From positions 1-64,000 of IMG/VR virus record IMGVR_UViG_3300035113_000077: a stretch of DNA of 64,000 nt; one strand, written 5' to 3'. Positions 1 to 64,000 of this stretch are shown here, one piece after another. The position numbers were made by a program, and so were the translations under genes. The notes beneath the pieces were generated by a model. That model worked only from the letters and a program-made list of their open reading frames with translations. It did no database searches and was not told where the DNA came from. Source of the DNA: a virus. Each line of letters starts with the position of its first letter. Within the stretch, counting starts at the first letter, position 1.

Positions 1-564
1 TTACTCTTCTTCGCCTTCGTCGTCAGCTTCATTTCCTTCTTCATCAGAATATTCTAAATAGCAAGTACATCCTGGATATGCATCTGCTAGAGACATTGCT
101 CCAGATGAGAATGCTTCGTCAACAGGTATTGGCCCATCATCTGAATTGTCTGAACATTCATCACAAGGGTTTTCTTCTGTTATCCAGTTCTTATAGATGG
201 TTTTATTCTTCGACTTACCTAAACGCTCAAATCCTTTTTGTTTTCCAAACTCTTTAGCTGCATGTGATTCATTATCACCAATATTTTCTCCACGTTGTTT
301 GCTGGTATCTGTTTTTGGATTATCTAATTTCTTAAATGCATTGTGCATAAATTTCATGCGTTTAGCAACATACTTATCTATATGAGCTTTAGCTACACGA
401 TCTAAACTTCCTCCAAAAGATTTCTCAGCTGCTTTAGTAGCACTATCTCTAATTTGTTGTTCTATTGAATCTAAGCCTTTTGTTTTACCTAGTTTTTTAT
501 GTAATACACCTATGGCATCATCAGCTATTGAGCACCATAGTTGAATTGTATTCTTAAGATTCAT
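1..564 (-). CDS. Putative minor head protein with MuF/gp7-like C-terminal Cys domain
   Basis: The stop codon is the first three bases of the window, so the gene is complete (187 aa). The last 60 residues resemble the C-terminal Cys/His domain of phage head-morphogenesis proteins of the Mu gpF/SPP1 gp7 type: NWITEENPCDEC with a CxxC pair, then PGCTCYLEY where relatives have HPxCxC, followed by a very acidic tail. The N-terminal 120 residues are charged and probably helical. It is shorter than full MuF proteins and I see no other domain. It overlaps the upstream gene by 11 bases. If the call is right, head genes continue beyond position 1. A standalone zinc-binding protein is the alternative. 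Confidence 0.5.
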   Translation of the reverse strand: MNLKNTIQLWCSIADDAIGVLHKKLGKTKGLDSIEQQIRDSATKAAEKSFGGSLDRVAKAHIDKYVAKRMKFMHNAFKKLDNPKTDTSKQRGENIGDNESHAAKEFGKQKGFERLGKSKNKTIYKNWITEENPCDECSDNSDDGPIPVDEAFSSGAMSLADAYPGCTCYLEYSDEEGNEADDEGEEE

Positions 565-751
565 TTTTATTATCTAATGTTGGTCTTCTCTGTATTCTAC
601 GCCCAAGAATTATTCCTAAACTAAATTTCAATATATCTGGAATAATTCCATTATCACCTTTACCTAATCCAATTAAACATAAGCATCCTACAATAATTAC
701 TAGTGATATGATATCGTCAGCTTCAAATCTACGCCCCTTTTGTATGGACAT
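554..751 (-). CDS. Small membrane protein, possible holin
   Basis: A 65-residue protein with two short hydrophobic stretches (about residues 14-30 and 36-50) and a basic, polar C-terminus. Its start overlaps the upstream gene by 23 bases and its end overlaps the downstream gene by 11, so translation is probably coupled. Size and topology fit a holin, and the neighbour is also a membrane protein, but the recognised endolysin gene is 14 kb away. No family is recognised. Confidence 0.6.
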   Translation of the reverse strand: MSIQKGRRFEADDIISLVIIVGCLCLIGLGKGDNGIIPDILKFSLGIILGRRIQRRPTLDNKNES

Positions 752-1019
752 TAGTTTCTCTCGCTTTTACAAAGTGCTCAATTAACAATTTATCAACAAC
801 TAGCGATAAGAAAAATATGGATATAGTAATGCAAAATAATGAAATAGCAGTGCTAAGAGCCATTGCAACATCACTTATCCAATGATATTGATCTATTCCA
901 AATATCCAATATCCAAGTATTGTACGCAAAGTTATAATCATTGATATTGAACATAATCCACGAACAACTGCTAACATCCAATGGTGAACTAAGAACACTC
1001 TAAGTACTTGGTGTAGCAT
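729..1019 (-). CDS. Small membrane protein, possible holin
   Basis: A 96-residue protein, largely hydrophobic, with two or three predicted membrane segments (about residues 18-42 and 48-75) and a polar, positively charged end. It overlaps the next gene by 23 bases in another frame. The pair of small membrane proteins directly after a surface-type protein could be holin/antiholin or superinfection-related. The sequence does not decide between these. Confidence 0.6.
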   Translation of the reverse strand: MLHQVLRVFLVHHWMLAVVRGLCSISMIITLRTILGYWIFGIDQYHWISDVAMALSTAISLFCITISIFFLSLVVDKLLIEHFVKARETNVHTKGA

Positions 1020-1058
1020 AACAATATCCCTTCACTTTAAATTAAACGAAGTAACTAC

Positions 1059-3995
1059 TTAGCTTCCACCCACCATACAAAAACTACCTTTTTGAATTGT
1101 CACTGCCGCAGCTGCTGTACCAGCTTGAACTGCAATTACTCCTGCTGTTGTTCCATTGTTTACTGTTCCAACTACCTTCGCTTTATATGTTGTTGTACCA
1201 GCAGTCAATGCTGGTCCTGTTAAGTTTGTTCCACCAGTTGTTGTCTGAGTAAATGTTGGAGCTACAGCACCACTATTGCCATAAATTTCTGCCGAATACT
1301 GTGTGAACGTTGGTGATGCAGGAACAGTAACATCTAGTCTAAGTACAGCTGATGTTGTTGATCCTTGATAATATATTTCACAAGAGAACGATTGCTTAAA
1401 ACTAGCTGCAATATTCCAAGATACAATTGTTGTCTGAGTAGACGTTAACGATGCTGAGTTTGCTGTCAATATATGATTCGTACTTGAATAACCAATTTCA
1501 CCAGTATTATCATCAATTAAATAATAACTCTTTTGTGGTGAATCACATATTCCATGGTTTGTTGCTACGTTTGCACCAATCTCTAATAGGCAATTTGAAC
1601 CACCAGCATTGCTTGTTGTATCTGCACCTATAATACGAGCTCTTGCACTATTCTCCATTCTTATTCCATATTGTTGATGTTTGTTTGCAGCTACGGGAGC
1701 ATTATCATTTAAGCTACCACCAATAACTGTCATTTGACAATGGCCAGAACAATAAATTCCCTCAGCTAATCCAGTTCTAACTCCAGTTCCTGTTCCTGCT
1801 TGGCCATTATCATCAGCTTTTGGTGCACTAATAGTTGTGTCTTGAGTATAAATTGAAAATGCTTGTGATGCACCTAGCCCACAAGTTGTGCTTAATACTA
1901 ATGTATGAAAATCAGTTACAGACGCAACATTGAATTGCGTTGGCCCTGCTCCAATGTTCACTGGCATTCCTACTGGAAATGGCCCAAATGGTTGGCCACT
2001 TACCCATGCTACTGTAGTTGTGCCATTACAAGTAACTACTGAAGATGAATCAGCTAATACAATTCCTGAATTTAAGTTTCTACTTGTAGTTACATTATTA
2101 AATGCCACTGATGGGCTGCCTACAACTCTTACTCCTTCATTTCCAAGATCATCACTAAAGTTACTATTACTTATGCTTCCATCTACTGATGAGTATACTT
2201 CTAAGCTTGGGCAACAATTACCGCCAGCACCACCTCTATGATTACCAATTAAATTATTCAATGTAAAACGAGCAGCCATAAATATATCGAAGCAGTCTGC
2301 TCCTAGAATATTTGCACCTGTACCAGCAACGTTGTTTGTATTTCGACAAATACCATTTGACATTCCAATGTCATGCGTCATATTCAGTGCATCTGCACAG
2401 TTTATATTAATCAAATTTTCACACTGAAAATTCGTAAAAGTAATATTAGAACTAGCACCAGCAGTTGTTCCATCTCCTGTGGCAACCATCATACTACCAC
2501 CATTGACAGCTTGAGAGTTATCAATATTTTCTGACCTCATTCCATCAACAGTACACATATCACATTGACTAAGAGATATTCCATTATTAAGAGTTGCACT
2601 TACTGGAAAAGTAAAATTACTAAATGTTGTATCTTCTATTCTTAACCATTGATTTACAAATCCAGTTATTCCAGCAACAGGACCAGTAGTCTGAGTAAAA
2701 CCATAGTGTCTAGTCTTTTTAACTGTTACCATCTTTCCGGTCATGTAAATATGATTACCACCACCTGTGAATGTAATATTAGAAGCTTCTTGTTTGTTCG
2801 CTAGTTGCAGCATTCCATTAACTGATTGTGTAGTTAATGTTGAAACAATACTCATGTCTTGAAAAATCCAGTTCCATGTTCCAGAGCCATCTATAGAAGC
2901 AGCAGCATTCTCCAAAGAAATCTTTGTGTCGTCACCTACTCCACTAATAATACTAGTATCTGTAAATTGAAGATTAGCTGTATTAATTGCTACTCCACCA
3001 CAATTTGCAGTTATTTTATAATTTGTCCCAATTGGAATTGGGGCAACATTACAAAGTTTTTCATTTCCAGTAGTATTCGATTGAAATACATTGTAAGAAT
3101 ATGCACCAACTACTGCAGCAGGAGAATTTATTGTTGCTGTACAAGTGGGAGTGCCAGAACATGCAGCATTCATTGAAGCAGTTAATTCAGGTGACGGCCC
3201 TAAAGTGTTAACTTGATCTGCTATCCATGCAGTCATGTATCCTACTTTCACGAATACCTGATTGCTTAACGTTCCACCAGTTGTCGTTGTTGATGCTGTC
3301 GTAGGAGCTGCAGGAGCTGCAAGTACTGATGATGTCGGAAATCCTGCTGCTTGATTTACTGTTGTATGAAGTATAACTTGACCAAGTTTTATCCACGTTG
3401 GCTTTGTAATGGCCAACATGTTTGATGCACAATTCTGATCACCAGTAAATCCAGTTGCATCAATTATTGCTCGACTAGCAGCTACATAAGTTGCATCTGA
3501 ATAAACAGATGCAATCTTAGCACACATATCTGCACCTGTACCAATCTTCGATGCATCTAATATTGGAGCACCACCCCAATACTTAGCTAAGATTGTATCA
3601 GGTAAACTAGCTACAGGTAATTGGCCCTTTACTTGAGTTGAAAGGTCAATTAAAGTTGATGTAAATGCCATTAGCAATAAACTAGACAAGATAACAAAGA
3701 CAGCAGCTCTTTGTCTTAGTGTTGGTTTCTTTATTCGACGACTAATTACTGGTCTAGTATATTCTTCTATTGGTAGTGGTTCACTCTCAACTTCAATTTC
3801 TCTTCCATCTAAATCATGATTTTCAAAATAAGGGTCTAGTGGTAATGGCTCTGGCCTTAAAAGATTTCCATGTATATCATGAGTCTTAAGAAATTCATCT
3901 AACTCTATAGATGATTCTAACTCAGTAGGAACTTTTAACCTGCCAAAGATATCGTGGGTTTTCAAATATTCGTCAATTCGATTAAAAATTCTCAC
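1059..3995 (-). CDS. Membrane-anchored beta-helix (pectate-lyase-like) surface protein
   Basis: 978 aa with a GTG start (GGGGAAA seven bases upstream). Residues 1-90 hold three copies of an acidic repeat: DEYLKTHDIFG at 8-18, DEFLKTHDIHG at 33-43 and DPYFENHDLDG at 54-64. A hydrophobic segment follows at about 97-113, then IDLSTQVKGQLP, a motif common at the start of phage tail and fibre domains. The middle, roughly 390-690, has repeated short beta strands rich in Asn, Gly, Ser and Thr, typical of right-handed parallel beta-helix proteins (fibres, depolymerases). The C-terminal 120 residues form a Thr/Gly-rich beta domain. An internal membrane segment ahead of a beta-helix is odd for a virion fibre. 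Catalytic residues are not identified. Confidence 0.65.
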   Translation of the reverse strand: MRIFNRIDEYLKTHDIFGRLKVPTELESSIELDEFLKTHDIHGNLLRPEPLPLDPYFENHDLDGREIEVESEPLPIEEYTRPVISRRIKKPTLRQRAAVFVILSSLLLMAFTSTLIDLSTQVKGQLPVASLPDTILAKYWGGAPILDASKIGTGADMCAKIASVYSDATYVAASRAIIDATGFTGDQNCASNMLAITKPTWIKLGQVILHTTVNQAAGFPTSSVLAAPAAPTTASTTTTGGTLSNQVFVKVGYMTAWIADQVNTLGPSPELTASMNAACSGTPTCTATINSPAAVVGAYSYNVFQSNTTGNEKLCNVAPIPIGTNYKITANCGGVAINTANLQFTDTSIISGVGDDTKISLENAAASIDGSGTWNWIFQDMSIVSTLTTQSVNGMLQLANKQEASNITFTGGGNHIYMTGKMVTVKKTRHYGFTQTTGPVAGITGFVNQWLRIEDTTFSNFTFPVSATLNNGISLSQCDMCTVDGMRSENIDNSQAVNGGSMMVATGDGTTAGASSNITFTNFQCENLININCADALNMTHDIGMSNGICRNTNNVAGTGANILGADCFDIFMAARFTLNNLIGNHRGGAGGNCCPSLEVYSSVDGSISNSNFSDDLGNEGVRVVGSPSVAFNNVTTSRNLNSGIVLADSSSVVTCNGTTTVAWVSGQPFGPFPVGMPVNIGAGPTQFNVASVTDFHTLVLSTTCGLGASQAFSIYTQDTTISAPKADDNGQAGTGTGVRTGLAEGIYCSGHCQMTVIGGSLNDNAPVAANKHQQYGIRMENSARARIIGADTTSNAGGSNCLLEIGANVATNHGICDSPQKSYYLIDDNTGEIGYSSTNHILTANSASLTSTQTTIVSWNIAASFKQSFSCEIYYQGSTTSAVLRLDVTVPASPTFTQYSAEIYGNSGAVAPTFTQTTTGGTNLTGPALTAGTTTYKAKVVGTVNNGTTAGVIAVQAGTAAAAVTIQKGSFCMVGGS

Positions 3996-4018
3996 GACAT
4001 TTCCCCTTAAATTAATTT

Positions 4019-4672
4019 CTAGTGTAAGTAGTCTGCTGAAATAATATCACCTGTCTTTGGGGCTACTGTCGTTGATATCGAATTTGTTGTTAGAGTAAAG
4101 TCAGCTCCTGCTGCATATAGTAACTGTCCATTCTTGTAGAAGTGTAAACTAAGTGCTGGACTAGGGGCACTAACTAATGTATACGTTGTATTAGCTCCGT
4201 TTACTAATCCAGTTGGAGTTTCGTTATTTACTTGAGTACCAGTTGGTACTGCAGCACAACTGAATAAGTGTGTTGCTGTTGTATATTCTAATGCTCCTGT
4301 TGTACAATTGGGAACACTCTTCCAAGCACCTGTTGCTGATGCTGTTGTAACTATAACTTGATCTGCCGCAGCGTTCGTCGGTACCGACGTCCCATTAACA
4401 TTAACCACTGTAACTGCATTTGAGCCAGACGTAGTTGCGTCTCCAGAGAGTTCTGCACCTGATAAGGTAGAACCATTGGATCGTACAACTCCTGTACTAA
4501 TAGAGGTAGCATTTGTTCCTCCATTACCAAATGGTAATGTTCCTTTTACCTGTGTAGTTAGATCTATTTGTGTCGCGGCAAATCCAACAGCAAATATCGA
4601 AATAAGAATTAGTGCAAACACTGCACCAATGCTCCGCATCTTTTCTATCCAAGGCTTGTTTGGTGTTCTCAT
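4019..4672 (-). CDS. Exported or membrane-anchored tail-fibre-like protein
   Basis: 217 aa with a good GGGGAG ribosome binding site. Residues 15-33 are a hydrophobic signal or anchor, followed at 36-47 by IDLTTQVKGTLP, nearly identical to the motif after the membrane segment of the next gene downstream. A Thr/Ser/Ala-rich beta region follows. The last 70 residues (NETPTGLVNGANTTYTL through APKTGD) are homologous to most of the neighbouring 98-residue protein encoded just upstream. It is probably a surface or adsorption-related protein. The signal could be a cleaved signal peptide or a membrane anchor. Confidence 0.6.
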   Translation of the reverse strand: MRTPNKPWIEKMRSIGAVFALILISIFAVGFAATQIDLTTQVKGTLPFGNGGTNATSISTGVVRSNGSTLSGAELSGDATTSGSNAVTVVNVNGTSVPTNAAADQVIVTTASATGAWKSVPNCTTGALEYTTATHLFSCAAVPTGTQVNNETPTGLVNGANTTYTLVSAPSPALSLHFYKNGQLLYAAGADFTLTTNSISTTVAPKTGDIISADYLH

Positions 4673-4682
4673 TCTTCTCCCC

Positions 4683-4979
4683 TCAAAAGTATGCTATCAG
4701 TTTATCACCGGTAGCAGGTGCTATAATCATTGTTACTTGATTTCCTACCAGTGTATAATCATCGTTTTCATTCTGTAGCATGCCATTCCAAAAGACTTGT
4801 AGAGCTAAAGAACTAGGAACTGCACCAAATGTAAATACTTTATTCACTCCATTTGGAGTTTCCGCCGGAATCCATTTTATTGGCTTTCCACCAGGAGCAG
4901 AAGCCACTTGTGCCCACTGAGAATTGCAGTCTTCAAATACTTTCCATTTATACGTATTTACTGGGAATGGATTTGGCAT
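4683..4979 (-). CDS. Small phage structural-type protein, paralogous to the end of its neighbour
   Basis: 98 aa. Residues 38-98 (ETPNGVNKVFTF, FWNGMLQNENDDYTLVGNQ, APATGDKLIAYF) align with the C-terminal domain of the downstream 217-residue protein. The pattern ETPxGxxNxxxTF... NGxLQ... DYTL... APxTGDxIxAxY is a small beta domain that I associate with phage tail and fibre accessory proteins. It has no signal peptide. It ends 10 bases before the next gene and starts 3 bases after the previous one, so the three are probably co-translated. Confidence 0.65.
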   Translation of the reverse strand: MPNPFPVNTYKWKVFEDCNSQWAQVASAPGGKPIKWIPAETPNGVNKVFTFGAVPSSLALQVFWNGMLQNENDDYTLVGNQVTMIIAPATGDKLIAYF

Positions 4980-4982
4980 ATT

Positions 4983-5285
4983 CTATCCTAATGGTTCAGT
5001 TGTAACTTTCTTTTCACCATCTTTATTTGTTACAACAATTGTTTGTTTACTTGGGCCAACTACTCCATGAAATAAGATTGTCATTAAACCACCTTCAAAT
5101 GGCTTATAATCTTTTGTCATGAAGATTTTTTCAGTCTTCTTTAATCTATCAACTTCTTCTGTTACTTGACTAATATGAGTGGCCATTAAAACTTTGTTTG
5201 TGTTATGCGTAAACGGGAGCTTATCTTTTGTAAGTGGAACTCCCGGAAATGCTGCATGGAGTTCAATTGATTCTTTAAGTTTCAT
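4983..5285 (-). CDS. Hypothetical phage protein
   Basis: 100 aa. I take the ATG at 5285 (MKLKESIELH), which overlaps the previous stop as ATGA and has GGAGAG upstream. A start at 5303 is also open. It contains a helical middle (QVTEEVDRLKKTEK) and a C-terminal beta part (VVTNKDGEKKVTTEPLG). It resembles its upstream neighbour in plan: an N-terminal helical part, an ILFHGVVGPSKQTIVV/VVYHGMTRSSEKKTFI-like strand pair, then a DG turn. The two are probably diverged duplicates. No known family is recognised. Confidence 0.65.
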   Translation of the reverse strand: MKLKESIELHAAFPGVPLTKDKLPFTHNTNKVLMATHISQVTEEVDRLKKTEKIFMTKDYKPFEGGLMTILFHGVVGPSKQTIVVTNKDGEKKVTTEPLG

Positions 5286-5596
5286 GCTACACTCTCCGTC
5301 CACGATTGGACTGTTCCATCAGCAGTAGTTGTTATAAATGTTTTCTTCTCTGATGATCTAGTCATTCCATGGTAAACAACTGTTTGATAAATTTTATCTG
5401 GCCCATCATCATTTCCGATTAGTTGTGCATTATTACTCATTTGGATGATATCACCACTATCTTTAATTCCCTTAACTATCTTCTGTACATTACCATAGTG
5501 CAGTTGTAATTGAGGATTAAGCTTACGTGAGATTGCCGTCTTACGATCTTTAATCATCGTTTCGGCTTCAATCTTTATCCATTGAAATAAATTCAT
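5282..5596 (-). CDS. Hypothetical phage protein, likely paralogue of next gene
   Basis: 104 aa. The C-terminal half (YQTVVYHGMTRSSEKKTFI, TTADGTVQSWTE) matches the layout of the downstream protein (ILFHGVVGPSKQTIVVTN, KDGEKKVTTE), which suggests an old tandem duplication. The N-terminal half is helical and charged. The gene ends in an ATGA overlap with its partner. Its location between exported surface proteins suggests a tail or adsorption accessory role, but nothing in the sequence proves that. Confidence 0.65.
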   Translation of the reverse strand: MNLFQWIKIEAETMIKDRKTAISRKLNPQLQLHYGNVQKIVKGIKDSGDIIQMSNNAQLIGNDDGPDKIYQTVVYHGMTRSSEKKTFITTTADGTVQSWTESVA

Positions 5597-5619
5597 AAGC
5601 TTAATCCTCTTATCTTAAA

Positions 5620-5922
5620 CTAGAAGGCACAGACTTTCTCTGTGGTTGCTCCATTAGCATTTTCGATATAAGCGCAGTCCCATAGTGCAACATCCCCATG
5701 GATACAGGAAGCGCCTTCATATCCAACAAAGAACGTTTGCTGTTCGTTGTTGATTTCCAGCGACATCTCTCGGACTTGATTTGTGGCCTCAGGGATTGTC
5801 ACAGTCGAGGAAGCTAATTCCACCGTTGCTTTATTGGATGGCGTGCCTGAGGGAAAGATACTAATGGAGTTAGCTGCTACTATCTTGGTAACTTTGCCTT
5901 TGATAAGTTTCACTGTAAACAT
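5620..5922 (-). CDS. Hypothetical beta-rich phage protein
   Basis: 100 aa from the ATG at 5922 (MFTVKLIKGK), chosen because AGAAGAAGAAT precedes it. A longer reading to 5988 adds a very basic leader without a ribosome site. The protein alternates short strands (KVTKIVAANSISIF, VELASSTVTIPE, REMSLEINNEQQTFFVGY), consistent with a small beta sandwich. Two cysteines occur near the end (GASCIHG, WDCAY). No family is recognised. Confidence 0.65.
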   Translation of the reverse strand: MFTVKLIKGKVTKIVAANSISIFPSGTPSNKATVELASSTVTIPEATNQVREMSLEINNEQQTFFVGYEGASCIHGDVALWDCAYIENANGATTEKVCAF

Positions 5923-6002
5923 ATTCTTCTTCTCTTTTCTTCTTCTGAATTTTCCACTCTCGTGGAATCTTTGTTTGCCATTTTGCAAAAATGTCTTATA
6001 AA

Positions 6003-6566
6003 CTATTGCTCACTCCATCTAAAGCCTGCTCCAAACGTTCCAAGAAATGATTCACCAATATAAACTACATAGCCTTTTCCGGGAGTAATAACTAATGGCT
6101 TTGTTGTCATGTCCCACTTCTCACCCAGTCTAAAATGATTCAATGTCGTTGTCTGAGTATTAGTTCCAAGATTTCCTGTTGCAATAAATCCATTAGTTAT
6201 GCAAGGTATTCCAATTATCTTTGCTACTGATTGAGCAGTTGATCCTGTACTAACTTGTTCTCCTACATCTGTTAAGTCTTCATTGATGATTTTATATTGA
6301 GTACATGTTCCATTCGTTGGCAATGTCGTTGCAAATGAAGTTCCTATTACAACATATGGAGTAATGTCGTTAGCTTCAAATCCAATATTCAATTCGTAGA
6401 ATGATAAACTAATATTCTTTCCAGAATTAGCTGGGTTGAATATTCCAATCGCAAATGCTGACTGCGGATTATTCAATCCATAGACATAAGAAATAAAGTT
6501 CTTAGGTGCAACTTGAGCGAAGCTTGTGAGTGAGGCAAGTGTAATAGCTAGCAATAGTTTCTTCAT
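6003..6566 (-). CDS. Exported protein with Sec signal peptide
   Basis: 187 aa from the ATG at 6566, which follows AAAGGAT. Residues 1-17 (MKKLLLAITLASLTSFA) are a textbook signal peptide with a likely cut before QVAPK. The mature part is beta-rich with two cysteines (GTCTQYK, GIPCITNG) that could form a disulfide in the periplasm or outside. Its place among membrane-anchored fibre-like proteins suggests a role at the cell surface, such as receptor masking or exclusion. No family is recognised. Confidence 0.65.
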   Translation of the reverse strand: MKKLLLAITLASLTSFAQVAPKNFISYVYGLNNPQSAFAIGIFNPANSGKNISLSFYELNIGFEANDITPYVVIGTSFATTLPTNGTCTQYKIINEDLTDVGEQVSTGSTAQSVAKIIGIPCITNGFIATGNLGTNTQTTTLNHFRLGEKWDMTTKPLVITPGKGYVVYIGESFLGTFGAGFRWSEQ

Positions 6567-6579
6567 TTTATCCTTTTGG

Positions 6580-6927
6580 TTATATTTTATTTTGTGGATC
6601 ATAAGCTATTCTTACTATCTCTTCTCCATTTGCAATCACCGCAAGGAATCTGTGGTTACCATCCTTTAGAAACCACTTTTGTTTTCCTTTATAAATAATC
6701 GATCTACAGAATAGAGTTCCTATTTCTCTTCCCTGTTGATATCTTCTACTATACATCAATATACGTTTTGGCCATAGCTTATAGCTTTTACGAATTATAT
6801 CATTAACATTTACTTCTTTAAATTCAAGTCGTCGACTAGCAGCTGCAGCGTTGATCTCATGCTTCTGAGAATGACATGACCACTCTTCCAAGAACTTATA
6901 TGGCTCTTTGTCATTCCATGTTACCAT
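6580..6927 (-). CDS. ParB/sulfiredoxin-like fold protein (copy 1)
   Basis: 115 aa. The C-terminal LKDGNHRFLAVIANGEE carries the DGNHR signature of ParB-like and sulfiredoxin-like domains, where the motif binds a nucleotide or DNA. A second gene at 25600-25947 encodes a clear paralogue with the same length, the same N-terminal W-N-D-x2-P-Y pattern, RRLEFKEV against KRLRFKEI, and the same ending (RIAYDPQNK against RIAYDPENK). It overlaps the upstream zinc-finger gene by 7 bases. I cannot tell whether it acts as a regulator or a nuclease. Confidence 0.6.
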   Translation of the reverse strand: MVTWNDKEPYKFLEEWSCHSQKHEINAAAASRRLEFKEVNVNDIIRKSYKLWPKRILMYSRRYQQGREIGTLFCRSIIYKGKQKWFLKDGNHRFLAVIANGEEIVRIAYDPQNKI

Positions 6928-7106
6928 AGTCTTTCTTCTACTATTTTCTTTTTTGTTCTTCCTTTTATCCCGTACTTGTAGCCAATGTCTTTATAATTCT
7001 CTTTCTCTGATGCATGAACTATTTGCAAGTGGCGTTGCATTTGGCCAACATCAATTGGCTTCATACAAACTATACATTCAATTTGTTCTTTAGACGAATA
7101 TGACAT
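6921..7106 (-). CDS. Small C2H2 zinc-finger protein
   Basis: 61 aa. CIVC-x10-HLQIVH forms a C2H2-type zinc finger (C11, C14, H26, H31), followed by a basic tail (GRTKKKIVEERLW). Such tiny zinc-finger proteins are frequent in phages and presumably bind DNA or protein. It is transcribed just after a hairpin at 7128-7159, so it may begin a new transcription unit, and it overlaps the next gene by 7 bases. Confidence 0.7.
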   Translation of the reverse strand: MSYSSKEQIECIVCMKPIDVGQMQRHLQIVHASEKENYKDIGYKYGIKGRTKKKIVEERLW

Positions 7107-7127
7107 TCTTATTTCCTTAAATGCAAA

Positions 7128-7159
7128 TAGGACAAGGGCTTATCTATGCTCTTGTCCTA
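7128..7159 (-). terminator. Terminator-like hairpin
   Basis: A 12-base inverted repeat with one mismatch (7128-7139 and 7148-7159; arms TAGGACAAGAGC and GCCCTTGTCCTA on the minus strand) encloses an 8-base loop. TTTGCATTT follows in the direction of transcription. It lies in the 78-base gap between two genes. The U-tract is weak, so it could be a terminator or an RNA processing/stability hairpin. Confidence 0.6.
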
Positions 7160-7184
7160 CAAGTATTCCTTCTTCTATTATTAG

Positions 7185-7607
7185 CTAGCTTGTTTCAAAA
7201 TGGTATCTAAGTCTTTGATTTGTAACCCAACGATTTTTACCAACTTGACCAACACCAGGTACTCTTTCTAATATTTCAATTACAACTTTATCTTTCACAA
7301 CATCAACTACTTTAGACTTTACAAATATTTTAGTATCAACTGGATTATAGTCTACAATATCTCCTACTTTAAACTTAGTCTTTACATTCTTTCCACCAGT
7401 AATTGGTTTTGCTTTTGTTGTACGAACTTGTTCTTCGTGCTCAATCAAAATTCTATTTGTAGCTTCTCTCTTCTTTAATTCTTTAATTTCGTTACTAATT
7501 ATTTCAACACAGTCTCTAAGTAATACTACATCTGAGGATGGTATATCAACAGCCTCTTTCCATAGTCTTATTCTATTCAATACATCTTCAACTGTTTTTA
7601 GTTCCAT
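7185..7607 (-). CDS. Hypothetical protein with coiled coil and SH3-like C-terminal domain
   Basis: 140 aa. Residues 30-65 are charged and helical (NEIKELKKREATNRILIEHEE). From about residue 80, KFKVGDIVDYNPVDTKIFVKSKVVDVVKDKVVIEI looks like a KOW/SH3-like barrel of the kind that binds nucleic acid or peptides. The start overlaps the end of the restored reading frame of the preceding broken gene by 10 bases (ATGGAACTAA), which argues that the two were once translationally coupled. No family is recognised. Confidence 0.65.
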   Translation of the reverse strand: MELKTVEDVLNRIRLWKEAVDIPSSDVVLLRDCVEIISNEIKELKKREATNRILIEHEEQVRTTKAKPITGGKNVKTKFKVGDIVDYNPVDTKIFVKSKVVDVVKDKVVIEILERVPGVGQVGKNRWVTNQRLRYHFETS

Positions 7608-7937
7608 TCTATTTCACCTTTGTTTACTGTAAAATGTGCTCCGCATCCTGGCCCAGTTAATAGTACAGAATTTGATGTTGCTCCAATGAATGTTAAATCA
7701 TCGAAGTTTGTTCCTACTAAATTCCATCTACCTGGACCTATCTTATGTTCTGATTGTGGAACATGTTGTTGCCAGCAAATTATCCCATGAGTTCCTTATT
7801 GCACCATTGTTATTCTTGAAGCATAAGGGGCACAGAAAGAAGATTCCATCTGCTTCTGATAATAGTACACCTTTACTCTGCCATGTACGATCATCAATGA
7901 CTTTAAGAAACTCCGGTTCTAATTCACTAAGTCTCAT
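7598..7937 (-). pseudogene. Frameshifted conserved phage gene (DUF6527-like)
   Basis: The first frame starts at 7937 (MRLSELEPEFLKVIDDRTW) and runs through FLCPLCFKNNNGAI, then enters a spurious tail that stops at 7743. Dropping one A (T at 7796/7797 on the plus strand) joins it to GTHGIICWQQHVPQSEH and then GPGRWNLVGTNFDDLTFIG, ending CGAHFTVNKGEIEWN with a stop at 7598-7600. The whole resembles a common small phage protein with a CPxC zinc pair, a CW motif, GPGRW and a terminal AHFxxxNGEI. The gene is split either by a real 1-base insertion or by a sequencing error. The intact length would be about 112 aa. Confidence 0.7.
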
Positions 7938-8178
7938 TATTCTTTAGCTCATTTGGTCTAGTTATTTCAACACCAATATCTTTAAGCACTGCTTCGCATG
8001 CACTTTTAAACTGTTGTGTTACTTCCTGAGTTGGCATATACATCAATCCAGCTGGCTTCTTTTCTTTTGGGAGTAACCCATTTTTAATTGCCCGATCAAC
8101 TAAGCTACCCCAAGCCACTTCTATTGCAAATTGTAAATTGTCATAGGGAGTCTTTTCTATCTTCTTAACTTTTATCAT
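7927..8178 (-). CDS. Hypothetical phage protein
   Basis: 83 aa from the ATG at 8178 (MIKVKKIEKTPYDN). A start at 8199 in the same frame is possible. Both overlap the end of the upstream TSCPD gene. It contains a helical core (NLQFAIEVAWGSLVDRAIKN) and a second helix near the end (QQFKSACEAVLKDIGVEI). It overlaps the next gene by 11 bases. No family is recognised. Confidence 0.65.
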   Translation of the reverse strand: MIKVKKIEKTPYDNLQFAIEVAWGSLVDRAIKNGLLPKEKKPAGLMYMPTQEVTQQFKSACEAVLKDIGVEITRPNELKNNET

Positions 8179-8689
8179 TTTTCTCAATCCTGTAATCATG
8201 ATTCAAAAATCTCTTTGCCATCCATCTCACCATATAATCAATTGCCGAAGTAGCTTCACCAAATTCTTCTCCAGTGAATCCACTTGGCTCAAATCTAGTG
8301 AAGCTAAGCTTATCACATAGTAACTTTAGTGGAACTCCATGCTGAAGTGAGATTGACATTGTTATTGCCCAAGTATCCAACAATCCTTTCATCGTTGACC
8401 CCGATTTACTTGTTATAAATAATTCACCCGGGCTACCATCTGGATATAATCCAACGGTCAAATAGAATTGCTCTTTATCGCCAGTCTGACTATATCTAAG
8501 AGTAAATGTTCTTGTAATAGCTCGTCTATCTTTAGGGAGCTTATGTCTAATGGCAATTGGAGGCTTTATTTGACTGCCTTCAAATGCAGCTGCTGCTTCT
8601 ATGCCTAATATACTCATTGGTTTCTCAGGTGGTGCTGGCCAAGGTTCAGGTCTACCTACATCTACTATATCAAAATGTCTTTCACTCAT
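8165..8689 (-). CDS. Stand-alone TSCPD-domain protein (ribonucleotide reductase C-terminal-like)
   Basis: 174 aa. Residues 50-160 match the TSCPD domain that normally ends class II (B12-dependent) ribonucleotide reductases: RHKLPKDRRAITRTFTLRY, LTVGLYPDGSPGELFI, GSTMKGLLDTWAITMSISLQ, and FTRFEPSGFTGEEF followed by YMVRWMAKRF. The N-terminal 40 residues are Pro-rich and variable. No catalytic reductase subunit is found in this window, so the domain stands alone, as is seen in other phage genomes. Its biochemical role is unknown; allosteric or nucleotide-binding roles are possible. AGAGGT precedes the start. Confidence 0.75.
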   Translation of the reverse strand: MSERHFDIVDVGRPEPWPAPPEKPMSILGIEAAAAFEGSQIKPPIAIRHKLPKDRRAITRTFTLRYSQTGDKEQFYLTVGLYPDGSPGELFITSKSGSTMKGLLDTWAITMSISLQHGVPLKLLCDKLSFTRFEPSGFTGEEFGEATSAIDYMVRWMAKRFLNHDYRIEKNDKS

Positions 8690-8691
8690 TT

Positions 8692-8868
8692 TTAATTACC
8701 TCTAGCTATTTGTGCCTCTATCATTAATCGAACTGTTGCTTGCTCTTCTTCATTTAGAGGTCCATTTGTCTTTGTCCAGTTAGCTGCTTCTTCAATTTTA
8801 TCAGTTAAATCATCTACATTATCAATTAAAGACCAACCACTAACTATATCTCTAAATTCTTCACGCAT
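8692..8868 (-). CDS. Small acidic hypothetical protein
   Basis: 58 aa, MREEFRDIVSGWSLID to AQIARGN. GGAG lies just upstream of the ATG, and the gene sits exactly in the gap between two others, beginning 6 bases after the previous stop. The protein is acidic and helical (NEEEQATVRLMIEAQIA). No family is recognised. Its reality is supported by spacing and codon use only. Confidence 0.65.
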   Translation of the reverse strand: MREEFRDIVSGWSLIDNVDDLTDKIEEAANWTKTNGPLNEEEQATVRLMIEAQIARGN

Positions 8869-8873
8869 AAAAA

Positions 8874-9173
8874 TTACTCCAAGAAATTATAGATTGGTTC
8901 AACACGAACTTTAAATGTTGTGTTACCACGATTCATTGGAGTACGAATTTCTCCACTCTTTGAACAACAACTTCCGCCAGCTTCTACTTCCACGGCTGAT
9001 GTTTCATTTTCAATACAAAAATCTAATTCATGTAAAATTGATTGTTCAGCAGAATCAATGCTCTTTCTCTCATGTTCACTATATACATTTCCTCTAATAC
9101 CTTCAAAGTACTGTTGAACTCTATCTTTTACTTGTTGTGGTTTTCCAACTATTTTTCCAATTGACCAACTCAT
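8874..9173 (-). CDS. Hypothetical protein with CC motif
   Basis: 99 aa with GGAGAAAAT upstream of the ATG. The N-terminal half is helical (QQVKDRVQQYFEGIRGNVY, SAEQSILHELDFCIENE), then a glycine turn with two adjacent cysteines (AGGSCCSKSGE), then a beta end (TTFKVRVEPIYNF). No family is recognised. It is followed closely by the 58-residue gene. Confidence 0.65.
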   Translation of the reverse strand: MSWSIGKIVGKPQQVKDRVQQYFEGIRGNVYSEHERKSIDSAEQSILHELDFCIENETSAVEVEAGGSCCSKSGEIRTPMNRGNTTFKVRVEPIYNFLE

Positions 9174-9194
9174 CTTTATTTTCTCCTTTGTATT

Positions 9195-9923
9195 TTATAA
9201 TCCACGAACATTCCAATTTCTAATTTGAATGGATGCAGGTTTACCATCACCCATAGAATCAATCTGAAATGCATTGTGCAAATAGTTTGTCTGCGGTGAC
9301 CACTTCTGCATTTTCTTATGTGCAAGATTGATTGGATAATTAATTCCATCAATCACTATTGAATCATGATAAGTCACTCCATTTGCACGATCAATTATAA
9401 AGTAAGCTTCAGCTGAAACATATATTCCTGCCTTAGGTACTGGTGGTGGAATATTCGTCATTGCTACCCACTTATGGTCTGGAGCCGTTTGGTCAAATAG
9501 TCTCCACGCTGGTGGTCCATCTACTTTTGACCATTTATATTGCCAAGCCATATTATATGTCCAACCAGCTTCACATAGTTCTATTTCAAATTCTCTAGCA
9601 TTTCCATTTAAGTCAGAATTTGAAATAGCAAACTCCAGTTCCCAACAAGCATATTGTAGCTTTGGTGGAGTTCTTGAAATTGTATTGTACATGTAGGAAT
9701 TATCCCAAGGCTGACCTGGTCGCCTCTGTATTGAATTAAATACCATCAAGGCTGCAGTAGTAGAAGTTCCTGGCTTCCAGATAGTTTTACCATGGGGTAA
9801 AGCATTTATTCCACCGGTATCAGCACCAGCTCCATCAATCATGCTCGGTACTTGTTCAAGGCCAGCCCATTCGTATAATGGTCGTGTTCCATTCAATAGT
9901 TCTTTTATTTCTGAAGTAATCAT
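9195..9923 (-). CDS. Hypothetical structural-type phage protein
   Basis: 242 aa from the ATG at 9923, chosen because GGGAGAAAC lies at the right distance; 9938 is the longer alternative. The protein is rich in Trp, Tyr and Asn (WAGLEQVPSMIDGAG, YNMAWQYKWSKVDGPPAW, NIPPPVPKAGIYVSAE) and probably a beta-sandwich, with an ending (ASIQIRNWNVRGL) like those of virion or carbohydrate-binding proteins. It has no signal peptide or membrane segment. I cannot assign a family. Confidence 0.6.
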   Translation of the reverse strand: MITSEIKELLNGTRPLYEWAGLEQVPSMIDGAGADTGGINALPHGKTIWKPGTSTTAALMVFNSIQRRPGQPWDNSYMYNTISRTPPKLQYACWELEFAISNSDLNGNAREFEIELCEAGWTYNMAWQYKWSKVDGPPAWRLFDQTAPDHKWVAMTNIPPPVPKAGIYVSAEAYFIIDRANGVTYHDSIVIDGINYPINLAHKKMQKWSPQTNYLHNAFQIDSMGDGKPASIQIRNWNVRGL

Positions 9924-9948
9924 TGTAGTTTCTCCCATTTACTAAAAC

Positions 9949-10164
9949 TTATTTACTTTTTTCTTTTTGAATTTTCTGTATCTTATCAATCAATTTTTCT
10001 AAATATCTTCGTTTTGTTTGTTCATCTGGAATAAATCTTATCCAAAACTCTTCAATCATCAATTCATTTAATTCTCTCATGTGTATAAGTTGTAAATCCA
10101 TTCCACGCTTAGGTAGTCCTAAATCACTTGGTGCACTAAAGCTTCTTGTCCAAGGCCATGGCAT
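9949..10164 (-). CDS. Hypothetical protein
   Basis: 71 aa. It has a Pro/Trp N-terminus (MPWPWTRSFSAPSDLGLP) and a helical, basic C-terminus (YLEKLIDKIQKIQKEKSK). The stop of the upstream gene is one base from its ATG. The Pro/Trp start echoes small head or tail completion proteins, but there is no firm match. Confidence 0.6.
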   Translation of the reverse strand: MPWPWTRSFSAPSDLGLPKRGMDLQLIHMRELNELMIEEFWIRFIPDEQTKRRYLEKLIDKIQKIQKEKSK

Positions 10165-10596
10165 TTAATCTTCATCCTTGATTCTTTTATATTTCCAATG
10201 TTTGGGATAGTGCTTTCTCTTTGCTCTTATATGCCTGAAATAATCTTTGCCATATCGAGCTAATGTTGTATTTCCAGCTTTCTCACCGTTCTTTCTAAAG
10301 AACTCTTTATCATGCGTTGCTGCAGTCTTCGAGCCACCTTTATGACCAGCAAGCTTTTTAGCTATGATATCTGGATGAGTTCCTTTTCTCCATTTAATTT
10401 TCTTCTTCTTTTTATTCTTTGGAAGAGCTATTCTAAAGAACTTAGCCTTCTTTGGGAATAAGAACTTATCTACTTCGTCTTTTAATTTTTCAGCTTTCTC
10501 TTTTAACTTCTTATCTTTAGTGTATTGAGTATAGCCTACTAATGAATTGAAAGCTTCAAATACATATTTTAATTTCTTATTCAGTGGCTTAGGCAT
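10165..10596 (-). CDS. Basic KGG-repeat-like protein, probably DNA-binding
   Basis: 143 aa from the ATG at 10596 (AAGGATT upstream). It is very rich in Lys and Arg (KNKKKKKIKWRKG). Residues 85-125 (LAGHKGGSKTAATHDKEFF, then NGEKAGNTTLARYGKDYFR) contain two GG/AG-turn-plus-helix units like the KGG repeats of bacterial stress proteins and some phage DNA-binding proteins. It probably binds nucleic acid. It directly abuts the next gene. Confidence 0.6.
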   Translation of the reverse strand: MPKPLNKKLKYVFEAFNSLVGYTQYTKDKKLKEKAEKLKDEVDKFLFPKKAKFFRIALPKNKKKKKIKWRKGTHPDIIAKKLAGHKGGSKTAATHDKEFFRKNGEKAGNTTLARYGKDYFRHIRAKRKHYPKHWKYKRIKDED

Positions 10597-10611
10597 CAAT
10601 TAATCCTTCAA

Positions 10612-10776
10612 CTAAAGCTTCATTCCTTGCATTGCTGTTGGAATTATCTTAGGCAATTGAATCATAGACGACCAGCCTACACTTCTAGGTTTCATCACTA
10701 TAACTTTAATAGGAATACGTCTAAGCACTTTCAACAAGTCTGCATCTAAATTAACTTGTATTGGATTCTTCTTCAT
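10612..10776 (-). CDS. Small basic hypothetical protein
   Basis: 54 aa from the ATG at 10776, which overlaps the previous stop as TGATG. It contains QVNLDADLLKVLRRIPIKVIV followed by a Met/Pro-rich end. No family is recognised. Translational coupling supports that it is real. Confidence 0.6.
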   Translation of the reverse strand: MKKNPIQVNLDADLLKVLRRIPIKVIVMKPRSVGWSSMIQLPKIIPTAMQGMKL

Positions 10777-11024
10777 CAGTTCATCACCATTACTGCATTC
10801 CATTGAATTGGATGTTCTAAACAGCTACAAGTAAATAACTGATCTAAATAAACACTAGCAAACACCATACTAATACTTTTATTCTGATGAACATTCATTG
10901 ATATGTTTTCTTTATCTCTAGAGCTATGAATAAATCCAGCAAATGTCTTAACTTGATAGTGGTTCAATCCTTGATGAACTTTCCTATGAACAATCATTCC
11001 TTCTGGCAATGGAATTGTTTTCAT
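10776..11024 (-). CDS. Hypothetical phage protein
   Basis: 82 aa from the ATG at 11024, with AAGGAATAAG just upstream; a longer reading to 11111 has no ribosome site. It is a mixed beta protein (GMIVHRKVHQGLNHYQVKTF) with a Cys pair near the end (FTCSCLEHP) that might bind metal. It lies in a run of small overlapping genes. No family is recognised. Confidence 0.6.
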   Translation of the reverse strand: MKTIPLPEGMIVHRKVHQGLNHYQVKTFAGFIHSSRDKENISMNVHQNKSISMVFASVYLDQLFTCSCLEHPIQWNAVMVMN

Positions 11025-11025
11025 C

Positions 11026-11322
11026 TTATTCCTTTGGATTGATTCCCTTACGTTGCTGCACTCGATTACTAACAGCTTCAGCAGCTGTATTGCCTTGCTT
11101 TCTAAAATCATTCACTGGGTTCTTAATTGGAGTGGAACTATCATTCACTTGAACTGGTTGAGCTATGTCTTTGTCTGCCATAGATTCTCCTCTAGCATAA
11201 GCTAATAAATGCTCGCATGTGTCATAAGTATCTGCACCACATATACAACAATAAATTACTTGTGGTTGAACTTCATAGTCAGTTCTAGATAAAAGAACTT
11301 TCTCTAATCTAGAGTCATTCAC
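11026..11322 (-). CDS. Small zinc-binding-type protein
   Basis: 98 aa starting with GTG at 11322 (AGAGG upstream; GTGA overlap with the previous stop). IYCCICGADTYDTCEHLL provides a CxxC...CxH set suited to a zinc ion. The C-terminal half is polar and Gln/Asn-rich. Other ATGs in the region are in the wrong frame, so the GTG start is preferred. Function is unknown. Confidence 0.65.
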   Translation of the reverse strand: MNDSRLEKVLLSRTDYEVQPQVIYCCICGADTYDTCEHLLAYARGESMADKDIAQPVQVNDSSTPIKNPVNDFRKQGNTAAEAVSNRVQQRKGINPKE

Positions 11323-11801
11323 TTTATTAACCTCTGTCCTTTACTTTTATTCCAGTTACAGCAAGCGTCGCCTTCAATAGTAAATTGTACAGATAATCCA
11401 AGTACTTTCTTTAGCACTGTAGTGAGTGCCTGACATACATTAGGAGTTGGTCCTTTCCTTACACAACGTATACATTGCACTTTACCAATTACTAATCCCA
11501 CTTCACTTGCTGTAAATATTCCTGCTGGCTCAACATCTTTACAGTATTCCCACTTATCAGCAGCTGCTCCCTTTGCATAGTATGTGCACGAAGCAACATT
11601 TGGCACTACAACATCTTTAGCTAATAGAGTGCAACGATCTTTATACTTGCCTGATTCAATATGGAATAAGCACCGATCACCACAGAGTTTTTGTGTTCCA
11701 TCTGATCCAAGATAACCAACAGCAACTCTTAGTGCATTCACTTCAGCACTATTACCTGCCGATTGAATTTGAATTAGGCTTACTGAATCTTGAAGCTTCA
11801 C
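11319..11801 (-). CDS. Cysteine-rich hypothetical protein (possible metalloprotein)
   Basis: 160 aa with ten cysteines, grouped as KLCGDRC, KDRC, VASC, WEYC, VQCIRC, PNVC and GDACC. The regular spacing suggests several zinc or iron-sulfur ligands, or disulfides if exported, although I see no signal peptide (the N-terminus is MKLQDSVSLIQIQ). It is encoded one base after a gene with a Tat signal. No family is recognised. Confidence 0.65.
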   Translation of the reverse strand: MKLQDSVSLIQIQSAGNSAEVNALRVAVGYLGSDGTQKLCGDRCLFHIESGKYKDRCTLLAKDVVVPNVASCTYYAKGAAADKWEYCKDVEPAGIFTASEVGLVIGKVQCIRCVRKGPTPNVCQALTTVLKKVLGLSVQFTIEGDACCNWNKSKGQRLIK

Positions 11802-11802
11802 A

Positions 11803-12081
11803 TTAGCCTCTTATAATATCATCGTCTATGAATGCCCTATACAAAGGGTCTTCTAAAATTTTATCACCATAAGTTTTCTTTATAAGCTCTGAAGTTTCAA
11901 AATGAACATCATCTATTGAATGTCCATGAATCCACCCATTACTTGGAACTGATTCTATAATATATTTAGGGTCAATTAAATATGATGAATACTTCTTCGG
12001 CTCAGCTTTCACAAATGGCTTAAGCACTAGTGCACCAATTGATGCTGCAAAACCTTTGAATAAATTTCTACGAGTAATCAT
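11803..12081 (-). CDS. Protein with twin-arginine (Tat) signal peptide
   Basis: 92 aa. The N-terminus MITRRNLFKGFAASIGALVL contains TRRNLFK, matching the Tat motif S/T-R-R-x-F-L-K, then a hydrophobic stretch and a probable cut near VKA. The mature part is only about 65 residues, polar and acidic, ending FIDDDIIRG. Tat signals normally export folded proteins and are rare in phage genes. The start overlaps the previous stop as ATGA. The neighbouring Cys-rich gene could be a partner. Function is unknown. Confidence 0.7.
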   Translation of the reverse strand: MITRRNLFKGFAASIGALVLKPFVKAEPKKYSSYLIDPKYIIESVPSNGWIHGHSIDDVHFETSELIKKTYGDKILEDPLYRAFIDDDIIRG

Positions 12082-12254
12082 TGAATACTTTCTCCAGTCT
12101 TTCTTAATGCATTAGAAGGTATATCATAAACTTTTTGTGCTAGCACATTCCCATCATCGTAAACTTTAAGAACTTTATATTTAACAGTTACTTCGCAGAT
12201 ATCGCCTTCTTTAAGTTCTTGTCCATTAGCATCATTACTTTTAAGTATAGCCAT
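12078..12254 (-). CDS. Small hypothetical protein
   Basis: 58 aa, MAILKSNDANGQELKEGD to GESIQ, with GGAGAAAAT upstream and an ATGA overlap with the Tat-signal gene. The region LKEGDICEVTVKYKVLKVYDDGNVLAQKV reads as a small beta barrel. No family is recognised. Coupling and spacing support it. Confidence 0.65.
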   Translation of the reverse strand: MAILKSNDANGQELKEGDICEVTVKYKVLKVYDDGNVLAQKVYDIPSNALRKTGESIQ

Positions 12255-12276
12255 TATTTATTTTCTCCTTTAATAA

Positions 12277-12651
12277 CTACCATCTACGTCTCTTTGCTGC
12301 TGCAACTTCTTCTTCTATTTTCTTCATGTCTTTTGGCATCGTTGACCCAGGTTGTTTCATCTTATCTGGATTATCTACTGCCCATCTATGAAATTCGCCA
12401 ATCATCTTTTTAATTCCAAGTAATTGTTCGCTTGTGCAATTATCTTCTACACATAAAGCTAAATAGCATTGTATAGCTCTAATAGCTAATCTATCTTTTG
12501 CTCTGAATATAAACAATGGCTCATCATTTGGGATTTCATTTCCATTGTAGACATTTCTAATACTAATTAGTGGTTGATTAAATTCACTAAAGTTATCACC
12601 ATTTGTATCCAATACTTCTATCTCATACTTACTATCTATTCTACGTTTCAT
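12277..12651 (-). CDS. Hypothetical protein, paralogue of the 16311-16691 product
   Basis: 124 aa. The segment DEPLFIFRAKDRLAIRAIQ and then FHRWAVDNPDKMKQPG aligns with GEPVFILRSKDKLMTETTR and INEWRKNNKDKIKLP in the protein at 16311-16691, with the same spacing. Both therefore belong to one small family kept twice in this phage. The C-terminus is basic (AAAKRRRW). Its start overlaps the previous stop as ATGA. Function is unknown. Confidence 0.65.
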   Translation of the reverse strand: MKRRIDSKYEIEVLDTNGDNFSEFNQPLISIRNVYNGNEIPNDEPLFIFRAKDRLAIRAIQCYLALCVEDNCTSEQLLGIKKMIGEFHRWAVDNPDKMKQPGSTMPKDMKKIEEEVAAAKRRRW

Positions 12652-12866
12652 TTTATTAAATTCACTTTCTTATCATCAATTCCAAATTCTTGTTTTGATG
12701 CTAGCTTATGATAATTATCCTGAACTTGTACTAAGCTTTTGTGGGTGCTACTTTGTCTAGCAATTAAGTCTTTTATTGTTTTATTCTTTGCTTTAATAAC
12801 AACAGTAAAAAATACAATTAGCCCAATTACCAAACTAATAATTATTTCTATCAAGTGTTCATTCAT
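12648..12866 (-). CDS. Small type II membrane protein, possible inner-membrane spanin
   Basis: 72 aa with GGAGATAAT before the ATG. Residues 5-25 form one membrane helix (IEIIISLVIGLIVFFTVVI), followed by a helical hydrophilic part (NKTIKDLIARQSSTHKSLVQ). This fits i-spanin (Rz-like) layout, and the endolysin gene is 2 kb upstream, but no o-spanin partner is recognised. It follows a clear terminator hairpin. Confidence 0.55.
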   Translation of the reverse strand: MNEHLIEIIISLVIGLIVFFTVVIKAKNKTIKDLIARQSSTHKSLVQVQDNYHKLASKQEFGIDDKKVNLIK

Positions 12867-12885
12867 CTATTATCTCCAATTCTAA

Positions 12886-12922
12886 AAGAGTGTAGACTAA
12901 ATCTAACAAAGTCTACACTCTT
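12886..12922 (-). terminator. Rho-independent-type terminator
   Basis: A perfect 13-base inverted repeat (AAGAGTGTAGACT at 12886-12898 and its complement at 12910-12922) has an 11-base loop. TTTT follows at its end in the direction of minus-strand transcription. It lies 9 bases after the stop codon of the Ig-like-domain gene. Confidence 0.8.
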
Positions 12923-12931
12923 CTCTTTGCT

Positions 12932-13513
12932 TTAAGGGGTTGGAGTAGCTGCCTGCGGGTCACCAAATGTCAATGTCAAAACATCTGGCCCACCAGATAC
13001 AGTTAAAGTGTTTGTTCCAACAGTTGAAGTCGCATTGTCTGTCAATCGAACAATGGTGCTTCCAGTGGCTAATGGAGTAAACGTAGCCGAGCCATCAGCA
13101 TTTTGCACGAATGAAGCAATGGTTGAATCATCAATTGACCACGAAGAATTCTTTGGATCAATAGTTACTGGTTTCCCAAAAGCATCTGTTTCAATTCCAG
13201 ATGCTGCGATTGTTTGACCTTTCGAAATATTACCACCTGCCATAGTTGTGTCGCCTCCAAATTGAATTTGTAATACTGGTTCTAACTGCGGTGTTCCTAA
13301 CGTTGAAATGATTGTCTTTATTCCAATGAGTACTTCACTTTGATTTATCTTTATTGCATTTACTTCATTGGTTAACTCTTCAATATCTTCTTCAATGCTG
13401 TTTAACTTGCTGTTTACAGTATCATTAATTTTATTTTCCAACTTTTGCAATATCTGAAGTTGATTTCTTAAATGAGTAAGTACATCTATTTCTTTATGTT
13501 CATTCTCTTTCAT
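12932..13513 (-). CDS. Coiled-coil protein with bacterial Ig-like (Big2) domain
   Basis: 193 aa. Residues 10-70 form a coiled coil (NQLQILQKLENKINDTVNSK). After residue 90, TMAGGNISKGQTIAASGIE leads into an Ig-like domain of the Big2 type (SSWSIDDSTIASFVQNADGS, ATFTPLATGSTIVRLTD, TLTVSGGP). Such domains decorate phage virions and can bind weakly to cell surfaces. An internal start at MAGGN (about residue 91) could give a separate Ig-like product. A terminator follows the gene, as is typical of a well-expressed structural gene. Confidence 0.65.
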   Translation of the reverse strand: MKENEHKEIDVLTHLRNQLQILQKLENKINDTVNSKLNSIEEDIEELTNEVNAIKINQSEVLIGIKTIISTLGTPQLEPVLQIQFGGDTTMAGGNISKGQTIAASGIETDAFGKPVTIDPKNSSWSIDDSTIASFVQNADGSATFTPLATGSTIVRLTDNATSTVGTNTLTVSGGPDVLTLTFGDPQAATPTP

Positions 13514-13531
13514 CTACACCTGCTTTCTCCT

Positions 13532-13834
13532 TTAATTTATCTCTTGTTTAACTGGCAACGTAGTGGTTACTTCTTTCGGATCCCAGTCTGCAATTTTTCC
13601 TAAACTCATCAATTTCATTTCCATCAGTCTATTCTTAATTGTCATTCTATCTATTGGATTAAACATTGTTTTGTTTTCGGTATTGAATACAGAAATCATA
13701 TCATCTACATCATCTACTGATAGTATCTCATCTTCATCATTTGGTTTAGACAACAATCTAAATAGCTTGCCCACTGCGTCTCTTAGTCTAAATAATTTAT
13801 CTAAATCATCTTTTATCATATCTAATCTATTCAT
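13532..13834 (-). CDS. Hypothetical helical protein
   Basis: 100 aa with a strong AAAGGAGGT ribosome site. It is mostly helical and acidic in the middle (KLFRLLSKPNDEDEILSVDD), ending ADWDPKEVTTTLPVKQEIN. No family is recognised. It lies between the Ig-like-domain gene and the sugar dehydratase. Confidence 0.65.
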   Translation of the reverse strand: MNRLDMIKDDLDKLFRLRDAVGKLFRLLSKPNDEDEILSVDDVDDMISVFNTENKTMFNPIDRMTIKNRLMEMKLMSLGKIADWDPKEVTTTLPVKQEIN

Positions 13835-13850
13835 TTATACTTTACCTCCT

Positions 13851-14918
13851 TTACACTGGATGCCAGAATAAATCGTTCTTTGGTACTTGCTTCTGTAACC
13901 ACTCAGGATGTCTCATTGTCCATTTGACAGTACGCTCAAGGGATTCTCTAAATTGTACAGGATGCTTCCATCCTATTTCGGCGAGCTTGCTTCCATCTAA
14001 TGCATATCTACGATCATGACCTGGTCTTGTCTTATGAAACTCTTCCAATCTATACTTCAATGGCTTACCGGCAAACTCTGCAATCAACTCTGCCATTTCC
14101 AGATTGTCTACTTCTTCATCTCCCACTACATGATAACGATCTGGTCTATCGAAGTCTGGAAATTGAGCTATTACATTTAGATTAGTTGATCTATTTCCAA
14201 ATGCAACTGAATCATCACGATATCCAGATAGAAATAAAAGAGCATCAGCATGATTTCTAGCATGAAGATAATATCTAGATCCAATATCTCCCGGGCTTCC
14301 ATGAATTGTAATTTCCTCTCCAGCTAATACTTTTTGAATCACCATTGGCACAAACTTCTCTATGTCTTGTCTTTCTCCAAAGTTGTTCATTGTATTTGTG
14401 ATTACTACTGGCACCCCATAGGCTCTCCAATAGCTGATTGCAATAGCTTCCTGAGCAGCTTTACTTGCAGCATATGGGTTCGATGGAATTGAAGGTTCCC
14501 ATTCTTTATGCTTATGATCTTTCTCTGCTGGCCCATAAACTTCATCGGTACTAATTTGAAATACTGACTTAGGCTTAATCTTTCTCGCATATTCCATTAC
14601 TGATAATGTGACATCAACATTATTTCTGATGAATGGAACTGGATCAGATAATGATCTATCAACATGGCTTTCAGCAGCTAGATGATAGATGTAATCTATT
14701 GGCCCAATTCGATCTATCAGTGTCGATGGAATCTGATGTCTAAGATCATGAACATGAACTGTATATCTATGTAGTGGCAAATGACTTAGTCTAGAGCTAT
14801 TTCCCTTGTGATTGAATGTCGAGATCAGATGAATATTCCAATCTGTCTTTTCGATTAAATGCTCGATAAGATGATGACCAATAAATCCAGCTCCGCCAGT
14901 TACCAATACTGATTTCAT
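13851..14918 (-). CDS. dTDP-glucose 4,6-dehydratase-like SDR enzyme
   Basis: 355 aa, the normal length for RfbB-type extended short-chain dehydrogenases. The NAD-binding GGAGFIG is at 8-14, the active-site TDE at 124-126 (STDEVYG), and the YxxxK pair at Y149/K153 (YAASK). The family removes water from an NDP-hexose to give a 4-keto-6-deoxy sugar. Carriage by a phage suggests altering host surface sugars or making sugars for virion or DNA decoration. No other deoxysugar gene lies nearby, so it probably feeds into the host pathway. An epimerase of the same superfamily is possible. Confidence 0.8.
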   Translation of the reverse strand: MKSVLVTGGAGFIGHHLIEHLIEKTDWNIHLISTFNHKGNSSRLSHLPLHRYTVHVHDLRHQIPSTLIDRIGPIDYIYHLAAESHVDRSLSDPVPFIRNNVDVTLSVMEYARKIKPKSVFQISTDEVYGPAEKDHKHKEWEPSIPSNPYAASKAAQEAIAISYWRAYGVPVVITNTMNNFGERQDIEKFVPMVIQKVLAGEEITIHGSPGDIGSRYYLHARNHADALLFLSGYRDDSVAFGNRSTNLNVIAQFPDFDRPDRYHVVGDEEVDNLEMAELIAEFAGKPLKYRLEEFHKTRPGHDRRYALDGSKLAEIGWKHPVQFRESLERTVKWTMRHPEWLQKQVPKNDLFWHPV

Positions 14919-14934
14919 CTTTTATCCTTTTCTA

Positions 14935-15459
14935 TTATGGTCTCTTTCCAATTGTCTTTGCTCTGAGTAACCACTCGTGCTCAAACACTTTCAACTGAGG
15001 ATGTTCTACAATTAGTGATTTGTAGTACTGTTCGAGATTAGCAACATAGCTAATTAATATTGAGTCAACATTATCTAAGTTTAATGCATATACTGTCTTA
15101 GGTCCAAGTTGACCATCATAAACTACTCCTACTGATTGTTGAGCGAATTTGATTGCTCTTGATCCCATGTTAACATAGTGCTGAAAAATCTTATCTGCAA
15201 TGTCTTGATTATCTAAGTCTTTAAATGACTGTTTATTCCAGAAATTTTCATAGTAGAAATTCTCTACAGCTATATCTAATTGGCCAGCTTTCTCGTTCCA
15301 CTTAAGACTTAAATGATCTACGACCATCCACCCAGCCCAGTTTGGCCACATCCTTCTGGATATTCCACAGTACGTCTCTCCACCTGGATCTTTACTGTTG
15401 CTGTCATATCCACCTTCCCACGAATCTAATACTATCATTGATTTATTAAAGTCTGCCAT
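14935..15459 (-). CDS. Endolysin, glycoside hydrolase family 108 type
   Basis: 174 aa. The N-terminus has the GH108 signature, EGGYDSNSKDPGGETYCGIS at 15-34, with catalytic Glu15. The second half (VGVVYDGQLGPKTVYALN) is the peptidoglycan-binding type 3 part found in the same family, and the full length matches. There is no signal peptide, so it needs a holin to leave the cytoplasm. It sits directly downstream of a tRNA gene and a 38-residue ORF. This is the only recognised lysis enzyme in the window. Confidence 0.85.
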   Translation of the reverse strand: MADFNKSMIVLDSWEGGYDSNSKDPGGETYCGISRRMWPNWAGWMVVDHLSLKWNEKAGQLDIAVENFYYENFWNKQSFKDLDNQDIADKIFQHYVNMGSRAIKFAQQSVGVVYDGQLGPKTVYALNLDNVDSILISYVANLEQYYKSLIVEHPQLKVFEHEWLLRAKTIGKRP

Positions 15460-15466
15460 TAAATCT

Positions 15467-15583
15467 TCACCTTATCTCTTTTGTATAAAATTCTCTAAAT
15501 GCTTTTAACTTCTCTTCGCAATATAGCCCATGACAACTACCAGCATGACTGCATCCTTTATAATGCTCTGAGAATTTTATCAT
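15467..15583 (-). CDS. Tiny Cys-containing ORF between tRNA and endolysin
   Basis: 38 aa from the ATG at 15583 (MIKFSEHYKGCSHAGSCHGL). Cys/His residues in GCSHAGSCHGLYCEE could bind zinc. The frame stays open backwards through the tRNA gene, but that part is only translated tRNA. The ribosome site is weak (AAGTGA). It ends just before the endolysin start. Confidence 0.4.
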   Translation of the reverse strand: MIKFSEHYKGCSHAGSCHGLYCEEKLKAFREFYTKEIR

Positions 15584-15606
15584 TAATTCACTTAAACTAT
15601 CTCTTT

Positions 15607-15691
15607 TGGTGCGGATAGAGGGAATCGAACCCTCATGACTTTCGTCTTCAGATTTTAAGTCTGATGCGTATACCAGTTCCGCCATATCCGC
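15607..15691 (-). tRNA. tRNA-Leu(UAA)
   Basis: An 85-base cloverleaf. Acceptor arms GCGGATA and TATCCGC pair over seven bases. The anticodon stem TCAGA/TCTGA encloses loop CTTAAAA, giving anticodon TAA. A long variable arm (GACGAAAGTC) is typical of leucine, and the T-loop is GGTTCGATTCC. The 3' CCA is encoded. It reads UUA, a codon favoured by an AT-rich genome. Confidence 0.95.
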
Positions 15692-15720
15692 TTCTTTCAT
15701 TTAATTTATCCTATTGAATT

Positions 15721-15751
15721 GGCGAGTACTCTTACGTATTGAATACTCGCC
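15721..15751 (-). terminator. Short hairpin after small gene
   Basis: An eight-base inverted repeat (GGCGAGTA/TACTCGCC, 15721-15728 and 15744-15751) with a 15-base loop, located between a 52-residue ORF and the tRNA. No U-tract follows. It may help tRNA processing or act as a weak terminator. Confidence 0.35.
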
Positions 15752-15765
15752 TCTTAACTCTTGAA

Positions 15766-15924
15766 TTACTTTGCTTCTAACTCTCGCCATGTATCCCAAG
15801 CTATCCTGCGTTTTACTCTGCGTGGAAGATTATCACCATACTTAGCTGTTACAGCTTTATATGATCGTTGAAAACCCTCTCTACGTTTTATCTGTCTTGA
15901 TGGTTCTTTAGGTGCTTTATTCAT
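15766..15924 (-). CDS. Small basic protein
   Basis: 52 aa, MNKAPKEPSRQIKRREGFQR to WRELEAK. It is strongly basic (GDNLPRRVKRRIAWDTWREL) and helical, so it is a candidate nucleic-acid-binding peptide. It lies directly before the tRNA in the direction of transcription. No family is recognised. Confidence 0.6.
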   Translation of the reverse strand: MNKAPKEPSRQIKRREGFQRSYKAVTAKYGDNLPRRVKRRIAWDTWRELEAK

Positions 15925-15938
15925 TGTCTTTTCCTGAA

Positions 15939-16109
15939 TTAAGGTTTAATTGGTTTCTCATTCCATTTGTTATTTAATACAGTCTGTGGATTACTTCCAC
16001 CATTTCCTCCTGTATTCTGTGCTCCCCATCCTCTATCTACAGCTTCTTGAACACCTTTACTTGGTGTCGTGGCTTTATTGGTCAATGACGAATCTTTTAC
16101 TCCTGCCAT
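15939..16109 (-). CDS. Small Gly/Asn-rich protein
   Basis: 56 aa starting MAGVKDSSLTNKATTPSK, with GGAGAAAG upstream of the ATG. It contains WGAQNTGGNGGSNPQTV and is probably unstructured. It is the first gene after a 200-base intergenic region. No family is recognised. Confidence 0.55.
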   Translation of the reverse strand: MAGVKDSSLTNKATTPSKGVQEAVDRGWGAQNTGGNGGSNPQTVLNNKWNEKPIKP

Positions 16110-16310
16110 TTTAACTTTCTCCTTTTCTTAAATCTGTTTTCTTTAGGTCAGTGTTGTTTTGATTGGTTGTATTGACTATTTGTTGTTCTTAATGCTCGTA
16201 TATTGTAAATAATCATAGTTATTATGTATATAGTTAAAATCCTTTTCCTATAGTATATGGGCTCTACGTATTCTTTTAATGAATATCTAAGGCTAATACT
16301 AAATAGGTTC
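16110..16310 (-). other. AT-rich intergenic region, possible promoter
   Basis: 201 bases with no convincing ORF. The coding-strand sequence is very AT-rich (AACTATATACATAATAACT) and includes TATACTATAGG, which could be a -10 element, but no good -35 is at the usual spacing. It separates two gene groups and most likely holds a promoter. I cannot fix its position. Confidence 0.35.
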
Positions 16311-16691
16311 TTAGTCAGGCAGTTTAATCTTATCCTTGTTGTTCTTTCTCCATTCGTTTATTTCTTTAAATTTCGCAGTTAAGCTAGTAATAAACGATTT
16401 CTTTACTTTAGCAGTTATGGCTAATGACTTATATGTCCTAGTCGTTTCAGTCATTAACTTATCTTTTGATCTAAGAATGAAGACAGGTTCGCCATCTAAC
16501 AATTGTTGGCATAGTTCACCAAGATTCTCGCAATTGAAATGATCGAAGTCTTTTGTCCAAAGCTCAATAGTTTCAGGGGCAATGGCAACTTTTTCTTCAG
16601 CTTGTTCGTCAGCAATAGTTTCTATGCTGATCGGTTCTTCTTTCGTAATTGGTTCGAGTCCATTTATTTCTTGACAAATAATTCTAATCAT
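16311..16691 (-). CDS. Hypothetical protein, paralogue of the 12277-12651 product
   Basis: 126 aa. The C-terminal half (GEPVFILRSKDKLMTETTR, INEWRKNNKDKIKLP) aligns with the protein at 12277-12651. The N-terminal half is different and acidic (EPITKEEPISIETIADEQ). AAAGAGGAAATT precedes the ATG. Function is unknown. Two copies of this family in one phage suggest a small accessory module. Confidence 0.65.
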   Translation of the reverse strand: MIRIICQEINGLEPITKEEPISIETIADEQAEEKVAIAPETIELWTKDFDHFNCENLGELCQQLLDGEPVFILRSKDKLMTETTRTYKSLAITAKVKKSFITSLTAKFKEINEWRKNNKDKIKLPD

Positions 16692-16702
16692 AATTTCCTC
16701 TT

Positions 16703-17191
16703 TTATTCTAATTGAGATTTCAAATCGCCACTAGCTAAACTACCTGTTCTACATCTGTTAACTTGATTGCCTGCTGTATAGTTTATCTTTTCTATTTCAC
16801 CATTCAAATGATGAATCACTAAAGGCATTCCAGCTTTCTTCACTCTACTGATTAAATCTGGAATATGCCCTGTTGTCCTTCCCGATGGTAGAATGTGGAA
16901 TATTTCACCAATTTCTAATAGAGCCGGATTTCTACTCATAAATACTTGAGCCAATCTAGCTTCACTTAGTCTTGTCCATGGTTTGATGTCATATTCAACA
17001 AATCCAAAATCAGGATTCTTTTTATCACGAATACAACGATCACGTACAAAGAATCCAATACCAGATTTACATGCACCAGATATGATTGTAAGATCGCTAT
17101 ATTCTGATTTCAAACTATCCAATAAAGACATAACATAATCTTTATCTTCCTGTGTATCTCTATCTAGGTCCCCCATGATAACTACGAACAT
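16703..17191 (-). CDS. SLOG/Rossmann-like nucleotide-binding protein
   Basis: 162 aa with GGAGG upstream. MFVVIMGDLDRDTQEDKDYV then LTIISGACKSGIGFFVRDRC fits the SLOG superfamily (YpsA/DUF2493-like), where a beta strand leads into SGACKSG to bind a nucleotide. ILPSGRTTGHIPDLISRVKK and MPLVIHHL complete the fold. SLOG proteins sense or process nucleotide-derived signals, and some work in anti-phage defence, so a counter-defence role is possible but unproven. The cold-shock gene is 2 bases upstream. Confidence 0.5.
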   Translation of the reverse strand: MFVVIMGDLDRDTQEDKDYVMSLLDSLKSEYSDLTIISGACKSGIGFFVRDRCIRDKKNPDFGFVEYDIKPWTRLSEARLAQVFMSRNPALLEIGEIFHILPSGRTTGHIPDLISRVKKAGMPLVIHHLNGEIEKINYTAGNQVNRCRTGSLASGDLKSQLE

Positions 17192-17193
17192 TC

Positions 17194-17430
17194 TTAACCT
17201 CCACTTTTCCTATTAGCTTTCAGTGGTGCGTGTTCTGTTACTACAACATTAATTGCTCCCGGTCCTTTGTTTGTTGTTTCAATATCAAATTCAACAACAT
17301 CATTTTCATTCAATGACTTGTAACCATCTTGCACAATGTTTGAATAGTGAACAAAAAGATCTTCTTGTCCTTCTACTTCGATGAAACCATATCCCTTAGT
17401 AGCGTTGAACCATTTCACTCTGCCTTGCAT
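17194..17430 (-). CDS. Cold-shock-domain protein (CspA family)
   Basis: 78 aa, close to the usual 65-70. RNP1 is at 12-17 (KGYGFI) and RNP2 at 24-30 (DLFVHYS), with [16 protein letters not shown] at the start. These proteins bind single-stranded RNA and DNA and melt RNA structures. The C-terminal tail ANRKSGG is an extension. A promoter-like palindrome lies 32 bases upstream of the start. Confidence 0.92.
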
Positions 17431-17461
17431 TTTATTTCTTTCTCCTTTTATTTTTCTAATT

Positions 17462-17478
17462 CTGTATAAATTATACAG
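17462..17478 (-). promoter_or_regulatory. CTGTATAAT motif inside a palindrome
   Basis: CTGTATAAATTATACAG is a perfect 17-base palindrome, so it carries the CTGTATAAT element on the coding strand (17478 to 17470). It lies between the FkbM gene and the cold-shock gene. One of five copies of this 9-mer at gene starts. Confidence 0.55.
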
Positions 17479-18202
17479 GATAGGCTAAGTAATCATAAAA
17501 ACAATCTGTTGGATCATTCAAAAGTTTCAAGTTATAACCAATTCCAGTAATGAATGTCTTATAGTCTATATCAAAATCTTCGTTATGATAGTAGGCAATA
17601 GGGGGTTCAAATTCAAAAATAATTTTTGGTCTATATTTTTTAATAGTTTCAACTGCACCTTTCATTATCTTTAAATCACATCCTTGAGCATCTATCTTTA
17701 TTAGAGTTACATTTTCAATTCCAAAGCTATCTAAAGTCTTAGTTATTAACTCTCCAGTTGTACTTTCAATTAAAGAAAAACCGCCAATATGGTCCCAACT
17801 AGTAAAATCAATTTCATTATTGTTAAAAGGAATTGGTTTAAACTTTTCTACAAATAATTCATTGAACAACCTTACTTTTGTTTCTTTATTGTAAAGAGCA
17901 ACATTAAAAGCCATTACATTTTCTTCAACATCATTCAGTTTAATATTTGAAACTAAAACATCAAATGTTTGTCTGCATGGTTCAAAGGCAACAACACGAT
18001 GGCCAAGTTTAGCTAAATATATTGACATAAAACCAATGTTAGCCCCAACATCAATAATTGTACTATTTTTTGGAAGTGTATCAAATGTTTCTTTTAAATG
18101 CTTATCCCAAAACTTTCCTTCTATAAGAGACTTACAAATACCATCTTGAGGCCAAAGATTAAATTGACCCCAAGATGTGTTAAACAGTTTTGTGCCTATC
18201 AT
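17471..18202 (-). CDS. FkbM-family SAM-dependent methyltransferase
   Basis: 243 aa. Motif [15 protein letters not shown] is at 51-64, an acidic residue after strand 2 in [14 protein letters not shown], and [17 protein letters not shown], the FkbM signature KID(A/V)EGxExxVLxGA in variant form. The family typically O-methylates sugars. Together with the dTDP-sugar dehydratase it suggests glycan modification. It follows the exported C1q-like gene with a 9-base gap. Confidence 0.8.
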
Positions 18203-18211
18203 TTTTTTTAA

Positions 18212-18727
18212 TTACCTAACTTTTGTAATTATAAATCTAGCAGCAATATCACTATCAGAATAGGAACTTCCACCAGTCATTCGATGAGCACGAACAACGT
18301 CTCCAATAGCTAATATAACTATAACAGAGCAACCTTGAGCTTGGTTTACGATTGAAGCTAAACAAAGCCTATTCGTACCACTTAAACTTGTAGCACTAGT
18401 TGTAGTCGAAGCATTTAAGCTAATGGCCAAATTATCATTAACTGATCCATCATAGTAGCTTATAGCATAAACTCCATTTGTATTTATTGTAAATGAAGCT
18501 CCATCAGTAGCACTATCTACATATGTAATGTCTGAGCCAACATTTGTGTCAACATTTGCAAAACGACGAATTTTAACTCCAGTTGACCCGTAGGCATTTC
18601 CAGTGTCAACACTTACTTCAGAATCAAGGCAAGGTGGTGTGCTTGATTGAGCATTAACAGTTTCAAACTTGTAACCAATAAATAATCCAACAAACAATAT
18701 TGCAACAACTATCTTCAACTTTTTCAT
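18212..18727 (-). CDS. Exported C1q/TNF-like jelly-roll protein
   Basis: 171 aa with AAAAGGAGAAAG upstream. Residues 1-26 are a signal peptide (MKKLKIVVAILFVGLFIGYK) with a likely cut after VNA. The mature part resembles C1q/TNF-like beta sandwiches: VKIRRFANVD, ASFTINTNGVYAISYYDGS, LAISLNAST, and VIVILAIGDVVRAHRMTGGS. In phages this fold is common in receptor-binding tips. A Sec signal on such a protein is unusual and points to secretion or display on the infected cell. Confidence 0.65.
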   Translation of the reverse strand: MKKLKIVVAILFVGLFIGYKFETVNAQSSTPPCLDSEVSVDTGNAYGSTGVKIRRFANVDTNVGSDITYVDSATDGASFTINTNGVYAISYYDGSVNDNLAISLNASTTTSATSLSGTNRLCLASIVNQAQGCSVIVILAIGDVVRAHRMTGGSSYSDSDIAARFIITKVR

Positions 18728-19098
18728 TTCTTTCTCCTTTTATTTTTCTTCTTGTAGTCTTTATGATTTGCTATACATGCTGCTGAACAAAATTCTTTTG
18801 TATCTTTATCGTAATAGACACAATCTTTTGAATGACACTTAAATATCTTTTTCTTTTCTTTATTTATTTTCCTCTCATCTATAAATTTAACTACAACTTT
18901 CTTTCCTCTTAAATAACTAGGTTCTTGAATCTTTCCAACAACTCTTGTATACCGATCATATAGGTTGTTTGAATGTTTATAATGCTTCTTTATAAACTTC
19001 TCCACCATTGGTTGCGTATAGTTTACTGGACCAATAGAACATGTTGGACAAAACAAATACTTCGTCTTAAACGTTAGAGTCAATATAGCTCTAGCCAT
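18724..19098 (-). CDS. Zinc-finger-type basic protein
   Basis: 124 aa. It has two Cys clusters: CPTC at 17-20, and FKCHSKDCVYYDKDTKEFC followed by AAC near the end. The C-terminus is very basic (HKDYKKKNKRRKK). A zinc-binding nucleic-acid-binding protein is likely. It overlaps the next gene by 4 bases. Confidence 0.65.
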   Translation of the reverse strand: MARAILTLTFKTKYLFCPTCSIGPVNYTQPMVEKFIKKHYKHSNNLYDRYTRVVGKIQEPSYLRGKKVVVKFIDERKINKEKKKIFKCHSKDCVYYDKDTKEFCSAACIANHKDYKKKNKRRKK

Positions 19099-19099
19099 T

Positions 19100-19279
19100 C
19101 TAGTTTCCTTCTTCTTCCCCTCTTTTGTTCCACTCTTTTAACCATTTATCTTGATATTCTTTTGGTTGGGCTTTAAACCACTTATACCATTTCTTAGCAC
19201 CATGTCTAGCCCATAATAAAAAGCCTACTATAAATAAAAACAATAATAATATTACTATAGTTTCTGTTGTACTCATCAT
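19100..19279 (-). CDS. Small single-span membrane protein
   Basis: 59 aa (58 if the second ATG at 19276 is used). TETIVILLLFLFIVGFLLW spans the membrane, followed by a basic, Trp-rich amphipathic tail (GAKKWYKWFKAQPKEYQDKW). Its two ATGs overlap the stop of the Mre11-Rad50 gene. No family is recognised. Confidence 0.65.
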   Translation of the reverse strand: MMSTTETIVILLLFLFIVGFLLWARHGAKKWYKWFKAQPKEYQDKWLKEWNKRGEEEGN

Positions 19280-22059
19280 TGTACCACCTTCGATATACTA
19301 TGGTGTTTCTCTATTTTAATTACTTTCTCGTTTGATAACTCTCCAAGCAATATAGGAGAGTGGGTAACTACGAATATTGATTCGAATCGTTTTTTCATTT
19401 CAGTCAATGACTTAGCAAAACGTCTTATGTTATGTGGTGATAATCCAGCTTCTGGCTCATCTAAAATCAATACATTCGTCTTAGGTGCAATTTCTTTCAA
19501 TGCAAAGCTAGTTATTAATCCAGCAATTGAAGCTTCACCATTTGATTGGTCAGTAGCTTTCTCTCCACCATGTAAATTGATTATCTTAGGAACTAAATCT
19601 CCCTCATCAGGTTTGAATTGAACTAGCACTTCTTTATCGCAAAACATATCTGAATAATGTTCACAAGCTTTATTTAGAATCGGAGCTACTTGTGCATTTA
19701 TAAATGCAGGTAATCCATCTTTGTTGAATGCTTCTTCACAGTATGTAATAAATCTAGAATCTTTTTCCAGTTGATTTTTGTATTCTTTGAATTCAATTAA
19801 CTCTTGCTTGCGTTTCTTATATCTTTTGAATATTTCTTTCTTAGAAGCTTTTCCTCTATCAATATTACTTTGAATTTCTTTCTTCATTAAAGTCAACAAT
19901 TCTAAAACTGAGTTAGCTTTATCTCTAGCACTAGCAAAGTCTAATTTAGCTTTATCTATTTCTCCTTCATATATGGCACATAAGTTATTGTATTCAGTTC
20001 GTTTACCATATAATATCTTTAGTTTACGTTTTATCTTAATAAATGAACGTTGACTTGTTTCTATCTTTTGTTTGAATTGCTTACTACTTATTTTGCTATG
20101 GCATGTAGGACATTCATTCTTGTCTACTAAGTTCTTATAGCGACTTAATAGTTGCTCTACATTCCACAAGCTCTTATTAACTATTTCAATCTGTGTTTCA
20201 TAAGATGTTACCATCTTAGCTGCATTATCATATTTCTTTTGATACTTACGATACTTATGATTTGATTTTCTCTCTAAAGCTTTCTTCTTTGAGTGTAGCT
20301 GTTTCCACTCATGCAATTGCTGTTTATAAGCACGTTGCATTTTTTCAATTTGCTTTTTATTATCTTTACTATATTCTTTTGTAAGTCTTTTATGTTCACT
20401 TAACTCTGACTCTAAAGAATCAATAGCTTTTTGATTTTGCTCTATAGTTGTTTCATGTCTTTGTTTATACTTCTTTACTAATACTAAAGCTCTTTCAAAG
20501 CGTTCCAAATTTTGGAACTTATAAAGAATAGAAATACGATCACTGCGGCTACCAGTAATAAAAGCACTAGCAATGGTGCGGTCAATATAAACAGAATTTG
20601 CAAGTGTATGCCACGAAAACCCAGATACAGATTCAATACGCGACTGAGTTCCTTCAGTGGATGATTTATTAATTCCCGAACTGTTGTCTTTCCCTTCAAC
20701 CAACAACTGAAGCCTATTAGGATGCCTACCACGTACAATAGTATAAACTTTACCATTCGATCTTAACCTCAATCTTGCTCTTGCTTTATTCTTAGTTTGT
20801 CGTCTTGCCCATCGATCGTATTTCTGTCCTTTAAATGTCCTCCCGTATAATGATACCGGAATTGATTGGACATAGTTTGACTTGCCACTTCCATTCGATT
20901 GGTTTGACCAATCTTTATTTGTGCCTTCAATAAGCACCAATCCTTGCTTCTTAAAAAGACATTTAATTTTCTTGAAACTAAGAAAATTTTCACCTTCAAA
21001 ATCAATGAACTCAATCTGTTGACTACCATGACGACGTAGGCCTTCTGATTCTTTTAACTTTGATACTAGAAATGATATGATTTTATCTTTCTGTTTTTCT
21101 AACTTATCAGTAATTGTTTCGTTTACATAAGCTTTAATCTTTTGCTCATCTGAATCATTGACATTAACTTTAGCTTCTCTTTTTTCTTCTTGAATGAAAT
21201 TAGGAACTATTTTTATTATTGCTCCCGGATATTCACGCTCTGATAGTAATTGTGCTCTATCTAATATCTTTTTGTAATTTGAATCAGTATCTACATCAAC
21301 ATGAATTCTTACTCTAGCATTTTTCCAAGTCTTTGGTTTAATAAAGCCTGGCCAACTAGGATCATAATAACCAGGTAATGGGCTATCTATACTTTTTACT
21401 TCTGATCCTAATACTAATAAAAATCGTTTCTTCTGATTTACTTCGCCGTAGTCCATTGCAAAAGGGCTACCTACATAATGTTCTTGAGGTAAGTGAATGT
21501 GTCCACCAATAACTGCTAAATACTTCTCTGGATATAATTCGCTAAGTCTTAATCTGCTATTAGATAATGTTCCTAGCTGATTATACTTACAATCTTTTAT
21601 ATCAGCATGAAATAAAAGAATATCTTTATATTTATCCCATTCTAATTCAGATAATAGCTTTGCTCTTTTTCTTAGTTCTCTATTACTAGTTGTGAATGGC
21701 AACATTCCTATCTTGCCATTGGTTAGCTCACAAACACCTGGGCTATCAAATGTTTCAGCACCAGCTTTTCTTAGAATAGATAACCAATTTCTTTTATCAG
21801 TATACAAGCTAGATCTATCATGATTTCCTAATAATACAATTACTCTAATATTTTGGTTAGAAGCTTTACTTATAGAGCGAAACCAAAACTTTGTAACATC
21901 TAAATCAACTGGGTTATACTGAGATTTTAGGTCTCCAGCTACAACTATAGCTTCTAAAGAATTCTTTTTAGCAATACTTAATATATATTTCCAGCATTTT
22001 TTACTTCTATCAATGTTTTCATAACAAACTTGCCAATCGCTAGTTATAATTATACGCAT
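19276..22059 (-). CDS. Single-chain Mre11-Rad50 (SbcD-SbcC, gp47-gp46) nuclease-ATPase
   Basis: 927 aa from the ATG at 22059 (a TTG at 22065 is also open). Residues 1-215 are an Mre11-type metallophosphoesterase: SDWQ at 7-10, GD at 42-43, GNHD at 78-81, His151 and GGHIH at 185-189. Residues 345-927 are Rad50-type: Walker A 379-394 (ending NGSGKS), zinc hook CPTC at 650-653 inside a coiled coil, signature around 837-846, Walker B with Asp867/Glu868 and the switch VVTHSP. The complex trims DNA ends and feeds recombination. Phages and bacteria normally use two genes, so the fusion is unusual. The coiled coil is short. It overlaps the HNH gene by 10 bases. Confidence 0.9.
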   Translation of the reverse strand: MRIIITSDWQVCYENIDRSKKCWKYILSIAKKNSLEAIVVAGDLKSQYNPVDLDVTKFWFRSISKASNQNIRVIVLLGNHDRSSLYTDKRNWLSILRKAGAETFDSPGVCELTNGKIGMLPFTTSNRELRKRAKLLSELEWDKYKDILLFHADIKDCKYNQLGTLSNSRLRLSELYPEKYLAVIGGHIHLPQEHYVGSPFAMDYGEVNQKKRFLLVLGSEVKSIDSPLPGYYDPSWPGFIKPKTWKNARVRIHVDVDTDSNYKKILDRAQLLSEREYPGAIIKIVPNFIQEEKREAKVNVNDSDEQKIKAYVNETITDKLEKQKDKIISFLVSKLKESEGLRRHGSQQIEFIDFEGENFLSFKKIKCLFKKQGLVLIEGTNKDWSNQSNGSGKSNYVQSIPVSLYGRTFKGQKYDRWARRQTKNKARARLRLRSNGKVYTIVRGRHPNRLQLLVEGKDNSSGINKSSTEGTQSRIESVSGFSWHTLANSVYIDRTIASAFITGSRSDRISILYKFQNLERFERALVLVKKYKQRHETTIEQNQKAIDSLESELSEHKRLTKEYSKDNKKQIEKMQRAYKQQLHEWKQLHSKKKALERKSNHKYRKYQKKYDNAAKMVTSYETQIEIVNKSLWNVEQLLSRYKNLVDKNECPTCHSKISSKQFKQKIETSQRSFIKIKRKLKILYGKRTEYNNLCAIYEGEIDKAKLDFASARDKANSVLELLTLMKKEIQSNIDRGKASKKEIFKRYKKRKQELIEFKEYKNQLEKDSRFITYCEEAFNKDGLPAFINAQVAPILNKACEHYSDMFCDKEVLVQFKPDEGDLVPKIINLHGGEKATDQSNGEASIAGLITSFALKEIAPKTNVLILDEPEAGLSPHNIRRFAKSLTEMKKRFESIFVVTHSPILLGELSNEKVIKIEKHHSISKVVQ

Positions 22060-22568
22060 TTCCAAACTCGATTCCGAATCACTGTTGAAACATGAGCTTG
22101 AGAAATGTTATATTTTTCAGCTAATTCAACCTGATTATATTTCCCAATCTTATAGTATTTTCTGATTTTTCTAACTATTTTATTTGTTAATTTAGCACTA
22201 GGATTATCCTCACCTTTTCTACTTCTTCCAATTTTAACTCCATTTAGTAAAGCATGTTCCATATTTTCTTGATTTGTTAGATATTCCAAATTTTTGTAAT
22301 GATTGTTTCCTTTATCTAAATCTTTATGATTTACTTGATGGTCGTCAGTAGGATAATCTCCAATAAATACTAGTGCAATTAAAGAATGAACTGATTTTCT
22401 ACATTTCTTCCCATCTTCATATAAAGTCAACCAACAATATCCTCTTCCATCCACCCAAGGAATTAATATTTTTCCATAATAACCCTTTATAAATCCTTCT
22501 TTACAGGCTTCATAATGTGGAAATCCTGGAATTGATTTCCATTTACTAGTTGTTTTATCTATTCTCAT
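22050..22568 (-). CDS. HNH homing endonuclease (NUMOD4-HNH)
   Basis: 172 aa from the ATG at 22568. Residues 9-55 are a NUMOD4-type domain (WKSIPGFPHYEACKEGFIKG). The HNH core follows (VHSLIALVF, QVNHKDLDKGNNHYKNLEYL). A C-terminal helix-turn-helix for target binding (VELAEKYNISQAHVSTVI) completes it. The gene sits exactly between a decayed Mre11 N-terminus ending at GNHE and the intact Mre11-Rad50 gene, overlapping the latter by 10 bases. It is a free-standing mobile gene. A relative is at 37181-37729. Confidence 0.9.
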   Translation of the reverse strand: MRIDKTTSKWKSIPGFPHYEACKEGFIKGYYGKILIPWVDGRGYCWLTLYEDGKKCRKSVHSLIALVFIGDYPTDDHQVNHKDLDKGNNHYKNLEYLTNQENMEHALLNGVKIGRSRKGEDNPSAKLTNKIVRKIRKYYKIGKYNQVELAEKYNISQAHVSTVIRNRVWKCV

Positions 22569-22763
22569 GGTTACCAAGTAAAATGATTACTCTAAGATGT
22601 CTTTCAATAGCCTTTCTAATTGCTTTAAACCAAAATCACCTGCAAGTACAATTGCTTCTAGTGAATATTTCTTGCATTGCTTTAATATAAACTCCCAAGC
22701 AGTAACACACTGGTCGTGATTCGAATACTCGGCCTGCCAGTCAGAGCTAATGAGAATTCTCAT
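22569..22763 (-). pseudogene. Decayed N-terminal Mre11 (SbcD) copy
   Basis: From the ATG at 22763 the reading frame gives MRILISSDWQAEYSNHDQCV and then YSLEAIVLAGDF. This parallels MRIIITSDWQVCYENIDRSK and NSLEAIVVAGD of the intact gene 0.7 kb away. A deletion of roughly 44 bases then shifts the frame: the first frame stops at 22587, while another frame continues WFKAIRKAIERHLRVIILLG and ends at GNHE exactly where the HNH gene begins. The copy is diverged, not a recent duplicate. The start overlaps the upstream stop as ATGA. A 58-residue product could still be made. Confidence 0.8.
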
Positions 22764-22975
22764 TTTGTAAGTTCTTTATATGCTCTATGAGCTTCTTCAA
22801 ATGTTGGATACCACAAACCAACTGTCTCTACTTTATGATTTGAATTTCCAATTGGAAGTTCATGTTTTCCAATTTCGTGATCTACTGGCCCTTGGCAACA
22901 ATAACAACCCAAATTCAAAGCATCTTTAATGTGATAAGTACATTGCACAAATTTCTTATTTCCATTTTCTTCCAT
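22760..22975 (-). CDS. Hypothetical protein with Cys cluster
   Basis: 71 aa. LNLGCYCCQGPVDHEIGKHE carries C-x-CC and His residues that may bind metal. LWYPTFEEAHRAYKELTK forms the C-terminal helix. It lies between the clamp loader and the decayed Mre11 copy. No family is recognised. Confidence 0.65.
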   Translation of the reverse strand: MEENGNKKFVQCTYHIKDALNLGCYCCQGPVDHEIGKHELPIGNSNHKVETVGLWYPTFEEAHRAYKELTK

Positions 22976-22979
22976 AAAA

Positions 22980-23981
22980 TTATCTCGGGTGACTATTGAA
23001 AATTCGAGTCGCGTAAAAGCATGCTGCTCGAACTCTTGCTAAGATTGTACTGTTTTCTCCTGCTGCATCTGTAATCTTTTCTATGGCTTTAGCGATAGCT
23101 TCCGTTCTATCGTCCATTTCTTCCGAGTCAATAAGTACTGTTGATAACCACGCTGAAATTGTTCCACGAATTGCTCTTGCATCTTCTTTTGTAGCTTCAC
23201 CAAGATATTTTCTAGCTCCACTCCAATCTCCCTTGGTGATTGCACGTATAAGGTATCGTGGATTAAAAGTACTTGTGTATTCGACAACAGCTGCTTCTTC
23301 ATATGTTGCACCTGCTAGTTTATTCTCTATAGCTTTAACAACAAATCCAGCGCTAGTTACTCCATTTTCAATTAGTGCTTCACATAGCTTCAATGGAGAA
23401 CAATCTTCTTCTAATTCTTTTGCAAATTTCAATACTCTACGAATTAGTTTACGAATACCTTCTTCATTTAATTTTTCTAATCCAATTGATTTTACTCTTC
23501 TCCACATTGCTTTAACTACTAATTCAGGTTCACTAGTGCACAGTATCCAAATACAAGTCTTAGGTGATTCTTCTGTTTTCTTCAATAACATTTTCTGTGC
23601 ATGTTTAGATAGTCCTTGAAACTCATCCAAAATATAAACACGATATCTACTTCCATGTTTAGGATATAAATTTGAATCTGCAATGATATTCTGCATCTCT
23701 TCTTTACCAGTATCTTCGGATGCATTACTTTCAACAATATCAAAGCTTCTTTTTCTTCTATAACATTTCTTACAGGGGTTACCAAACTTATCTTGGTGCT
23801 CACATTGGAAAGACAGAGCCATTATTCTAGCAACTGTTGTCTTTCCTGACCCTGACTCTCCAGTAAATAGCCAAGCAGTTTGATTTCGTTTTTTAAGTAA
23901 ACCTCTAACTCTATGAATTAGCTTATCTTGTCCAACTAATTCTCTAAAAGTCTTTGGTCTAAAATCACGAGTAAGTTGCAT
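22980..23981 (-). CDS. Clamp loader ATPase (DnaX/RFC-like)
   Basis: 333 aa. Walker A GESGSGKT is at 41-48, a zinc-type Cys set at C60, C70 and C73, and Walker B with Asp119/Glu120 (YILDEFQGLSKHAQ). Sensor 1 is LCTSEPE, and the AMWRRV segment corresponds to the arginine-finger motif. These AAA+ proteins load the sliding clamp onto DNA. A clamp-like protein is encoded at 31998-33122. No separate small clamp-loader subunit is seen. The start overlaps the preceding stop as TGATG. Confidence 0.85.
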   Translation of the reverse strand: MQLTRDFRPKTFRELVGQDKLIHRVRGLLKKRNQTAWLFTGESGSGKTTVARIMALSFQCEHQDKFGNPCKKCYRRKRSFDIVESNASEDTGKEEMQNIIADSNLYPKHGSRYRVYILDEFQGLSKHAQKMLLKKTEESPKTCIWILCTSEPELVVKAMWRRVKSIGLEKLNEEGIRKLIRRVLKFAKELEEDCSPLKLCEALIENGVTSAGFVVKAIENKLAGATYEEAAVVEYTSTFNPRYLIRAITKGDWSGARKYLGEATKEDARAIRGTISAWLSTVLIDSEEMDDRTEAIAKAIEKITDAAGENSTILARVRAACFYATRIFNSHPR

Positions 23982-24157
23982 CAGTATCCTCTAGCTTTAT
24001 CATATCTCCCAAAAATGTAAGATGCAATTCCAGTTATAGCAACAGTTGCTACTAATACCCATTTTGAGCTTTGACCATAAATCCACCAAGAGTTTCCTGC
24101 TATTACTCCCATGCTCATTAAACGCTGAATCCATTTCCATTTATTTTTATTCTTCAT
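23981..24157 (-). CDS. Small two-span membrane protein
   Basis: 58 aa starting MKNKNKWKWIQRLMSMGV. There are two likely membrane segments (RLMSMGVIAGNSWWIYG and WVLVATVAITGIASYIFG). The ATG is 2 bases after the previous stop and the end overlaps the clamp-loader start as TGATG. No family is recognised. Confidence 0.65.
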   Translation of the reverse strand: MKNKNKWKWIQRLMSMGVIAGNSWWIYGQSSKWVLVATVAITGIASYIFGRYDKARGY

Positions 24158-24158
24158 A

Positions 24159-24449
24159 CTACCACCCTTGTTGGCTTGATGCAGAAACTACTTCCGTATA
24201 GATTGATTCATAGAAACGACGCATACGATCAGCACGTTCACGAAGCATTGTTCCTAATTCTTTCTTTTGTTCTGATGTCATAGTTGATCCAATGCCAGTA
24301 ATTATAGAACTAACTTCTTTCCTAATCTCTGGCATGGGAGTATTTTCAACGTAAGCTGTATGAATTGTTCTTTCAAATTTATGAACTAAGCTTTCCAAGC
24401 TAGGTTTAGATTCTGTAGTTGCAACTTTTTCATCTTTAGGTTGTGCCAT
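24159..24449 (-). CDS. Hypothetical helical protein next to RecA
   Basis: 96 aa. It has a polar N-terminus, then helices (SLESLVHKFERTIHTAYVEN, EQKKELGTMLRERADRMRRF). It overlaps the RecA-like gene by 14 bases and is therefore probably co-translated with it. A recombination accessory role is possible by position only. Confidence 0.65.
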   Translation of the reverse strand: MAQPKDEKVATTESKPSLESLVHKFERTIHTAYVENTPMPEIRKEVSSIITGIGSTMTSEQKKELGTMLRERADRMRRFYESIYTEVVSASSQQGW

Positions 24450-25479
24450 ATTTCTCCTTCTTTGCTTCTTTTTTGATTTTGTCTACATCCATTACTTCCC
24501 ACTTGCCTTTGTGTGTTAAAATCTTTAGCCCACACTGATATCCTTCTTCACCAGTTTTATTCTTTATATTAGTTATGATTGTACGAATGCCATAAACTCT
24601 TCCATGCTTCTTTATTCTTCCACCAGATACTCTAGCAATTCTAGCTCTTACTGATGAATAATACTTTAAGGCTTTACCACCACTTGTGTATGTTGGGTTT
24701 CCAAACATCACTCCCGGAGCTGTTCTCTCTTGATTAATGAATATTCCAATTACGTTATAGTTCTTAAAAAATGAAACCCACCTCCTACATAACTTAGATA
24801 AGAATGTAGCAAGTGAAACATTTGTTCTCATGTTCTGATTATCTAAATCACCTTCCATTTCTTCTTCAGTTAGTAGCCCAGTTACTGAATCCATAATCAA
24901 AACAAATATAGCTTTTGGGTCTTGTTTACTTTTATACTTAATCCATTTTTCTATTTTCTTACAAACTTGCTGAGCTGTCTCTTGAAACTCTTCAGCTTTC
25001 TCTAATACCTTTTTATATGTTTCATAGAATTTAGCTTTAGCTTCTGCCGTTCTAGCTTCATCCATTTTCTGCTGAAGTTTCTTTAATCGTTTAATTGCTT
25101 TAGCACTAGCAGCAATCTTTGCTCTGAATAAATAAAATCTATCCATATCAACTTGCATAGTTTTATTAAATTCAGCATTATCAGAACCTTCTAAATCACC
25201 TTTTGCAACATATACATGCCGATTTTGGCTTTGACCAATTGCTCCAATGATTGTAGCTACTGTTGTTTTACCACTAGATTCTGGCCCCCATAGTTCAATC
25301 ATTGACCCAACACGAACACCATACTTACTATTTCCCAAAGCACCATTAAAATTCTTATCACCTAGATCAATATAATTATAAGTAGAAGCTGATCTTTCAA
25401 AAGTAGTGTAGCCCATTTTGGCTTCAATCAGTGCTACTTCCTCTTCAGGTGATAATTTATTGTTTTTTATTTTTCCCAT
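24436..25479 (-). CDS. RecA/UvsX-like recombinase with coiled-coil insert
   Basis: 347 aa. Walker A GPESSGKT is at 65-72, Walker B VLIMDS at 193-198, and the L2-type region NQERTAPGVMFGNPTYTSGG is near 249-268. The protein forms filaments on single-stranded DNA for strand exchange. Residues about 122-188, between the RecA strands, are a long charged helical stretch (KAIKRLKKLQQKMDEARTAE) not present in typical RecA. The C-terminus is lysine-rich. The gene lies with clamp loader, UvsY-like and single-stranded DNA-binding genes, forming a recombination module. Confidence 0.88.
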   Translation of the reverse strand: MGKIKNNKLSPEEEVALIEAKMGYTTFERSASTYNYIDLGDKNFNGALGNSKYGVRVGSMIELWGPESSGKTTVATIIGAIGQSQNRHVYVAKGDLEGSDNAEFNKTMQVDMDRFYLFRAKIAASAKAIKRLKKLQQKMDEARTAEAKAKFYETYKKVLEKAEEFQETAQQVCKKIEKWIKYKSKQDPKAIFVLIMDSVTGLLTEEEMEGDLDNQNMRTNVSLATFLSKLCRRWVSFFKNYNVIGIFINQERTAPGVMFGNPTYTSGGKALKYYSSVRARIARVSGGRIKKHGRVYGIRTIITNIKNKTGEEGYQCGLKILTHKGKWEVMDVDKIKKEAKKEKYGTT

Positions 25480-25603
25480 TTGATTTTATCGCTTCAATTA
25501 CTATTGTTTGATTCTGAGGATTGACAATTACTTTAACATCACTAACTATATCATAATTTTGAGGTAGTTTCTTTAGTTGCGTAAGCAATTGAATTAATGT
25601 CAT
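25457..25603 (-). CDS. Small hypothetical protein
   Basis: 48 aa, MTLIQLLTQLKKLPQNYDI to KNKKQ. The start overlaps the previous stop as ATGA and the end overlaps the RecA start by 23 bases. It has an N-terminal helix plus a beta hairpin (VIVNPQNQTIVIEAI). It resembles small phage proteins with the pattern LLxxLxxLPxxxxV. Function is unknown. Confidence 0.55.
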   Translation of the reverse strand: MTLIQLLTQLKKLPQNYDIVSDVKVIVNPQNQTIVIEAIKSNGKNKKQ

Positions 25604-25947
25604 ACTTTATTCTCGGGGTCATACGCAATCCTAAATGTTTTTACACCATAGCCAATTAGTAAATACAATCTGTGGTTTCCATCCTTAGGCATCCACTTAC
25701 CATTTTCTAACTTTCTACACAATAGAGTTCCAATACTTTTTTTCTTCATAATTCTACTTGCATGAAGTTGAAGCCTAGGAATAAATATCTTATAGATAGG
25801 ATTATGTAACTCAATATCATCTACTGATATTTCTTTGAATCTTAATCTTTTTATTGCACCTAGAGCATCTAGTGTTCTATGCTGATGGTCAGTCCCGAAC
25901 TTCATGAGAAAAATATAAGGTACATCATCGTTCCATTTAATTTTCAT
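25600..25947 (-). CDS. ParB/sulfiredoxin-like fold protein (copy 2)
   Basis: 115 aa and clearly paralogous to the protein at 6580-6927. Both have the same length, the N-terminal WNDDVPYIFL, a basic middle (IKRLRFKEISVDDI), then IGTLLCRK, PKDGNHRLYLLIG and the ending RIAYDPENKV. DGNHR is the ParB/Srx signature. In this copy it lies next to recA. It may regulate or nick DNA; the sequence alone does not say. Confidence 0.6.
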   Translation of the reverse strand: MKIKWNDDVPYIFLMKFGTDHQHRTLDALGAIKRLRFKEISVDDIELHNPIYKIFIPRLQLHASRIMKKKSIGTLLCRKLENGKWMPKDGNHRLYLLIGYGVKTFRIAYDPENKV

Positions 25948-26071
25948 TTTTCTTTTCCAAAGTGTACGTTTTTGTATTTACTAATTGAACATCAGACTGA
26001 GTTTGAACTTCATGCACAGTTAATTTATATTTATTTAGTTCAGTTAAAAATACTTGAATCATTTCTTTCAT
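25937..26071 (-). CDS. Small hypothetical protein
   Basis: 44 aa, MKEMIQVFLTELNKYKLTV to EKKNEN. It overlaps the next gene by 11 bases. A short helix is followed by a beta hairpin (VQLVNTKTYTLEKK). It is the first ORF after a 190-base intergenic region with a promoter-like sequence. No family is recognised. Confidence 0.5.
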   Translation of the reverse strand: MKEMIQVFLTELNKYKLTVHEVQTQSDVQLVNTKTYTLEKKNEN

Positions 26072-26174
26072 TTACCAATTCTCCAATCTATAAATTAGAC
26101 AAAGTGTGTTATTACACTAAAAGGCCCACCTCAAACGAAGCACTGATTTAATCTTCGCCGATACGTTGTAGTCC

Positions 26175-26205
26175 ATTATAAGTTGTACACCCTTATAATT
26201 GGCAA
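26175..26205 (-). promoter_or_regulatory. Sigma-70-type promoter candidate upstream of recA operon
   Basis: On the coding strand TTGCCA (26205-26200) and TATAAT (26180-26175) are 19 bases apart, in the intergenic region 26072-26264 after the single-stranded DNA-binding gene. The spacing is long, so this is a fair but not strong candidate. A 7-base inverted repeat (TTATAAG/CTTATAA) overlaps it. I see nothing else in the region. Confidence 0.45.
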
Positions 26206-26264
26206 CTGCCTACTCTTATCATGGCCACTTCTAAGCCCAGTACTTTGTCTTTTTGGTTTAGTTA

Positions 26265-27368
26265 CTATTTCTTTTTCTTGCCCTTTGCCTTAGCTTTTGC
26301 ACCTTTCTTAGGACCAGGCTTAGCCTTTCCTTTCTTTGGCTTATCATCTGAGCTTGAAGCAGCAGATGAAACAGCACTACTACTTGCAGAGCCACTAGCT
26401 GAACCACTTGCACTTCCAGATCCAGAACTCTTCTTGCTGGAACTAGATGCACTACCAGAACCACTCGATGAAGCTGAGCCACTAGCACTACCACTTCCGC
26501 TGCCGGAGCCTGAACTCTTTGCACTTCCAGAGCTTGCTGCCGATGAACTAGCAGAGCCACTTGCAGACGATGAGGCACTACCACTAGCTGCCGAGCTACT
26601 AGCTGCGGTGGATGAAGCGGTTGAACTAGTTGCTGCTTTCTTCTTAGCTTTCTTCTTTGCTGCCATACTAGAATCTCCATTCGATGAATTATTTGAACTA
26701 CTTGCACTTCCACTAGAACTTGCTGAATCACTCTTACCAGAATAAGCTTGCTTCTGCCTATTCTCATCATACTTAGGAATTATTTCTTCAAATGTTCTCA
26801 TGGCTTTCAGTACCTTCTCCGGTACCTCCGACTTATCTGGAGATATCATTGGAGAGGAATATACTGTAGCCATTCCTTGACCCTCCCTGTTAATGATAAT
26901 GTTACGACCCTTCCTAGTATCTAAGGTATCGTATTTTGTGTTCTTCAGAGTCTTCATTATTCTCCAGGCAAGAGATTTCTTACCACCAAGGTTCATGGAG
27001 AATACTTCCGGGCCTCTGAGTTTCTTTCCATCTAGAACTGCAATCTGAACAGTGAAGACTTCTTTTGCCTTCATTGTATCAGCACGTTTCTGTTTGGATT
27101 TACTATCCGAAGCTTCATCCTTCGGAATCCTTACATCGCATAACCAACAGTGACCTTTTCCACTACTGTCTTTACCACAGGTGACAACTCTTTTATCTGG
27201 CCCTACATTTGTATGAATCTGATGTGTAAAATAAATGTATGGGTCTTTATCTTTCTTAGTTCGCTTAGTTGGAAGAACTCGAATTTCATTATCTTCTTCC
27301 TTAAGCTTATAGCTGCCTCCCTTTCGTGGTTTCTTTAGATCATCGTCTAATCTATCTTTCCAACCCAT
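26265..27368 (-). CDS. Single-stranded DNA-binding protein (gp32-like) with Ser/Ala/Gly repeats and basic tail
   Basis: 367 aa with GAGGAGAAT upstream. Residues 15-200 resemble T4 gp32-type proteins: DNEIRVLPTKRTKKDKDPYI, YFTHQIHTNVG, and a zinc-type set C64, H73, C74, C77 (GHCWLCD). It coats single-stranded DNA during replication. From about residue 211 to 340 the protein is almost only Ser, Ala and Gly, interrupted by KKKAKKKAATSS, and it ends in a strongly basic tail (KAKPGPKKGAKAKAKGKKKK). Normal phage and bacterial versions end in an acidic tail that recruits partners, so this ending is opposite in charge. Confidence 0.7.
   Translation of the reverse strand: MGWKDRLDDDLKKPRKGGSYKLKEEDNEIRVLPTKRTKKDKDPYIYFTHQIHTNVGPDKRVVTCGKDSSGKGHCWLCDVRIPKDEASDSKSKQKRADTMKAKEVFTVQIAVLDGKKLRGPEVFSMNLGGKKSLAWRIMKTLKNTKYDTLDTRKGRNIIINREGQGMATVYSSPMISPDKSEVPEKVLKAMRTFEEIIPKYDENRQKQAYSGKSDSASSSGSASSSNNSSNGDSSMAAKKKAKKKAATSSTASSTAASSSAASGSASSSASGSASSSAASSGSAKSSGSGSGSGSASGSASSSGSGSASSSSKKSSGSGSASGSASGSASSSAVSSAASSSDDKPKKGKAKPGPKKGAKAKAKGKKKK
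26349..26738 (-). repeat. Low-complexity Ser/Ala/Gly codon repeat
   Basis: About 390 bases of imperfect GCx/AGx/TCx/GGx codon repeats encode the Ser/Ala/Gly region of the single-stranded DNA-binding protein. Long open frames on the opposite strand here (such as an Ala/Leu/Glu-rich one) are by-products of the repeat. The tract is prone to length change by slippage. Confidence 0.85.
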
Positions 27369-27383
27369 TCTGATTCTCCTCTT

Positions 27384-27590
27384 TTAGTTCATCAAACGTT
27401 TGTCTAAACCTTCTTGCAACATCTTTTTATAGTGTTCCTCCTTGCGTTCAAAATAATGATCAATAATCATTAGCCCAAGTGATGCTAACTTAGTAGCAAT
27501 TTTATCTATAATAGAAAACAAAGTTGCAAATGAAAAGAACCACATAAATATAATACAGATTATGAGAGTTATAAATTGCCAGTTAATCAT
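27384..27590 (-). CDS. Small membrane protein
   Basis: 68 aa. Residues 4-26 (WQFITLIICIIFMWFFSFAT) span the membrane, and the rest is helical and charged (HYFERKEEHYKKMLQEGLDK). It overlaps the UvsY-like gene by 8 bases. Function is unknown. Confidence 0.65.
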   Translation of the reverse strand: MINWQFITLIICIIFMWFFSFATLFSIIDKIATKLASLGLMIIDHYFERKEEHYKKMLQEGLDKRLMN

Positions 27591-28122
27591 CGCTATTCTC
27601 CGAGCCAGTCATATGATTATATCTTCCTCTAATTTCTTGTGCTAACTTTTTAGCAATTTTCTTACCATCTTCCTTCTTCAACATTTTAACTAGTTTACCA
27701 CCCTCAGCCCAACGTGCATCTAAAACAACTTTCATTGCAAATTCACGCTTATCATAAGCTTTAAGCAGTAACTCTGAAAACTTCTCATAAACAAAAGACA
27801 TTTCCATTTCATGTCTAAGTTTTCTAATCTCTGGCTTAAGCTGCACCTTAGCCTTAACTGCACCTTCTGTTAAGGTTCGTTTTCCTTTTTCATCTTTCTT
27901 TTCTTGATACTTAGAACTATACTTTGATAGCTTATTTTCGTAAGCTAATTCTGCTTTAACTCTATCTCTCATCTTTTGAACACGAAATCTAGCTACTCGC
28001 AGAAAAAGCTTGGGATGATTTTGTGCAGCATGTTCTACTTCTTCTTGAGTAAAGTCTAAAGCTTCAATTAATTCTTTTAAATTAACTTTACGACTTAAAT
28101 ATTCGTCTACTTCAGGATTCAT
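27583..28122 (-). CDS. UvsY-like recombination mediator
   Basis: 179 aa, helical and basic. HPKLFLRVARFRVQKMRDRV, then LTEGAVKAKVQLKPEIRKLR and FSELLLKAYDKREFAMKVVL follow the layout of T4 UvsY (an N-terminal basic helix pair, a variable loop, then a long C-terminal helix with a KxRxxAxKxVxDxR-like ending). UvsY loads UvsX onto gp32-coated DNA. The single-stranded DNA-binding gene and the recA-like gene follow directly downstream, which supports the call. Similarity is judged by eye only. Confidence 0.6.
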   Translation of the reverse strand: MNPEVDEYLSRKVNLKELIEALDFTQEEVEHAAQNHPKLFLRVARFRVQKMRDRVKAELAYENKLSKYSSKYQEKKDEKGKRTLTEGAVKAKVQLKPEIRKLRHEMEMSFVYEKFSELLLKAYDKREFAMKVVLDARWAEGGKLVKMLKKEDGKKIAKKLAQEIRGRYNHMTGSENSDD

Positions 28123-28468
28123 ATTCTTTTACCAGTTTATATAATGCAAATCTTTGTTTTTCATTATAATCGTCGTCATCATCAATAATATTTTCTAATA
28201 CGTTAATACTAGAAGCATTAGCTTCAATCCCTCCAGAAAGTGTTCCATCTGGAAGAATCTTCTTTGCAATACACTCTGGTAATTTAATCTTCGGAGCTTT
28301 TATTAATGTACGTTCTTCTTCTAAGTTCTCAATTTTTTCATCTAATTCAGAAAGTCTACTATCAATTGCCGATACAAATTTATCTAAAGCTTGATTCAAC
28401 TCATTTATCTTATTAACTAATTCTGAAGTTTTATAAGACTTATTTGGATTTATTTTCTTAAATGACAT
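28112..28468 (-). CDS. Coiled-coil hypothetical protein
   Basis: 118 aa from the ATG at 28468 (GAAGGAAAAA upstream); a TTG at 28483 is also open. Residues 15-55 form a coiled coil (INELNQALDKFVSAIDSRLS, LDEKIENLEEERTLIK). A run of five Asp (IIDDDDDYNEKQ) lies near the end. It overlaps the UvsY-like gene by 11 bases. A CTGTATAAT promoter motif is 19 bases upstream. Confidence 0.65.
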   Translation of the reverse strand: MSFKKINPNKSYKTSELVNKINELNQALDKFVSAIDSRLSELDEKIENLEEERTLIKAPKIKLPECIAKKILPDGTLSGGIEANASSINVLENIIDDDDDYNEKQRFALYKLVKEYES

Positions 28469-28486
28469 AAATTTTTCCTTCAAATA

Positions 28487-28495
28487 ATTATACAG
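28487..28495 (-). promoter_or_regulatory. CTGTATAAT promoter motif
   Basis: The coding strand reads GCTACTACCTGTATAATTATT, 19 bases before the ATG at 28468. GCTACTAyCTGTATAAT is shared with the site at 49202-49210. The TATAAT matches a -10 hexamer with TG directly before it. No standard -35 is seen. Confidence 0.55.
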
Positions 28496-28506
28496 GTAGT
28501 AGCTAA

Positions 28507-28683
28507 TTAATTCTTCATTTGTTTTAACATCTGTTCTAATTCCTGGGATTCATCTTTTAAACGTTTTCTAAGTTTTATAAGTTTATCTATTTTATCTTCT
28601 TCAATTTTTTCATCATCCATAATTACACAAAATATAGAATACCAAACTTTGAGTATCTCAACTTTCTTTTCGTCTAAGGCCAT
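28507..28683 (-). CDS. Small coiled-coil protein
   Basis: 58 aa starting MALDEKKVEILKVWYSIF. It is helical and charged (EEDKIDKLIKLRKRLKDESQ). It overlaps the upstream 55-residue gene by 10 bases. Function is unknown. Confidence 0.6.
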   Translation of the reverse strand: MALDEKKVEILKVWYSIFCVIMDDEKIEEDKIDKLIKLRKRLKDESQELEQMLKQMKN

Positions 28684-28841
28684 ATAAATGCTCCTAATAC
28701 TTGTTCACACCACTTATTGCAACCATCAGTTTGACACGACCAAATAATCATTTTCTTTCGTAAGACTTGTTGGTATCCAGTCTTAATCTCTTGTACTCTT
28801 TGTTTCATAGTATCACCATGTTCTGGACATTGTGGTTTCAT
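28674..28841 (-). CDS. Small zinc-ribbon-like protein
   Basis: 55 aa. CPEHG near the start and SCQTDGCNKWC in the second half give a possible zinc-ribbon set (C5, H8, C36, C41, C45). The start overlaps the polymerase stop as ATGA. It is probably a small nucleic-acid-binding accessory. Confidence 0.6.
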   Translation of the reverse strand: MKPQCPEHGDTMKQRVQEIKTGYQQVLRKKMIIWSCQTDGCNKWCEQVLGAFIWP

Positions 28842-31708
28842 GCTACCTTTCTCAATTCTTTTCTAACATCACGATTTCTAGCTTCACTGATAAGACAAAC
28901 TTCATTTAACCAATAATTCAGATTAACTTCTTTTCCTAGTTTCACCATTGTTCCTAATCTAAATCCAGCTTCCCCATCGGCTTTCAGTGGAACTTTCCAT
29001 TTAATTCCAAAATCATCTTTAATTGTTTTTATTACATCTTCTGTTAATAGCTTTGATCCTAGTCTATTAGCTTCTGGTAAATACTTTACTTTTGTTCTCC
29101 AAATCATCTGATCATGTACTTCCATTCGTAAATCTTGTAGCAATTTATACTTATCTTTAAATCGATGCAATAGAGCCATTGCAATAACTGATATTTGATG
29201 AGCTGTTCCTTGAATTGGACTATTGATGGCCTGATTCCCTGTAAATGTGTTTCTTGTATCATCATCACTTATTGGTCTACGAGCACCAAACAATGTCTCA
29301 ACATATCCATATTCTTCAGCTTGCTCTTTAAAGCTATCCATCAATTGACGAACACGTTTGAATTTTTTCCAGAAAGCTTCCAGTAGTTCTCCTACTCTTT
29401 CAAAACTAATCTTCACTCCCTCATTCTTTAACTGCTGGTATAAACCTTTATGTTGTTTGCCATAAATAATTGCAAAGATGATTGACTTACAAGCAGCTCT
29501 TGTATGAGCATCATTCATTATTCTTTCTACTGTCCACCCTGTTAACTCAGCTCCAATCGCAGAGTGAATGTCAACACCTTTTTCAAAGAATTCAATTAAC
29601 TTAGGATCTTCAGACATTTGAGCCAAGACCCTAACTTCCATTTGGCTAAAGTCAAATGCTAAAAATGCATATAAGTCTGAAAACTCTTTATGGCTAAATA
29701 GTCCTTCACTAAATTTATGAAATAAAACTACTAGAGCTTTCGCTCGTTCTGTTCTTTCTTTCTTCTTCTCATCTATTTCAAATAGTCTTTTATATTTTTT
29801 ATTCTTACTCTTAAAGATATTGAATAAGTTCTTATACCAGTAATCTTGTACTTTATACCATTTGTCATCTGAGATGATAAGATTTTTTATCATCTTATCT
29901 TTAGGTACATTCTGAAGGTTGATTATTCCTTTTTCTTTCTCTTCTACACTTTGCCCACCACCTCCTGATCTTAACCTAAAGGTAATTGTTCCTGTTAACC
30001 ACCAAGTTGTTCTAAGCAGCCCATCGTGCAAGTCTGCCGATTTCTTAAATGACTTCAATCCTTTTGTATTAAGTGCATTGTACCACTTATATGTTAACAG
30101 ATTAGAAATAAACTTAGTGGGTTGTTCTTCATTGATTAATTCTAAAGTAGTAGCTCTACAATTCTGTGTTACAACTTCTTTTCCTTTTACAAATATTGTA
30201 GGAGCATCTAATCCCATCTCATCATAGATGATTGGCAATAGCTGCTGAGATGAATTAGGATTTAGTTCTTTATGACCACATATTTTTTGAAGCTTTTTCT
30301 TTAATTCAGCTACTCTAACTGGAAATATTTTTGTTAGTTCTTCGTGGTACCGATAATCAAGCATTGGCCCACGATGTTGCATTTCATCAATTGTAAATGA
30401 AGCATCAATATAAACTGACATCAAAGGCTTATTAACAACACCTTTTGTCATCTGTTCTATTCTTTTGCTTAGGTCACAATCTGCTCCGTTGTATAGAACA
30501 AGCTTATTGATTGGTACTCTACTATAATCTAATGTTCCTAACTTTCTTCCCTTTTTATAATCTTCACCTGGTGGTAAAGCTTCTGGCATTGTTACTTCTT
30601 TATAGCCAGCAAATTCAGGGAACCATCTCTCAGCTAATCTACTTAATCCATAAGCTTTTATACTTGAATCAAAGAAGTATGCACCTAACTCAGAGTCATA
30701 ATCAAACCCTCTTATCTTCCATCCATAAATTCTATATGTTGCAGGAACATCACTACATCCATGATGAAAGATCTTCTTTATCTTTTTATCCGTAAGTAAG
30801 AGCTTGGTGTATTTCTTAACTATCTTTCTATCTGGATTATCTAAGTTCTTTGGGTGGTCTAGAATGAATACGTAAGTTAAATGTTTCTTTGGGGAGAAGC
30901 CATATACTAGTCCAATATCTTTTTTCCATTCAAAATCAACAGCTATACTTTGTTTTCTTTTAAGAGCATAAAACTTAATATCTCTATAAGCTTTCTTGGC
31001 TAGCTCTTTTGTATCAACTTTAATATACTGTTGCTTTAATAAAGTTCTAAAGTTTTCTAAACCTTTAGGAGCTTTGATCTGTTTGCCAAAAGCTTCTTCA
31101 GCAGCTAATTTCAATGTGGCTTGAAAGTCTTTAAATCGTTGGCCTTTCTTACCAGCATATAAAAAGAAAGCAGGATGATCTGTAATTATAGCTTTTGCTT
31201 TTAGCTTTTCTGACCAGAATATTTTTGTATTCTTTTTATATTCTCTACCTAGAACTTGTCTTGCAGCAACTAATCCAAGAATAAGAATTACTTTAGCTTT
31301 AGATTTATTTAAAGCATTTTCAGTATAGATAGAGCAGCAATGAATTTCTTCCTTGTTTGGGGTATTTCTCTGAACTCTATACCCACTAGAATCTTTTTCA
31401 TTTGGCAAACATCTTACAGAGTTTTGAACATCACAATACTTTCTCTTTACTCCTAACTTCTTAAACTCATGCCAGAGGATTTCACCTGTTGGCCCAACTA
31501 GTTCTTTCTTTCTCTTTACTTCTTTTGCACCAGGATTTTGTGCCCATATAAATAATCGTTTACCTTTGACTTTACCCATTACTGGACCAAAGCCATACTT
31601 AAATCCTTTTCTTGCTGGGCAATGGTCACAACCACGCTCATCTAAAGTTAGCTTTTTGTTCTTAACTTTTTTAGTTTCGATCTGTACCAGATTTTCGTAG
31701 GATGGCAT
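28838..31708 (-). CDS. DNA polymerase A fused to family 4-like uracil-DNA glycosylase domain
   Basis: 956 aa in three parts. Residues 20-205 resemble family 4 uracil-DNA glycosylase: cluster cysteines C27, C30, C100 and C124/C125, AQNPGAKEV for motif I, VGPTGEILW, and TDHPAFFL for motif III. Residues 250-420 are a 3'-5' exonuclease (Asp258/Glu260 in AVDFEW; YNGADCDLS near the third motif). The rest is family A polymerase: motif A DFSQMEVR at 686-693, motif B R737/K741/F745/Y749-G750, motif C EVHDQ at 863-867. It should be the replicative enzyme. A separate flap endonuclease is encoded at 38452. Motif II of the exonuclease (FHHGCSDVPATY) is variant. Confidence 0.9.
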   Translation of the reverse strand: MPSYENLVQIETKKVKNKKLTLDERGCDHCPARKGFKYGFGPVMGKVKGKRLFIWAQNPGAKEVKRKKELVGPTGEILWHEFKKLGVKRKYCDVQNSVRCLPNEKDSSGYRVQRNTPNKEEIHCCSIYTENALNKSKAKVILILGLVAARQVLGREYKKNTKIFWSEKLKAKAIITDHPAFFLYAGKKGQRFKDFQATLKLAAEEAFGKQIKAPKGLENFRTLLKQQYIKVDTKELAKKAYRDIKFYALKRKQSIAVDFEWKKDIGLVYGFSPKKHLTYVFILDHPKNLDNPDRKIVKKYTKLLLTDKKIKKIFHHGCSDVPATYRIYGWKIRGFDYDSELGAYFFDSSIKAYGLSRLAERWFPEFAGYKEVTMPEALPPGEDYKKGRKLGTLDYSRVPINKLVLYNGADCDLSKRIEQMTKGVVNKPLMSVYIDASFTIDEMQHRGPMLDYRYHEELTKIFPVRVAELKKKLQKICGHKELNPNSSQQLLPIIYDEMGLDAPTIFVKGKEVVTQNCRATTLELINEEQPTKFISNLLTYKWYNALNTKGLKSFKKSADLHDGLLRTTWWLTGTITFRLRSGGGGQSVEEKEKGIINLQNVPKDKMIKNLIISDDKWYKVQDYWYKNLFNIFKSKNKKYKRLFEIDEKKKERTERAKALVVLFHKFSEGLFSHKEFSDLYAFLAFDFSQMEVRVLAQMSEDPKLIEFFEKGVDIHSAIGAELTGWTVERIMNDAHTRAACKSIIFAIIYGKQHKGLYQQLKNEGVKISFERVGELLEAFWKKFKRVRQLMDSFKEQAEEYGYVETLFGARRPISDDDTRNTFTGNQAINSPIQGTAHQISVIAMALLHRFKDKYKLLQDLRMEVHDQMIWRTKVKYLPEANRLGSKLLTEDVIKTIKDDFGIKWKVPLKADGEAGFRLGTMVKLGKEVNLNYWLNEVCLISEARNRDVRKELRKVA

Positions 31709-31713
31709 ATTGA

Positions 31714-31998
31714 TTAGTGATCCGTTTGGTCAGTTCTAGATTCATTTTTTATAATAATATCTTCTAATACTTTTTGAGCATCTACTCCTAAAATTTCCAA
31801 ACCACCAAGAGCAAAAACTATAGTGTCCCCAAGACCATCAATCATTTCTTCAATATTCTGTTTTCTTCTCCATTTTTCAAATTCACCAATTTCTTCAACT
31901 AGTCCTAATGTTGTTTTTTGTAAGTCGGTTGCAGATGTCCAACAATTTCTATTTATTCTATTTGCAATTATTCGTTCCTGCATTTCTTTTAAAGTCAT
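31714..31998 (-). CDS. MazG-like nucleotide pyrophosphohydrolase
   Basis: 94 aa. The EExxE/ExxD pattern is present: LVEEIGEFEKWRRKQ, then EEMIDGLGDTIVFALGGLEI. These all-alpha enzymes hydrolyse NTPs or dNTPs to monophosphates and help a phage control nucleotide or ppGpp pools. The start overlaps the clamp-like stop as TAATG and the gene lies 6 bases before the polymerase. Confidence 0.75.
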   Translation of the reverse strand: MTLKEMQERIIANRINRNCWTSATDLQKTTLGLVEEIGEFEKWRRKQNIEEMIDGLGDTIVFALGGLEILGVDAQKVLEDIIIKNESRTDQTDH

Positions 31999-33122
31999 TA
32001 GTTTGTCCTCCTACTAATTAATAATTCAATGTTTCCAGCTTTAACATAAGAACGATTCTCTTTATCAAAACTCCAGTGTATCTTTTCACCAGTTAATGCT
32101 ATAACTCCTAGCACCCCAATTACTCTATCAAATGGTAGATCAACAGAAAAATCATAAGCAATTTTTTTCTTCAATTTTATCTTATCTCGAAACATCGTAT
32201 GACCAAGTGGAATAATTGTCTCCAGTTTACTTGATCCTTTTTTTCCAGTCAATGTTAAGACCCAATCCAATCTTCTAACTGACCCAAGGTATCCTGCTAG
32301 TCTTTCAATTACTACTCCATAGCTTTTAGCATCCACTACAAAAGCTAGCTTAGAGTTTTTCTTTTCAGTGCTAATTAAATTATCAATTCGTTTATATGGA
32401 AATTTCTTTTTAGCTTCTACTGAGATTGTTTCCCAGACTTTACCTATCCCAAAGTCAAGAATCACTTCATGTTTGGTAGCTTCTACTCCTACTAGCTTTG
32501 GATTGGCCATTAAATCAATAATGAATAATGGTAGTGGAATTGGTTCATTTAAAACTAATTTACTTTTAACTTCAGCACGAATATTTAATACTCCAGTAGT
32601 TGCGTAGAGTACGATATTCTTTCCACTACGTCTTGCATATACACAATTCTTTTCTGGTTCAGACGTTGATTCTTCTGCACAATGTTTTGCAGCAATCAAT
32701 AGAGTATTTAATTCTTTTTCTGTCTTAACTTCATGTCTAGTTGTCTTTCCAATGTCTTCATAGCCAGCTTTTGAATCAGCACAAGTAAGTTTAGCTTTTC
32801 TATTGCCATTTACAATGGTTAGTTCTTTTTTACCTGACTTTATAAATCTAAAATCTGACTTTGACTTGATATTCTTAGCAGCAGAAATGAAAGGATCAAA
32901 CAATCTACGATCTATATAAATATCTTTTTCAAATGGCCAATCACCATTTCCTTTTATTTCAGTATAGCCAGATACTTCCGATGCCATCATCATCTTTACT
33001 TTATTCTTTTTACCAGAAACTTTTATAAACTCTGAAGTAATGATTCCTGGTCTAGATGGAATCATTGATAAGACTTCTACTACATTTATAATCTCATCTC
33101 TTTTTATTGACCATTCACTCAT
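31998..33122 (-). CDS. Putative sliding clamp (DnaN-like)
   Basis: 374 aa from the ATG at 33122 (MSEWSIKRDEIINVVEVLS; GGATGGAA upstream). Length and the regular beta-alpha layout in three repeats match a bacterial beta clamp: an N-terminal helix, strands around IYIDRRLFDPFISAA, ELNTLLIAAKHCAEE in the second repeat, and SYGVVIERLAGYL in the third, ending VKAGNIELLISRR. It lies directly upstream of the polymerase and the genome encodes a clamp loader, which supports the call. The similarity is structural in pattern, not motif-based. Confidence 0.6.
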   Translation of the reverse strand: MSEWSIKRDEIINVVEVLSMIPSRPGIITSEFIKVSGKKNKVKMMMASEVSGYTEIKGNGDWPFEKDIYIDRRLFDPFISAAKNIKSKSDFRFIKSGKKELTIVNGNRKAKLTCADSKAGYEDIGKTTRHEVKTEKELNTLLIAAKHCAEESTSEPEKNCVYARRSGKNIVLYATTGVLNIRAEVKSKLVLNEPIPLPLFIIDLMANPKLVGVEATKHEVILDFGIGKVWETISVEAKKKFPYKRIDNLISTEKKNSKLAFVVDAKSYGVVIERLAGYLGSVRRLDWVLTLTGKKGSSKLETIIPLGHTMFRDKIKLKKKIAYDFSVDLPFDRVIGVLGVIALTGEKIHWSFDKENRSYVKAGNIELLISRRTN

Positions 33123-33330
33123 AGTCTTTCCATCCATCTTCATACTGTATATCCCAGTGTTCGTCTATGAAAAGAAGTTTATGTTCATTTGAACTATCAG
33201 TTCTATGTTTTTGAAGAAAATCATTTAATTTTTTCATGATATTATCTTCAATAAGATATATGTAATCACTTTGACCAATCCATAATTTTTCTTTACAAGA
33301 TGTACAAACAATATCTGTTGTAACGCTCAT
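33115..33330 (-). CDS. Small Cys-containing phage protein
   Basis: 71 aa. VCTSCKEKLWIGQSDYIY has one CxxC pair and LWIGQ, then HEHKLLFIDEHWD-type residues (NEHKLLFIDEHWDIQYEDGW) that may supply more metal ligands. It overlaps the clamp-like gene by 8 bases. No function is assigned. Confidence 0.65.
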   Translation of the reverse strand: MSVTTDIVCTSCKEKLWIGQSDYIYLIEDNIMKKLNDFLQKHRTDSSNEHKLLFIDEHWDIQYEDGWKDYE

Positions 33331-33738
33331 TTATTTGCCTTTCATTGCTTCCTTCATCCGAGTAAGAGATTCTCTCCACATTCCATGTCTTTTAACTATG
33401 TCAATAAACTCTTCTACTTCGTGATGGAATAGCTTAAATTGAGTTCCTTTCTTTGTTTTCTTACGTGCCATGTGTCTGAGTTCGTGGTCAACTAAAGCTT
33501 TCTGTCCTTTGTGACCTAGACCAGCCCATTCATCAGCATTGAATGTTAAAACATAATCACCATCTACTCCTGCTTTTCTTGCTTTCTTAGATACTAATGC
33601 CATAGTACCATATTTGTCCCATTTACCAGTACGCATTAGAATAACAATTTTAGCTTTACGGAATTTAGAATAGTACTTATGTCTAATATCTTTTACTAAT
33701 TTAGTTACTTCACTTGGTGCTTTGAAATAATCTGTCAT
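33331..33738 (-). CDS. Putative phage zinc metallopeptidase
   Basis: 135 aa. LVDHELRHM carries HExxH (H-E-L-R-H), the zinc-binding and catalytic motif of gluzincin-like peptidases. FHHEVEEFIDIVKRHG near the end gives further His/Glu ligands. The layout, about 130 residues with DYVLTFNADEW before HELRH, fits the phage metallopeptidase family seen next to replication genes. Its target is unknown. It overlaps folE by 4 bases. Confidence 0.75.
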   Translation of the reverse strand: MTDYFKAPSEVTKLVKDIRHKYYSKFRKAKIVILMRTGKWDKYGTMALVSKKARKAGVDGDYVLTFNADEWAGLGHKGQKALVDHELRHMARKKTKKGTQFKLFHHEVEEFIDIVKRHGMWRESLTRMKEAMKGK

Positions 33739-34379
33739 AACAGTGAATTCTCCTTACTTTTTGCTCCATCAAGAAATTCATACTTTGTTCTTTCACTATC
33801 TAAAAATGTTCCTCTCAACGATACTGTTCTAGTATATGAACCAGATTTCTTAACCCCACGAGCGCACATACAAAAATGAATAGCTTCAATTACTACTCCA
33901 CAACCTTGAGGATTAACTACTTCATTAAATATGTCTACAATCTGATCTGATAACTTTTCTTGTATCTGTAGCCTATGAGATAGAATTTCTGTCATTCTAG
34001 GAATCTTTGATAGCCCAACTATTTTACCATTTGGAATATAACCAAAATGAATCTTGCCCGCAAATGGGGCTATGTGATGAGCACAATGGCTAATGAAGGC
34101 TATATCGTTCACCCATATCATTTGATTATACTTTGATTCTTCAAAAGAAGCAGATAGTACACCTTTTGGTCCCGGGTCTGCTTTATAACCATTTATATAC
34201 TCATGCAAAGCTTCAACAAATCTATTAGGAGTATTTACTACATGATCATCTTTTAGTTCTAGTTCTTTACAAAGTTTAGTTATCCCTAAACTAATTAAAG
34301 TTTCCCAACTAAAACTTTCTAATAAGTGTGTTCCCAATTTTAACCCCCCCCCCCCCTCAATTATACTAATATTTCCCAA
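33735..34379 (-). CDS. folE: GTP cyclohydrolase I (FolE)
   Basis: Up to 214 aa. HCAHHIAPFAGKIHFGYIP, then GKIVGLSKIPRM and HFCMCARGVKKSGSYTRT carry the Cys/His zinc ligands and the substrate loop of FolE, which turns GTP into dihydroneopterin triphosphate, the first step towards folate or 7-deazaguanine. There is no ATG: the frame opens with TTG at 34379, or with TTG at 34337 just after a run of 13 Gs (34356-34344) that could itself act as ribosome site. The run makes the frame sensitive to slippage. The neighbouring DpdA-like gene supports a deazaguanine role. Confidence 0.9.
   Translation of the reverse strand: MGNISIIEGGGGLKLGTHLLESFSWETLISLGITKLCKELELKDDHVVNTPNRFVEALHEYINGYKADPGPKGVLSASFEESKYNQMIWVNDIAFISHCAHHIAPFAGKIHFGYIPNGKIVGLSKIPRMTEILSHRLQIQEKLSDQIVDIFNEVVNPQGCGVVIEAIHFCMCARGVKKSGSYTRTVSLRGTFLDSERTKYEFLDGAKSKENSLL
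34344..34356 (-). repeat. Thirteen-base homopolymer (poly-G on coding strand)
   Basis: Thirteen consecutive C on the plus strand, G in the transcript, near the 5' end of folE. It is remarkable in a genome of roughly one third G+C. The length may vary by slippage, or may be miscounted. Confidence 0.9.
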
Positions 34380-35356
34380 TTTGCTTTTTTATAAGTTAAA
34401 TCAATAAATTGATCTAAGTGATTGTAAATCCAAGCGTTGTAAACGCAGCGTTCAAATATTGATGTTCTCAACTTATCAAAATCAAACCCAGCCTTATCTA
34501 CAGAGTCTTCAATTTCTCGTCTAATTGATTTTGGCATTCTGTTATATGTTACAGGATTGCCAGTTTGTCTTTCGCTAACGTGAATTGATCGCATTACACT
34601 TCTATCATTATCTGGAACTAGAATCATTCCGAAGGCAGCTGTCTTAGCCCATGTTGCACTATCTACACTCCACCAAGGAAATTCTAGCATTGAAGAAATA
34701 TAAGTGAACGCGAACCCATGACAGTTAACTTTGTATTCTTCAGCAATTCTAAATATCTTTTCAAAGAACTTTCTTTTAGGTAGAAATCCACGTCTCTTAG
34801 CTGGATAGGCGCCGATGCATATGAGTTTGTATCCTTCGTCGCAGTATCTTTTGAAAAAATCTAAACTCATATCTCCATGATACACAGGTGCTGGTCTAAT
34901 TCCTTTTTTCTCTAGGTACTTTTGCATATCCCAAATTATATCGCAATCTTTTTTATAATCAAAATTGCAGTAGACATCCCAATGTTTACTATCGCTCTTT
35001 ACAAAATCTATATACTGCTTTACTGTCTTATTCTTCTGTTCTTCGAATTCTTGTTCTGTCAGAATCTTTTTATTTGCTGATAGTTTACCACCTTGCTTTC
35101 TTACAAACTGATAGAATGAGAATGCAGAACTATCCATAAATATTCCAACATTCTTAGCTATAGCTGCATCATACATTTCTCTTATTTTCTCTTGATAGTA
35201 AAATGCACCCGGGCAGACATATGCAAAATTTAAGCAACGATATTTTGTTCCAGACCGTTTTATCCAGTCTAGCTCAAATTCGTAGTTCCGATTTTTATGT
35301 TCCTTGAGTACAGCACGAAATCCACTCAAGTACATTCTAGGCAATTTAATTTTCAT
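34361..35356 (-). CDS. DpdA-like tRNA-guanine-transglycosylase-fold protein
   Basis: 331 aa. It has a TIM-barrel layout with VGIFMDSSAFSFYQ at about 71-84, where TGT and DpdA enzymes have an active-site DSGxF. Then come PAPVYHGDMSLDFFKRYCDE, YKLICIGAYPAK and CHGFAFT, strands typical of TGT. DpdA enzymes insert 7-deazaguanine bases into DNA. FolE, the first enzyme of that pathway, is the next gene, overlapping by 19 bases. QueC, QueD and QueE are not in the window and may be elsewhere or host-supplied. A tRNA enzyme is an alternative. Confidence 0.65.
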   Translation of the reverse strand: MKIKLPRMYLSGFRAVLKEHKNRNYEFELDWIKRSGTKYRCLNFAYVCPGAFYYQEKIREMYDAAIAKNVGIFMDSSAFSFYQFVRKQGGKLSANKKILTEQEFEEQKNKTVKQYIDFVKSDSKHWDVYCNFDYKKDCDIIWDMQKYLEKKGIRPAPVYHGDMSLDFFKRYCDEGYKLICIGAYPAKRRGFLPKRKFFEKIFRIAEEYKVNCHGFAFTYISSMLEFPWWSVDSATWAKTAAFGMILVPDNDRSVMRSIHVSERQTGNPVTYNRMPKSIRREIEDSVDKAGFDFDKLRTSIFERCVYNAWIYNHLDQFIDLTYKKANWEILV

Positions 35357-35613
35357 GGTCTATCATGATCTCTAGCCACTTTTTGCCCAGTAAATACATT
35401 ATGAGAATCTTTCATTTGTTGCATCATTGGATTTGTAAGATTTCTAATTTTATTAAATAGATTGTTCCAAGTTTCAGCTTTGTAGGCCTTTGTAATATGC
35501 TGAACAATAGTACTTCCAACTTCATAACTACTTAAACAATTCAGTAATTCTATTTCATCATTTTCTAGTTCTAATGATAAACTAAATTTTATTTCTTTTG
35601 CTTCTATTTTCAT
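35353..35613 (-). CDS. Hypothetical phage protein
   Basis: 86 aa from the ATG at 35613 (MKIEAKEIKFSLSLELEN), which overlaps the thyX stop as ATGA and has CCGGAG upstream. It has an N-terminal beta strand followed by helices (VGSTIVQHITKAYKAETWNN). It overlaps the DpdA-like gene as ATGA. Function is unknown. Confidence 0.65.
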   Translation of the reverse strand: MKIEAKEIKFSLSLELENDEIELLNCLSSYEVGSTIVQHITKAYKAETWNNLFNKIRNLTNPMMQQMKDSHNVFTGQKVARDHDRP

Positions 35614-36476
35614 ACTAACTCCGGATGGTTTGGTTTGAAATCTGTAACATATTCTTTTGGAAGTAAGTGACGATATGATCTCCACCCAATGTACTTAGCA
35701 TATCGTTCATTATCACCCATTGCTTCACAAACATGTTCGAAAGGACTAGCGTGCATTGGAGTAGAATTAGCTAGACGTTCAAATAGTTTTACGTCTTCAG
35801 CAAAATCTCTTTTTCCTTCTTGAGTCAAGTAGGATGTTCTAGCACAGCGACCAATTGAAATTCGTTGCCTAGTTAACCAAAGATCATGAACCATTCTTAT
35901 TTGTAAATCTTCTTCCTGAGTAATATAAGGTGTATGCCAATCACCTTTAACTAATTCTTTTGGAGTTGATTTGAAATAAGCAAGTTGAGCCATATAAGCT
36001 TGATCTGCAATTGCTTCTGCTGCATCAGGATGGCATCTAAGAGCAAAGTAATTTGACCAAGCACCCCAGTCTCCAGTTACACAAACTGTAATCCACATCC
36101 AAGGTTCTACTAATCTATTCACCAATTGCTTATGAACATTTAGCCCATTTTTATCAGCTAAAAATTTAGCCCAACTAATAGCATTATCTCTTGCTTCTAA
36201 CCAAATACCCTTAGCTTCTTCATAATCTTTTCCTTTCAAAATTTCTGAATGTTGCATTCCCTTTTGATTTATTCCAAAAGTTCTAGGAATGTAAGGGTCA
36301 ACAATTACTCGTTTCAACATTGTTTCAAAAGGAATAGCTCTACTACTAGAGGCGTTACGAGCAAACATACAATGAGTATTAAACTCTGCATGAATAATTC
36401 TAGGGTGGGTTAGTTGCATCGTAGTTAAACGATGTCCATTACAAATTGAATCGGCAAGTATTTTAGCTTCGTACAT
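35610..36476 (-). CDS. thyX: Flavin-dependent thymidylate synthase (ThyX)
   Basis: 288 aa from the ATG at 36476, with GGAAGGAAG upstream. The ThyX motif RHRxxSxNxxSxR appears as THCMFARNASSSR at 34-46, and the phage-type C-terminal half includes GRCARTSYLTQEG and HASPFEHVCEAMG. The enzyme makes dTMP from dUMP with FAD and NADPH. With dCTP deaminase it supplies thymidylate for an AT-rich genome. The length is greater than the usual 220-250 of bacterial ThyX but normal for phage versions. Confidence 0.88.
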   Translation of the reverse strand: MYEAKILADSICNGHRLTTMQLTHPRIIHAEFNTHCMFARNASSSRAIPFETMLKRVIVDPYIPRTFGINQKGMQHSEILKGKDYEEAKGIWLEARDNAISWAKFLADKNGLNVHKQLVNRLVEPWMWITVCVTGDWGAWSNYFALRCHPDAAEAIADQAYMAQLAYFKSTPKELVKGDWHTPYITQEEDLQIRMVHDLWLTRQRISIGRCARTSYLTQEGKRDFAEDVKLFERLANSTPMHASPFEHVCEAMGDNERYAKYIGWRSYRHLLPKEYVTDFKPNHPELV

Positions 36477-36777
36477 TTTGTTTTCTTCCTTCCAATCGTT
36501 CAATTCGTCTATTCAAATACCAAGCTGCTTTTTTCAAGTCTTCAATCGTTTTAACTTTTTGTTTCTTACCTGCTCTAGCAATATACTTCACTGCATTGCC
36601 AAGATTAAAATCAAAGTCTAATCCCCAAGCCTCCAAAACTTTTATAACTTCATAAGTAGTGTCGCCACCATAATGGTTAGGATGATTCACCCATTCTTTC
36701 CTCCTATTCTTTCTTGAATTGGATGTTACTGACTTTGATTGAACCATCTCTTTCTTCATAGTGCCATGTTCTGCCAT
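36463..36777 (-). CDS. DUF3310-domain protein
   Basis: 104 aa from the ATG at 36777, with GGAGAG 6 bases upstream. Residues 30-100 match DUF3310: VNHPNHYGGDTTYEVIKVLE, then NLGNAVKYIARAGKK and DLKKAAWYLNRRIE. This family is related to T7 gp1.7 and to nucleotide-processing enzymes. It overlaps the gene upstream by about 74 bases because its polar leader lies within that gene's end. A later start is possible. Confidence 0.85.
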   Translation of the reverse strand: MAEHGTMKKEMVQSKSVTSNSRKNRRKEWVNHPNHYGGDTTYEVIKVLEAWGLDFDFNLGNAVKYIARAGKKQKVKTIEDLKKAAWYLNRRIERLEGRKQNVRS

Positions 36778-36952
36778 AGTGCTCTCCACTCCTCAAAATT
36801 TTAATTAACCTCTGCTCACCAGTGCTACCAACTTTTCTACATAGCTTTTTAATTTTCTTAAATGTTGTGCCCACCATTGCCAGAGAAAATGCTTTATAGA
36901 TCAATGAAGTAGAATGGGCCATTGGATTTCCGGGAAATCGTTTACGACGCAT
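36704..36952 (-). CDS. Small basic hypothetical protein
   Basis: 82 aa, basic (FKKIKKLCRKVGSTGEQRLI). The C-terminal half (RTWHYEERDGSIKVSNIQF) is beta-like. The gene overlaps its neighbours on both sides, 11 bases with the zinc-finger gene and about 74 with DUF3310. No family is recognised. Confidence 0.6.
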   Translation of the reverse strand: MRRKRFPGNPMAHSTSLIYKAFSLAMVGTTFKKIKKLCRKVGSTGEQRLIKILRSGEHYGRTWHYEERDGSIKVSNIQFKKE

Positions 36953-37184
36953 ACTTTTCGACCCTCACATATAATCTGCATATTTTTCTATCTTGGCATA
37001 TTTTACTACACACTAAAGAATGTTTATCATACTGATCTATTTTTCCGAAACAAACTGTTTTGTCTTTTTTGGCTTCATTATAACAACTACTACAAATACA
37101 AGTCGATGGAAAGAACTTCAAATCTTTAAAGTCTTGTTCAGAGAATTTCTCTTCACACAAAACACATTGGAAGACTTTAGTCAT
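36942..37184 (-). CDS. Small multi-Cys zinc-binding protein
   Basis: 80 aa. Cys pairs CVLC, CICSSC and SLVCSKICQDRKIC give eight Cys suited for two zinc ions. The pattern FQCVLCEEKFSEQDF resembles a phage or HNH-associated zinc ribbon. The start overlaps the HNH gene's stop by 4 bases. Confidence 0.65.
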   Translation of the reverse strand: MTKVFQCVLCEEKFSEQDFKDLKFFPSTCICSSCYNEAKKDKTVCFGKIDQYDKHSLVCSKICQDRKICRLYVRVEKYAS

Positions 37185-37729
37185 CTTCGTAACCAGGTAT
37201 TAAAATTTACAACATCACATATTACATTTTTATGTACTTTAAATAACTTAGCTAATCTAGTTTGTGTATACTTTCCAGTAGCATATAGCTTTCTAATTAA
37301 TTTAACTATTTTCCAAGTTAATTTTGCATTACCATTATTTTCACCAGTGTGATCTTTACCATACATCGGATTATTTTTACCACTTCTATTTGTAACTGTA
37401 TTTCCAATTTTAACTCCATTTCTAACAGCATGTCGCATATTTTCACTACGATTACACCACTCTAAATTCTTATAGTGGTTATCACTTTTAATTAAATTCT
37501 TGTGGTTAACATGTGGTCTTTTTCTTGTTTTTCCATCAACAAAAGTTACAGCTATTAACCTATGAACATATAATACTTTTCTTACGCCACCATCTGTTTT
37601 TGCAAGTACTTGTATATAACCAGTCTTAGTAACATACTGATTCTTTATAACTTTGGTTACACTATTACGTATATACTTACCATTTTTAGTTGCCTCAACT
37701 TGATAGCCAGTAACTTTATACCATTTCAT
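37181..37729 (-). CDS. HNH homing endonuclease (NUMOD-HNH)
   Basis: 182 aa. An N-terminal NUMOD4-like part (KWYKVTGYQVEATKNGKYIR), the HNH core (LYVHRLIAVTF, PHVNHKNLIKSDNHYKNLEW) and a C-terminal helix-turn-helix (QTRLAKLFKVHKNVICDVV) are present. It is related in sequence to the HNH gene at 22050-22568. It is inserted between the sigma-like gene and a zinc-finger gene, with no flanking duplicate that I can see. Confidence 0.9.
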   Translation of the reverse strand: MKWYKVTGYQVEATKNGKYIRNSVTKVIKNQYVTKTGYIQVLAKTDGGVRKVLYVHRLIAVTFVDGKTRKRPHVNHKNLIKSDNHYKNLEWCNRSENMRHAVRNGVKIGNTVTNRSGKNNPMYGKDHTGENNGNAKLTWKIVKLIRKLYATGKYTQTRLAKLFKVHKNVICDVVNFNTWLRR

Positions 37730-37731
37730 GC

Positions 37732-38349
37732 TTATAACTCTACAAAATTAAATTCCGGTAGCCTACTTACAACATCATTTCTAATCTGTACACAATTCAT
37801 TAGCTTTCGACAATCAGTTCTATCTAAGCCATACTTAGCTGCTAACTGTTTGAATTCTACTTTGTCCTTTCTAAATCTAACACTATGAGTATGTATCTTC
37901 GTGGCATCCATTTGCAGGAACCACCTTCTCATCGACTCTCTTAGATTGTCGCTAGCATCATTATATGCTTCAAGGAATGCCCTGCGTATATGTTCGCAGT
38001 CTTCAGCAGCTTCTTCCTCTTTTGAAACATCATGACCACCTAGCAACATGTCTTCTATCATTAGGTCATTAGCATCGAATCTCTTATTTGCATTTAATGT
38101 TTCAGCGCACCGATGATAGAAGTTTTCAAGCTTTGTCCACAGTATAGTTGTTAGCTTTCCTTTCTTTGGATCGAATCTTCCTTTTGCTAAAAACTTTGTT
38201 GTTACAAATATTCCATCTTGTATCATATCGCTAATTTCGATATAGCATCTAGTCTTTGGTGGTAATTTCTTCCATGACTCTATAGCCTTTTTTGCAATCA
38301 ATCCTTTTACAGCATTTATATCACTATCAGTCACAAGTTTTACCTTCAT
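37732..38349 (-). CDS. Putative sigma-factor-like protein
   Basis: 205 aa. CYIEISDMIQDGIFVTTKFL, then RFDPKKGKLTTILWTKLENF follows sigma-70 region 2 (DxxQeGxxxLxxAxxxFDPxKGxxFxTY). FKQLAAKYGLDRTDCRKLMN near residue 167 is a candidate region 4 helix-turn-helix. Small sigma factors of this kind drive middle or late transcription in phages. The gene starts a unit after a clear extended -10 promoter candidate. Target promoters are unknown. Confidence 0.6.
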   Translation of the reverse strand: MKVKLVTDSDINAVKGLIAKKAIESWKKLPPKTRCYIEISDMIQDGIFVTTKFLAKGRFDPKKGKLTTILWTKLENFYHRCAETLNANKRFDANDLMIEDMLLGGHDVSKEEEAAEDCEHIRRAFLEAYNDASDNLRESMRRWFLQMDATKIHTHSVRFRKDKVEFKQLAAKYGLDRTDCRKLMNCVQIRNDVVSRLPEFNFVEL

Positions 38350-38383
38350 TTCGTTTGCTACCTTTGTTACTAGATTTAATTAA

Positions 38384-38413
38384 ATTATACCAGTTATTAT
38401 AAATGGTAGCCAA
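38384..38413 (-). promoter_or_regulatory. Extended -10 promoter candidate
   Basis: The coding strand has TTGGCT (38413-38408), 18 bases, then TATAAT (38389-38384) preceded by TGG, giving an extended -10 TGGTATAAT. It lies 35 bases before the start of the sigma-like gene in a 102-base gap. A sigma-70-type host promoter is likely. Confidence 0.6.
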
Positions 38414-38451
38414 GTGATTGTCGAGTGTTATATTGTGGGATATTTTACAAT

Positions 38452-39411
38452 CTAGGGAAGTACGCATATTTCCTGCCTCCTATCAAATATCTCATCTAAC
38501 TCAAATTTTACTAAGTATTCTAAAGTTTTCCGATAGTTGTATAAATTCCAGTTTTGTCTATTCAGTCCTTTTTCATCCAGTTCTCGCATAATGTCTCTTA
38601 TGAGTCTATTTATTTCATTGGATAATCGAGGACTATCCACTTCAGTAATAATCTTACACAGATGATAGTTCTCATGCACTTGATACCACAACGATGCAAA
38701 TCTATCACTATGTAAATTAAATGGTTCTTTAGAATGCATGTGAAAGAACTTCAAGCTAGGGTCTAATCCAGACTTCAATAGCTTTACTGCTGTCTTAGCT
38801 CCAATGCCTTTTATTATGTTACTTATATTGTCGCTCTTATCTCCACAAAAGGCTCGCATCTTTCTATAGTCTTCTGGCTTAACTCCCCATCGTTTCTCTA
38901 CATACTTAGGAGTTATAATTGTTCCTTTAACTCCACTTCTCCCCTGAGCAGCCCAAATCACAATCTTATCTGAAAGTAGTTGTTGAAAGTCTCTATCTCC
39001 ACTATAAATGATTACTTGAGTTTCTTTATCTGCAATATAGGTAGCTAGTATTCCGATCAAGTCATCAGCTTCCAGCTTAGGAACTTCAAAATTCCAAATT
39101 CCCATCGTTGTCCATAGTTCTTTGAAAATTGGAATCTGAGAATTTACTATAGTTCTAATCTTGCTTAGATGAGCACGATTGCCTTTGTATTCTTTCTTTC
39201 TGCCTTTTGTTAGTTCATGTCTCCATGTTTTTCCTGCACCATCCCACACTATAATCATTGGAATGTAGTTTAGTTTTCTTTGGAGACTTAGTAACATATT
39301 TGTGGCCCCAAATATAACTGATGTCGATTGTCCATGGCTAGACAAAGCAGAATGAGTGAAATGTGACCTATATGCTAAATTTCTGCCATCAACTAGAAGT
39401 ACTTGTTTCAT
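38452..39411 (-). CDS. Flap endonuclease / 5'-3' exonuclease
   Basis: 319 aa. Metal-binding acidic residues occur at Asp8 (LLVDGRNLAY), EADD 114-117 and SGDRDF 137-142, followed by FCGDKSDNI and the helix-hairpin-helix IKGIGAKTAVKLL. This is the PolA N-terminal/T4 RNase H family, which removes RNA primers. It complements the polymerase at 28838, which lacks this domain. Confidence 0.9.
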   Translation of the reverse strand: MKQVLLVDGRNLAYRSHFTHSALSSHGQSTSVIFGATNMLLSLQRKLNYIPMIIVWDGAGKTWRHELTKGRKKEYKGNRAHLSKIRTIVNSQIPIFKELWTTMGIWNFEVPKLEADDLIGILATYIADKETQVIIYSGDRDFQQLLSDKIVIWAAQGRSGVKGTIITPKYVEKRWGVKPEDYRKMRAFCGDKSDNISNIIKGIGAKTAVKLLKSGLDPSLKFFHMHSKEPFNLHSDRFASLWYQVHENYHLCKIITEVDSPRLSNEINRLIRDIMRELDEKGLNRQNWNLYNYRKTLEYLVKFELDEIFDRRQEICVLP

Positions 39412-39782
39412 CTTGGTAACTTCGGATGTTCATTAAATTCAATAACTAAGTGTAAGTACTTTCCAATATTACTTCTTAATTCTTCCATCAAGTCATGGCC
39501 ACCAATAATTAAGTCTTCATCTGTCCAAAGATATCCTGTTATATCGCTGTAGGCCATACAATATGTTACTTCACCCATTCCGTATAGTTCTTTCAAAAAT
39601 TCTTCTTCTGGGTTTTCTACTGGTTCATCACTTATGTAATAATGTACTGATAAATAATTTCCATTTTCTCTAATATCTGATTCTATAGTTTCAGCTAAGA
39701 TTTCATCATTTAATTTCAAAACTTCTGTTTCAGTATTATTTCCTTCTACTAATATTCCTTTGTATATCTTTTCAACTGACAT
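39408..39782 (-). CDS. Hypothetical phage protein
   Basis: 124 aa from the ATG at 39782, with GGAG 6 bases upstream. It is acidic. TGYLWTDEDLIIGGHDLMEE and the ending YLHLVIEFNEH resemble a small family that I associate with phage replication regions. It overlaps the primase end by 11 bases and the flap endonuclease start by 4. Function is unknown. Confidence 0.65.
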   Translation of the reverse strand: MSVEKIYKGILVEGNNTETEVLKLNDEILAETIESDIRENGNYLSVHYYISDEPVENPEEEFLKELYGMGEVTYCMAYSDITGYLWTDEDLIIGGHDLMEELRSNIGKYLHLVIEFNEHPKLPR

Positions 39783-40746
39783 TCTGAACTCCACGATAAT
39801 CTGTTGCCAACATCGACTTAATCTTTATTTCAATTGCCCAAGTGAATAATTCTGCATGAGTAAATAGTCTAACAATATACTTTTTGCCATGATTTACATA
39901 AGCATTATTTATATCTTTAAACTTTGGATTCATAAAAGATACATAAACATTAAACTCTGCTTCTTTCAATTTCTTCAAATCTTTCAATGCACCTTTTAGT
40001 CCAGGTCTGTCCATATCAGGCACACGAATTATTTTCTTATAGTGCTTCAATAACTTTAGATCTTTATCTCTTAACACTCTACCCGGGATTCCAATTACAT
40101 CTACTCCATATTGAGATAAAACTCTTTCACCAGATAGTTTATCAATAGCACCTTCAACTAGCATTGCAACATCAGACTTTTTCTCAGGTACTCCATACAA
40201 AGTCTTTTTGCCCTTTGAATTCTTATAGCGCAGAAATTGCTTTCCTGTGAAATCTCTTCCAATGTATCCATAGAGCTTATCTTTACGAAAAATAGGTAGA
40301 ATAATTCTATTGCTATATGGACCAGCAAGGCAGAAGCCAATCTGATATTTTTCAATTTGTCTATCACTTATTCCCCTATCCCTCAAGTAATGATAAGCTT
40401 TACGAAAGTCTTTATCTTTTTTCAGTGGCCATAATAGTTCAAATGATTTAGGTAGCTGACCATCGAATTCTTTCTTTTCTTCAATCCGAGAAGTTAGTTC
40501 TTCGATGTTTTCTTTTTCTATTTCTAATTTCTTAAGAACTTTATCTATAGTATCATGTCTAGATGCCCATGAGCAGTTAAAACAATAAGCAACATTCTTT
40601 TTTACATTGATTCCTAATCTAAATCTTGTATCTAATGTTTCACCTTGGTCAAAGCAAAATGGGCAACAGATATTAATTTCATTTGGTTTATCATCGCTAG
40701 CATGATTTTCAATTCCACGAATATCTAATAGCTCTTTGAAATTCAT
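39772..40746 (-). CDS. DnaG-type primase
   Basis: 324 aa from the ATG at 40746. The zinc-binding module has C28, C31, C55 and C58 (CCPFC and YCFNC). The Toprim domain has Glu198 (LVEGAIDKL) and Asp244/Asp246 (RVPDMDRPG). The shortened DnaG-like layout (zinc finger, RNA polymerase core, no helicase) is typical of phages with a separate DnaB-like helicase, which is encoded just upstream. Confidence 0.88.
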   Translation of the reverse strand: MNFKELLDIRGIENHASDDKPNEINICCPFCFDQGETLDTRFRLGINVKKNVAYCFNCSWASRHDTIDKVLKKLEIEKENIEELTSRIEEKKEFDGQLPKSFELLWPLKKDKDFRKAYHYLRDRGISDRQIEKYQIGFCLAGPYSNRIILPIFRKDKLYGYIGRDFTGKQFLRYKNSKGKKTLYGVPEKKSDVAMLVEGAIDKLSGERVLSQYGVDVIGIPGRVLRDKDLKLLKHYKKIIRVPDMDRPGLKGALKDLKKLKEAEFNVYVSFMNPKFKDINNAYVNHGKKYIVRLFTHAELFTWAIEIKIKSMLATDYRGVQNVS

Positions 40747-40748
40747 TC

Positions 40749-41174
40749 TTATTGACCCATTACGCAACCAGGGCTAATACCTACTGCTTCGCTCCAACAA
40801 TATCCATCTTTATATTTTTTAATTCTAATAATATCATTTTCTTTTAGCATTGAACAAACTTGAATATGGTCTCCCCACGCACGAAATGTCATTTGCATAT
40901 TATCCACTTCAACATTAAATTGGCAACCTTCAATTTTATAAACTATAGTTGATTTGTCATTTTCTTTACCAGCAATTGCTCCAACAATGGCCCCCGTTTT
41001 TCCTGCTACTAACCCACCTACAATTGCACCCGGTATAGTATCATCTTCATTATTCTTAGTTTCAGGTTGAAGTAATATTCTTACATCCGTAACTTTTGCT
41101 TTTAATTCAAGTGGTGGTTTATCTATTTCACATCCAATTACAAACAATATAAATATTACAAAAATACTTTTCAT
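40749..41174 (-). CDS. Phage lipoprotein with glycine zipper
   Basis: 141 aa. MKSIFVIFILFVIGCEIDKP is a lipoprotein signal, with lipobox VIGC and the modified Cys at 15. The mature part has a glycine zipper (GAIVGGLVAGKTGAIVGAIA) like outer-membrane lipoproteins and small pore-related proteins, then a beta domain with more cysteines (EGCQFNVEV, IQVCSML, GYCWSEAVGISPGC). It lies between helicase and primase. Phage lipoproteins often block superinfection at the cell surface, which is a guess here. Confidence 0.7.
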   Translation of the reverse strand: MKSIFVIFILFVIGCEIDKPPLELKAKVTDVRILLQPETKNNEDDTIPGAIVGGLVAGKTGAIVGAIAGKENDKSTIVYKIEGCQFNVEVDNMQMTFRAWGDHIQVCSMLKENDIIRIKKYKDGYCWSEAVGISPGCVMGQ

Positions 41175-41175
41175 A

Positions 41176-42543
41176 TTAGTCCTTTTCCTTCTTTGCTTTC
41201 TTAGCTTCTCTTCGATACTGTTTTAATGTTCTATCTCTGTCAAAGAACGTACCGTGCTCGAAGTCACTAAAGATGTTCCATCCAATTTCAGACTTATCAT
41301 TTTTGTTCTTGGTAACATATATGAATTTACTATCATCACCCCAATCACCTTTACCTACACCTATGCAACAAAAACTTTTCTTGATCTTACCATAATCTTC
41401 CCCGATCAATTCTTTGGTAATATATTTCTTACCTTCACCTTTTCTATTTGTCTGAGCAGCAATCCATCCAAGAAGATTCCTTCTTGCCATTAATCGTCTA
41501 TAATCTTTATGGATATCAGATAGTTCCATTCTTCTACCGGCAGCATCCTTACCATACTTAACTGCCGGTTCGATTTCTTCATCATAGTCTGTTAGAATGG
41601 CATCAGCAATGAATCCTTTATTTCTTTCTCTCTCCCAAATTTCTTCTATTCTAGCAACAGATACTCCACCTTCAGTTCCATCTATAATTTTTAATCTAGA
41701 ATGAATTAGTAATTTTATCTTTCTAAACTTTCTTCTAAATTTCCTATTCTGATCACCAAGTTCTTTTGTAGCTATTCCAGTTAATAAGGCATCAAATCTA
41801 TCTTCAGTAATTTCTCTATTATCTTCAAGAGTAATATAAATAACATTTAAGCCTTGTAGGATATAAGCAAATGCAATCCAAATCAATAAAAGTGATTTTC
41901 CATTTCCAGAAGGGGCTAAAGCAATTCCATATTGCTTTCTAGTAATAGCTCTAATACTTTCATCCCACGGATCAATTAGTAGTAGTGGATATCTAACAAA
42001 TCGTTTCTGAGCTTCTCTACGTTTTATTCTATCTTCTGTATTGGTTAGGTAGTCAGTTGATTCATGCTTATTCTCACTGAAGCTCTCAACACCATTCATG
42101 CATATCTTGTACCACTGTTCGTCGGATAATTCACCTTTTTCCAATAGCTCAGCAGCACGTTCTACAGCTATTTTCTTCAGTCTATTCTTTTTGAATTTAA
42201 TTACTTTTTCAGCTACTGAATCTACTGATATAATATCTCGTTTTGTATCGCTAACTTCCTTTACAATTTTGAGAAGCTTTTCAGTTTGCTTCTCACCCAT
42301 TTTCTTTTCATCAGCATAGTCAATGATGAAAGTTCTAAGTAAAGGACCAATTGGTTCTCTAGTCTTATTCCAATGTTCAAAAGCTAATTTCGCAATTGTA
42401 TGATTTTCATAACCATCATCTTTACTTACTGGTTTAAAGTCATCAGCAGATAAAAGGTATCCAGTATCACGTAAAAAATTTCTATCTCTACAAATGAAAC
42501 TAAGTAATATCTTTTGAAACTCAATGTCTCTGATGATATTCAT
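41176..42543 (-). CDS. DnaB-like replicative helicase
   Basis: 455 aa. Walker A APSGNGKS is at 210-217, then YITLEDNREITEDRFDALLT. The Walker B region is ADAILTDYDEEIEPA, and the H4 motif is WIAAQTNRKGE. The N-terminal domain is helical (residues 1-180). This ring helicase works with the DnaG-type primase two genes downstream. It lies 2 bases before the lipoprotein gene. Confidence 0.9.
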   Translation of the reverse strand: MNIIRDIEFQKILLSFICRDRNFLRDTGYLLSADDFKPVSKDDGYENHTIAKLAFEHWNKTREPIGPLLRTFIIDYADEKKMGEKQTEKLLKIVKEVSDTKRDIISVDSVAEKVIKFKKNRLKKIAVERAAELLEKGELSDEQWYKICMNGVESFSENKHESTDYLTNTEDRIKRREAQKRFVRYPLLLIDPWDESIRAITRKQYGIALAPSGNGKSLLLIWIAFAYILQGLNVIYITLEDNREITEDRFDALLTGIATKELGDQNRKFRRKFRKIKLLIHSRLKIIDGTEGGVSVARIEEIWERERNKGFIADAILTDYDEEIEPAVKYGKDAAGRRMELSDIHKDYRRLMARRNLLGWIAAQTNRKGEGKKYITKELIGEDYGKIKKSFCCIGVGKGDWGDDSKFIYVTKNKNDKSEIGWNIFSDFEHGTFFDRDRTLKQYRREAKKAKKEKD

Positions 42544-42547
42544 TTAG

Positions 42548-43087
42548 CTAAAATTTCCCACTCTTATAAATCTTAGCTCCTTCAACACTAGGATCATTAT
42601 TATATCTACCTTTATACAAATGTTCTTCACGAACTTCTTCATGTTGAAAGAAAACTACTTGACCAATTCTAATTCCTGGCTTCAAAATAATACGTGTGTA
42701 GTTTGTCATATTCTTAAGTTCCATTGTTAGAACACTATTATGCCATCCCGGGTCACACCACCCAGCCATCATATGACTAAGTCCACATCTACCAGCAGTA
42801 CTTTTCATTTTAAATTCTGCACTAATATTTCTAGGAATGAAAAACATTTGCTCTGAACATCCTAAAATAAATTGACCAGGAGAAAGAACATAACCATTAC
42901 TAATGTCCACTTTTTGCATTTCCATTCCAGTTTTATTTATTTCAATTGTTTTATCACAAATAGTTTCAGTAAATATTTCTTTTCCAAGAGTTATATCTAT
43001 GCTAGCAGGATTCATTAAGTCCATTGTAACATTTGTAATAACTCCATTTTTAACTAGTTCTTCAAGTTTATGTCTGACTAATATCAT
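42548..43087 (-). CDS. dcd: dCTP deaminase (Dcd/DUT superfamily)
   Basis: 179 aa. MKSTAGRCGLSHMMAGWCDP is the Dcd motif (S96, R100 region), and VLTMELKN carries the catalytic Glu123. The ending KPGIRIGQVVFF follows the family. It turns dCTP into dUTP for thymidylate synthesis with ThyX. A dUTPase is the close alternative. GAAGGTG precedes the ATG and a CTGTATAAT motif lies 21 bases upstream. Confidence 0.85.
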   Translation of the reverse strand: MILVRHKLEELVKNGVITNVTMDLMNPASIDITLGKEIFTETICDKTIEINKTGMEMQKVDISNGYVLSPGQFILGCSEQMFFIPRNISAEFKMKSTAGRCGLSHMMAGWCDPGWHNSVLTMELKNMTNYTRIILKPGIRIGQVVFFQHEEVREEHLYKGRYNNDPSVEGAKIYKSGKF

Positions 43088-43108
43088 TTATTTTCACCTT
43101 CATAAAAG

Positions 43109-43117
43109 ATTATACAG
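43109..43117 (-). promoter_or_regulatory. CTGTATAAT promoter motif
   Basis: Coding strand CTGTATAAT, 21 bases before the dCTP deaminase ATG. It overlaps the last codons and stop of the upstream gene (TCT GTA TAA), which may be why the stop is there. Confidence 0.55.
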
Positions 43118-43724
43118 ATTCGCGAAGTTGAACTATTTGGTCTAAAATATCTTTCTTCAATTCTTTCATTGCTTCACTTTCAAATTGTTCGTTTGCCATA
43201 GTTGCTATTCCTTCTGATCTAGGTTTTATAACTGGTGGATTTCCTCTAAGTTTATATCTTAAGTCATTTGCAAAATTTTCACATTGCTTCTTCTTATTCC
43301 ATCTTCTAACTAGCTTTATATACTGATCTTGAGTTGGCCTATAAATCCATCCTTCACTTTTAGCTTTAATGAAGTTTCCAAATGATACTATATAGATTCC
43401 ACGAAAGCCATGACTATTACCTAAATTTCTAGGTTGAACATCATTCCATTTAAGATTCTTTAACTCTTCTTCAGCTTCATTCAAAACTCCAAGGAATGTA
43501 TTTCTTTCGATTGTAATTTTTCTTACTGTATTGTCGAATAGTTCATATTCTTGGTCTGGAGTAAAAGCCTTAGAGCTATTTTTTATTGTACGTGTCACAA
43601 CATCATTGGCTAGTCTATTTATTTTCTCTTCTACTGATATGGATTGTTTCTGTACTGTTTGTTCCTTATTTCCTTCAACTGTTTCTGGTTTCTGCTGGAT
43701 AAGTTCTTCTCTCTGCTCTTCCAT
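43110..43724 (-). CDS. Hypothetical phage protein
   Basis: 204 aa with AAGGAAATC before the ATG. The N-terminal 40 residues are Gln/Glu-rich and probably unfolded. The rest is helical with a conserved-looking middle (NSHGFRGIYIVSFGNFIKAK, EGWIYRPTQDQYIKLVRRWN). It overlaps the upstream gene by 94 bases in another frame. No family is recognised. Confidence 0.65.
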   Translation of the reverse strand: MEEQREELIQQKPETVEGNKEQTVQKQSISVEEKINRLANDVVTRTIKNSSKAFTPDQEYELFDNTVRKITIERNTFLGVLNEAEEELKNLKWNDVQPRNLGNSHGFRGIYIVSFGNFIKAKSEGWIYRPTQDQYIKLVRRWNKKKQCENFANDLRYKLRGNPPVIKPRSEGIATMANEQFESEAMKELKKDILDQIVQLRESV

Positions 43725-44227
43725 TTGATTTCCTTCTTATACTTACTAATAAAATGCTGAGGATTATGTGCTTGCAGGATGCTGGTAAATCTAGCTTTCT
43801 TTCTTCGATCTTTTCTTGGTTGAATAAGACTTACAATTCGATCTTTTTCTGCCTGTTGCCAAGTTGACTTATTTTCACCATTGGGAAACTCTCTAAATAT
43901 TCTTTCTCTAATTATTTCTTCTGACTTCCTACCCACTAGAGTTGCTACTCTACATCCTAAAGATGATTTAACTTTGAATCTACTAAATTGCTTTGACCAA
44001 ATCTTTATAAGAAATTTAAGCATCCATCGAATACTAACTCTATACCTATCTCGCCAAGTATATAATGTCAATAACCTAAGCTCATCGTCGTGCTTTAAAT
44101 TGTACAATCTACGATTGAAGTCTTCCTTTAATACTTCATTGATAATAACTCTAAGTCTAAATATTCTTTTCTGGAGTCTTAGCTTCTCTTGCTTGTAGAA
44201 TCGTTTCTTAAGTTTCTTTTGATTCAT
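43631..44227 (-). CDS. Basic hypothetical protein
   Basis: 198 aa and very basic (KLKKRFYKQEKLRLQKRIFR, LIQPRKDRRKKARFTSI). The last 31 residues overlap the next gene in another frame, an unusually long overlap. It is probably nucleic-acid-binding. It lies just after the GC-rich patch in the direction of transcription. No family is recognised. Confidence 0.6.
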   Translation of the reverse strand: MNQKKLKKRFYKQEKLRLQKRIFRLRVIINEVLKEDFNRRLYNLKHDDELRLLTLYTWRDRYRVSIRWMLKFLIKIWSKQFSRFKVKSSLGCRVATLVGRKSEEIIRERIFREFPNGENKSTWQQAEKDRIVSLIQPRKDRRKKARFTSILQAHNPQHFISKYKKEIKWKSREKNLSSRNQKQLKEIRNKQYRNNPYQ

Positions 44228-44239
44228 TTATCATATTTC

Positions 44240-45110
44240 TCCTCTGCGTTCTCCCGCGCCACGGTGTTACTTTGCTAATTTCAATCGTCTAATCTCTGAT
44301 CCTAATTCCAAAGCATTAAATTCGGGCGGCGATAGCACTGCGATTACCACACCGTTCTTAGTAATGCTGAACACTTTTCCCATTTGTGCCTGAAGCAGAA
44401 TGTCTCCGGGGGTGCGCCTGAAGTCCATAGCTGTTATCGTTTCTGTCTGGCCCGAGAGAGCAACACTTTTTGCCAACGTTTTACGTGTTCTCTGTTGTAT
44501 AACGAGGGTTCGGTCAGATGTGAGCCTAATAACGCCATCTGCAAGCATCTTCAATAATTCAGTTTTCACGTCTCCATCTGCAATCCCTTGCCCTGACAGT
44601 TTCTCTAAGAGAGCCACTGGCTTTATTGGAACGCTAGCTAAAATTTCGTTGTGAATGCTCATTTCCCTCCTTGGTTGCGCTCTCCGGGGATGGAACGGGG
44701 CTGGGTTCTTCTTCAGGAAGGACTTCAAGGTATCCCGAAAACCCCCATGATGGTTTCTGTTTTGGCTTCGGCCCCTGCCCCTGTGCGCCGTATCCGTGCT
44801 GGCGCAGAATGGCTGTAACTTCAGAAATGCGAGTGTGTTCTGGAGTTTCTTCAAACACTTGGTAATATTTGTCAATCTCCCTCGCCACTTCCTCTACCGG
44901 GGCGCTCTGGGCCGCAAGTCTCTTTCCGTATGCGCGTATCCAGTCCCAATCTGGATTACACGGACAATGTTCAACAATAGTTCCGTCTGGCTTAACGATA
45001 TTCGCCATCACGTTGTAATTGGCTCCGCAAATACCAATGCTTTGACAGTCAAACTCTTCACCGCATCTCATACAACGATGTTTGTGCTTTCTCGCCCGTG
45101 CAGTAATTTC
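44240..45110 (-). other. GC-rich patch of foreign composition
   Basis: Single lines counted by eye give about 43-63 percent G+C here, against about a third in the flanks (32 percent at 45121-45180). It covers all of the antitoxin-like gene and the last three quarters of the gene upstream. No inverted repeat, integrase or transposase is seen at its ends, so it looks like a mosaic replacement, not a transposon. Confidence 0.75.
44267..44662 (-). CDS. Phd/YefM-type antitoxin-like protein with N-terminal winged-helix-like part
   Basis: 131 aa from the ATG at 44662 (GGAGGGAA upstream). Residues 73-115 follow the Phd/YefM pattern: TITAMDFRRTPGDILLQAQM, then GKVFSITKNGVVIAVLSPPE. Residues 1-60 look like a small winged helix (VALLEKLSGQGI, LKMLADGVIRL). 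No toxin partner lies beside it. The gene is GC-rich and thus a recent import. It could neutralise a host toxin or regulate transcription. Confidence 0.6.
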   Translation of the reverse strand: MSIHNEILASVPIKPVALLEKLSGQGIADGDVKTELLKMLADGVIRLTSDRTLVIQQRTRKTLAKSVALSGQTETITAMDFRRTPGDILLQAQMGKVFSITKNGVVIAVLSPPEFNALELGSEIRRLKLAK

Positions 45111-45260
45111 TGTTATATCGCTTTTATTAGTTTGACAATCTTCAGCTACATGACCAATATGAGAAAGAATTTCTTTGCGAATTATTACAGCACGTTTATG
45201 AGCTTTAAGATTCCATGATCCAATATCCAAAAGTTCATCAAGCAATTCTTTGACTTTCAT
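44634..45260 (-). CDS. Chimeric zinc-finger protein
   Basis: 208 aa from the ATG at 45260 (ATGA overlap; AGGAAGGAATT upstream). Residues 1-50 are encoded by AT-rich sequence and the rest by the GC-rich patch, so the gene is a mosaic. CMRCGEEFDC is a zinc-type motif, followed by CGANY and HCPCNPDWDW. The last 60 residues are Pro/Glu-rich and unfolded (VLPEEEPSPVPSPESATK). Function is unknown. The junction is near 45110. Confidence 0.6.
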   Translation of the reverse strand: MKVKELLDELLDIGSWNLKAHKRAVIIRKEILSHIGHVAEDCQTNKSDITEITARARKHKHRCMRCGEEFDCQSIGICGANYNVMANIVKPDGTIVEHCPCNPDWDWIRAYGKRLAAQSAPVEEVAREIDKYYQVFEETPEHTRISEVTAILRQHGYGAQGQGPKPKQKPSWGFSGYLEVLPEEEPSPVPSPESATKEGNEHSQRNFS

Positions 45261-45505
45261 TTCCAATTCCTTCCTGTGAGAACACAGCTAATAGCAATAG
45301 CTTTACTGCTTCCAGTAAATTGACCTTCACTAAGAATTGTGCAATTCTCTTCAATTCCACTATCCTTGTCATGAAGGATAATAGCTCCAACTTGATCAGA
45401 AAGTTTCTGTACATATAAAACTTCTATTCTTTCAGGAGCACTAGCTTTTACTTTATCTACTTTATCATTGTTGTCATCAATTATAGCTAATGTTAACAGC
45501 ACCAA
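45257..45505 (-). CDS. Small exported or anchored protein, probably frameshifted at its start
   Basis: 82 aa if TTG at 45505 is the start, but no ribosome site supports that. The frame is open upstream to KQIFFVILILVLLTLAII, a perfect signal anchor, and an ATG-Lys start (45545) lies in another frame. Removing one A from the AAAA at 45539-45542 would give MKFSKQIFFVILILVLLTL as a normal signal start. The mature part is DNNDKVDKVKASAPERIEVL and onward, with two Cys. Either the sequence has a 1-base error or the gene is newly broken. Confidence 0.55.
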   Translation of the reverse strand: MVLLTLAIIDDNNDKVDKVKASAPERIEVLYVQKLSDQVGAIILHDKDSGIEENCTILSEGQFTGSSKAIAISCVLTGRNWK

Positions 45506-45550
45506 AATTAAAATTACAAAAAATATCTGTTTTGAAAATTTTCATTCATT

Positions 45551-45832
45551 TCAGTTTTCTCTTTCTGCTATCAATGTAACTTTATGCTTAGCTGAACCAA
45601 ACTTCCCAATTCCAAAATTCTTCATCACTCCAGTAAATGCTAGTGGCTCTGATCTATATTTTGTCTGCTGAGTAATCATCAGTTCCACTACAGCTTTAGG
45701 TGGAAGCCTCTTCAGATACTTAATTAATTTCCTCACTGATAATGGTCTATTTCTCTTTTGAGTTTCTTTACTTATTTTTTCAATTACTCTAGAATATTCA
45801 ACTAGAAAATTATCTTCTCTTTTAATCTTCAT
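45551..45832 (-). CDS. Hypothetical basic protein
   Basis: 93 aa. LSVRKLIKYLKRLPPKAVVE is a helical basic core, and the C-terminus is beta (KHKVTLIAEREN). It overlaps the upstream gene by 11 bases. No family is recognised. Confidence 0.65.
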   Translation of the reverse strand: MKIKREDNFLVEYSRVIEKISKETQKRNRPLSVRKLIKYLKRLPPKAVVELMITQQTKYRSEPLAFTGVMKNFGIGKFGSAKHKVTLIAEREN

Positions 45833-46220
45833 CTTGTTTTATCTCTGACTTCTTCAACAAGCTAACAACTTTCTCTACATTAGATGTTGCAGCTTTAATC
45901 TCACTAGACTTTTTATTTGCCTGTTTAATTATCTCTGCAATCAATTCGTCTAATTGATCTGATAATTGAATTCTAATATTACGACTACAGTCATTCAATG
46001 GAGTTATTGAATTTAGTGATTCTACATAGATTCTCCATTTACCATTGTGTTTTTTATAGACTAAATATAATTCAGATAGCTTTGTTGGAATACTAGCTTC
46101 TACTCCAAAGTGTTTCTGAGCTAGAATTTCTTCTAAATCTAAAATTGCTTTTCTTAATTGATCACTTGCTTCATTTATACTTCTAGCTGCTTCTTCAAAA
46201 TCTTTTTCATAAAACTGCAT
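45822..46220 (-). CDS. Hypothetical helical protein
   Basis: 132 aa from the ATG at 46220, with AGGAAAAG upstream; 46244 is possible. It is a long helical protein (FEEAARSINEASDQLRKAIL, LDELIAEIIKQANKKSSEIK), likely a coiled coil. It lies in a series of small genes between the GC-rich patch and the UvsW-like helicase. No family is recognised. Confidence 0.65.
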   Translation of the reverse strand: MQFYEKDFEEAARSINEASDQLRKAILDLEEILAQKHFGVEASIPTKLSELYLVYKKHNGKWRIYVESLNSITPLNDCSRNIRIQLSDQLDELIAEIIKQANKKSSEIKAATSNVEKVVSLLKKSEIKQDED

Positions 46221-46230
46221 TTTTCTTTTC

Positions 46231-46569
46231 CTACTTAATTTCATTTAACTTATTGATTTCAGCAACAGCTAATCCTAGCTTATATCCTGCATAAAAAATA
46301 TCAACTAATGAATCTCTAATTGGCAATTCTTCTATAAACTTCAATTTATCTTCCGATGATTGTGAACTTAAATCTTTTGGCATCAATAGCATTCCAAGTA
46401 AGCTAATCATCCCTGTTGCTTGGATTATAGCTTTAAACTTTTCACTGTTGATTAATGCTTTGACTATTAATTGAAAATCTTCTCCATTTTTAATTCCAAA
46501 ATTTGTTTTGCTGTACTGATGCATTTTAACTAAAATTTCATCAATCTGAACTGCTGATATCTCTACCAT
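46231..46569 (-). CDS. Hypothetical protein
   Basis: 112 aa. It is helical with two hydrophobic stretches (AIIQATGMISLLGMLLMP, DIFYAGYKLGLAVAEI) that may touch the membrane. It is the first gene after a 144-base palindrome-rich intergenic region. No family is recognised. Confidence 0.65.
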   Translation of the reverse strand: MVEISAVQIDEILVKMHQYSKTNFGIKNGEDFQLIVKALINSEKFKAIIQATGMISLLGMLLMPKDLSSQSSEDKLKFIEELPIRDSLVDIFYAGYKLGLAVAEINKLNEIK

Positions 46570-46713
46570 TTCTTTTCTCCTATTTACATATACATTATGT
46601 ATTATGAATAACGGTTATATGTAACATATACATATACGTTTATTAGTTATTAACTATAGCTCTATAACTTAAGTTATGATCTTATACTACTTCGTAGTAT
46701 AAGAAAGAACTTT
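46570..46713 (-). other. Palindrome-rich AT-rich intergenic region
   Basis: 144 bases with no ORF. It contains ATATGTAACATAT (46617-46629, 6+1+6), ATAACTTAAGTTAT (46664-46677, perfect 14-base palindrome) and the hairpin CTTATACTAC/GTAGTATAAG (46681-46703). It is a candidate regulator-binding or origin region within the replication genes. Confidence 0.6.
46681..46703 (-). terminator. Hairpin after zinc-finger gene
   Basis: A perfect 10-base stem (CTTATACTAC/GTAGTATAAG) with a 3-base loop, starting 10 bases after the stop of the gene at 46714. No U-tract follows, so it may block decay or transcription weakly. Confidence 0.5.
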
Positions 46714-47166
46714 CTACTTGAACTCTGGATTTCCAGCACACATAAACTTTCTTTCCAGAGATGATAACTTTTGTTTACTAGTCTTAACCCATCTACCCTT
46801 CGGAGAGAATTTTGTGTAAATCACTGATTTATTTCTCTTTAAATAAAACACTGGTAGTGGTTCGTTGGATTTGAATGTAGTCTGTTTATCTTTCCAGATA
46901 ACTTTCTTTTTTCTTGTAGCTTTAATTCCAATAGCTCTCTGGTTTCTTTTAATTTTACGTTTCTTAGCTTTATCTTTATCTTCACACTTACTACAAATTG
47001 TTTTTCTACCTTCTACTGTATTTTTACATTTCAATCGTCTACATCTAAAGATATCACCTTTACTAAAATGAAATCTATCGAAACACTTTTGTGGTTGAAA
47101 TCTCTCTGGTAGTTGTTTTCTATCATCTTTGGTTCCACCACAAGTTGGACATTTATCTTTTTTCAT
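46714..47166 (-). CDS. Zinc-finger basic protein
   Basis: 150 aa. Cys pairs CPTC (6-9), FRCRRLKC and TICSKC give two likely zinc sites, with basic linkers (KKRKIKRNQRAIGIKATRKK). It probably binds nucleic acid. It overlaps the next upstream gene by 4 bases and is followed by a hairpin. No family is recognised. Confidence 0.65.
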   Translation of the reverse strand: MKKDKCPTCGGTKDDRKQLPERFQPQKCFDRFHFSKGDIFRCRRLKCKNTVEGRKTICSKCEDKDKAKKRKIKRNQRAIGIKATRKKKVIWKDKQTTFKSNEPLPVFYLKRNKSVIYTKFSPKGRWVKTSKQKLSSLERKFMCAGNPEFK

Positions 47167-47357
47167 ATGGTCTCACCAAAGAAGTCTTTAATTTTATCTT
47201 TGCACGGAAGACAAATTGTCAATGTAACTTCTTCACCAAATTGAATTAGTGTAAATGCACCTTGATCTATGGTGTTCTTACAAAATACATTTGCACACCT
47301 AGTCTGTAACCATCCAGATTTTATAGGCTTATCAGCTTTAATTTTTTGTTTTTTCAT
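47163..47357 (-). CDS. Small zinc-ribbon-like protein
   Basis: 64 aa from the ATG at 47357; 47366 is an alternative, but it lies only 2 bases after GGAG. CANVFC and TICLPC are two Cys pairs for one zinc. A beta hairpin (GAFTLIQFGEEVTLTI) lies between them. Function is unknown. Confidence 0.65.
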   Translation of the reverse strand: MKKQKIKADKPIKSGWLQTRCANVFCKNTIDQGAFTLIQFGEEVTLTICLPCKDKIKDFFGETI

Positions 47358-47375
47358 TGTGACCATTACTCCAAT

Positions 47376-47666
47376 TTAATTCCACTTTTGTAGTTCAGAG
47401 TGCTCTGTACCTTCAGAAGCTCTTTCACCATTTTTAATACGTTTCAAAGCATCTTCTAAAAGAAGAATCGCACAATTTTTACAAAGCTCAGCTTCCCTTA
47501 ATTTTCCATTATTATGAACTCCACTATTGTTTTGTATTCTCACGTGAAGTCTTTCCCAACAACTTCCCTCTGATAAAGATGTTACAATATCAATTGAGTT
47601 ACTATACGTTTTCAATTTTTTATTACATTTATCACAATTATACGTTCTACTAATTAATGTTGACAT
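47376..47666 (-). CDS. Small zinc-binding phage protein
   Basis: 96 aa. CDKCNKKLKTY at the start and ELCKNCAILLLEDALKRI near the end form a four-Cys zinc site, the layout of a frequent phage gene with a central beta domain (WERLHVRIQN). AGGTGA lies just upstream and a CTGTATAAT motif 18 bases upstream. Confidence 0.7.
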   Translation of the reverse strand: MSTLISRTYNCDKCNKKLKTYSNSIDIVTSLSEGSCWERLHVRIQNNSGVHNNGKLREAELCKNCAILLLEDALKRIKNGERASEGTEHSELQKWN

Positions 47667-47683
47667 TATTGTTCACCTAATAT

Positions 47684-47692
47684 ATTATACAG
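47684..47692 (-). promoter_or_regulatory. CTGTATAAT promoter motif
   Basis: Coding strand CTGTATAATATATT, 18 bases before the ATG at 47666, with an AGGTGA ribosome site between. This is a normal leader length if transcription begins about 7 bases after TATAAT. Confidence 0.55.
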
Positions 47693-47702
47693 AAAGTGAC
47701 AT

Positions 47703-49196
47703 TTATTTTATGATTTGTTTAAGTTTCCGTTCTGCCTTTTCGTATAGGTGTTTTGACCAGTGTTTATTATGCAGGTAATCATTAGGTATTCTGATGATTG
47801 GGATTCCTACTTGCTTGAACGTTTTTCTACGTTGTTCAGCTGCTTCTTCAAATCGATTATATTTGTCCGCGATGTCGAAATAAATAAGTCCTTTTTTCTT
47901 CTTATGCCTACGAACACCGCGCCCAAATTTTTGGATTGCATCCTCTTGACTTTTCTTAGCCGCACCATCAATTACAACATCTAGTCTACTGATGTCAATG
48001 CCTTTCTTAAAAACGGTGTTTGCTATGATGAGCTTACACTCTCCAGCATTCATATCTTGAGCAGCTTCGAATCTTTCTTTGGCATGAATTTTTCCATAGG
48101 CAAGTTGATGCGGAAAGTGCTTAAGTCTACGAGATAAGTCTTCTAAATGAGAAACTCTTTCCACTAATAGTACAATATGCTTTTTACGTTTGATTCCTTC
48201 TTTAATAAGTCTATAAATAATTTCATTTCTTTTATCGCAATCTACAATTAGTTCATTATAATCCCTCTGATACTGTTTTAGTCTAGCCCAACGACCCATT
48301 CTTCCTCTACGTTTTTCTTTCTGATGATTGTGATTTACTTGAACTACTACTCCAAAATCAAGAACTCCCTCTTCTTGACCTCTCTTCAGTGGATAAGAAT
48401 ACACAACTGGCCCACACAATGAATATGCTTTCATCCTAATGTGCTTTTTCTTTATAGCTAAAGTGGCAGTCAATCCAAATATGCAAGGAGCTTTAATTGC
48501 AGCGGTTGTTCTAAACGCTCTTTTGTTCATTGCAAGATGCACTTCATCTACAATGATAACACTAAGAGTTTTTGTCCATTTTCTAAATTCTTTGTTGTTA
48601 CGATACTTATCCATTGTCTGGATAGTAGCTACAGTTATTCTTCTTGGCTTAAACTTGGAATTGCCAACTATTCCAATCTTTTCACCTAACGTGGCTGCCA
48701 ACGATGCTCTTGTCTGTTTTAATAGCGTTAGTTCATCTACTATAAATACTCCACTTCCTTCTAGCCATGAGAAAAACATTCCAGCTATTCTTGTCTTGCC
48801 TGTCCCGGTCGCATTTAAGACGAGACCACCCCCTTGCTCTGAAGTCTCCAACATGGATTTCAAGCAATCGTTTTGAAATAGCCATTTTTTCTCCTTAGAA
48901 GTTTCTCCAGTTCTATTAAAGAACACTGGATCCAAGTCTGTTTCAACTTTAAATTTTATCTTTGTCTTTTTAGTTAGGTCTTCATGGATAGCACGAAAAA
49001 GACCTGCTGGAATTGAATCGTCTCTCTCATCCAGCAGGTTAACGTAACCGTCCCAATCAGTGTACCTATAAGCAGGAGTGAATTGATAGTTTTTTGGTCT
49101 GAAGCGAAGTAGTGGTTTTAGTAGCTTACGTTTTCTTTTACTAAGACTTAAATAGGATACACGATTGTTTAATAGGACGTCGCAAGTTCTTCCCAT
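47703..49196 (-). CDS. UvsW-like superfamily 2 DNA helicase
   Basis: 497 aa. Residues 1-75 match the UvsW N-terminal domain (RFRPKNYQFTPAYRYTDWDG). Walker A NATGTGKT is at 128-135 and the DEVH box at 217-220 (IIVDEVHLAMNK). GLTATL is motif III and FGRGVRRHKKKKG motif VI. UvsW remodels recombination and replication forks. The gene starts 5 bases after a CTGTATAAT motif with no clear ribosome site, so it may be translated from a leaderless transcript. Confidence 0.88.
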   Translation of the reverse strand: MGRTCDVLLNNRVSYLSLSKRKRKLLKPLLRFRPKNYQFTPAYRYTDWDGYVNLLDERDDSIPAGLFRAIHEDLTKKTKIKFKVETDLDPVFFNRTGETSKEKKWLFQNDCLKSMLETSEQGGGLVLNATGTGKTRIAGMFFSWLEGSGVFIVDELTLLKQTRASLAATLGEKIGIVGNSKFKPRRITVATIQTMDKYRNNKEFRKWTKTLSVIIVDEVHLAMNKRAFRTTAAIKAPCIFGLTATLAIKKKHIRMKAYSLCGPVVYSYPLKRGQEEGVLDFGVVVQVNHNHQKEKRRGRMGRWARLKQYQRDYNELIVDCDKRNEIIYRLIKEGIKRKKHIVLLVERVSHLEDLSRRLKHFPHQLAYGKIHAKERFEAAQDMNAGECKLIIANTVFKKGIDISRLDVVIDGAAKKSQEDAIQKFGRGVRRHKKKKGLIYFDIADKYNRFEEAAEQRRKTFKQVGIPIIRIPNDYLHNKHWSKHLYEKAERKLKQIIK

Positions 49197-49201
49197 ATAA
49201 T

Positions 49202-49210
49202 ATTATACAG
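49202..49210 (-). promoter_or_regulatory. CTGTATAAT promoter motif
   Basis: Coding strand GCTACTATCTGTATAATATTATATG. The TATAAT ends 5 bases before the start codon of the UvsW-like gene. GCTACTAyCTGTATAAT matches the site at 28487-28495. Confidence 0.55.
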
Positions 49211-49221
49211 ATAGTAGCTAT

Positions 49222-49608
49222 TTATCTTTCAGGATGAAGAAACGAATGTCCTTTTCCTATTAATTTTGTAATTACATCCACTATCGTATCTGTTGGATTT
49301 AGCTTACAATAAACATCTAGTGAATCATAGTGACTTTGATGTTTTCCTTTATTCTTTTTTGCTAAATGATTCTTCAATGTAATATTTTCCGATAATGATG
49401 GGTGCATTGCCACAGTATCATGGTCACCTAGTAATTGATTGAAAGCATAATCTTCCAATTCAATCGTTCCAAAAATAACATTATTATCTATTCTAATCCA
49501 ATTCACTCTAGAAATTCCTTCCAGTTTTCCTAGAATAGATTTCTGAGATTCATGGTGAGGGTCTTCATGACCTGTTAATGATTCCGAAAAATATCTTAGT
49601 CTAATCAT
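49222..49608 (-). CDS. Hypothetical protein after the hub/fibre gene
   Basis: 128 aa. FSESLTGHEDPHHESQKSIL and KNHLAKKNKGKHQSHYDSLD are His-rich, and the middle is beta-like (INRWI-type strands: VNWIRIDNNVIFGTIELEDY). It overlaps the stop of the hub/fibre gene by 4 bases, so it is probably a tail or virion accessory protein. No family is recognised. Confidence 0.6.
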   Translation of the reverse strand: MIRLRYFSESLTGHEDPHHESQKSILGKLEGISRVNWIRIDNNVIFGTIELEDYAFNQLLGDHDTVAMHPSLSENITLKNHLAKKNKGKHQSHYDSLDVYCKLNPTDTIVDVITKLIGKGHSFLHPER

Positions 49609-50027
49609 TGCTTTGGCAAAACTCCATTGTGCGTTAATATACTTCCTGCAAACAATGTATGAATTGGCAACACTACTAGCTTAACTACTTTCTTAAATCC
49701 AAGATTTTCTACCGATTTAACATTTGATAGATTACCATCAATTGTAAACAACTGTAAATCGCCAGTTAAATTCCAAGGGAGTATATAGCCAATAAATTTA
49801 TTATCTTTCCAAATAGGTATCTCAGTGTAAATTGAGCAACTACCTTTTGACCCATCTTCCAATTCAATCTTTACACAACGTTCTTGTCCAAAAACAATTG
49901 AATCTATTGTACTATGATGAATTGATCTATCTTCAGGATTCGCACCCTTTATAAAGTGCTTCATAGTTACATCAGATCCAAGTATTTCTCCTTCTGATGT
50001 ATGTAATATTTCATCAACTGGAATACA
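49605..50027 (-). other. Hint (intein-like autoprocessing) domain coding region
   Basis: This is the last 140 codons of the hub/fibre gene. They begin at Cys2040 (TGT at 50027-50025) and end THNGVLPKQ. Cys + about 130 residues + His-Asn is the Hint pattern. The residue after Asn is Gly, not Cys/Ser/Thr, which favours cleavage instead of splicing. Confidence 0.7.
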
Positions 50028-53000
50028 TTTACTTCCACCACCAGTTCCACCACCACTTGAAGGTGGACCAGCAGCTGGTGCTGCTGGAACATTAAATGTT
50101 AATGCAATTGTCGTTCCACCTAAAGCAATAAATCCATCAGTCTGACAAGCAATAGCATCGTTTGAACTAGCTGTTGTATGAGCTTCATTTACAAATTCTA
50201 CAAGTGTTCCAGGTATTCTAGCTTTAACTCTTGGATAAAATAAATAGGGGGTTACTCCACCTTGTGACGATGTCAAAATTGTTCCAGTATCTAATGTACC
50301 ACTAAGTATCGTTTGAAAAAATAAATCTGGAAAAGCTAAAATAAATGTAGGCCATGTAATTACTATTCTACCTGTAGCTATTCCCCCAGGCGATACTGCT
50401 GTAGCTGTATACGTAAATAATGGAGTAACTTGATTATCAAACGATGGTGGAATACTTCCCTGTCCACCAATAAATGATGAAGCAATTAAGTTTCCATAGG
50501 GAATGTATAGAATTGGGCTCCAAGGTCCATCACTAAAGAAATCAGTTCTTTTCGACCTAGCAAAGAAAGAATTTCCACTACCAATAATTGGAGCATGTAC
50601 ATTAAATGTCGGTGGCTGAGCCGAACCAGTTACACTAATAGCCCCTGTTGATAAGAAATTTCCATCTGTTGAAATCTGTAACTGTGTTCTACGAATATCT
50701 CCTCGATTTAATTGATCTAAAAATAATACTAAAGCATTTGACAGTTTTTCTCCTAGTGTCATATTAGGAGCAGGTGGACTAGAAATTGGCACAATCGTTG
50801 CTTGACTGTAAGCCCACATTAAATTGAAGAAATACAAATAGAATAATCGCAAGACATTACCATTTCCTAGGTATAGTGTCGCAGCATTACCATATTCTAG
50901 CTGAGCACCCCACACATATAAAACTTGAGCACCTACAGCAATAGTAAATCTTGATCCAATGTATATTCTTAACTTACCACTAGGATTCGAGCCAAATGCA
51001 CCAGAAAATGAAAATCTTTGCCATTGGTTTGTAACAGTTATTAGCTGATCAATAATATTAGTAGTCTGTGGTGAATCTTGAACTACTAATTCAGTTGTTA
51101 TATTGGCTCCAGATGTTTTCAACCAAACTGATACTGTAAAAGTTTTATTAGCTATTAATGGAGCTATTAATGATTGCTGAACTCCTGAATCTGCATTTGT
51201 TCCTTTAGGAGCTAAGTTTATTTGATCAGCAGTTAAAAATCCATTTGGATCAAGAGTAGCATCTGGTGAAACAGTTGTTAAATAATTTACCTTAATTAAA
51301 CTAACTGCTAAATAGAATACTGGTAAATCGCTTGGGAAAGTTATTGATCTAACTTTCTTTGTTGGATCTAAAGCATATTGATAATGATAGACATTTACTG
51401 CACCACCTAATGTGGTTGCAGCTTGAGTAGAATGAGCCATTGCCTTTGCTAATAGCTCATTTGCATTTCCACTAAACAATGTCCAAGCACTATATATTTG
51501 TGAAAATGTTGTCTGCGTTCCATCAACATAAGTTACTGTAATTAAGTCAGTTGTTGTTGGAGCTGCTCCTCCAAGTATTCTTAGTGAGTTATAATAATCT
51601 GGAACTACAGGAACAACTTGTCCTGTACCATACATTATATTCTGAGGTGGAAAACCACCAGCAGCAAAGCTAGATAATTTTGTTGATGGAGCAGCAACGC
51701 CTACTCCAAATATTCCAGGACTACCAGAAGAAATAGGAGTTGCATCTATAGCAGTAAGAACAACTACTCCATTTGTAATTCCAATAATTACATTTCCTTT
51801 TATTTCTATTTGCATCACGTCATTTAGTACAACTGGCCTATTAGTTGATGCAAATAGAATACCTGCTCCATTAACTATTCTAACAATATAAGTATTAGTT
51901 GTATCTCCATAATAAAAATAGCCATTTATTGATCCTAAAGGCCCACTTGCTCTAACACCTACACCCATATTGTTTGTATTTGTAGGAGCCACAGCAATTG
52001 TAGCTTGAGCAAATTGATCTGCTGGATAAGACTGATCTGTTCTTATTGCCAAAGCATGTGAATCAGCAGCTAGTGCTGTAACTGATACTTGTCCTCCTGC
52101 TACTGCAAATGTAGCCTCTACTACTGTCCAGTTTGCAGATAAAGCCCCACCAGCAAATGCATCAGTAATAAAATTACTAGGTTGTGGTCCAAAAGCAAAA
52201 GATACTCCAGCAAAATTCAAAGATGTTCCCAATAAATTTGCAGAATAAGCTGCTGTTTGTAGTCCAGCACCAACTGGATTTCCTTGTAATGAATTATTAA
52301 AAGTTATTCCATCTTGAACTATTCCCTGAAAATTATACGGTAATGACAAAGCTACAGCACCACCAGTTACTGATGGGCCAGAAGACGTAGTCCAAAAATC
52401 AGTATTATCAAATTCTTCTGTTGCTTGGATATAATTTTTAACATTATAGTTATTTACATTAACATCATAGGTACTTGGTGATGTTCCAACTTCCAGTTGT
52501 GCTCCCCATGCAAATATTGCCTGTGCTCCAATTGCCTGTCCAAATGGTGATCTTATCCAAACTCTAACTGAATTATTTGTTCCCGACCCCATTGTTCCAC
52601 TAATAGAAAATCTTTTCCAAGTACTAGTAACTGTTTGTAATGCAGAAAATCCACTTGTAAATGGTGAATCTTCAACAACCATTTCTATTGTTGCCGTACC
52701 CCCAGATGTTCTTAGCCAAGTAGAAAATGTAAATGAAGTTCCAGCAACTGGTAAAGGTTGACTTAGGTCTAAGCTAGGAATATTTACTACTTGAGATAAT
52801 CCATCTAGTGTGTTTATTACTTTTCCGGGTATCTGTAATAAATCAGCATTTGTTGCTAAATTATTTGGATCTAGTGCTGCATTAGCTGAAACACTTACAC
52901 TACCAAAATTTGCCCAAACAGGATTATCAAATTCTTCAGTAGACAATAACAAATTAGGAGATACCCAAAACTGATTAGCTTTTAGTTTGATTAAATCCAG

Positions 53001-56000
53001 CTCCATATCTGTAGGAGTAGAAACTGGTTGTTGCGTTAGAATAGTTGCATTATCTGGGCCCCTTAGTTCTATTCCATAAATATTTCTTATGTCTCCATTG
53101 AAAAATCCTTTTATTCTAGATGAGTCAGCATATAAAAGTTGTGGTGAAGCTGGAGTAATTGGAGCATAGACTCTAAGTACTTTTGATCTACGAGAAATTA
53201 ATCCACCAACATTTAGATTTCTATTTGTAAAAGTTCCCTGTAGTAATCTAAAGTACCAAGTTCCATCAAATCTAGTTCTAGGTAATGTAAATGTTCTAGT
53301 TTGAAATAAGCCCAAACGATCATTATTTGATATTCCCCAGCCAAAATTTGTTTGCCTTGCTTCTATAAATTGTCCTGCCGTTGGAATAAAGCCAGCATCA
53401 ATATAAATATTAGAACTATCAAGTCCTAAGCTAGGTACTGGGCCACCTGATAATGATACTAAATCTAGATCAGTAGTAAAAGCAGAGCCAACATTAGCTA
53501 ATTGAATAGGAGTTGGCTGAACAGCTGTATCTTTTGGCATCAAAACCCCTTCAGGCTTTGGTACAAATGTTGCCAAAAGATTTTCTAGAAATTGAGTTGG
53601 TCCATAATTTAATGTTATATTAGCTTGCTCGGACATTAGTTCAATATACGAAATTGTTACTGAACTAACCATTACTTTAAGATTATTTATATTTCTTTTT
53701 GGAGCATTGATCGTAAAGAATAATCCAGGCCTTGGATAATCTTTATTTACAAAGTCAAAGAAAATATCTCTAATTGGCCCATATGAACCCTGATAGATAG
53801 TATTCGTTCTATCTAGTAAAACAGCTTTTCCTGCTAGCTCACATTCTTCACTAGATCTAGGTAATGGCTTAAAATCGGTCATAATTGTCATTCTATGACC
53901 ATCATCACCTACAACAGAAGCTTCTTTTGCTATAGAAGTTGAATCTTGAACCCTAGCTATAGCAGTTTTTGATTCCCAAGATTGCAAGCGTATTCGTGAT
54001 CCTACTCCTGGTATCGAGTCACTATAGAATTGTAAAACACTACCAGTTCCATCCGATGCTGAACCACCACCTCCTGATTGGCTATTTCCAATAGTAGCTA
54101 TTTGTCGACCTAAGCCAAATCCTAATTCGTAGTCAAATAGACTTCCAACATTATTTGGTAATAGTGGTAATAACCCACCTGATACACCTGATATTCCTGC
54201 AGCAGACAAACTAGCTTGTGGTGGATCAAAAATTTGTGTCCATTGAATGGTTAAATTAGCATTTTTAACATTATATAAAACGTATAAAGCAAACGCAGGA
54301 ACGTTTTGATCTCTTAGTGTAAATCTAGTATCTGTAATTGGTGGCTGAACGTTAACGAAACCAGGCTGCAACGGATTAGTGTTATTTAGATTTATATCTG
54401 ATATTACCCATGTTATATCAGCTGTTGCACTATTTGTTCCACCAGAAATTATAGCGCCGGTAAAACTCTTAAACGTAGAAGTGTATCTGTTAACAGATTG
54501 TCCATTAACAATTGTTCTAAGTATATAATAGTGATTCTGTTGAGTAATTACTGGTGTTCCTACTAATTGACCTAATCTACGTGGTTGTATTTGTAAGCCA
54601 GACGTACCACTTACTGAACTAGCAACAGTAAATCCAGAAGCGGGTCTAATATCAAATCCAAACTCACATTGTCCAGAGCCATTTACTTCAGCAAAGGTAT
54701 TTGCGTTATCATATACTCCACCGATTATTGCTCCAGAACAATTTCCAACAAAGAATATTTCTCCATGCTCCAGAACGATTTTTCTTCCTAAGTCTAATCC
54801 TGTTCTTAGATACTGATAGGTTTCTCCAAAATTATTGGTTCCTCCATTTATATTCAAAGCACCTACAAGAGAAACAGAGTTTACTGGATCTTGTATCACC
54901 CATTTACTAGTGTCAACTGATCCAGATGACCAATCTTCTTTTAGTAATAGATCAGTATCTGTTTGGAATCCAACATATCTAAGTGGAAAGTTTGTCTGAA
55001 AGCCATCTCCTACAAAGTAATCTTCATGGTTATCTGAAGCTTCAGCATCACCAAGAACAAAGACATCATTCACCAGTGGAGTATCGAAAATAGTTGTCTT
55101 TAGTAAGGTAGGATCAAAAGTTTTCTGATTCTGAGTTTCATCATAAGTAATAGGAAAAGCTTGATCTCCCCACGGCTTATAATATAAAACTTTATTTAGT
55201 ATCTTTACTCTATATCTAAATTGATCAGCTAATTCTTTTGCCATTGCGATCCAATTTTTATTTGGATCATATTCCATATAAGGAACTAAGTCACCGGAAG
55301 CAGTTTGAGAAGTAACATCGAAGTATCCTGGTGCTAGTACATTAGCTAAATAGCCCAAGATTTGACCTGCACCCATATTTACAAATGGTGGCAAAATTGG
55401 AACAGCTTTTTGTCCTAATAAATACTCATCTCCTGTAGCTTGAATTAAAAATCTATAGGTCTGAAAATTCATACTAGGAGTAGTAGAATTTAATCCAACA
55501 AAATCTTTTGGAATATCATTAGCTATAAAACCAGTAAACACATAGCGATTATACTGATTACTAAAAACTTGAATATAAGCTTCTCTACTAGGAATAATGA
55601 ATGTATCATCGTTATTGGTTAGGCTAAACTGACACTGAGCAGGCTGATTTAACTTATCTGTAATTGTTAATGAGCCATTATTTACATATTGGGTGTAATC
55701 AATCGTTCTATTTTGACTCTGAGTTACTATTACAGTTGCCCCACTAAAACTATTCCAGTTTGTTTGAAACGTTGTATCTGTTGAAATAATCAAATTCGTA
55801 GTTGGAGCTTGTGGTGTATACTGAACTGGATTCCAAACAATAACATCAATTGGATCGCCTGCTGCTTGTGTTTGAAATATAAATTGAAATGATGCTGCAC
55901 CATTTCCTTTTGATTGTAATCTTATTGGTACAAACTTTGTTCCTGGTTGAATTGTTATCGAACCACCAAGATTATCTAAAATAATTACTGGTTTTGTTCC

Positions 56001-56144
56001 TTGGTTCTTAATCCAACAAGTAGTTACATATGTCTGACCATTAACAGATGGAATTACAGTAGAATGAAAATACTTAGTTACATTTGACCCACCTGAACTT
56101 TGTATTCTAGTGGAGTCTTTATTTGTAATTAATACTTGTAGCAT
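49605..56144 (-). CDS. Large tail hub/fibre protein with C-terminal Hint (intein-like) domain
   Basis: 2179 aa. The N-terminal third looks like a tail hub: a beta domain, then WIAMAKELADQFRYRVKILN and VLYYKPWGDQAF as in gp27/Tal-type proteins. The middle has concanavalin-like modules and repeated carbohydrate-binding-type units that begin with EEFDN (for example TEEFDNPVWANFG and TEEFDNTDFW). Residues 2040-2179 form a Hint domain: N-terminal Cys2040 after a Gly-rich linker (SGGGTGGGSK), and the end LFAGSILTHNG with Asn2173-Gly2174. A Hint domain can cut the chain at its own first Cys. The usual His of the inner block is not clear (SIYTEIPIW). It should be the host-binding tip protein. Confidence 0.75.
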   Translation of the reverse strand: MLQVLITNKDSTRIQSSGGSNVTKYFHSTVIPSVNGQTYVTTCWIKNQGTKPVIILDNLGGSITIQPGTKFVPIRLQSKGNGAASFQFIFQTQAAGDPIDVIVWNPVQYTPQAPTTNLIISTDTTFQTNWNSFSGATVIVTQSQNRTIDYTQYVNNGSLTITDKLNQPAQCQFSLTNNDDTFIIPSREAYIQVFSNQYNRYVFTGFIANDIPKDFVGLNSTTPSMNFQTYRFLIQATGDEYLLGQKAVPILPPFVNMGAGQILGYLANVLAPGYFDVTSQTASGDLVPYMEYDPNKNWIAMAKELADQFRYRVKILNKVLYYKPWGDQAFPITYDETQNQKTFDPTLLKTTIFDTPLVNDVFVLGDAEASDNHEDYFVGDGFQTNFPLRYVGFQTDTDLLLKEDWSSGSVDTSKWVIQDPVNSVSLVGALNINGGTNNFGETYQYLRTGLDLGRKIVLEHGEIFFVGNCSGAIIGGVYDNANTFAEVNGSGQCEFGFDIRPASGFTVASSVSGTSGLQIQPRRLGQLVGTPVITQQNHYYILRTIVNGQSVNRYTSTFKSFTGAIISGGTNSATADITWVISDINLNNTNPLQPGFVNVQPPITDTRFTLRDQNVPAFALYVLYNVKNANLTIQWTQIFDPPQASLSAAGISGVSGGLLPLLPNNVGSLFDYELGFGLGRQIATIGNSQSGGGGSASDGTGSVLQFYSDSIPGVGSRIRLQSWESKTAIARVQDSTSIAKEASVVGDDGHRMTIMTDFKPLPRSSEECELAGKAVLLDRTNTIYQGSYGPIRDIFFDFVNKDYPRPGLFFTINAPKRNINNLKVMVSSVTISYIELMSEQANITLNYGPTQFLENLLATFVPKPEGVLMPKDTAVQPTPIQLANVGSAFTTDLDLVSLSGGPVPSLGLDSSNIYIDAGFIPTAGQFIEARQTNFGWGISNNDRLGLFQTRTFTLPRTRFDGTWYFRLLQGTFTNRNLNVGGLISRRSKVLRVYAPITPASPQLLYADSSRIKGFFNGDIRNIYGIELRGPDNATILTQQPVSTPTDMELDLIKLKANQFWVSPNLLLSTEEFDNPVWANFGSVSVSANAALDPNNLATNADLLQIPGKVINTLDGLSQVVNIPSLDLSQPLPVAGTSFTFSTWLRTSGGTATIEMVVEDSPFTSGFSALQTVTSTWKRFSISGTMGSGTNNSVRVWIRSPFGQAIGAQAIFAWGAQLEVGTSPSTYDVNVNNYNVKNYIQATEEFDNTDFWTTSSGPSVTGGAVALSLPYNFQGIVQDGITFNNSLQGNPVGAGLQTAAYSANLLGTSLNFAGVSFAFGPQPSNFITDAFAGGALSANWTVVEATFAVAGGQVSVTALAADSHALAIRTDQSYPADQFAQATIAVAPTNTNNMGVGVRASGPLGSINGYFYYGDTTNTYIVRIVNGAGILFASTNRPVVLNDVMQIEIKGNVIIGITNGVVVLTAIDATPISSGSPGIFGVGVAAPSTKLSSFAAGGFPPQNIMYGTGQVVPVVPDYYNSLRILGGAAPTTTDLITVTYVDGTQTTFSQIYSAWTLFSGNANELLAKAMAHSTQAATTLGGAVNVYHYQYALDPTKKVRSITFPSDLPVFYLAVSLIKVNYLTTVSPDATLDPNGFLTADQINLAPKGTNADSGVQQSLIAPLIANKTFTVSVWLKTSGANITTELVVQDSPQTTNIIDQLITVTNQWQRFSFSGAFGSNPSGKLRIYIGSRFTIAVGAQVLYVWGAQLEYGNAATLYLGNGNVLRLFYLYFFNLMWAYSQATIVPISSPPAPNMTLGEKLSNALVLFLDQLNRGDIRRTQLQISTDGNFLSTGAISVTGSAQPPTFNVHAPIIGSGNSFFARSKRTDFFSDGPWSPILYIPYGNLIASSFIGGQGSIPPSFDNQVTPLFTYTATAVSPGGIATGRIVITWPTFILAFPDLFFQTILSGTLDTGTILTSSQGGVTPYLFYPRVKARIPGTLVEFVNEAHTTASSNDAIACQTDGFIALGGTTIALTFNVPAAPAAGPPSSGGGTGGGSKCIPVDEILHTSEGEILGSDVTMKHFIKGANPEDRSIHHSTIDSIVFGQERCVKIELEDGSKGSCSIYTEIPIWKDNKFIGYILPWNLTGDLQLFTIDGNLSNVKSVENLGFKKVVKLVVLPIHTLFAGSILTHNGVLPKQ

Positions 56145-56152
56145 TTATTTTC

Positions 56153-59100
56153 CTATGAGTACAAGTAGCCTGCTGCCCCGCCAAATCCCCCACGTGCGCG
56201 ATTGGCTCTAATATTATTTAACCAATCTTCAATGCTACCACCCATACCACCATTACCTAATGGTGCTGGTGATGCCATAGCAGAATTAAGCCCTAGAGCA
56301 GCTAATATCTGATCCATATTTGTTAATGGAGTTCCAGATTGCAACATTTTAACTATCTGAACTAGTGCCTCTATTCTAAGTATTTCTTTGTCCGTTTGTG
56401 CTTCTTGGAGTTTTAATAACTGAGCTTCTAAATCAATTCTAGTTGTTGCCAGGTCAAATATTTGTTTTTCACTATTTACTTTGTAAGTAGTCAATGCAAT
56501 GTCTTGATCCATTTGTTGAAGCTGAATATTCATCTGATTTCTTGCCTGTTGAATCTGTTGCATTTTTGTCATTGCTACTGTTCTTTGATTAACTAAAACT
56601 CCCTGAGTCATAATGTCATATTCAGTTTGAGCTTCATCTGTTAACAACTGCTTTCTATCTCTAAGTAAATCATTCAGTTTTATTGCATCTTGAATTGCCC
56701 CTTGTTCTGCTTCATTCAATGCAGTTGCCTGAGTGTCAGCAAAGTTTCTAAGACTATCAGCTAAGAACTGATTTGCCATAGCTAAGTCTTTAGCATCTCT
56801 TGCAGCTCCAGCAAATTTCTTATACTGATCCATTATATCTTTTAAGCTACCTAACAAGCCTTGGAATTGAGTCGGAGAATTTAAAACTTTTAATTGAAGC
56901 CCAAGATCAATAAACATGGCTTCCTGTTGACGTTGTAAAGCAATAATTTGATCATTGATAGCTTGAGCTTCTTGTTCTAATTGTGCTTTTTGTTTTTTCT
57001 TACTATGTCCTTCTTGCGAAATAACACTTTGACGTAAACTTTGTAGTTGTTGTATTCCTTGCTGAATTCCAGTTGTACCATTTGAAATAGCAGCTTGCAA
57101 ATCAGCCATTTGTTTATTAACACTATTTATAAATTGAGCAGTCTGATTATTCTTATGTCCAATAATTCCACTTAGTATTCCACCAAAAGCCGCGCCTGCA
57201 ACTTGTCCGATTGGGCCAGCAAATTTGCTAAACTTACTAAACATATCTCCAATATCTCCACCAATTCCCATTCCTCCTATTGCACCACCAGCAATATCTC
57301 CGGCTTTACCATGACTAGATCCAATCATTTGAATAAAGCTTCCAACAGCTCCAACAGCCCCTTTTATTCCTTCATTAAATTTTTGCATTGAATCAGACAT
57401 ATCATGCCAATCAAATCCTTTGAAGGCATCTGCCAAATCAGAGAAAGCACCACCATCTTTATCTTGGGCTGATCGTTTTGCGCGAGCGCTACCTAATTGT
57501 TCTAATATCCCACCAGCAGCTCCAACACTTGCCCATCCACCGCGAGTCACTCCAAATTGGCCGATTAAAGAACTTAGTTGCTGAAAAATACTTCCAACAT
57601 TTACCATTACGCTCTTTGACTTAAGCAATTCAATATTCATCTTCATTAATTCTTGAGTTGCTTTAGTCATATTTCCAAGAATTTGAAACCAAAGATTAGA
57701 TAAGGGCATTGTACTATGAAGTAAAGCTTGCTGTTCTTCTTTATATCTTTTTGTTGCTTCAATTTGCATTTGAACAGCATTATTGGATAATGCTACGCCA
57801 CTACCACCTGACATCATTTGGGCAATAGCTTGTTGTCCCTGAAACAGCCCCATTGATCCCTGATAACGACTTTCTGAAAAACTTAATCTTGTCTGAGTTT
57901 CATTTCTTAATAGGTCAGTTAATTCTCTCTCACTTTTTATTCTAGCTTCAATTCTTTTGTTTTCTAATTGTACTAAAGCCTCAGGTGTCTTTTTTCCATT
58001 ATTATATTCTTCTTGAGCTGCAATATTTGATAGCTCTACTTCATGTTTTATTTGAGCTTCTCGTATTGCCATGTATTCGTCGACGCTAACTGTTCTTTGC
58101 TTCAATTGATAGTCTAATAATGACTTATCGTTGGTTAGAATCTCCTGTTGCATTTTCAAATTTTCAGCAATACGCAGCTGATTCGCTTTTATCTCTGAAG
58201 TTACTCCTTGAAGATCTAGTTGCTGATTTTCTTTTGCGAATTTTTCGTTCTCAGCTAATATCTTTTCTTTAGTTTGTACATTAATTATTTTTACTTTCTC
58301 AGCAGTCTGCTGATTCAATAATTTAATTTTATCTTGTTGTTCAGCAGCAAATGAAGCTTTATCTCCACCCTCTTCTGGTTCCTCACCACCCAGCTGAGTT
58401 ATCTGTTGCCTTGCAGCTTCTTGTACTTTTTGTATTTCTAACTTCTTATATTCTGTTAAATACTTTAGCTTAGTTTCATGATCTTGCTTATCTAGTTCTC
58501 TACTTTGATTAAGAAACGATTCTTGTGTTATTAACCCCTGATCATAAGCAATTGTTAGAGCAGATTTCTTTGTTGCAATTGCAGCTTCTTCTTGTTTCTC
58601 TTTTAATTGTGCAACAACTTCATTATATTTAATTGTCAGTTCAGTTACTTTAGCAATACTTTTAGTATTATCTTGTAAGCGTTTATCAAGACCGCTTGTA
58701 GCAGTTTCAGCTTTTTTCAGAGCATCAGGAAATTTTTGAGCAAATAGCTCAATCAAATCATTAGTTGGTTTACCTTCGCTTTGTAGCTCTAAATAAATAT
58801 CCTTCCAAGTATTATTTTTACCAAAAGTCATTCTCGAAGCTTTTTGTTTTCCATATCTTTTTTCAGCTAAAGTTCTTTGAAGATCTTCAGGAACTTTTTC
58901 TTCCATATGACTTCGAGCATCTGTACTAAATTTCAGTTGTGGTTTTCCTGCCATCATTCCTTTAGCTCGTGCCCATGCTTCCACTTCATTTCCAAAATCT
59001 TTTACTGCATTAACTCCAGCTAGTTGATTCCAACCTTCTGCAATTTTATTTACCCAACTAGCTACTTGAACTAATAGGGGTAATATTCCTTCTCCTAGAG

Positions 59101-60148
59101 TAAATTGCAATTGGTCAAATTGCATCTTTAGTGCAGCAGTTTCGACATTCCATTGATGTTGCGATTTTATAAGGTCTTCATTAACTAAAACACTATACTT
59201 ATCAGCTCTATCATATAGTTCTTGAATTGCTCCACTACCTTGATTTAATAGTGGAATCATCTGATAGCCAATTCTACGTGAGAATAAATCAGCAGCTAAT
59301 CTACTCTTTGTCATTCCATCCGGTAAAGTTTGAAATAAATCAGATACTCGTTTTAATATATCATTAGCTGGAAGTATATTGCCATGAGCATCTCTTAAAC
59401 TAACTCCAAAAGCTTTTAATTCTTTTTCAGCTTTACTTATTCCTTGTCCCCCTCTAGAGAGTTGAAGATTCATCAACATCATAGAGCGACCCATTGTTTG
59501 AATATCTATACCAGTCGCAGCTGCTGCTAGTTTTAATTCTTGAAATTGCTTAGTAGTTACTCCAGCTCTTGAAGCAGATCGTTCTAGTTCTTCTGCCATT
59601 TTGCCAGCTTTTTCTGGCATTTCACTAATTGTCTTTACTATTTCTCCTAATGAAGATGCTAGTTTCTCAAATATTAAAAATGCTCCTCCACCAGCTGCTC
59701 CTGCAATGATAGTGTTTAACATTCCACCACCAGTAGCAGCTCCAGAAAAACTAGCTAATAGTTTACTAAATCCTCCACCACCTCCTGCATCTGCTTTGTC
59801 TAATGATAACTGTTTTTCTTTCAAAGAAATTAACTGTTGCTGTAGCCTTATTTCATTTGACTTCGTTGTAAGTCTTTTTATCTGTGAAGCAGCTAAAGAT
59901 TTTTCGTAGTTTGTTTCTGCTTCTGCTGCTCTTTGTTTTGCTTTTATTAAGTTAATCTGAACTGCAGTTTGTTCTTTGGTTAATCTAATTGCTTCATCAT
60001 GTTGCTTCTTTGCTTCAGATGCAGACTTACTTCTTTCGCTACTAAGCATATTACTAAGTTTTTTAACAGTGCTTTCTACACCCTTAGCATTTTCAGTAAG
60101 AGCGGATAAATCACCTTTAAACTTCAGTAATAATGTTCTAGCATCCAT
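56153..60148 (-). CDS. Tail tape-measure protein
   Basis: 1331 aa, with GAGGTAATT upstream. The N-terminal part is a coiled coil (KKLSNMLSSERSKSASEAKK). A hydrophobic, Gly-rich region follows (LNTIIAGAAGGGAFLIFEKL), then repeated helices with Gln-rich stretches and a Gly/Ala-rich segment near residue 985 (GAIGGMGIGGDIGDMF-like). This layout is typical of tape-measure proteins, which set tail length. At about 1.5 angstrom per residue the tail would be near 200 nm. It follows the two chaperone frames as expected. Confidence 0.9.
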   Translation of the reverse strand: MDARTLLLKFKGDLSALTENAKGVESTVKKLSNMLSSERSKSASEAKKQHDEAIRLTKEQTAVQINLIKAKQRAAEAETNYEKSLAASQIKRLTTKSNEIRLQQQLISLKEKQLSLDKADAGGGGGFSKLLASFSGAATGGGMLNTIIAGAAGGGAFLIFEKLASSLGEIVKTISEMPEKAGKMAEELERSASRAGVTTKQFQELKLAAAATGIDIQTMGRSMMLMNLQLSRGGQGISKAEKELKAFGVSLRDAHGNILPANDILKRVSDLFQTLPDGMTKSRLAADLFSRRIGYQMIPLLNQGSGAIQELYDRADKYSVLVNEDLIKSQHQWNVETAALKMQFDQLQFTLGEGILPLLVQVASWVNKIAEGWNQLAGVNAVKDFGNEVEAWARAKGMMAGKPQLKFSTDARSHMEEKVPEDLQRTLAEKRYGKQKASRMTFGKNNTWKDIYLELQSEGKPTNDLIELFAQKFPDALKKAETATSGLDKRLQDNTKSIAKVTELTIKYNEVVAQLKEKQEEAAIATKKSALTIAYDQGLITQESFLNQSRELDKQDHETKLKYLTEYKKLEIQKVQEAARQQITQLGGEEPEEGGDKASFAAEQQDKIKLLNQQTAEKVKIINVQTKEKILAENEKFAKENQQLDLQGVTSEIKANQLRIAENLKMQQEILTNDKSLLDYQLKQRTVSVDEYMAIREAQIKHEVELSNIAAQEEYNNGKKTPEALVQLENKRIEARIKSERELTDLLRNETQTRLSFSESRYQGSMGLFQGQQAIAQMMSGGSGVALSNNAVQMQIEATKRYKEEQQALLHSTMPLSNLWFQILGNMTKATQELMKMNIELLKSKSVMVNVGSIFQQLSSLIGQFGVTRGGWASVGAAGGILEQLGSARAKRSAQDKDGGAFSDLADAFKGFDWHDMSDSMQKFNEGIKGAVGAVGSFIQMIGSSHGKAGDIAGGAIGGMGIGGDIGDMFSKFSKFAGPIGQVAGAAFGGILSGIIGHKNNQTAQFINSVNKQMADLQAAISNGTTGIQQGIQQLQSLRQSVISQEGHSKKKQKAQLEQEAQAINDQIIALQRQQEAMFIDLGLQLKVLNSPTQFQGLLGSLKDIMDQYKKFAGAARDAKDLAMANQFLADSLRNFADTQATALNEAEQGAIQDAIKLNDLLRDRKQLLTDEAQTEYDIMTQGVLVNQRTVAMTKMQQIQQARNQMNIQLQQMDQDIALTTYKVNSEKQIFDLATTRIDLEAQLLKLQEAQTDKEILRIEALVQIVKMLQSGTPLTNMDQILAALGLNSAMASPAPLGNGGMGGSIEDWLNNIRANRARGGFGGAAGYLYS

Positions 60149-60153
60149 AGTAA

Positions 60154-60447
60154 TTACCTCTGAACAATTGGTATCTTAATTCCTTGTGATGAAAGAAATC
60201 TATAAGCTTCTTTACCAGTTACTTTGCGAAGATCAATTTCACCCTCTTCATTATAAAAGTTAGGTGATAAATCTTCCTCTTGTTCCTCTTCAATTTCTTC
60301 AGTAAATTTATTTCTTTTCTTCTTAGTAGTCTTAGAATTCTTTTCCAAGTTTAAGACTTGTTCACGTGACGAATATGACATCATTGCCATTTCAGATTTA
60401 GTAAACTTATCTTCTATTTCTGATAATGACATTTTAAATTCTTGCAT
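60154..60447 (-). CDS. Tail assembly chaperone, -1 frame extension (T-like)
   Basis: 97 aa counted from its own ATG, but the frame is open upstream without a stop to the slippery site at 60534-60528. It is therefore most likely translated as the end of a fusion with the upstream chaperone, as in lambda gpGT. The joining part would read DSFPRLPKRRGDNISKCPAV and onward. The C-terminal region (KVTGKEAYRFLSSQGIKIPI) and the acidic stretch (TEEIEEEQEEDLSPN) fit a tape-measure-binding domain. Independent start is possible but less likely. Confidence 0.7.
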   Translation of the reverse strand: MQEFKMSLSEIEDKFTKSEMAMMSYSSREQVLNLEKNSKTTKKKRNKFTEEIEEEQEEDLSPNFYNEEGEIDLRKVTGKEAYRFLSSQGIKIPIVQR

Positions 60448-60464
60448 CCAGCTACCTGCTGCAC

Positions 60465-61172
60465 TTACTGCTGGGCATTTACTAATGTTGTCGCCACGTC
60501 GCTTTGGAAGCCTTGGAAAAGAATCGAGAAAAAATCCCTCATCTTGTTTACCTCCACTTGAGCAAGAACTATGGTGGTTATTCTATAATTGGATAGATTC
60601 TCAATTACCCAAGCTTCAGTCAACCACTCATGTTTCTTTACTTTATTTTCTCCTCTAGGTGGATCTAAACAAAGTACACAACACTTTGCCAGTATATCTT
60701 GTAATGGTTGAAATAATTCCATCATTCCAAGAATCTTTTGTAGTACATCACCTTCAAATGTTCTTAAATTAAAACCGCTAAATTCTTGAGATGCTGAAGC
60801 TAAAGAATTCTTTGCAATGGAATATAATTCACGTTCAACACTTTGAGGTAATTCCTTCAATATAAAATCAATTGTATCGTTATCTTTTTGTAGTTTAACT
60901 TTAAAAGTTACATATTCTTTAGATAACAATTTCTGCAGTTCATCAGCGGATAGGGGGATTCTTTTCTTTCTCTCTTCTTCTTCAAATTTTTGAACAGCTT
61001 CTCGCAACATCTCATCGTTGTTTTTACGTAGATCATCTTTAAATAGAGCAATGTCTATTTCAAATTTCTTTTTAAATTCTTCACGTAATTGTGGTTCAAG
61101 TTCTAAGCGAAGTTGTAATTTTAAGGAATCAGTGGTGTCAATAGAATTTGACACTATAGGTGTGGTTGACAT
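60465..61172 (-). CDS. Tail assembly chaperone (G-like)
   Basis: 235 aa with GGAGG upstream. It is helical and charged (LRLELEPQLREEFKKKFEID). It lies between tail tube and tape measure, the usual place of the G gene. The 0 frame reads GAT TTT TTC TCG and runs on to the stop at 60465. A -1 shift at the TTTTTTC gives a longer product that ends at 60154. The two products cooperate on tape-measure folding in known phages. Confidence 0.75.
   Translation of the reverse strand: MSTTPIVSNSIDTTDSLKLQLRLELEPQLREEFKKKFEIDIALFKDDLRKNNDEMLREAVQKFEEEERKKRIPLSADELQKLLSKEYVTFKVKLQKDNDTIDFILKELPQSVERELYSIAKNSLASASQEFSGFNLRTFEGDVLQKILGMMELFQPLQDILAKCCVLCLDPPRGENKVKKHEWLTEAWVIENLSNYRITTIVLAQVEVNKMRDFFSILFQGFQSDVATTLVNAQQ
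60528..60534 (-). other. Programmed -1 ribosomal frameshift site TTTTTTC
   Basis: The heptamer T TTT TTC is in the correct frame (codons GAT TTT TTC) inside the G-like chaperone, 21 codons before its stop. The -1 frame is open from here through the T-like ORF. The site and location match those used in many tailed phages. Confidence 0.8.
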
Positions 61173-61224
61173 TCTAAACCTCCAAGCTTTCTCAAATAAT
61201 ATAAATTACTTCAACTAGAAAATA

Positions 61225-61256
61225 TTTATGGGTGACGATATTCTGTCACCCATAAA
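61225..61256 (-). terminator. Terminator after tail tube gene
   Basis: A perfect 12-base stem (TTTATGGGTGAC/GTCACCCATAAA, 61225-61236 and 61245-61256) with an 8-base loop, followed by TATTTTC. It lies 11 bases after the tail tube stop, the usual place for a terminator that raises the ratio of the major tail protein. Confidence 0.8.
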
Positions 61257-61266
61257 AGGTTAATTA

Positions 61267-62397
61267 CTAAATAGGAACTCCAGTATTCGATGCTGGATAA
61301 TATGCTCTATAGCATACAACAGTTTCACCATCTAGTGGATCATCAAATGCCAATGATTCAAAAGACGCATCTAATTCATATCCAGTTTCATCGGTTGTCC
61401 CTACGTTGCTAATGGCCCAGTTTCCTAAATCTTTAAATTGACTAATCGACAAATGTGGATAATAGAATGCAATTTGATCACTATCAATTGTATCTAGTAT
61501 AAACAATGCCGACCAATCCATAATGAATGTTCCACCTTCTCTGGAAGTCCACCCATTTATTCTCTGGATTTTAGATCCAGTCGGTGGTGATGTTGGCCCA
61601 ACTAATACAGAAGATGAAGCGCCACCACCTGTAAACACTTGTTTCAAAACTAGGGCATCTTGGTTTCCAGCAATACCAGCAATTGGCCCAGCAACTACAG
61701 CAGTAATTAGATTCGTAAAGTCCGATGTTCTACGAATAAAATCAGTGTCTTGTGGAGCGTTGTTTACATATACTGGAACTCCATTTGATCCAATAAATCC
61801 AGTTGAAACTTTATCATAGTCAACATCTACTACTATCATTTGACCAGCAGCAAATAATGCACCAGATCCAGATGGTAGAAATACACAAGGCAAACCAGCT
61901 ACTCCAGGCTGAGTAGCTGTTCCTCCAGTGGTCTGATATCCAGATGCTCCAAGAGCTACAGCAGTAGTTCCAGAAGTTCCTAGTGGGTTCGTTGTTGAAG
62001 CTTGACCAGCAGCTAAGAAATTAAACACTTCGCAGCCAGAAGCAATTTTCAAAGCTAAGCGAGAATACTCACGAAACTTAAATTCAATTTCCTCCGATAC
62101 TTCACCACGAACCTTTGCTCTTGTTGCCCCACGATAGCCAGACTTGATCGACCCCACTTTGCTACCTTGTGTTAACTTATAGTCTTTAATCCATCCAAGA
62201 TCAAACCATCCTGCTGGCATGTTGTTTGTATTGAATGGTCCTTGAAATTGCAAATCTAAGATTGTAGGACCAACAGCGGAGTTTGTTTGGCCAGCCCAAA
62301 AGGGGGTATTGAATGGAGCAAAGAACCCTCTCCATCCTGCTCCAATTAAAAGTTGATTTCGTCTAAATGGTTGTACTATACCTTTAGATAGTGGCAT
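61267..62397 (-). CDS. Major tail tube protein
   Basis: 376 aa from the ATG at 62397 (GGAGGAATTAAG upstream). DLGWIKDYKLTQGSKVGSIK, then RGEVSEEIEFKFREYSRLAL follow the pattern of tail tube proteins of long-tailed phages. It lies between the tail terminator-like gene and the chaperone, and a terminator follows. At 376 residues it is longer than the usual 170-250, so a C-terminal decoration part (FVLP-to-end) is likely. Confidence comes mainly from gene order and pattern. Confidence 0.7.
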   Translation of the reverse strand: MPLSKGIVQPFRRNQLLIGAGWRGFFAPFNTPFWAGQTNSAVGPTILDLQFQGPFNTNNMPAGWFDLGWIKDYKLTQGSKVGSIKSGYRGATRAKVRGEVSEEIEFKFREYSRLALKIASGCEVFNFLAAGQASTTNPLGTSGTTAVALGASGYQTTGGTATQPGVAGLPCVFLPSGSGALFAAGQMIVVDVDYDKVSTGFIGSNGVPVYVNNAPQDTDFIRRTSDFTNLITAVVAGPIAGIAGNQDALVLKQVFTGGGASSSVLVGPTSPPTGSKIQRINGWTSREGGTFIMDWSALFILDTIDSDQIAFYYPHLSISQFKDLGNWAISNVGTTDETGYELDASFESLAFDDPLDGETVVCYRAYYPASNTGVPI

Positions 62398-62473
62398 ACT
62401 TAATTCCTCCAAATGTCCTTATTTTAAATTCCTGCTTTAACCATTCTTTCTTTTTTAATATGACACTATTTCT

Positions 62474-62998
62474 TCAGCTAGTAATTACATCAGCAAACTC
62501 TCCAACAGTTACTTGACATGCTCCATAAATTATTCCTTCTTGCTTTTCAAATCTAGTTGGCATAAATCGTGGTCTACTCCACCAAATACTATCTTGTGGT
62601 TGAACAGTTGGTACAGCCACTAATTTATTTCCTTGAACTTGGGGAGTGTAAACATTCTTATCACAAAAGTAAGGATATAAACCATTTATTAACTCAGACT
62701 TCATTTGATAATTAGATTGGTACCTACTTCCACGATTGTTTCCTACTTGATCTTGTGGTAAATCTGCTCCTTCAATTGTCCAAACCCACTGAGTTAAATG
62801 AGAGAATCCAATTGATGTCGCTGTTCCAGATGTTGGCATTTCTCCCAACAACAAAAGATAGAATGCTTCAGCTTGAACATTCTTCGGTGGCCAAGCATTT
62901 GCTTCAATCACTCCCATAACTGTACGTTTAGGATTTTTAGCTACAATTCTAGCTTTGACAAATTTAAAATAGCTATCGACGGCGTCTCTAATGTTCAT
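62474..62998 (-). CDS. Putative tail terminator protein
   Basis: 174 aa. MNIRDAVDSYFKFVKARIVA, then GFSHLTQWVWTIEGADLPQD and FADVITS. Size and place, between neck-type genes and the tail tube, fit a tail terminator or head-tail joining protein (lambda gpU-like). It overlaps the pentapeptide gene by 4 bases. The assignment rests on position. Confidence 0.5.
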   Translation of the reverse strand: MNIRDAVDSYFKFVKARIVAKNPKRTVMGVIEANAWPPKNVQAEAFYLLLLGEMPTSGTATSIGFSHLTQWVWTIEGADLPQDQVGNNRGSRYQSNYQMKSELINGLYPYFCDKNVYTPQVQGNKLVAVPTVQPQDSIWWSRPRFMPTRFEKQEGIIYGACQVTVGEFADVITS

Positions 62999-63540
62999 AT
63001 AATTCGTCTGTCAAAGATAGCTTTCAATTTCAAATAACGATCAGGGCCAACAAATTCTATCAATCGTTCTGTCCAAGATAATTTATCTTTGAATCTAAAT
63101 AATAATTTACCTTCTTTACAGTAAAGATTAAAATTACCTTGACTACAGCTCTCACAGTGCTGAACATGAGTTTGCCAAGATTCTGGAAGTTTCATCAACG
63201 ATGGCATAAATGACCACACTTCCAGCCAGTCAGAATCTACTTCCATGTCTCTAAATGTATCACATTTCCAAGTAAGAGTTATTCCAAAGCAATCGCGAGG
63301 CTTAAATATTACTTTCTGTAGCTGAGCCTCCATGAAATTTGTTCTATATAAACTAGTTCCAGTAAAATTCGATCCATAGCAATTAGCATTGGAAAAATTT
63401 GAATAGGAACAATCAGCATCTGTAAAATTACATTCTAATAATGAGCATCGACTAAAATCTGAAAACTTCAACTTTTGCTTTGAGAAATCTTTTTGATAAA
63501 ACTTCTGACCCGAGAATTTTGCACCATCTTGTTTTGTCAT
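62995..63540 (-). CDS. Pentapeptide-repeat protein
   Basis: 181 aa. Residues 25-85 show A(D/N)Lxx repeats in variant form: KFSDFSRCSLLECNFTDADC, then SYSNFSNANCYGSNFTGTSL. They fold as a right-handed square helix. The C-terminal half contains a Cys pattern (QHCESCSQGNF) and resembles no known family. In bacteria such proteins sometimes mimic DNA or shield gyrase, but in a tail region it may be structural. Confidence 0.75.
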   Translation of the reverse strand: MTKQDGAKFSGQKFYQKDFSKQKLKFSDFSRCSLLECNFTDADCSYSNFSNANCYGSNFTGTSLYRTNFMEAQLQKVIFKPRDCFGITLTWKCDTFRDMEVDSDWLEVWSFMPSLMKLPESWQTHVQHCESCSQGNFNLYCKEGKLLFRFKDKLSWTERLIEFVGPDRYLKLKAIFDRRII

Positions 63541-63555
63541 TCCAAATTACCTCAA

Positions 63556-63996
63556 CTATAAATTTAATGTTCCAATTGTATTAATCATATCTGATGCTAG
63601 ATCATTTACACCTTTTAATATTTCATCACCTGGTTCAACAACTTGTAAGCTATCGTATAAATCACCACTATCAATTGGTACGTTTTCTTGCAGTATGACT
63701 AAACACTTCTCTGAAATTCTTTTGTAAGCACCAGTTAACTCTTGTTTTAAACTATCTTCCGTAATTGATTCTTTTGAATCAAAACTTACTTTAGATAACT
63801 CATCTTGAATTATATTCCAATACTTATCTTCATTTATTGCAATCCATCCACTAGGAGCTTGGGTAGAAAACCACCTATTGGTAAATTGTCCTTTAGGATT
63901 TCTACCTTGAACTGTCTTTGGTCCTTTCTTCGTTTGTCTAATATTCCCCCACTCCCATACAAGTGCATAATTTGCTGGCGGCCCCACGCTTTGCAC
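63556..63996 (-). CDS. Neck/head-tail connector-like protein, cut by the window edge
   Basis: At least 146 aa. A GTG is found at 63996, but the frame is open to the end of the window, so the true start is probably outside. KRISEKCLVILQENVPIDSG and DLYDSLQV follow HK97 gp10-type proteins, where a helix then V(P)xDTGxLxxS occurs before strands. Such proteins complete the head-tail joint. Position at the start of the tail module agrees. Confidence 0.55.
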   Translation of the reverse strand: MQSVGPPANYALVWEWGNIRQTKKGPKTVQGRNPKGQFTNRWFSTQAPSGWIAINEDKYWNIIQDELSKVSFDSKESITEDSLKQELTGAYKRISEKCLVILQENVPIDSGDLYDSLQVVEPGDEILKGVNDLASDMINTIGTLNL

Positions 63997-64000
63997 TCCA

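Follow-up and report, generated by a model that had tools for sequence, protein, structure and literature searches.

The window analysed here is the first 64,000 nucleotides of the virus record IMGVR_UViG_3300035113_000077, whose full length is 98,650 bases. The studied locus lies entirely on the minus strand and is read from a clamp-loader gene through a 71-aa ORF and a fragment of an Mre11 N-terminus to an HNH gene and a fused Mre11-Rad50 gene, with the following features:

22980-23981, minus strand: clamp-loader gene (DNA polymerase III delta′/gamma-like; Pfam DNA_pol3_delta2, E = 2.7e-19)
22760-22975, minus strand: 71-aa ORF; its stop and the ATG of the fragment overlap (ATGA)
22635-22763, minus strand: Mre11 fragment, block 1 (codons 1-43), 57-58% identical to the intact copy
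22565-22635, minus strand: Mre11 fragment, block 2 (codons 58-80, +1 frame), ending in the CATGA of the GNHD codons
22050-22568, minus strand: HNH endonuclease gene, 172 aa, I-HmuI-like, with a C-terminal helix-turn-helix (Pfam HNH_3, PHROG 59, 1u3e)
19276-22059, minus strand: intact fused Mre11-Rad50 gene, 927 aa (Metallophos, SbcC PHROG_77, profile matches)

The clamp loader upstream of Mre11-Rad50 is a conserved neighbour that is also found in the relatives described below, where an overlap of an upstream ORF with the Mre11-Rad50 start is frequent too. No homologues of the 71-aa ORF were detected, and the small upstream ORFs of the relatives are not homologous to it, so they are uninformative on which of the two Mre11 starts is native.

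The intact gene is complete from residue 1, with its own N-terminus. Its product matches Metallophos (E = 3.7e-14) and SbcC PHROG_77 (E = 6e-50), as well as the profiles of Rad50, Mre11 and SbcD structures. Residues D8, D43, N79, H80, H151, H187 and H189 are invariant in 24 family members; motif I reads D-x-Q rather than D-x-H in the window protein and in 22 of the 24, and all other phosphoesterase motif residues that were checked are invariant across the family. Judged by these motifs, the gene is a predicted fused Mre11-Rad50 (SbcDC) with phosphoesterase and ABC-ATPase parts. Fused Mre11-Rad50 proteins are known in Mimivirus, a Bacillus phage and others, and viruses have been suggested as their main home (PMC3175470). 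The window protein shares with them the single polypeptide and the domain order, and differs in belonging to a phage family with the fixed arrangement UvsX - clamp loader - fused gene and mostly Gln in motif I.

We then examined the sequence upstream of the HNH gene. In BLASTP, the ORF at 22763-22587 (MRILISSDWQ...LAGD) matches the intact N-terminus with 57% identity over 44 aa (E = 2e-14), and codons 1-43, MRILISSDWQAEYSNHDQCVTAWEFILKQCKKYSLEAIVLAGD, align to the intact copy without a gap. A second block of about 22 codons, FWFKAIRKAIERHLRVIILLGNH, is read in the +1 frame; the two blocks together, upstream of the HNH gene, are recovered with E = 4.8e-16. Between the blocks, a net deletion of 43 nt has removed codons 44-57 (LKxxYNPVDxxVxN) and shifted the frame. 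The deleted stretch includes K45, Y48, N49, P50, V51, D52 and V55, which do not vary among the three fused proteins of the initial alignment and hardly vary in the wider fused family, so the fragment is unable to serve as a functional Mre11 N-terminus. The first-pass annotation had described a diverged, frameshifted Mre11 N-terminus here, and such a remnant is indeed present; its extent is corrected to 22763-22565, and the shift coincides with the deletion instead of being a simple indel.

The Mre11 homology of the fragment ends immediately past CATGA, the His-Asp codons of GNHD. This motif is found in all 24 family members, whereas the fragment reads GNH followed by E-N, so that the sequence past CATGA is no longer Mre11. 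The ATG of the HNH gene (22568-22566) lies within this same CATGA, which bears out the earlier claim that the fragment stops at the GNHD motif where the HNH gene begins. The coordinates likewise agree with the proposed 10-base overlap between the end of the HNH ORF (22050) and the start of the full Mre11-Rad50 gene (22059).

The HNH ORF is intact, and its protein matches Pfam HNH_3 (E = 3.5e-10, 39.8 bits, cut-off 24.8), PHROG 59 (E = 6e-35) and the homing endonuclease I-HmuI (1u3e, E = 1.8e-8) across residues 9-111, including the HNH region. It is accordingly assigned, as a putative member, to the I-HmuI-like homing-endonuclease family, in line with the earlier proposal of homing. The gene of I-HmuI lies within a group I intron, in contrast to the one studied here: an Rfam scan of 21700-23100 at a permissive threshold gave no intron family match, a group I intron RNA core was not found at the locus, and the flanks of the HNH gene abut other ORFs directly. 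The gene thus appears to be free-standing, outside any self-splicing intron or intein.

Three further HNH_3 genes lie in the same genome at 37181-37729, 66853-67353 and 72223-72750 (the last two being L010:2853-3353 and L010:8223-8750 in locus coordinates), and all four are 34-50% identical among themselves. In the alignment, the three others start at or near the place that matches residue 9 of the studied protein. As the similarity to I-HmuI also begins at residue 9, the seven or eight residues at the N-terminus have the look of an addition, and the start codon that of a recruited one. A homology of this start with that of the h4 HNH gene was unsupported by DNA comparison, and no clear ribosome-binding site was found before the studied gene. 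Each of the four HNH genes runs into the start codon of the following gene, by the 10-base overlap in the studied case and by ATGA, TAATG and ATGA in the others, and only the studied gene (one of four in the genome) is preceded by a piece of its downstream neighbour. One of the siblings is followed by what resembles a portal gene. An HNH homing endonuclease gene that is 37.5% identical to that of the window occurs in Bacillus phage Eldridge (L007:4418-4987), directly after and overlapping a Rad50-like exonuclease gene; this is an unrelated phage, again with an HNH gene at an Mre11/Rad50 locus.

We next looked at how the two Mre11 copies diverged. Over 43 codons, the fragment and the intact gene differ at 16, 14 and 32 sites in codon positions 1, 2 and 3, respectively, and over both blocks the differences amount to 42 of 130 at positions 1 and 2 versus 43 of 65 at position 3 (P = 8e-6). 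Both are equally close to the family, with a mean identity of 0.370 for the fragment and 0.369 for the intact copy, and the tree branch of the fragment (0.40) is not longer than that of the intact copy (0.47). The majority residue of the family is present in the fragment and missing from the intact copy at 11 sites, and the converse holds at six. A test of conserved versus variable sites did not discriminate (Fisher P = 0.61). The third-position excess, the equal family identity and the majority residues together imply that both lineages were under selection while they diverged and that the deletion came afterwards; the fragment evolved as a functional gene. The same excess and identities support the earlier statement that the remnant is not a recent duplicate. 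Neither copy has a better match than the other one (57%, against at most 49% for any sampled relative over the same columns), and a tree of the N-termini left the nearest kin of the fragment unresolved.

Which copy was resident is addressed by two clues that conflict, and neither is strong. The GC3 of the fragment is 0.395, a value reached by only 7% of the genome windows of the same size, whereas that of the intact gene is even and genome-typical (0.15-0.27 by segment). Of the two copies, it is the fragment whose composition is somewhat atypical of the genome; this weakly suggests that the fragment is foreign, the opposite of an incoming intact copy and a native remnant. No composition break was seen at codon 81 of the intact gene, where a hybrid gene would be predicted to have one, in a comparison of low power. 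On the other side, the adjacency to the clamp loader and the overlap of the ATG with the stop of the preceding ORF, which is common at native starts, point to the fragment as the resident.

The relatives had to be reached indirectly. Scans with single-protein patterns (Mre11-Rad50, clamp loader, UvsX, HNH) returned no useful kin, because the phage is without close kin in the collections searched. A two-row alignment of both N-termini returned none, a Rad50 alignment returned distant phages only, and two scans of genome contigs gave no match. Listeria-labelled records with Mre11 and clamp-loader matches were rejected as kin and read as bacterial host sequence in a wastewater assembly. A degenerate DNA pattern (DWQ...IVxAGD) yielded the first two relatives, and an alignment that included them led to 26 loci in viral contigs, 23 of which were examined in detail (22 if the near-copies L117 and L118 are counted once). 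The fused proteins of the relatives are mostly 910-1069 aa long, and nearly all the relatives examined have the clamp loader upstream of the fused gene and a UvsX-like recombinase near it. The loci L114-L138 together with 19276-22059 of the window represent about two dozen uncultured phages with the fixed order UvsX-like recombinase, clamp loader, fused gene.

A self-search found no second Mre11 N-terminus in the 23 examined loci, and none of them has an HNH gene at the mre11 site. The four HNH proteins of the genome gave a single, weak match among these loci (L128, E = 0.008); it spans 53 aa (residues 118-170) in the C-terminal region and lies upstream of the fused gene. With neither an HNH gene at the site nor a second Mre11 start, the relatives show the uninvaded arrangement; they are distant, at about 38% identity over the full gene for the best of them, and a close relative of either allele was not found. 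The first-pass annotation had asked for related phages without the HNH gene and with one Mre11 N-terminus, and it is such phages, at this distance, that were recovered.

Hence, we read the locus as a recombination scar between two diverged Mre11-Rad50 alleles, most likely driven by the HNH homing endonuclease at the junction, and give this a probability of roughly 0.58. Two related phages with diverged mre11-rad50 alleles, one of them with an HNH gene at mre11, would have met in the same cell, where the HNH enzyme would have nicked or cut the other allele. In the ensuing repair, the 5′ part of this allele would have been linked to the HNH gene and to a whole allele that had escaped cutting, one of the joints being made imprecisely. 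The useless 5′ part could subsequently have gained its deletion and frameshift, with its CATGA giving the HNH gene a start codon, and the complete allele would have retained the repair function. The anatomy of the locus, the divergence under selection and the uninvaded relatives are the observed ground of this reading, to which we add, by inference from the sequence, the cleavage of mre11 by the HNH enzyme and the repair route. Conversion of flanking genes is known for homing endonucleases, which often have their sites in codons of functionally critical residues (PMC2988022). The end at GNHD is less telling in this respect, because an HNH gene that borrows its start from mre11 needs an ATG, which CATGA supplies; CATGA is present in the GNHD codons of 9-10 of the 23 relatives, with an ATGA count of 0-9 per 1044 nt. 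The end of the fragment may thus reflect start-codon recruitment. In the earlier account, homing at a conserved catalytic motif had been followed by replacement of the target gene by a diverged full copy. The diverged allele, the uninvaded relatives and the I-HmuI family agree with it; homing at the catalytic motif and the late arrival of the intact copy are no more than possible, as the CATGA end is explicable by recruitment and it is the fragment that is odd in composition. More tentatively, and with the odds against it, the HNH gene might travel in one cassette together with a complete, cut-resistant version of the essential recombination gene that it targets, restoring function in one step and leaving the N-terminal stub of the victim allele.

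The reverse order of events is equally open on composition, because the mildly unusual copy is the fragment. A donor with an mre11 gene split by the HNH gene at GNHD would have given the 5′ piece and the HNH gene, placed before a resident complete mre11-rad50. Insertion-split genes of this kind are known, with mobE in nrdA of Aeh1 and mobA in the T4 topoisomerase gene (PMC2988022), and the genome-typical GC3 throughout the intact gene would suit a resident. However, the signal from composition is weak, the fragment has retained the clamp-loader adjacency and an ATGA overlap common at the native starts of the relatives, and where the HNH stop meets the Mre11 start an imprecise joint would be required; we consider the reverse order a serious contender at less than even odds. 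Phage genomes are mosaic, and illegitimate recombination could also have joined the HNH gene and the mre11-rad50 block to a truncated mre11, with no causal part for the endonuclease. This could yield the same picture as an endonuclease-driven scar, with CATGA as a ready start codon and just a few ATGA per mre11, but it leaves unexplained why the sole gene fragment adjacent to an HNH gene derives from the direct neighbour of that HNH gene, and we regard it as unlikely.

A local tandem duplication of the mre11 N-terminus, with decay of the upstream copy, is favoured by the two copies being mutual best matches among those sampled. Neutral decay predicts neither the concentration of differences at third positions nor the family-majority residues that are lost from the intact copy and kept in the fragment, and on these two counts it was rejected, making a duplication very improbable. 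The record is an assembled viral contig, so a metagenome assembly chimera of two strains was also considered; neither junction has a long shared sequence that could mislead assembly, and the flanking gene order matches that of the relatives, which makes a chimera very improbable too. As to present use, the fragment could be kept as a 58-aa translated leader that couples translation to the HNH gene: its ORF starts at the ATGA overlap and stops 18 nt before the HNH ATG, which has no clear ribosome-binding site, and free-standing endonucleases of T4, often expressed by coupling to an upstream ORF, offer a precedent (PMC2988022). Such a leader, which we hold to be quite doubtful, would describe a possible present use and not an origin.

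Among described systems, the recombination scar that we favour has its nearest parallel, as a mirror image, in the gene hybrids of fungal mitochondria, where mobile endonuclease ORFs are accompanied by duplicated gene ends (Allomyces macrogynus atp6; Glomus sp. atp6, atp9, cox2 and nad3; PMC3630166). In both, an endonuclease ORF stands beside an essential gene with a duplicated, diverged piece, one copy being functional and the other a displaced remnant, and the two copies differ as functional alleles do. As in a mobile-ORF gene hybrid, the phage ORF is flanked by a functional and a remnant diverged copy, in mirrored orientation: in fungi, it is the C-terminal part that occurs twice, with the remnant downstream, and here the N-terminal part, with the remnant upstream. 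The fungal endonucleases are of the LAGLIDADG or GIY-YIG type and the phage one is HNH, and donor and native copies can be told apart in fungi only. The phage genes-in-pieces, mobE and mobA (PMC2988022), resemble the locus in having an HNH gene after the 5′ part of an essential gene, at a critical region. The locus is not a gene-in-pieces, because mre11-rad50 is whole downstream, N-terminus included, and what lies upstream is a dead piece. In T4, intronless homing and marker exclusion (PMC2988022) similarly involve a free-standing endonuclease beside a critical gene, and flanking co-conversion would spread one allele, but normal homologous repair leaves no leftover of the recipient allele. A full-text literature search, incomplete in its coverage, found no description of a comparable phage case.

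If our reading is right, the locus would be a genomic fossil of a free-standing homing endonuclease that settled at an essential phage gene without destroying it, one complete allele being kept and a piece of the other left behind. The target would be the phage's own break-processing nuclease. In T4-like phages, this nuclease has a role in the repair pathway on which homing draws.

Other features of the genome were noted in passing. Four ORFs, at 33735-34379, L011:14531-15085, L011:17724-18650 and L011:11413-12234, comprise genes with Pfam matches to GTP cyclohydrolase I, a 6-pyruvoyl-tetrahydropterin-synthase/QueD-like protein and a QueC-like protein, and one ORF that reads like QueE, with no Pfam match. 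This set is likely a 7-deazaguanine pathway, perhaps for DNA modification. An FtsK/SpoIIIE-type DNA translocase with a putative phage zinc finger is encoded at L011:2918-4351 (about 82918-84351 in the genome; FtsK alpha domain, Pfam E = 2.3e-35). A tRNA-Leu with a TAA anticodon lies at 15607-15691, and the ORF that overlaps it (15467-15700) is probably no gene. Finally, several genes of the phage, including those at 26265-27368 and L010:4434-5978, contain long Ser/Ala/Gly low-complexity stretches (SASGSASSS type), and one such gene sits directly upstream of the UvsX-like gene region.
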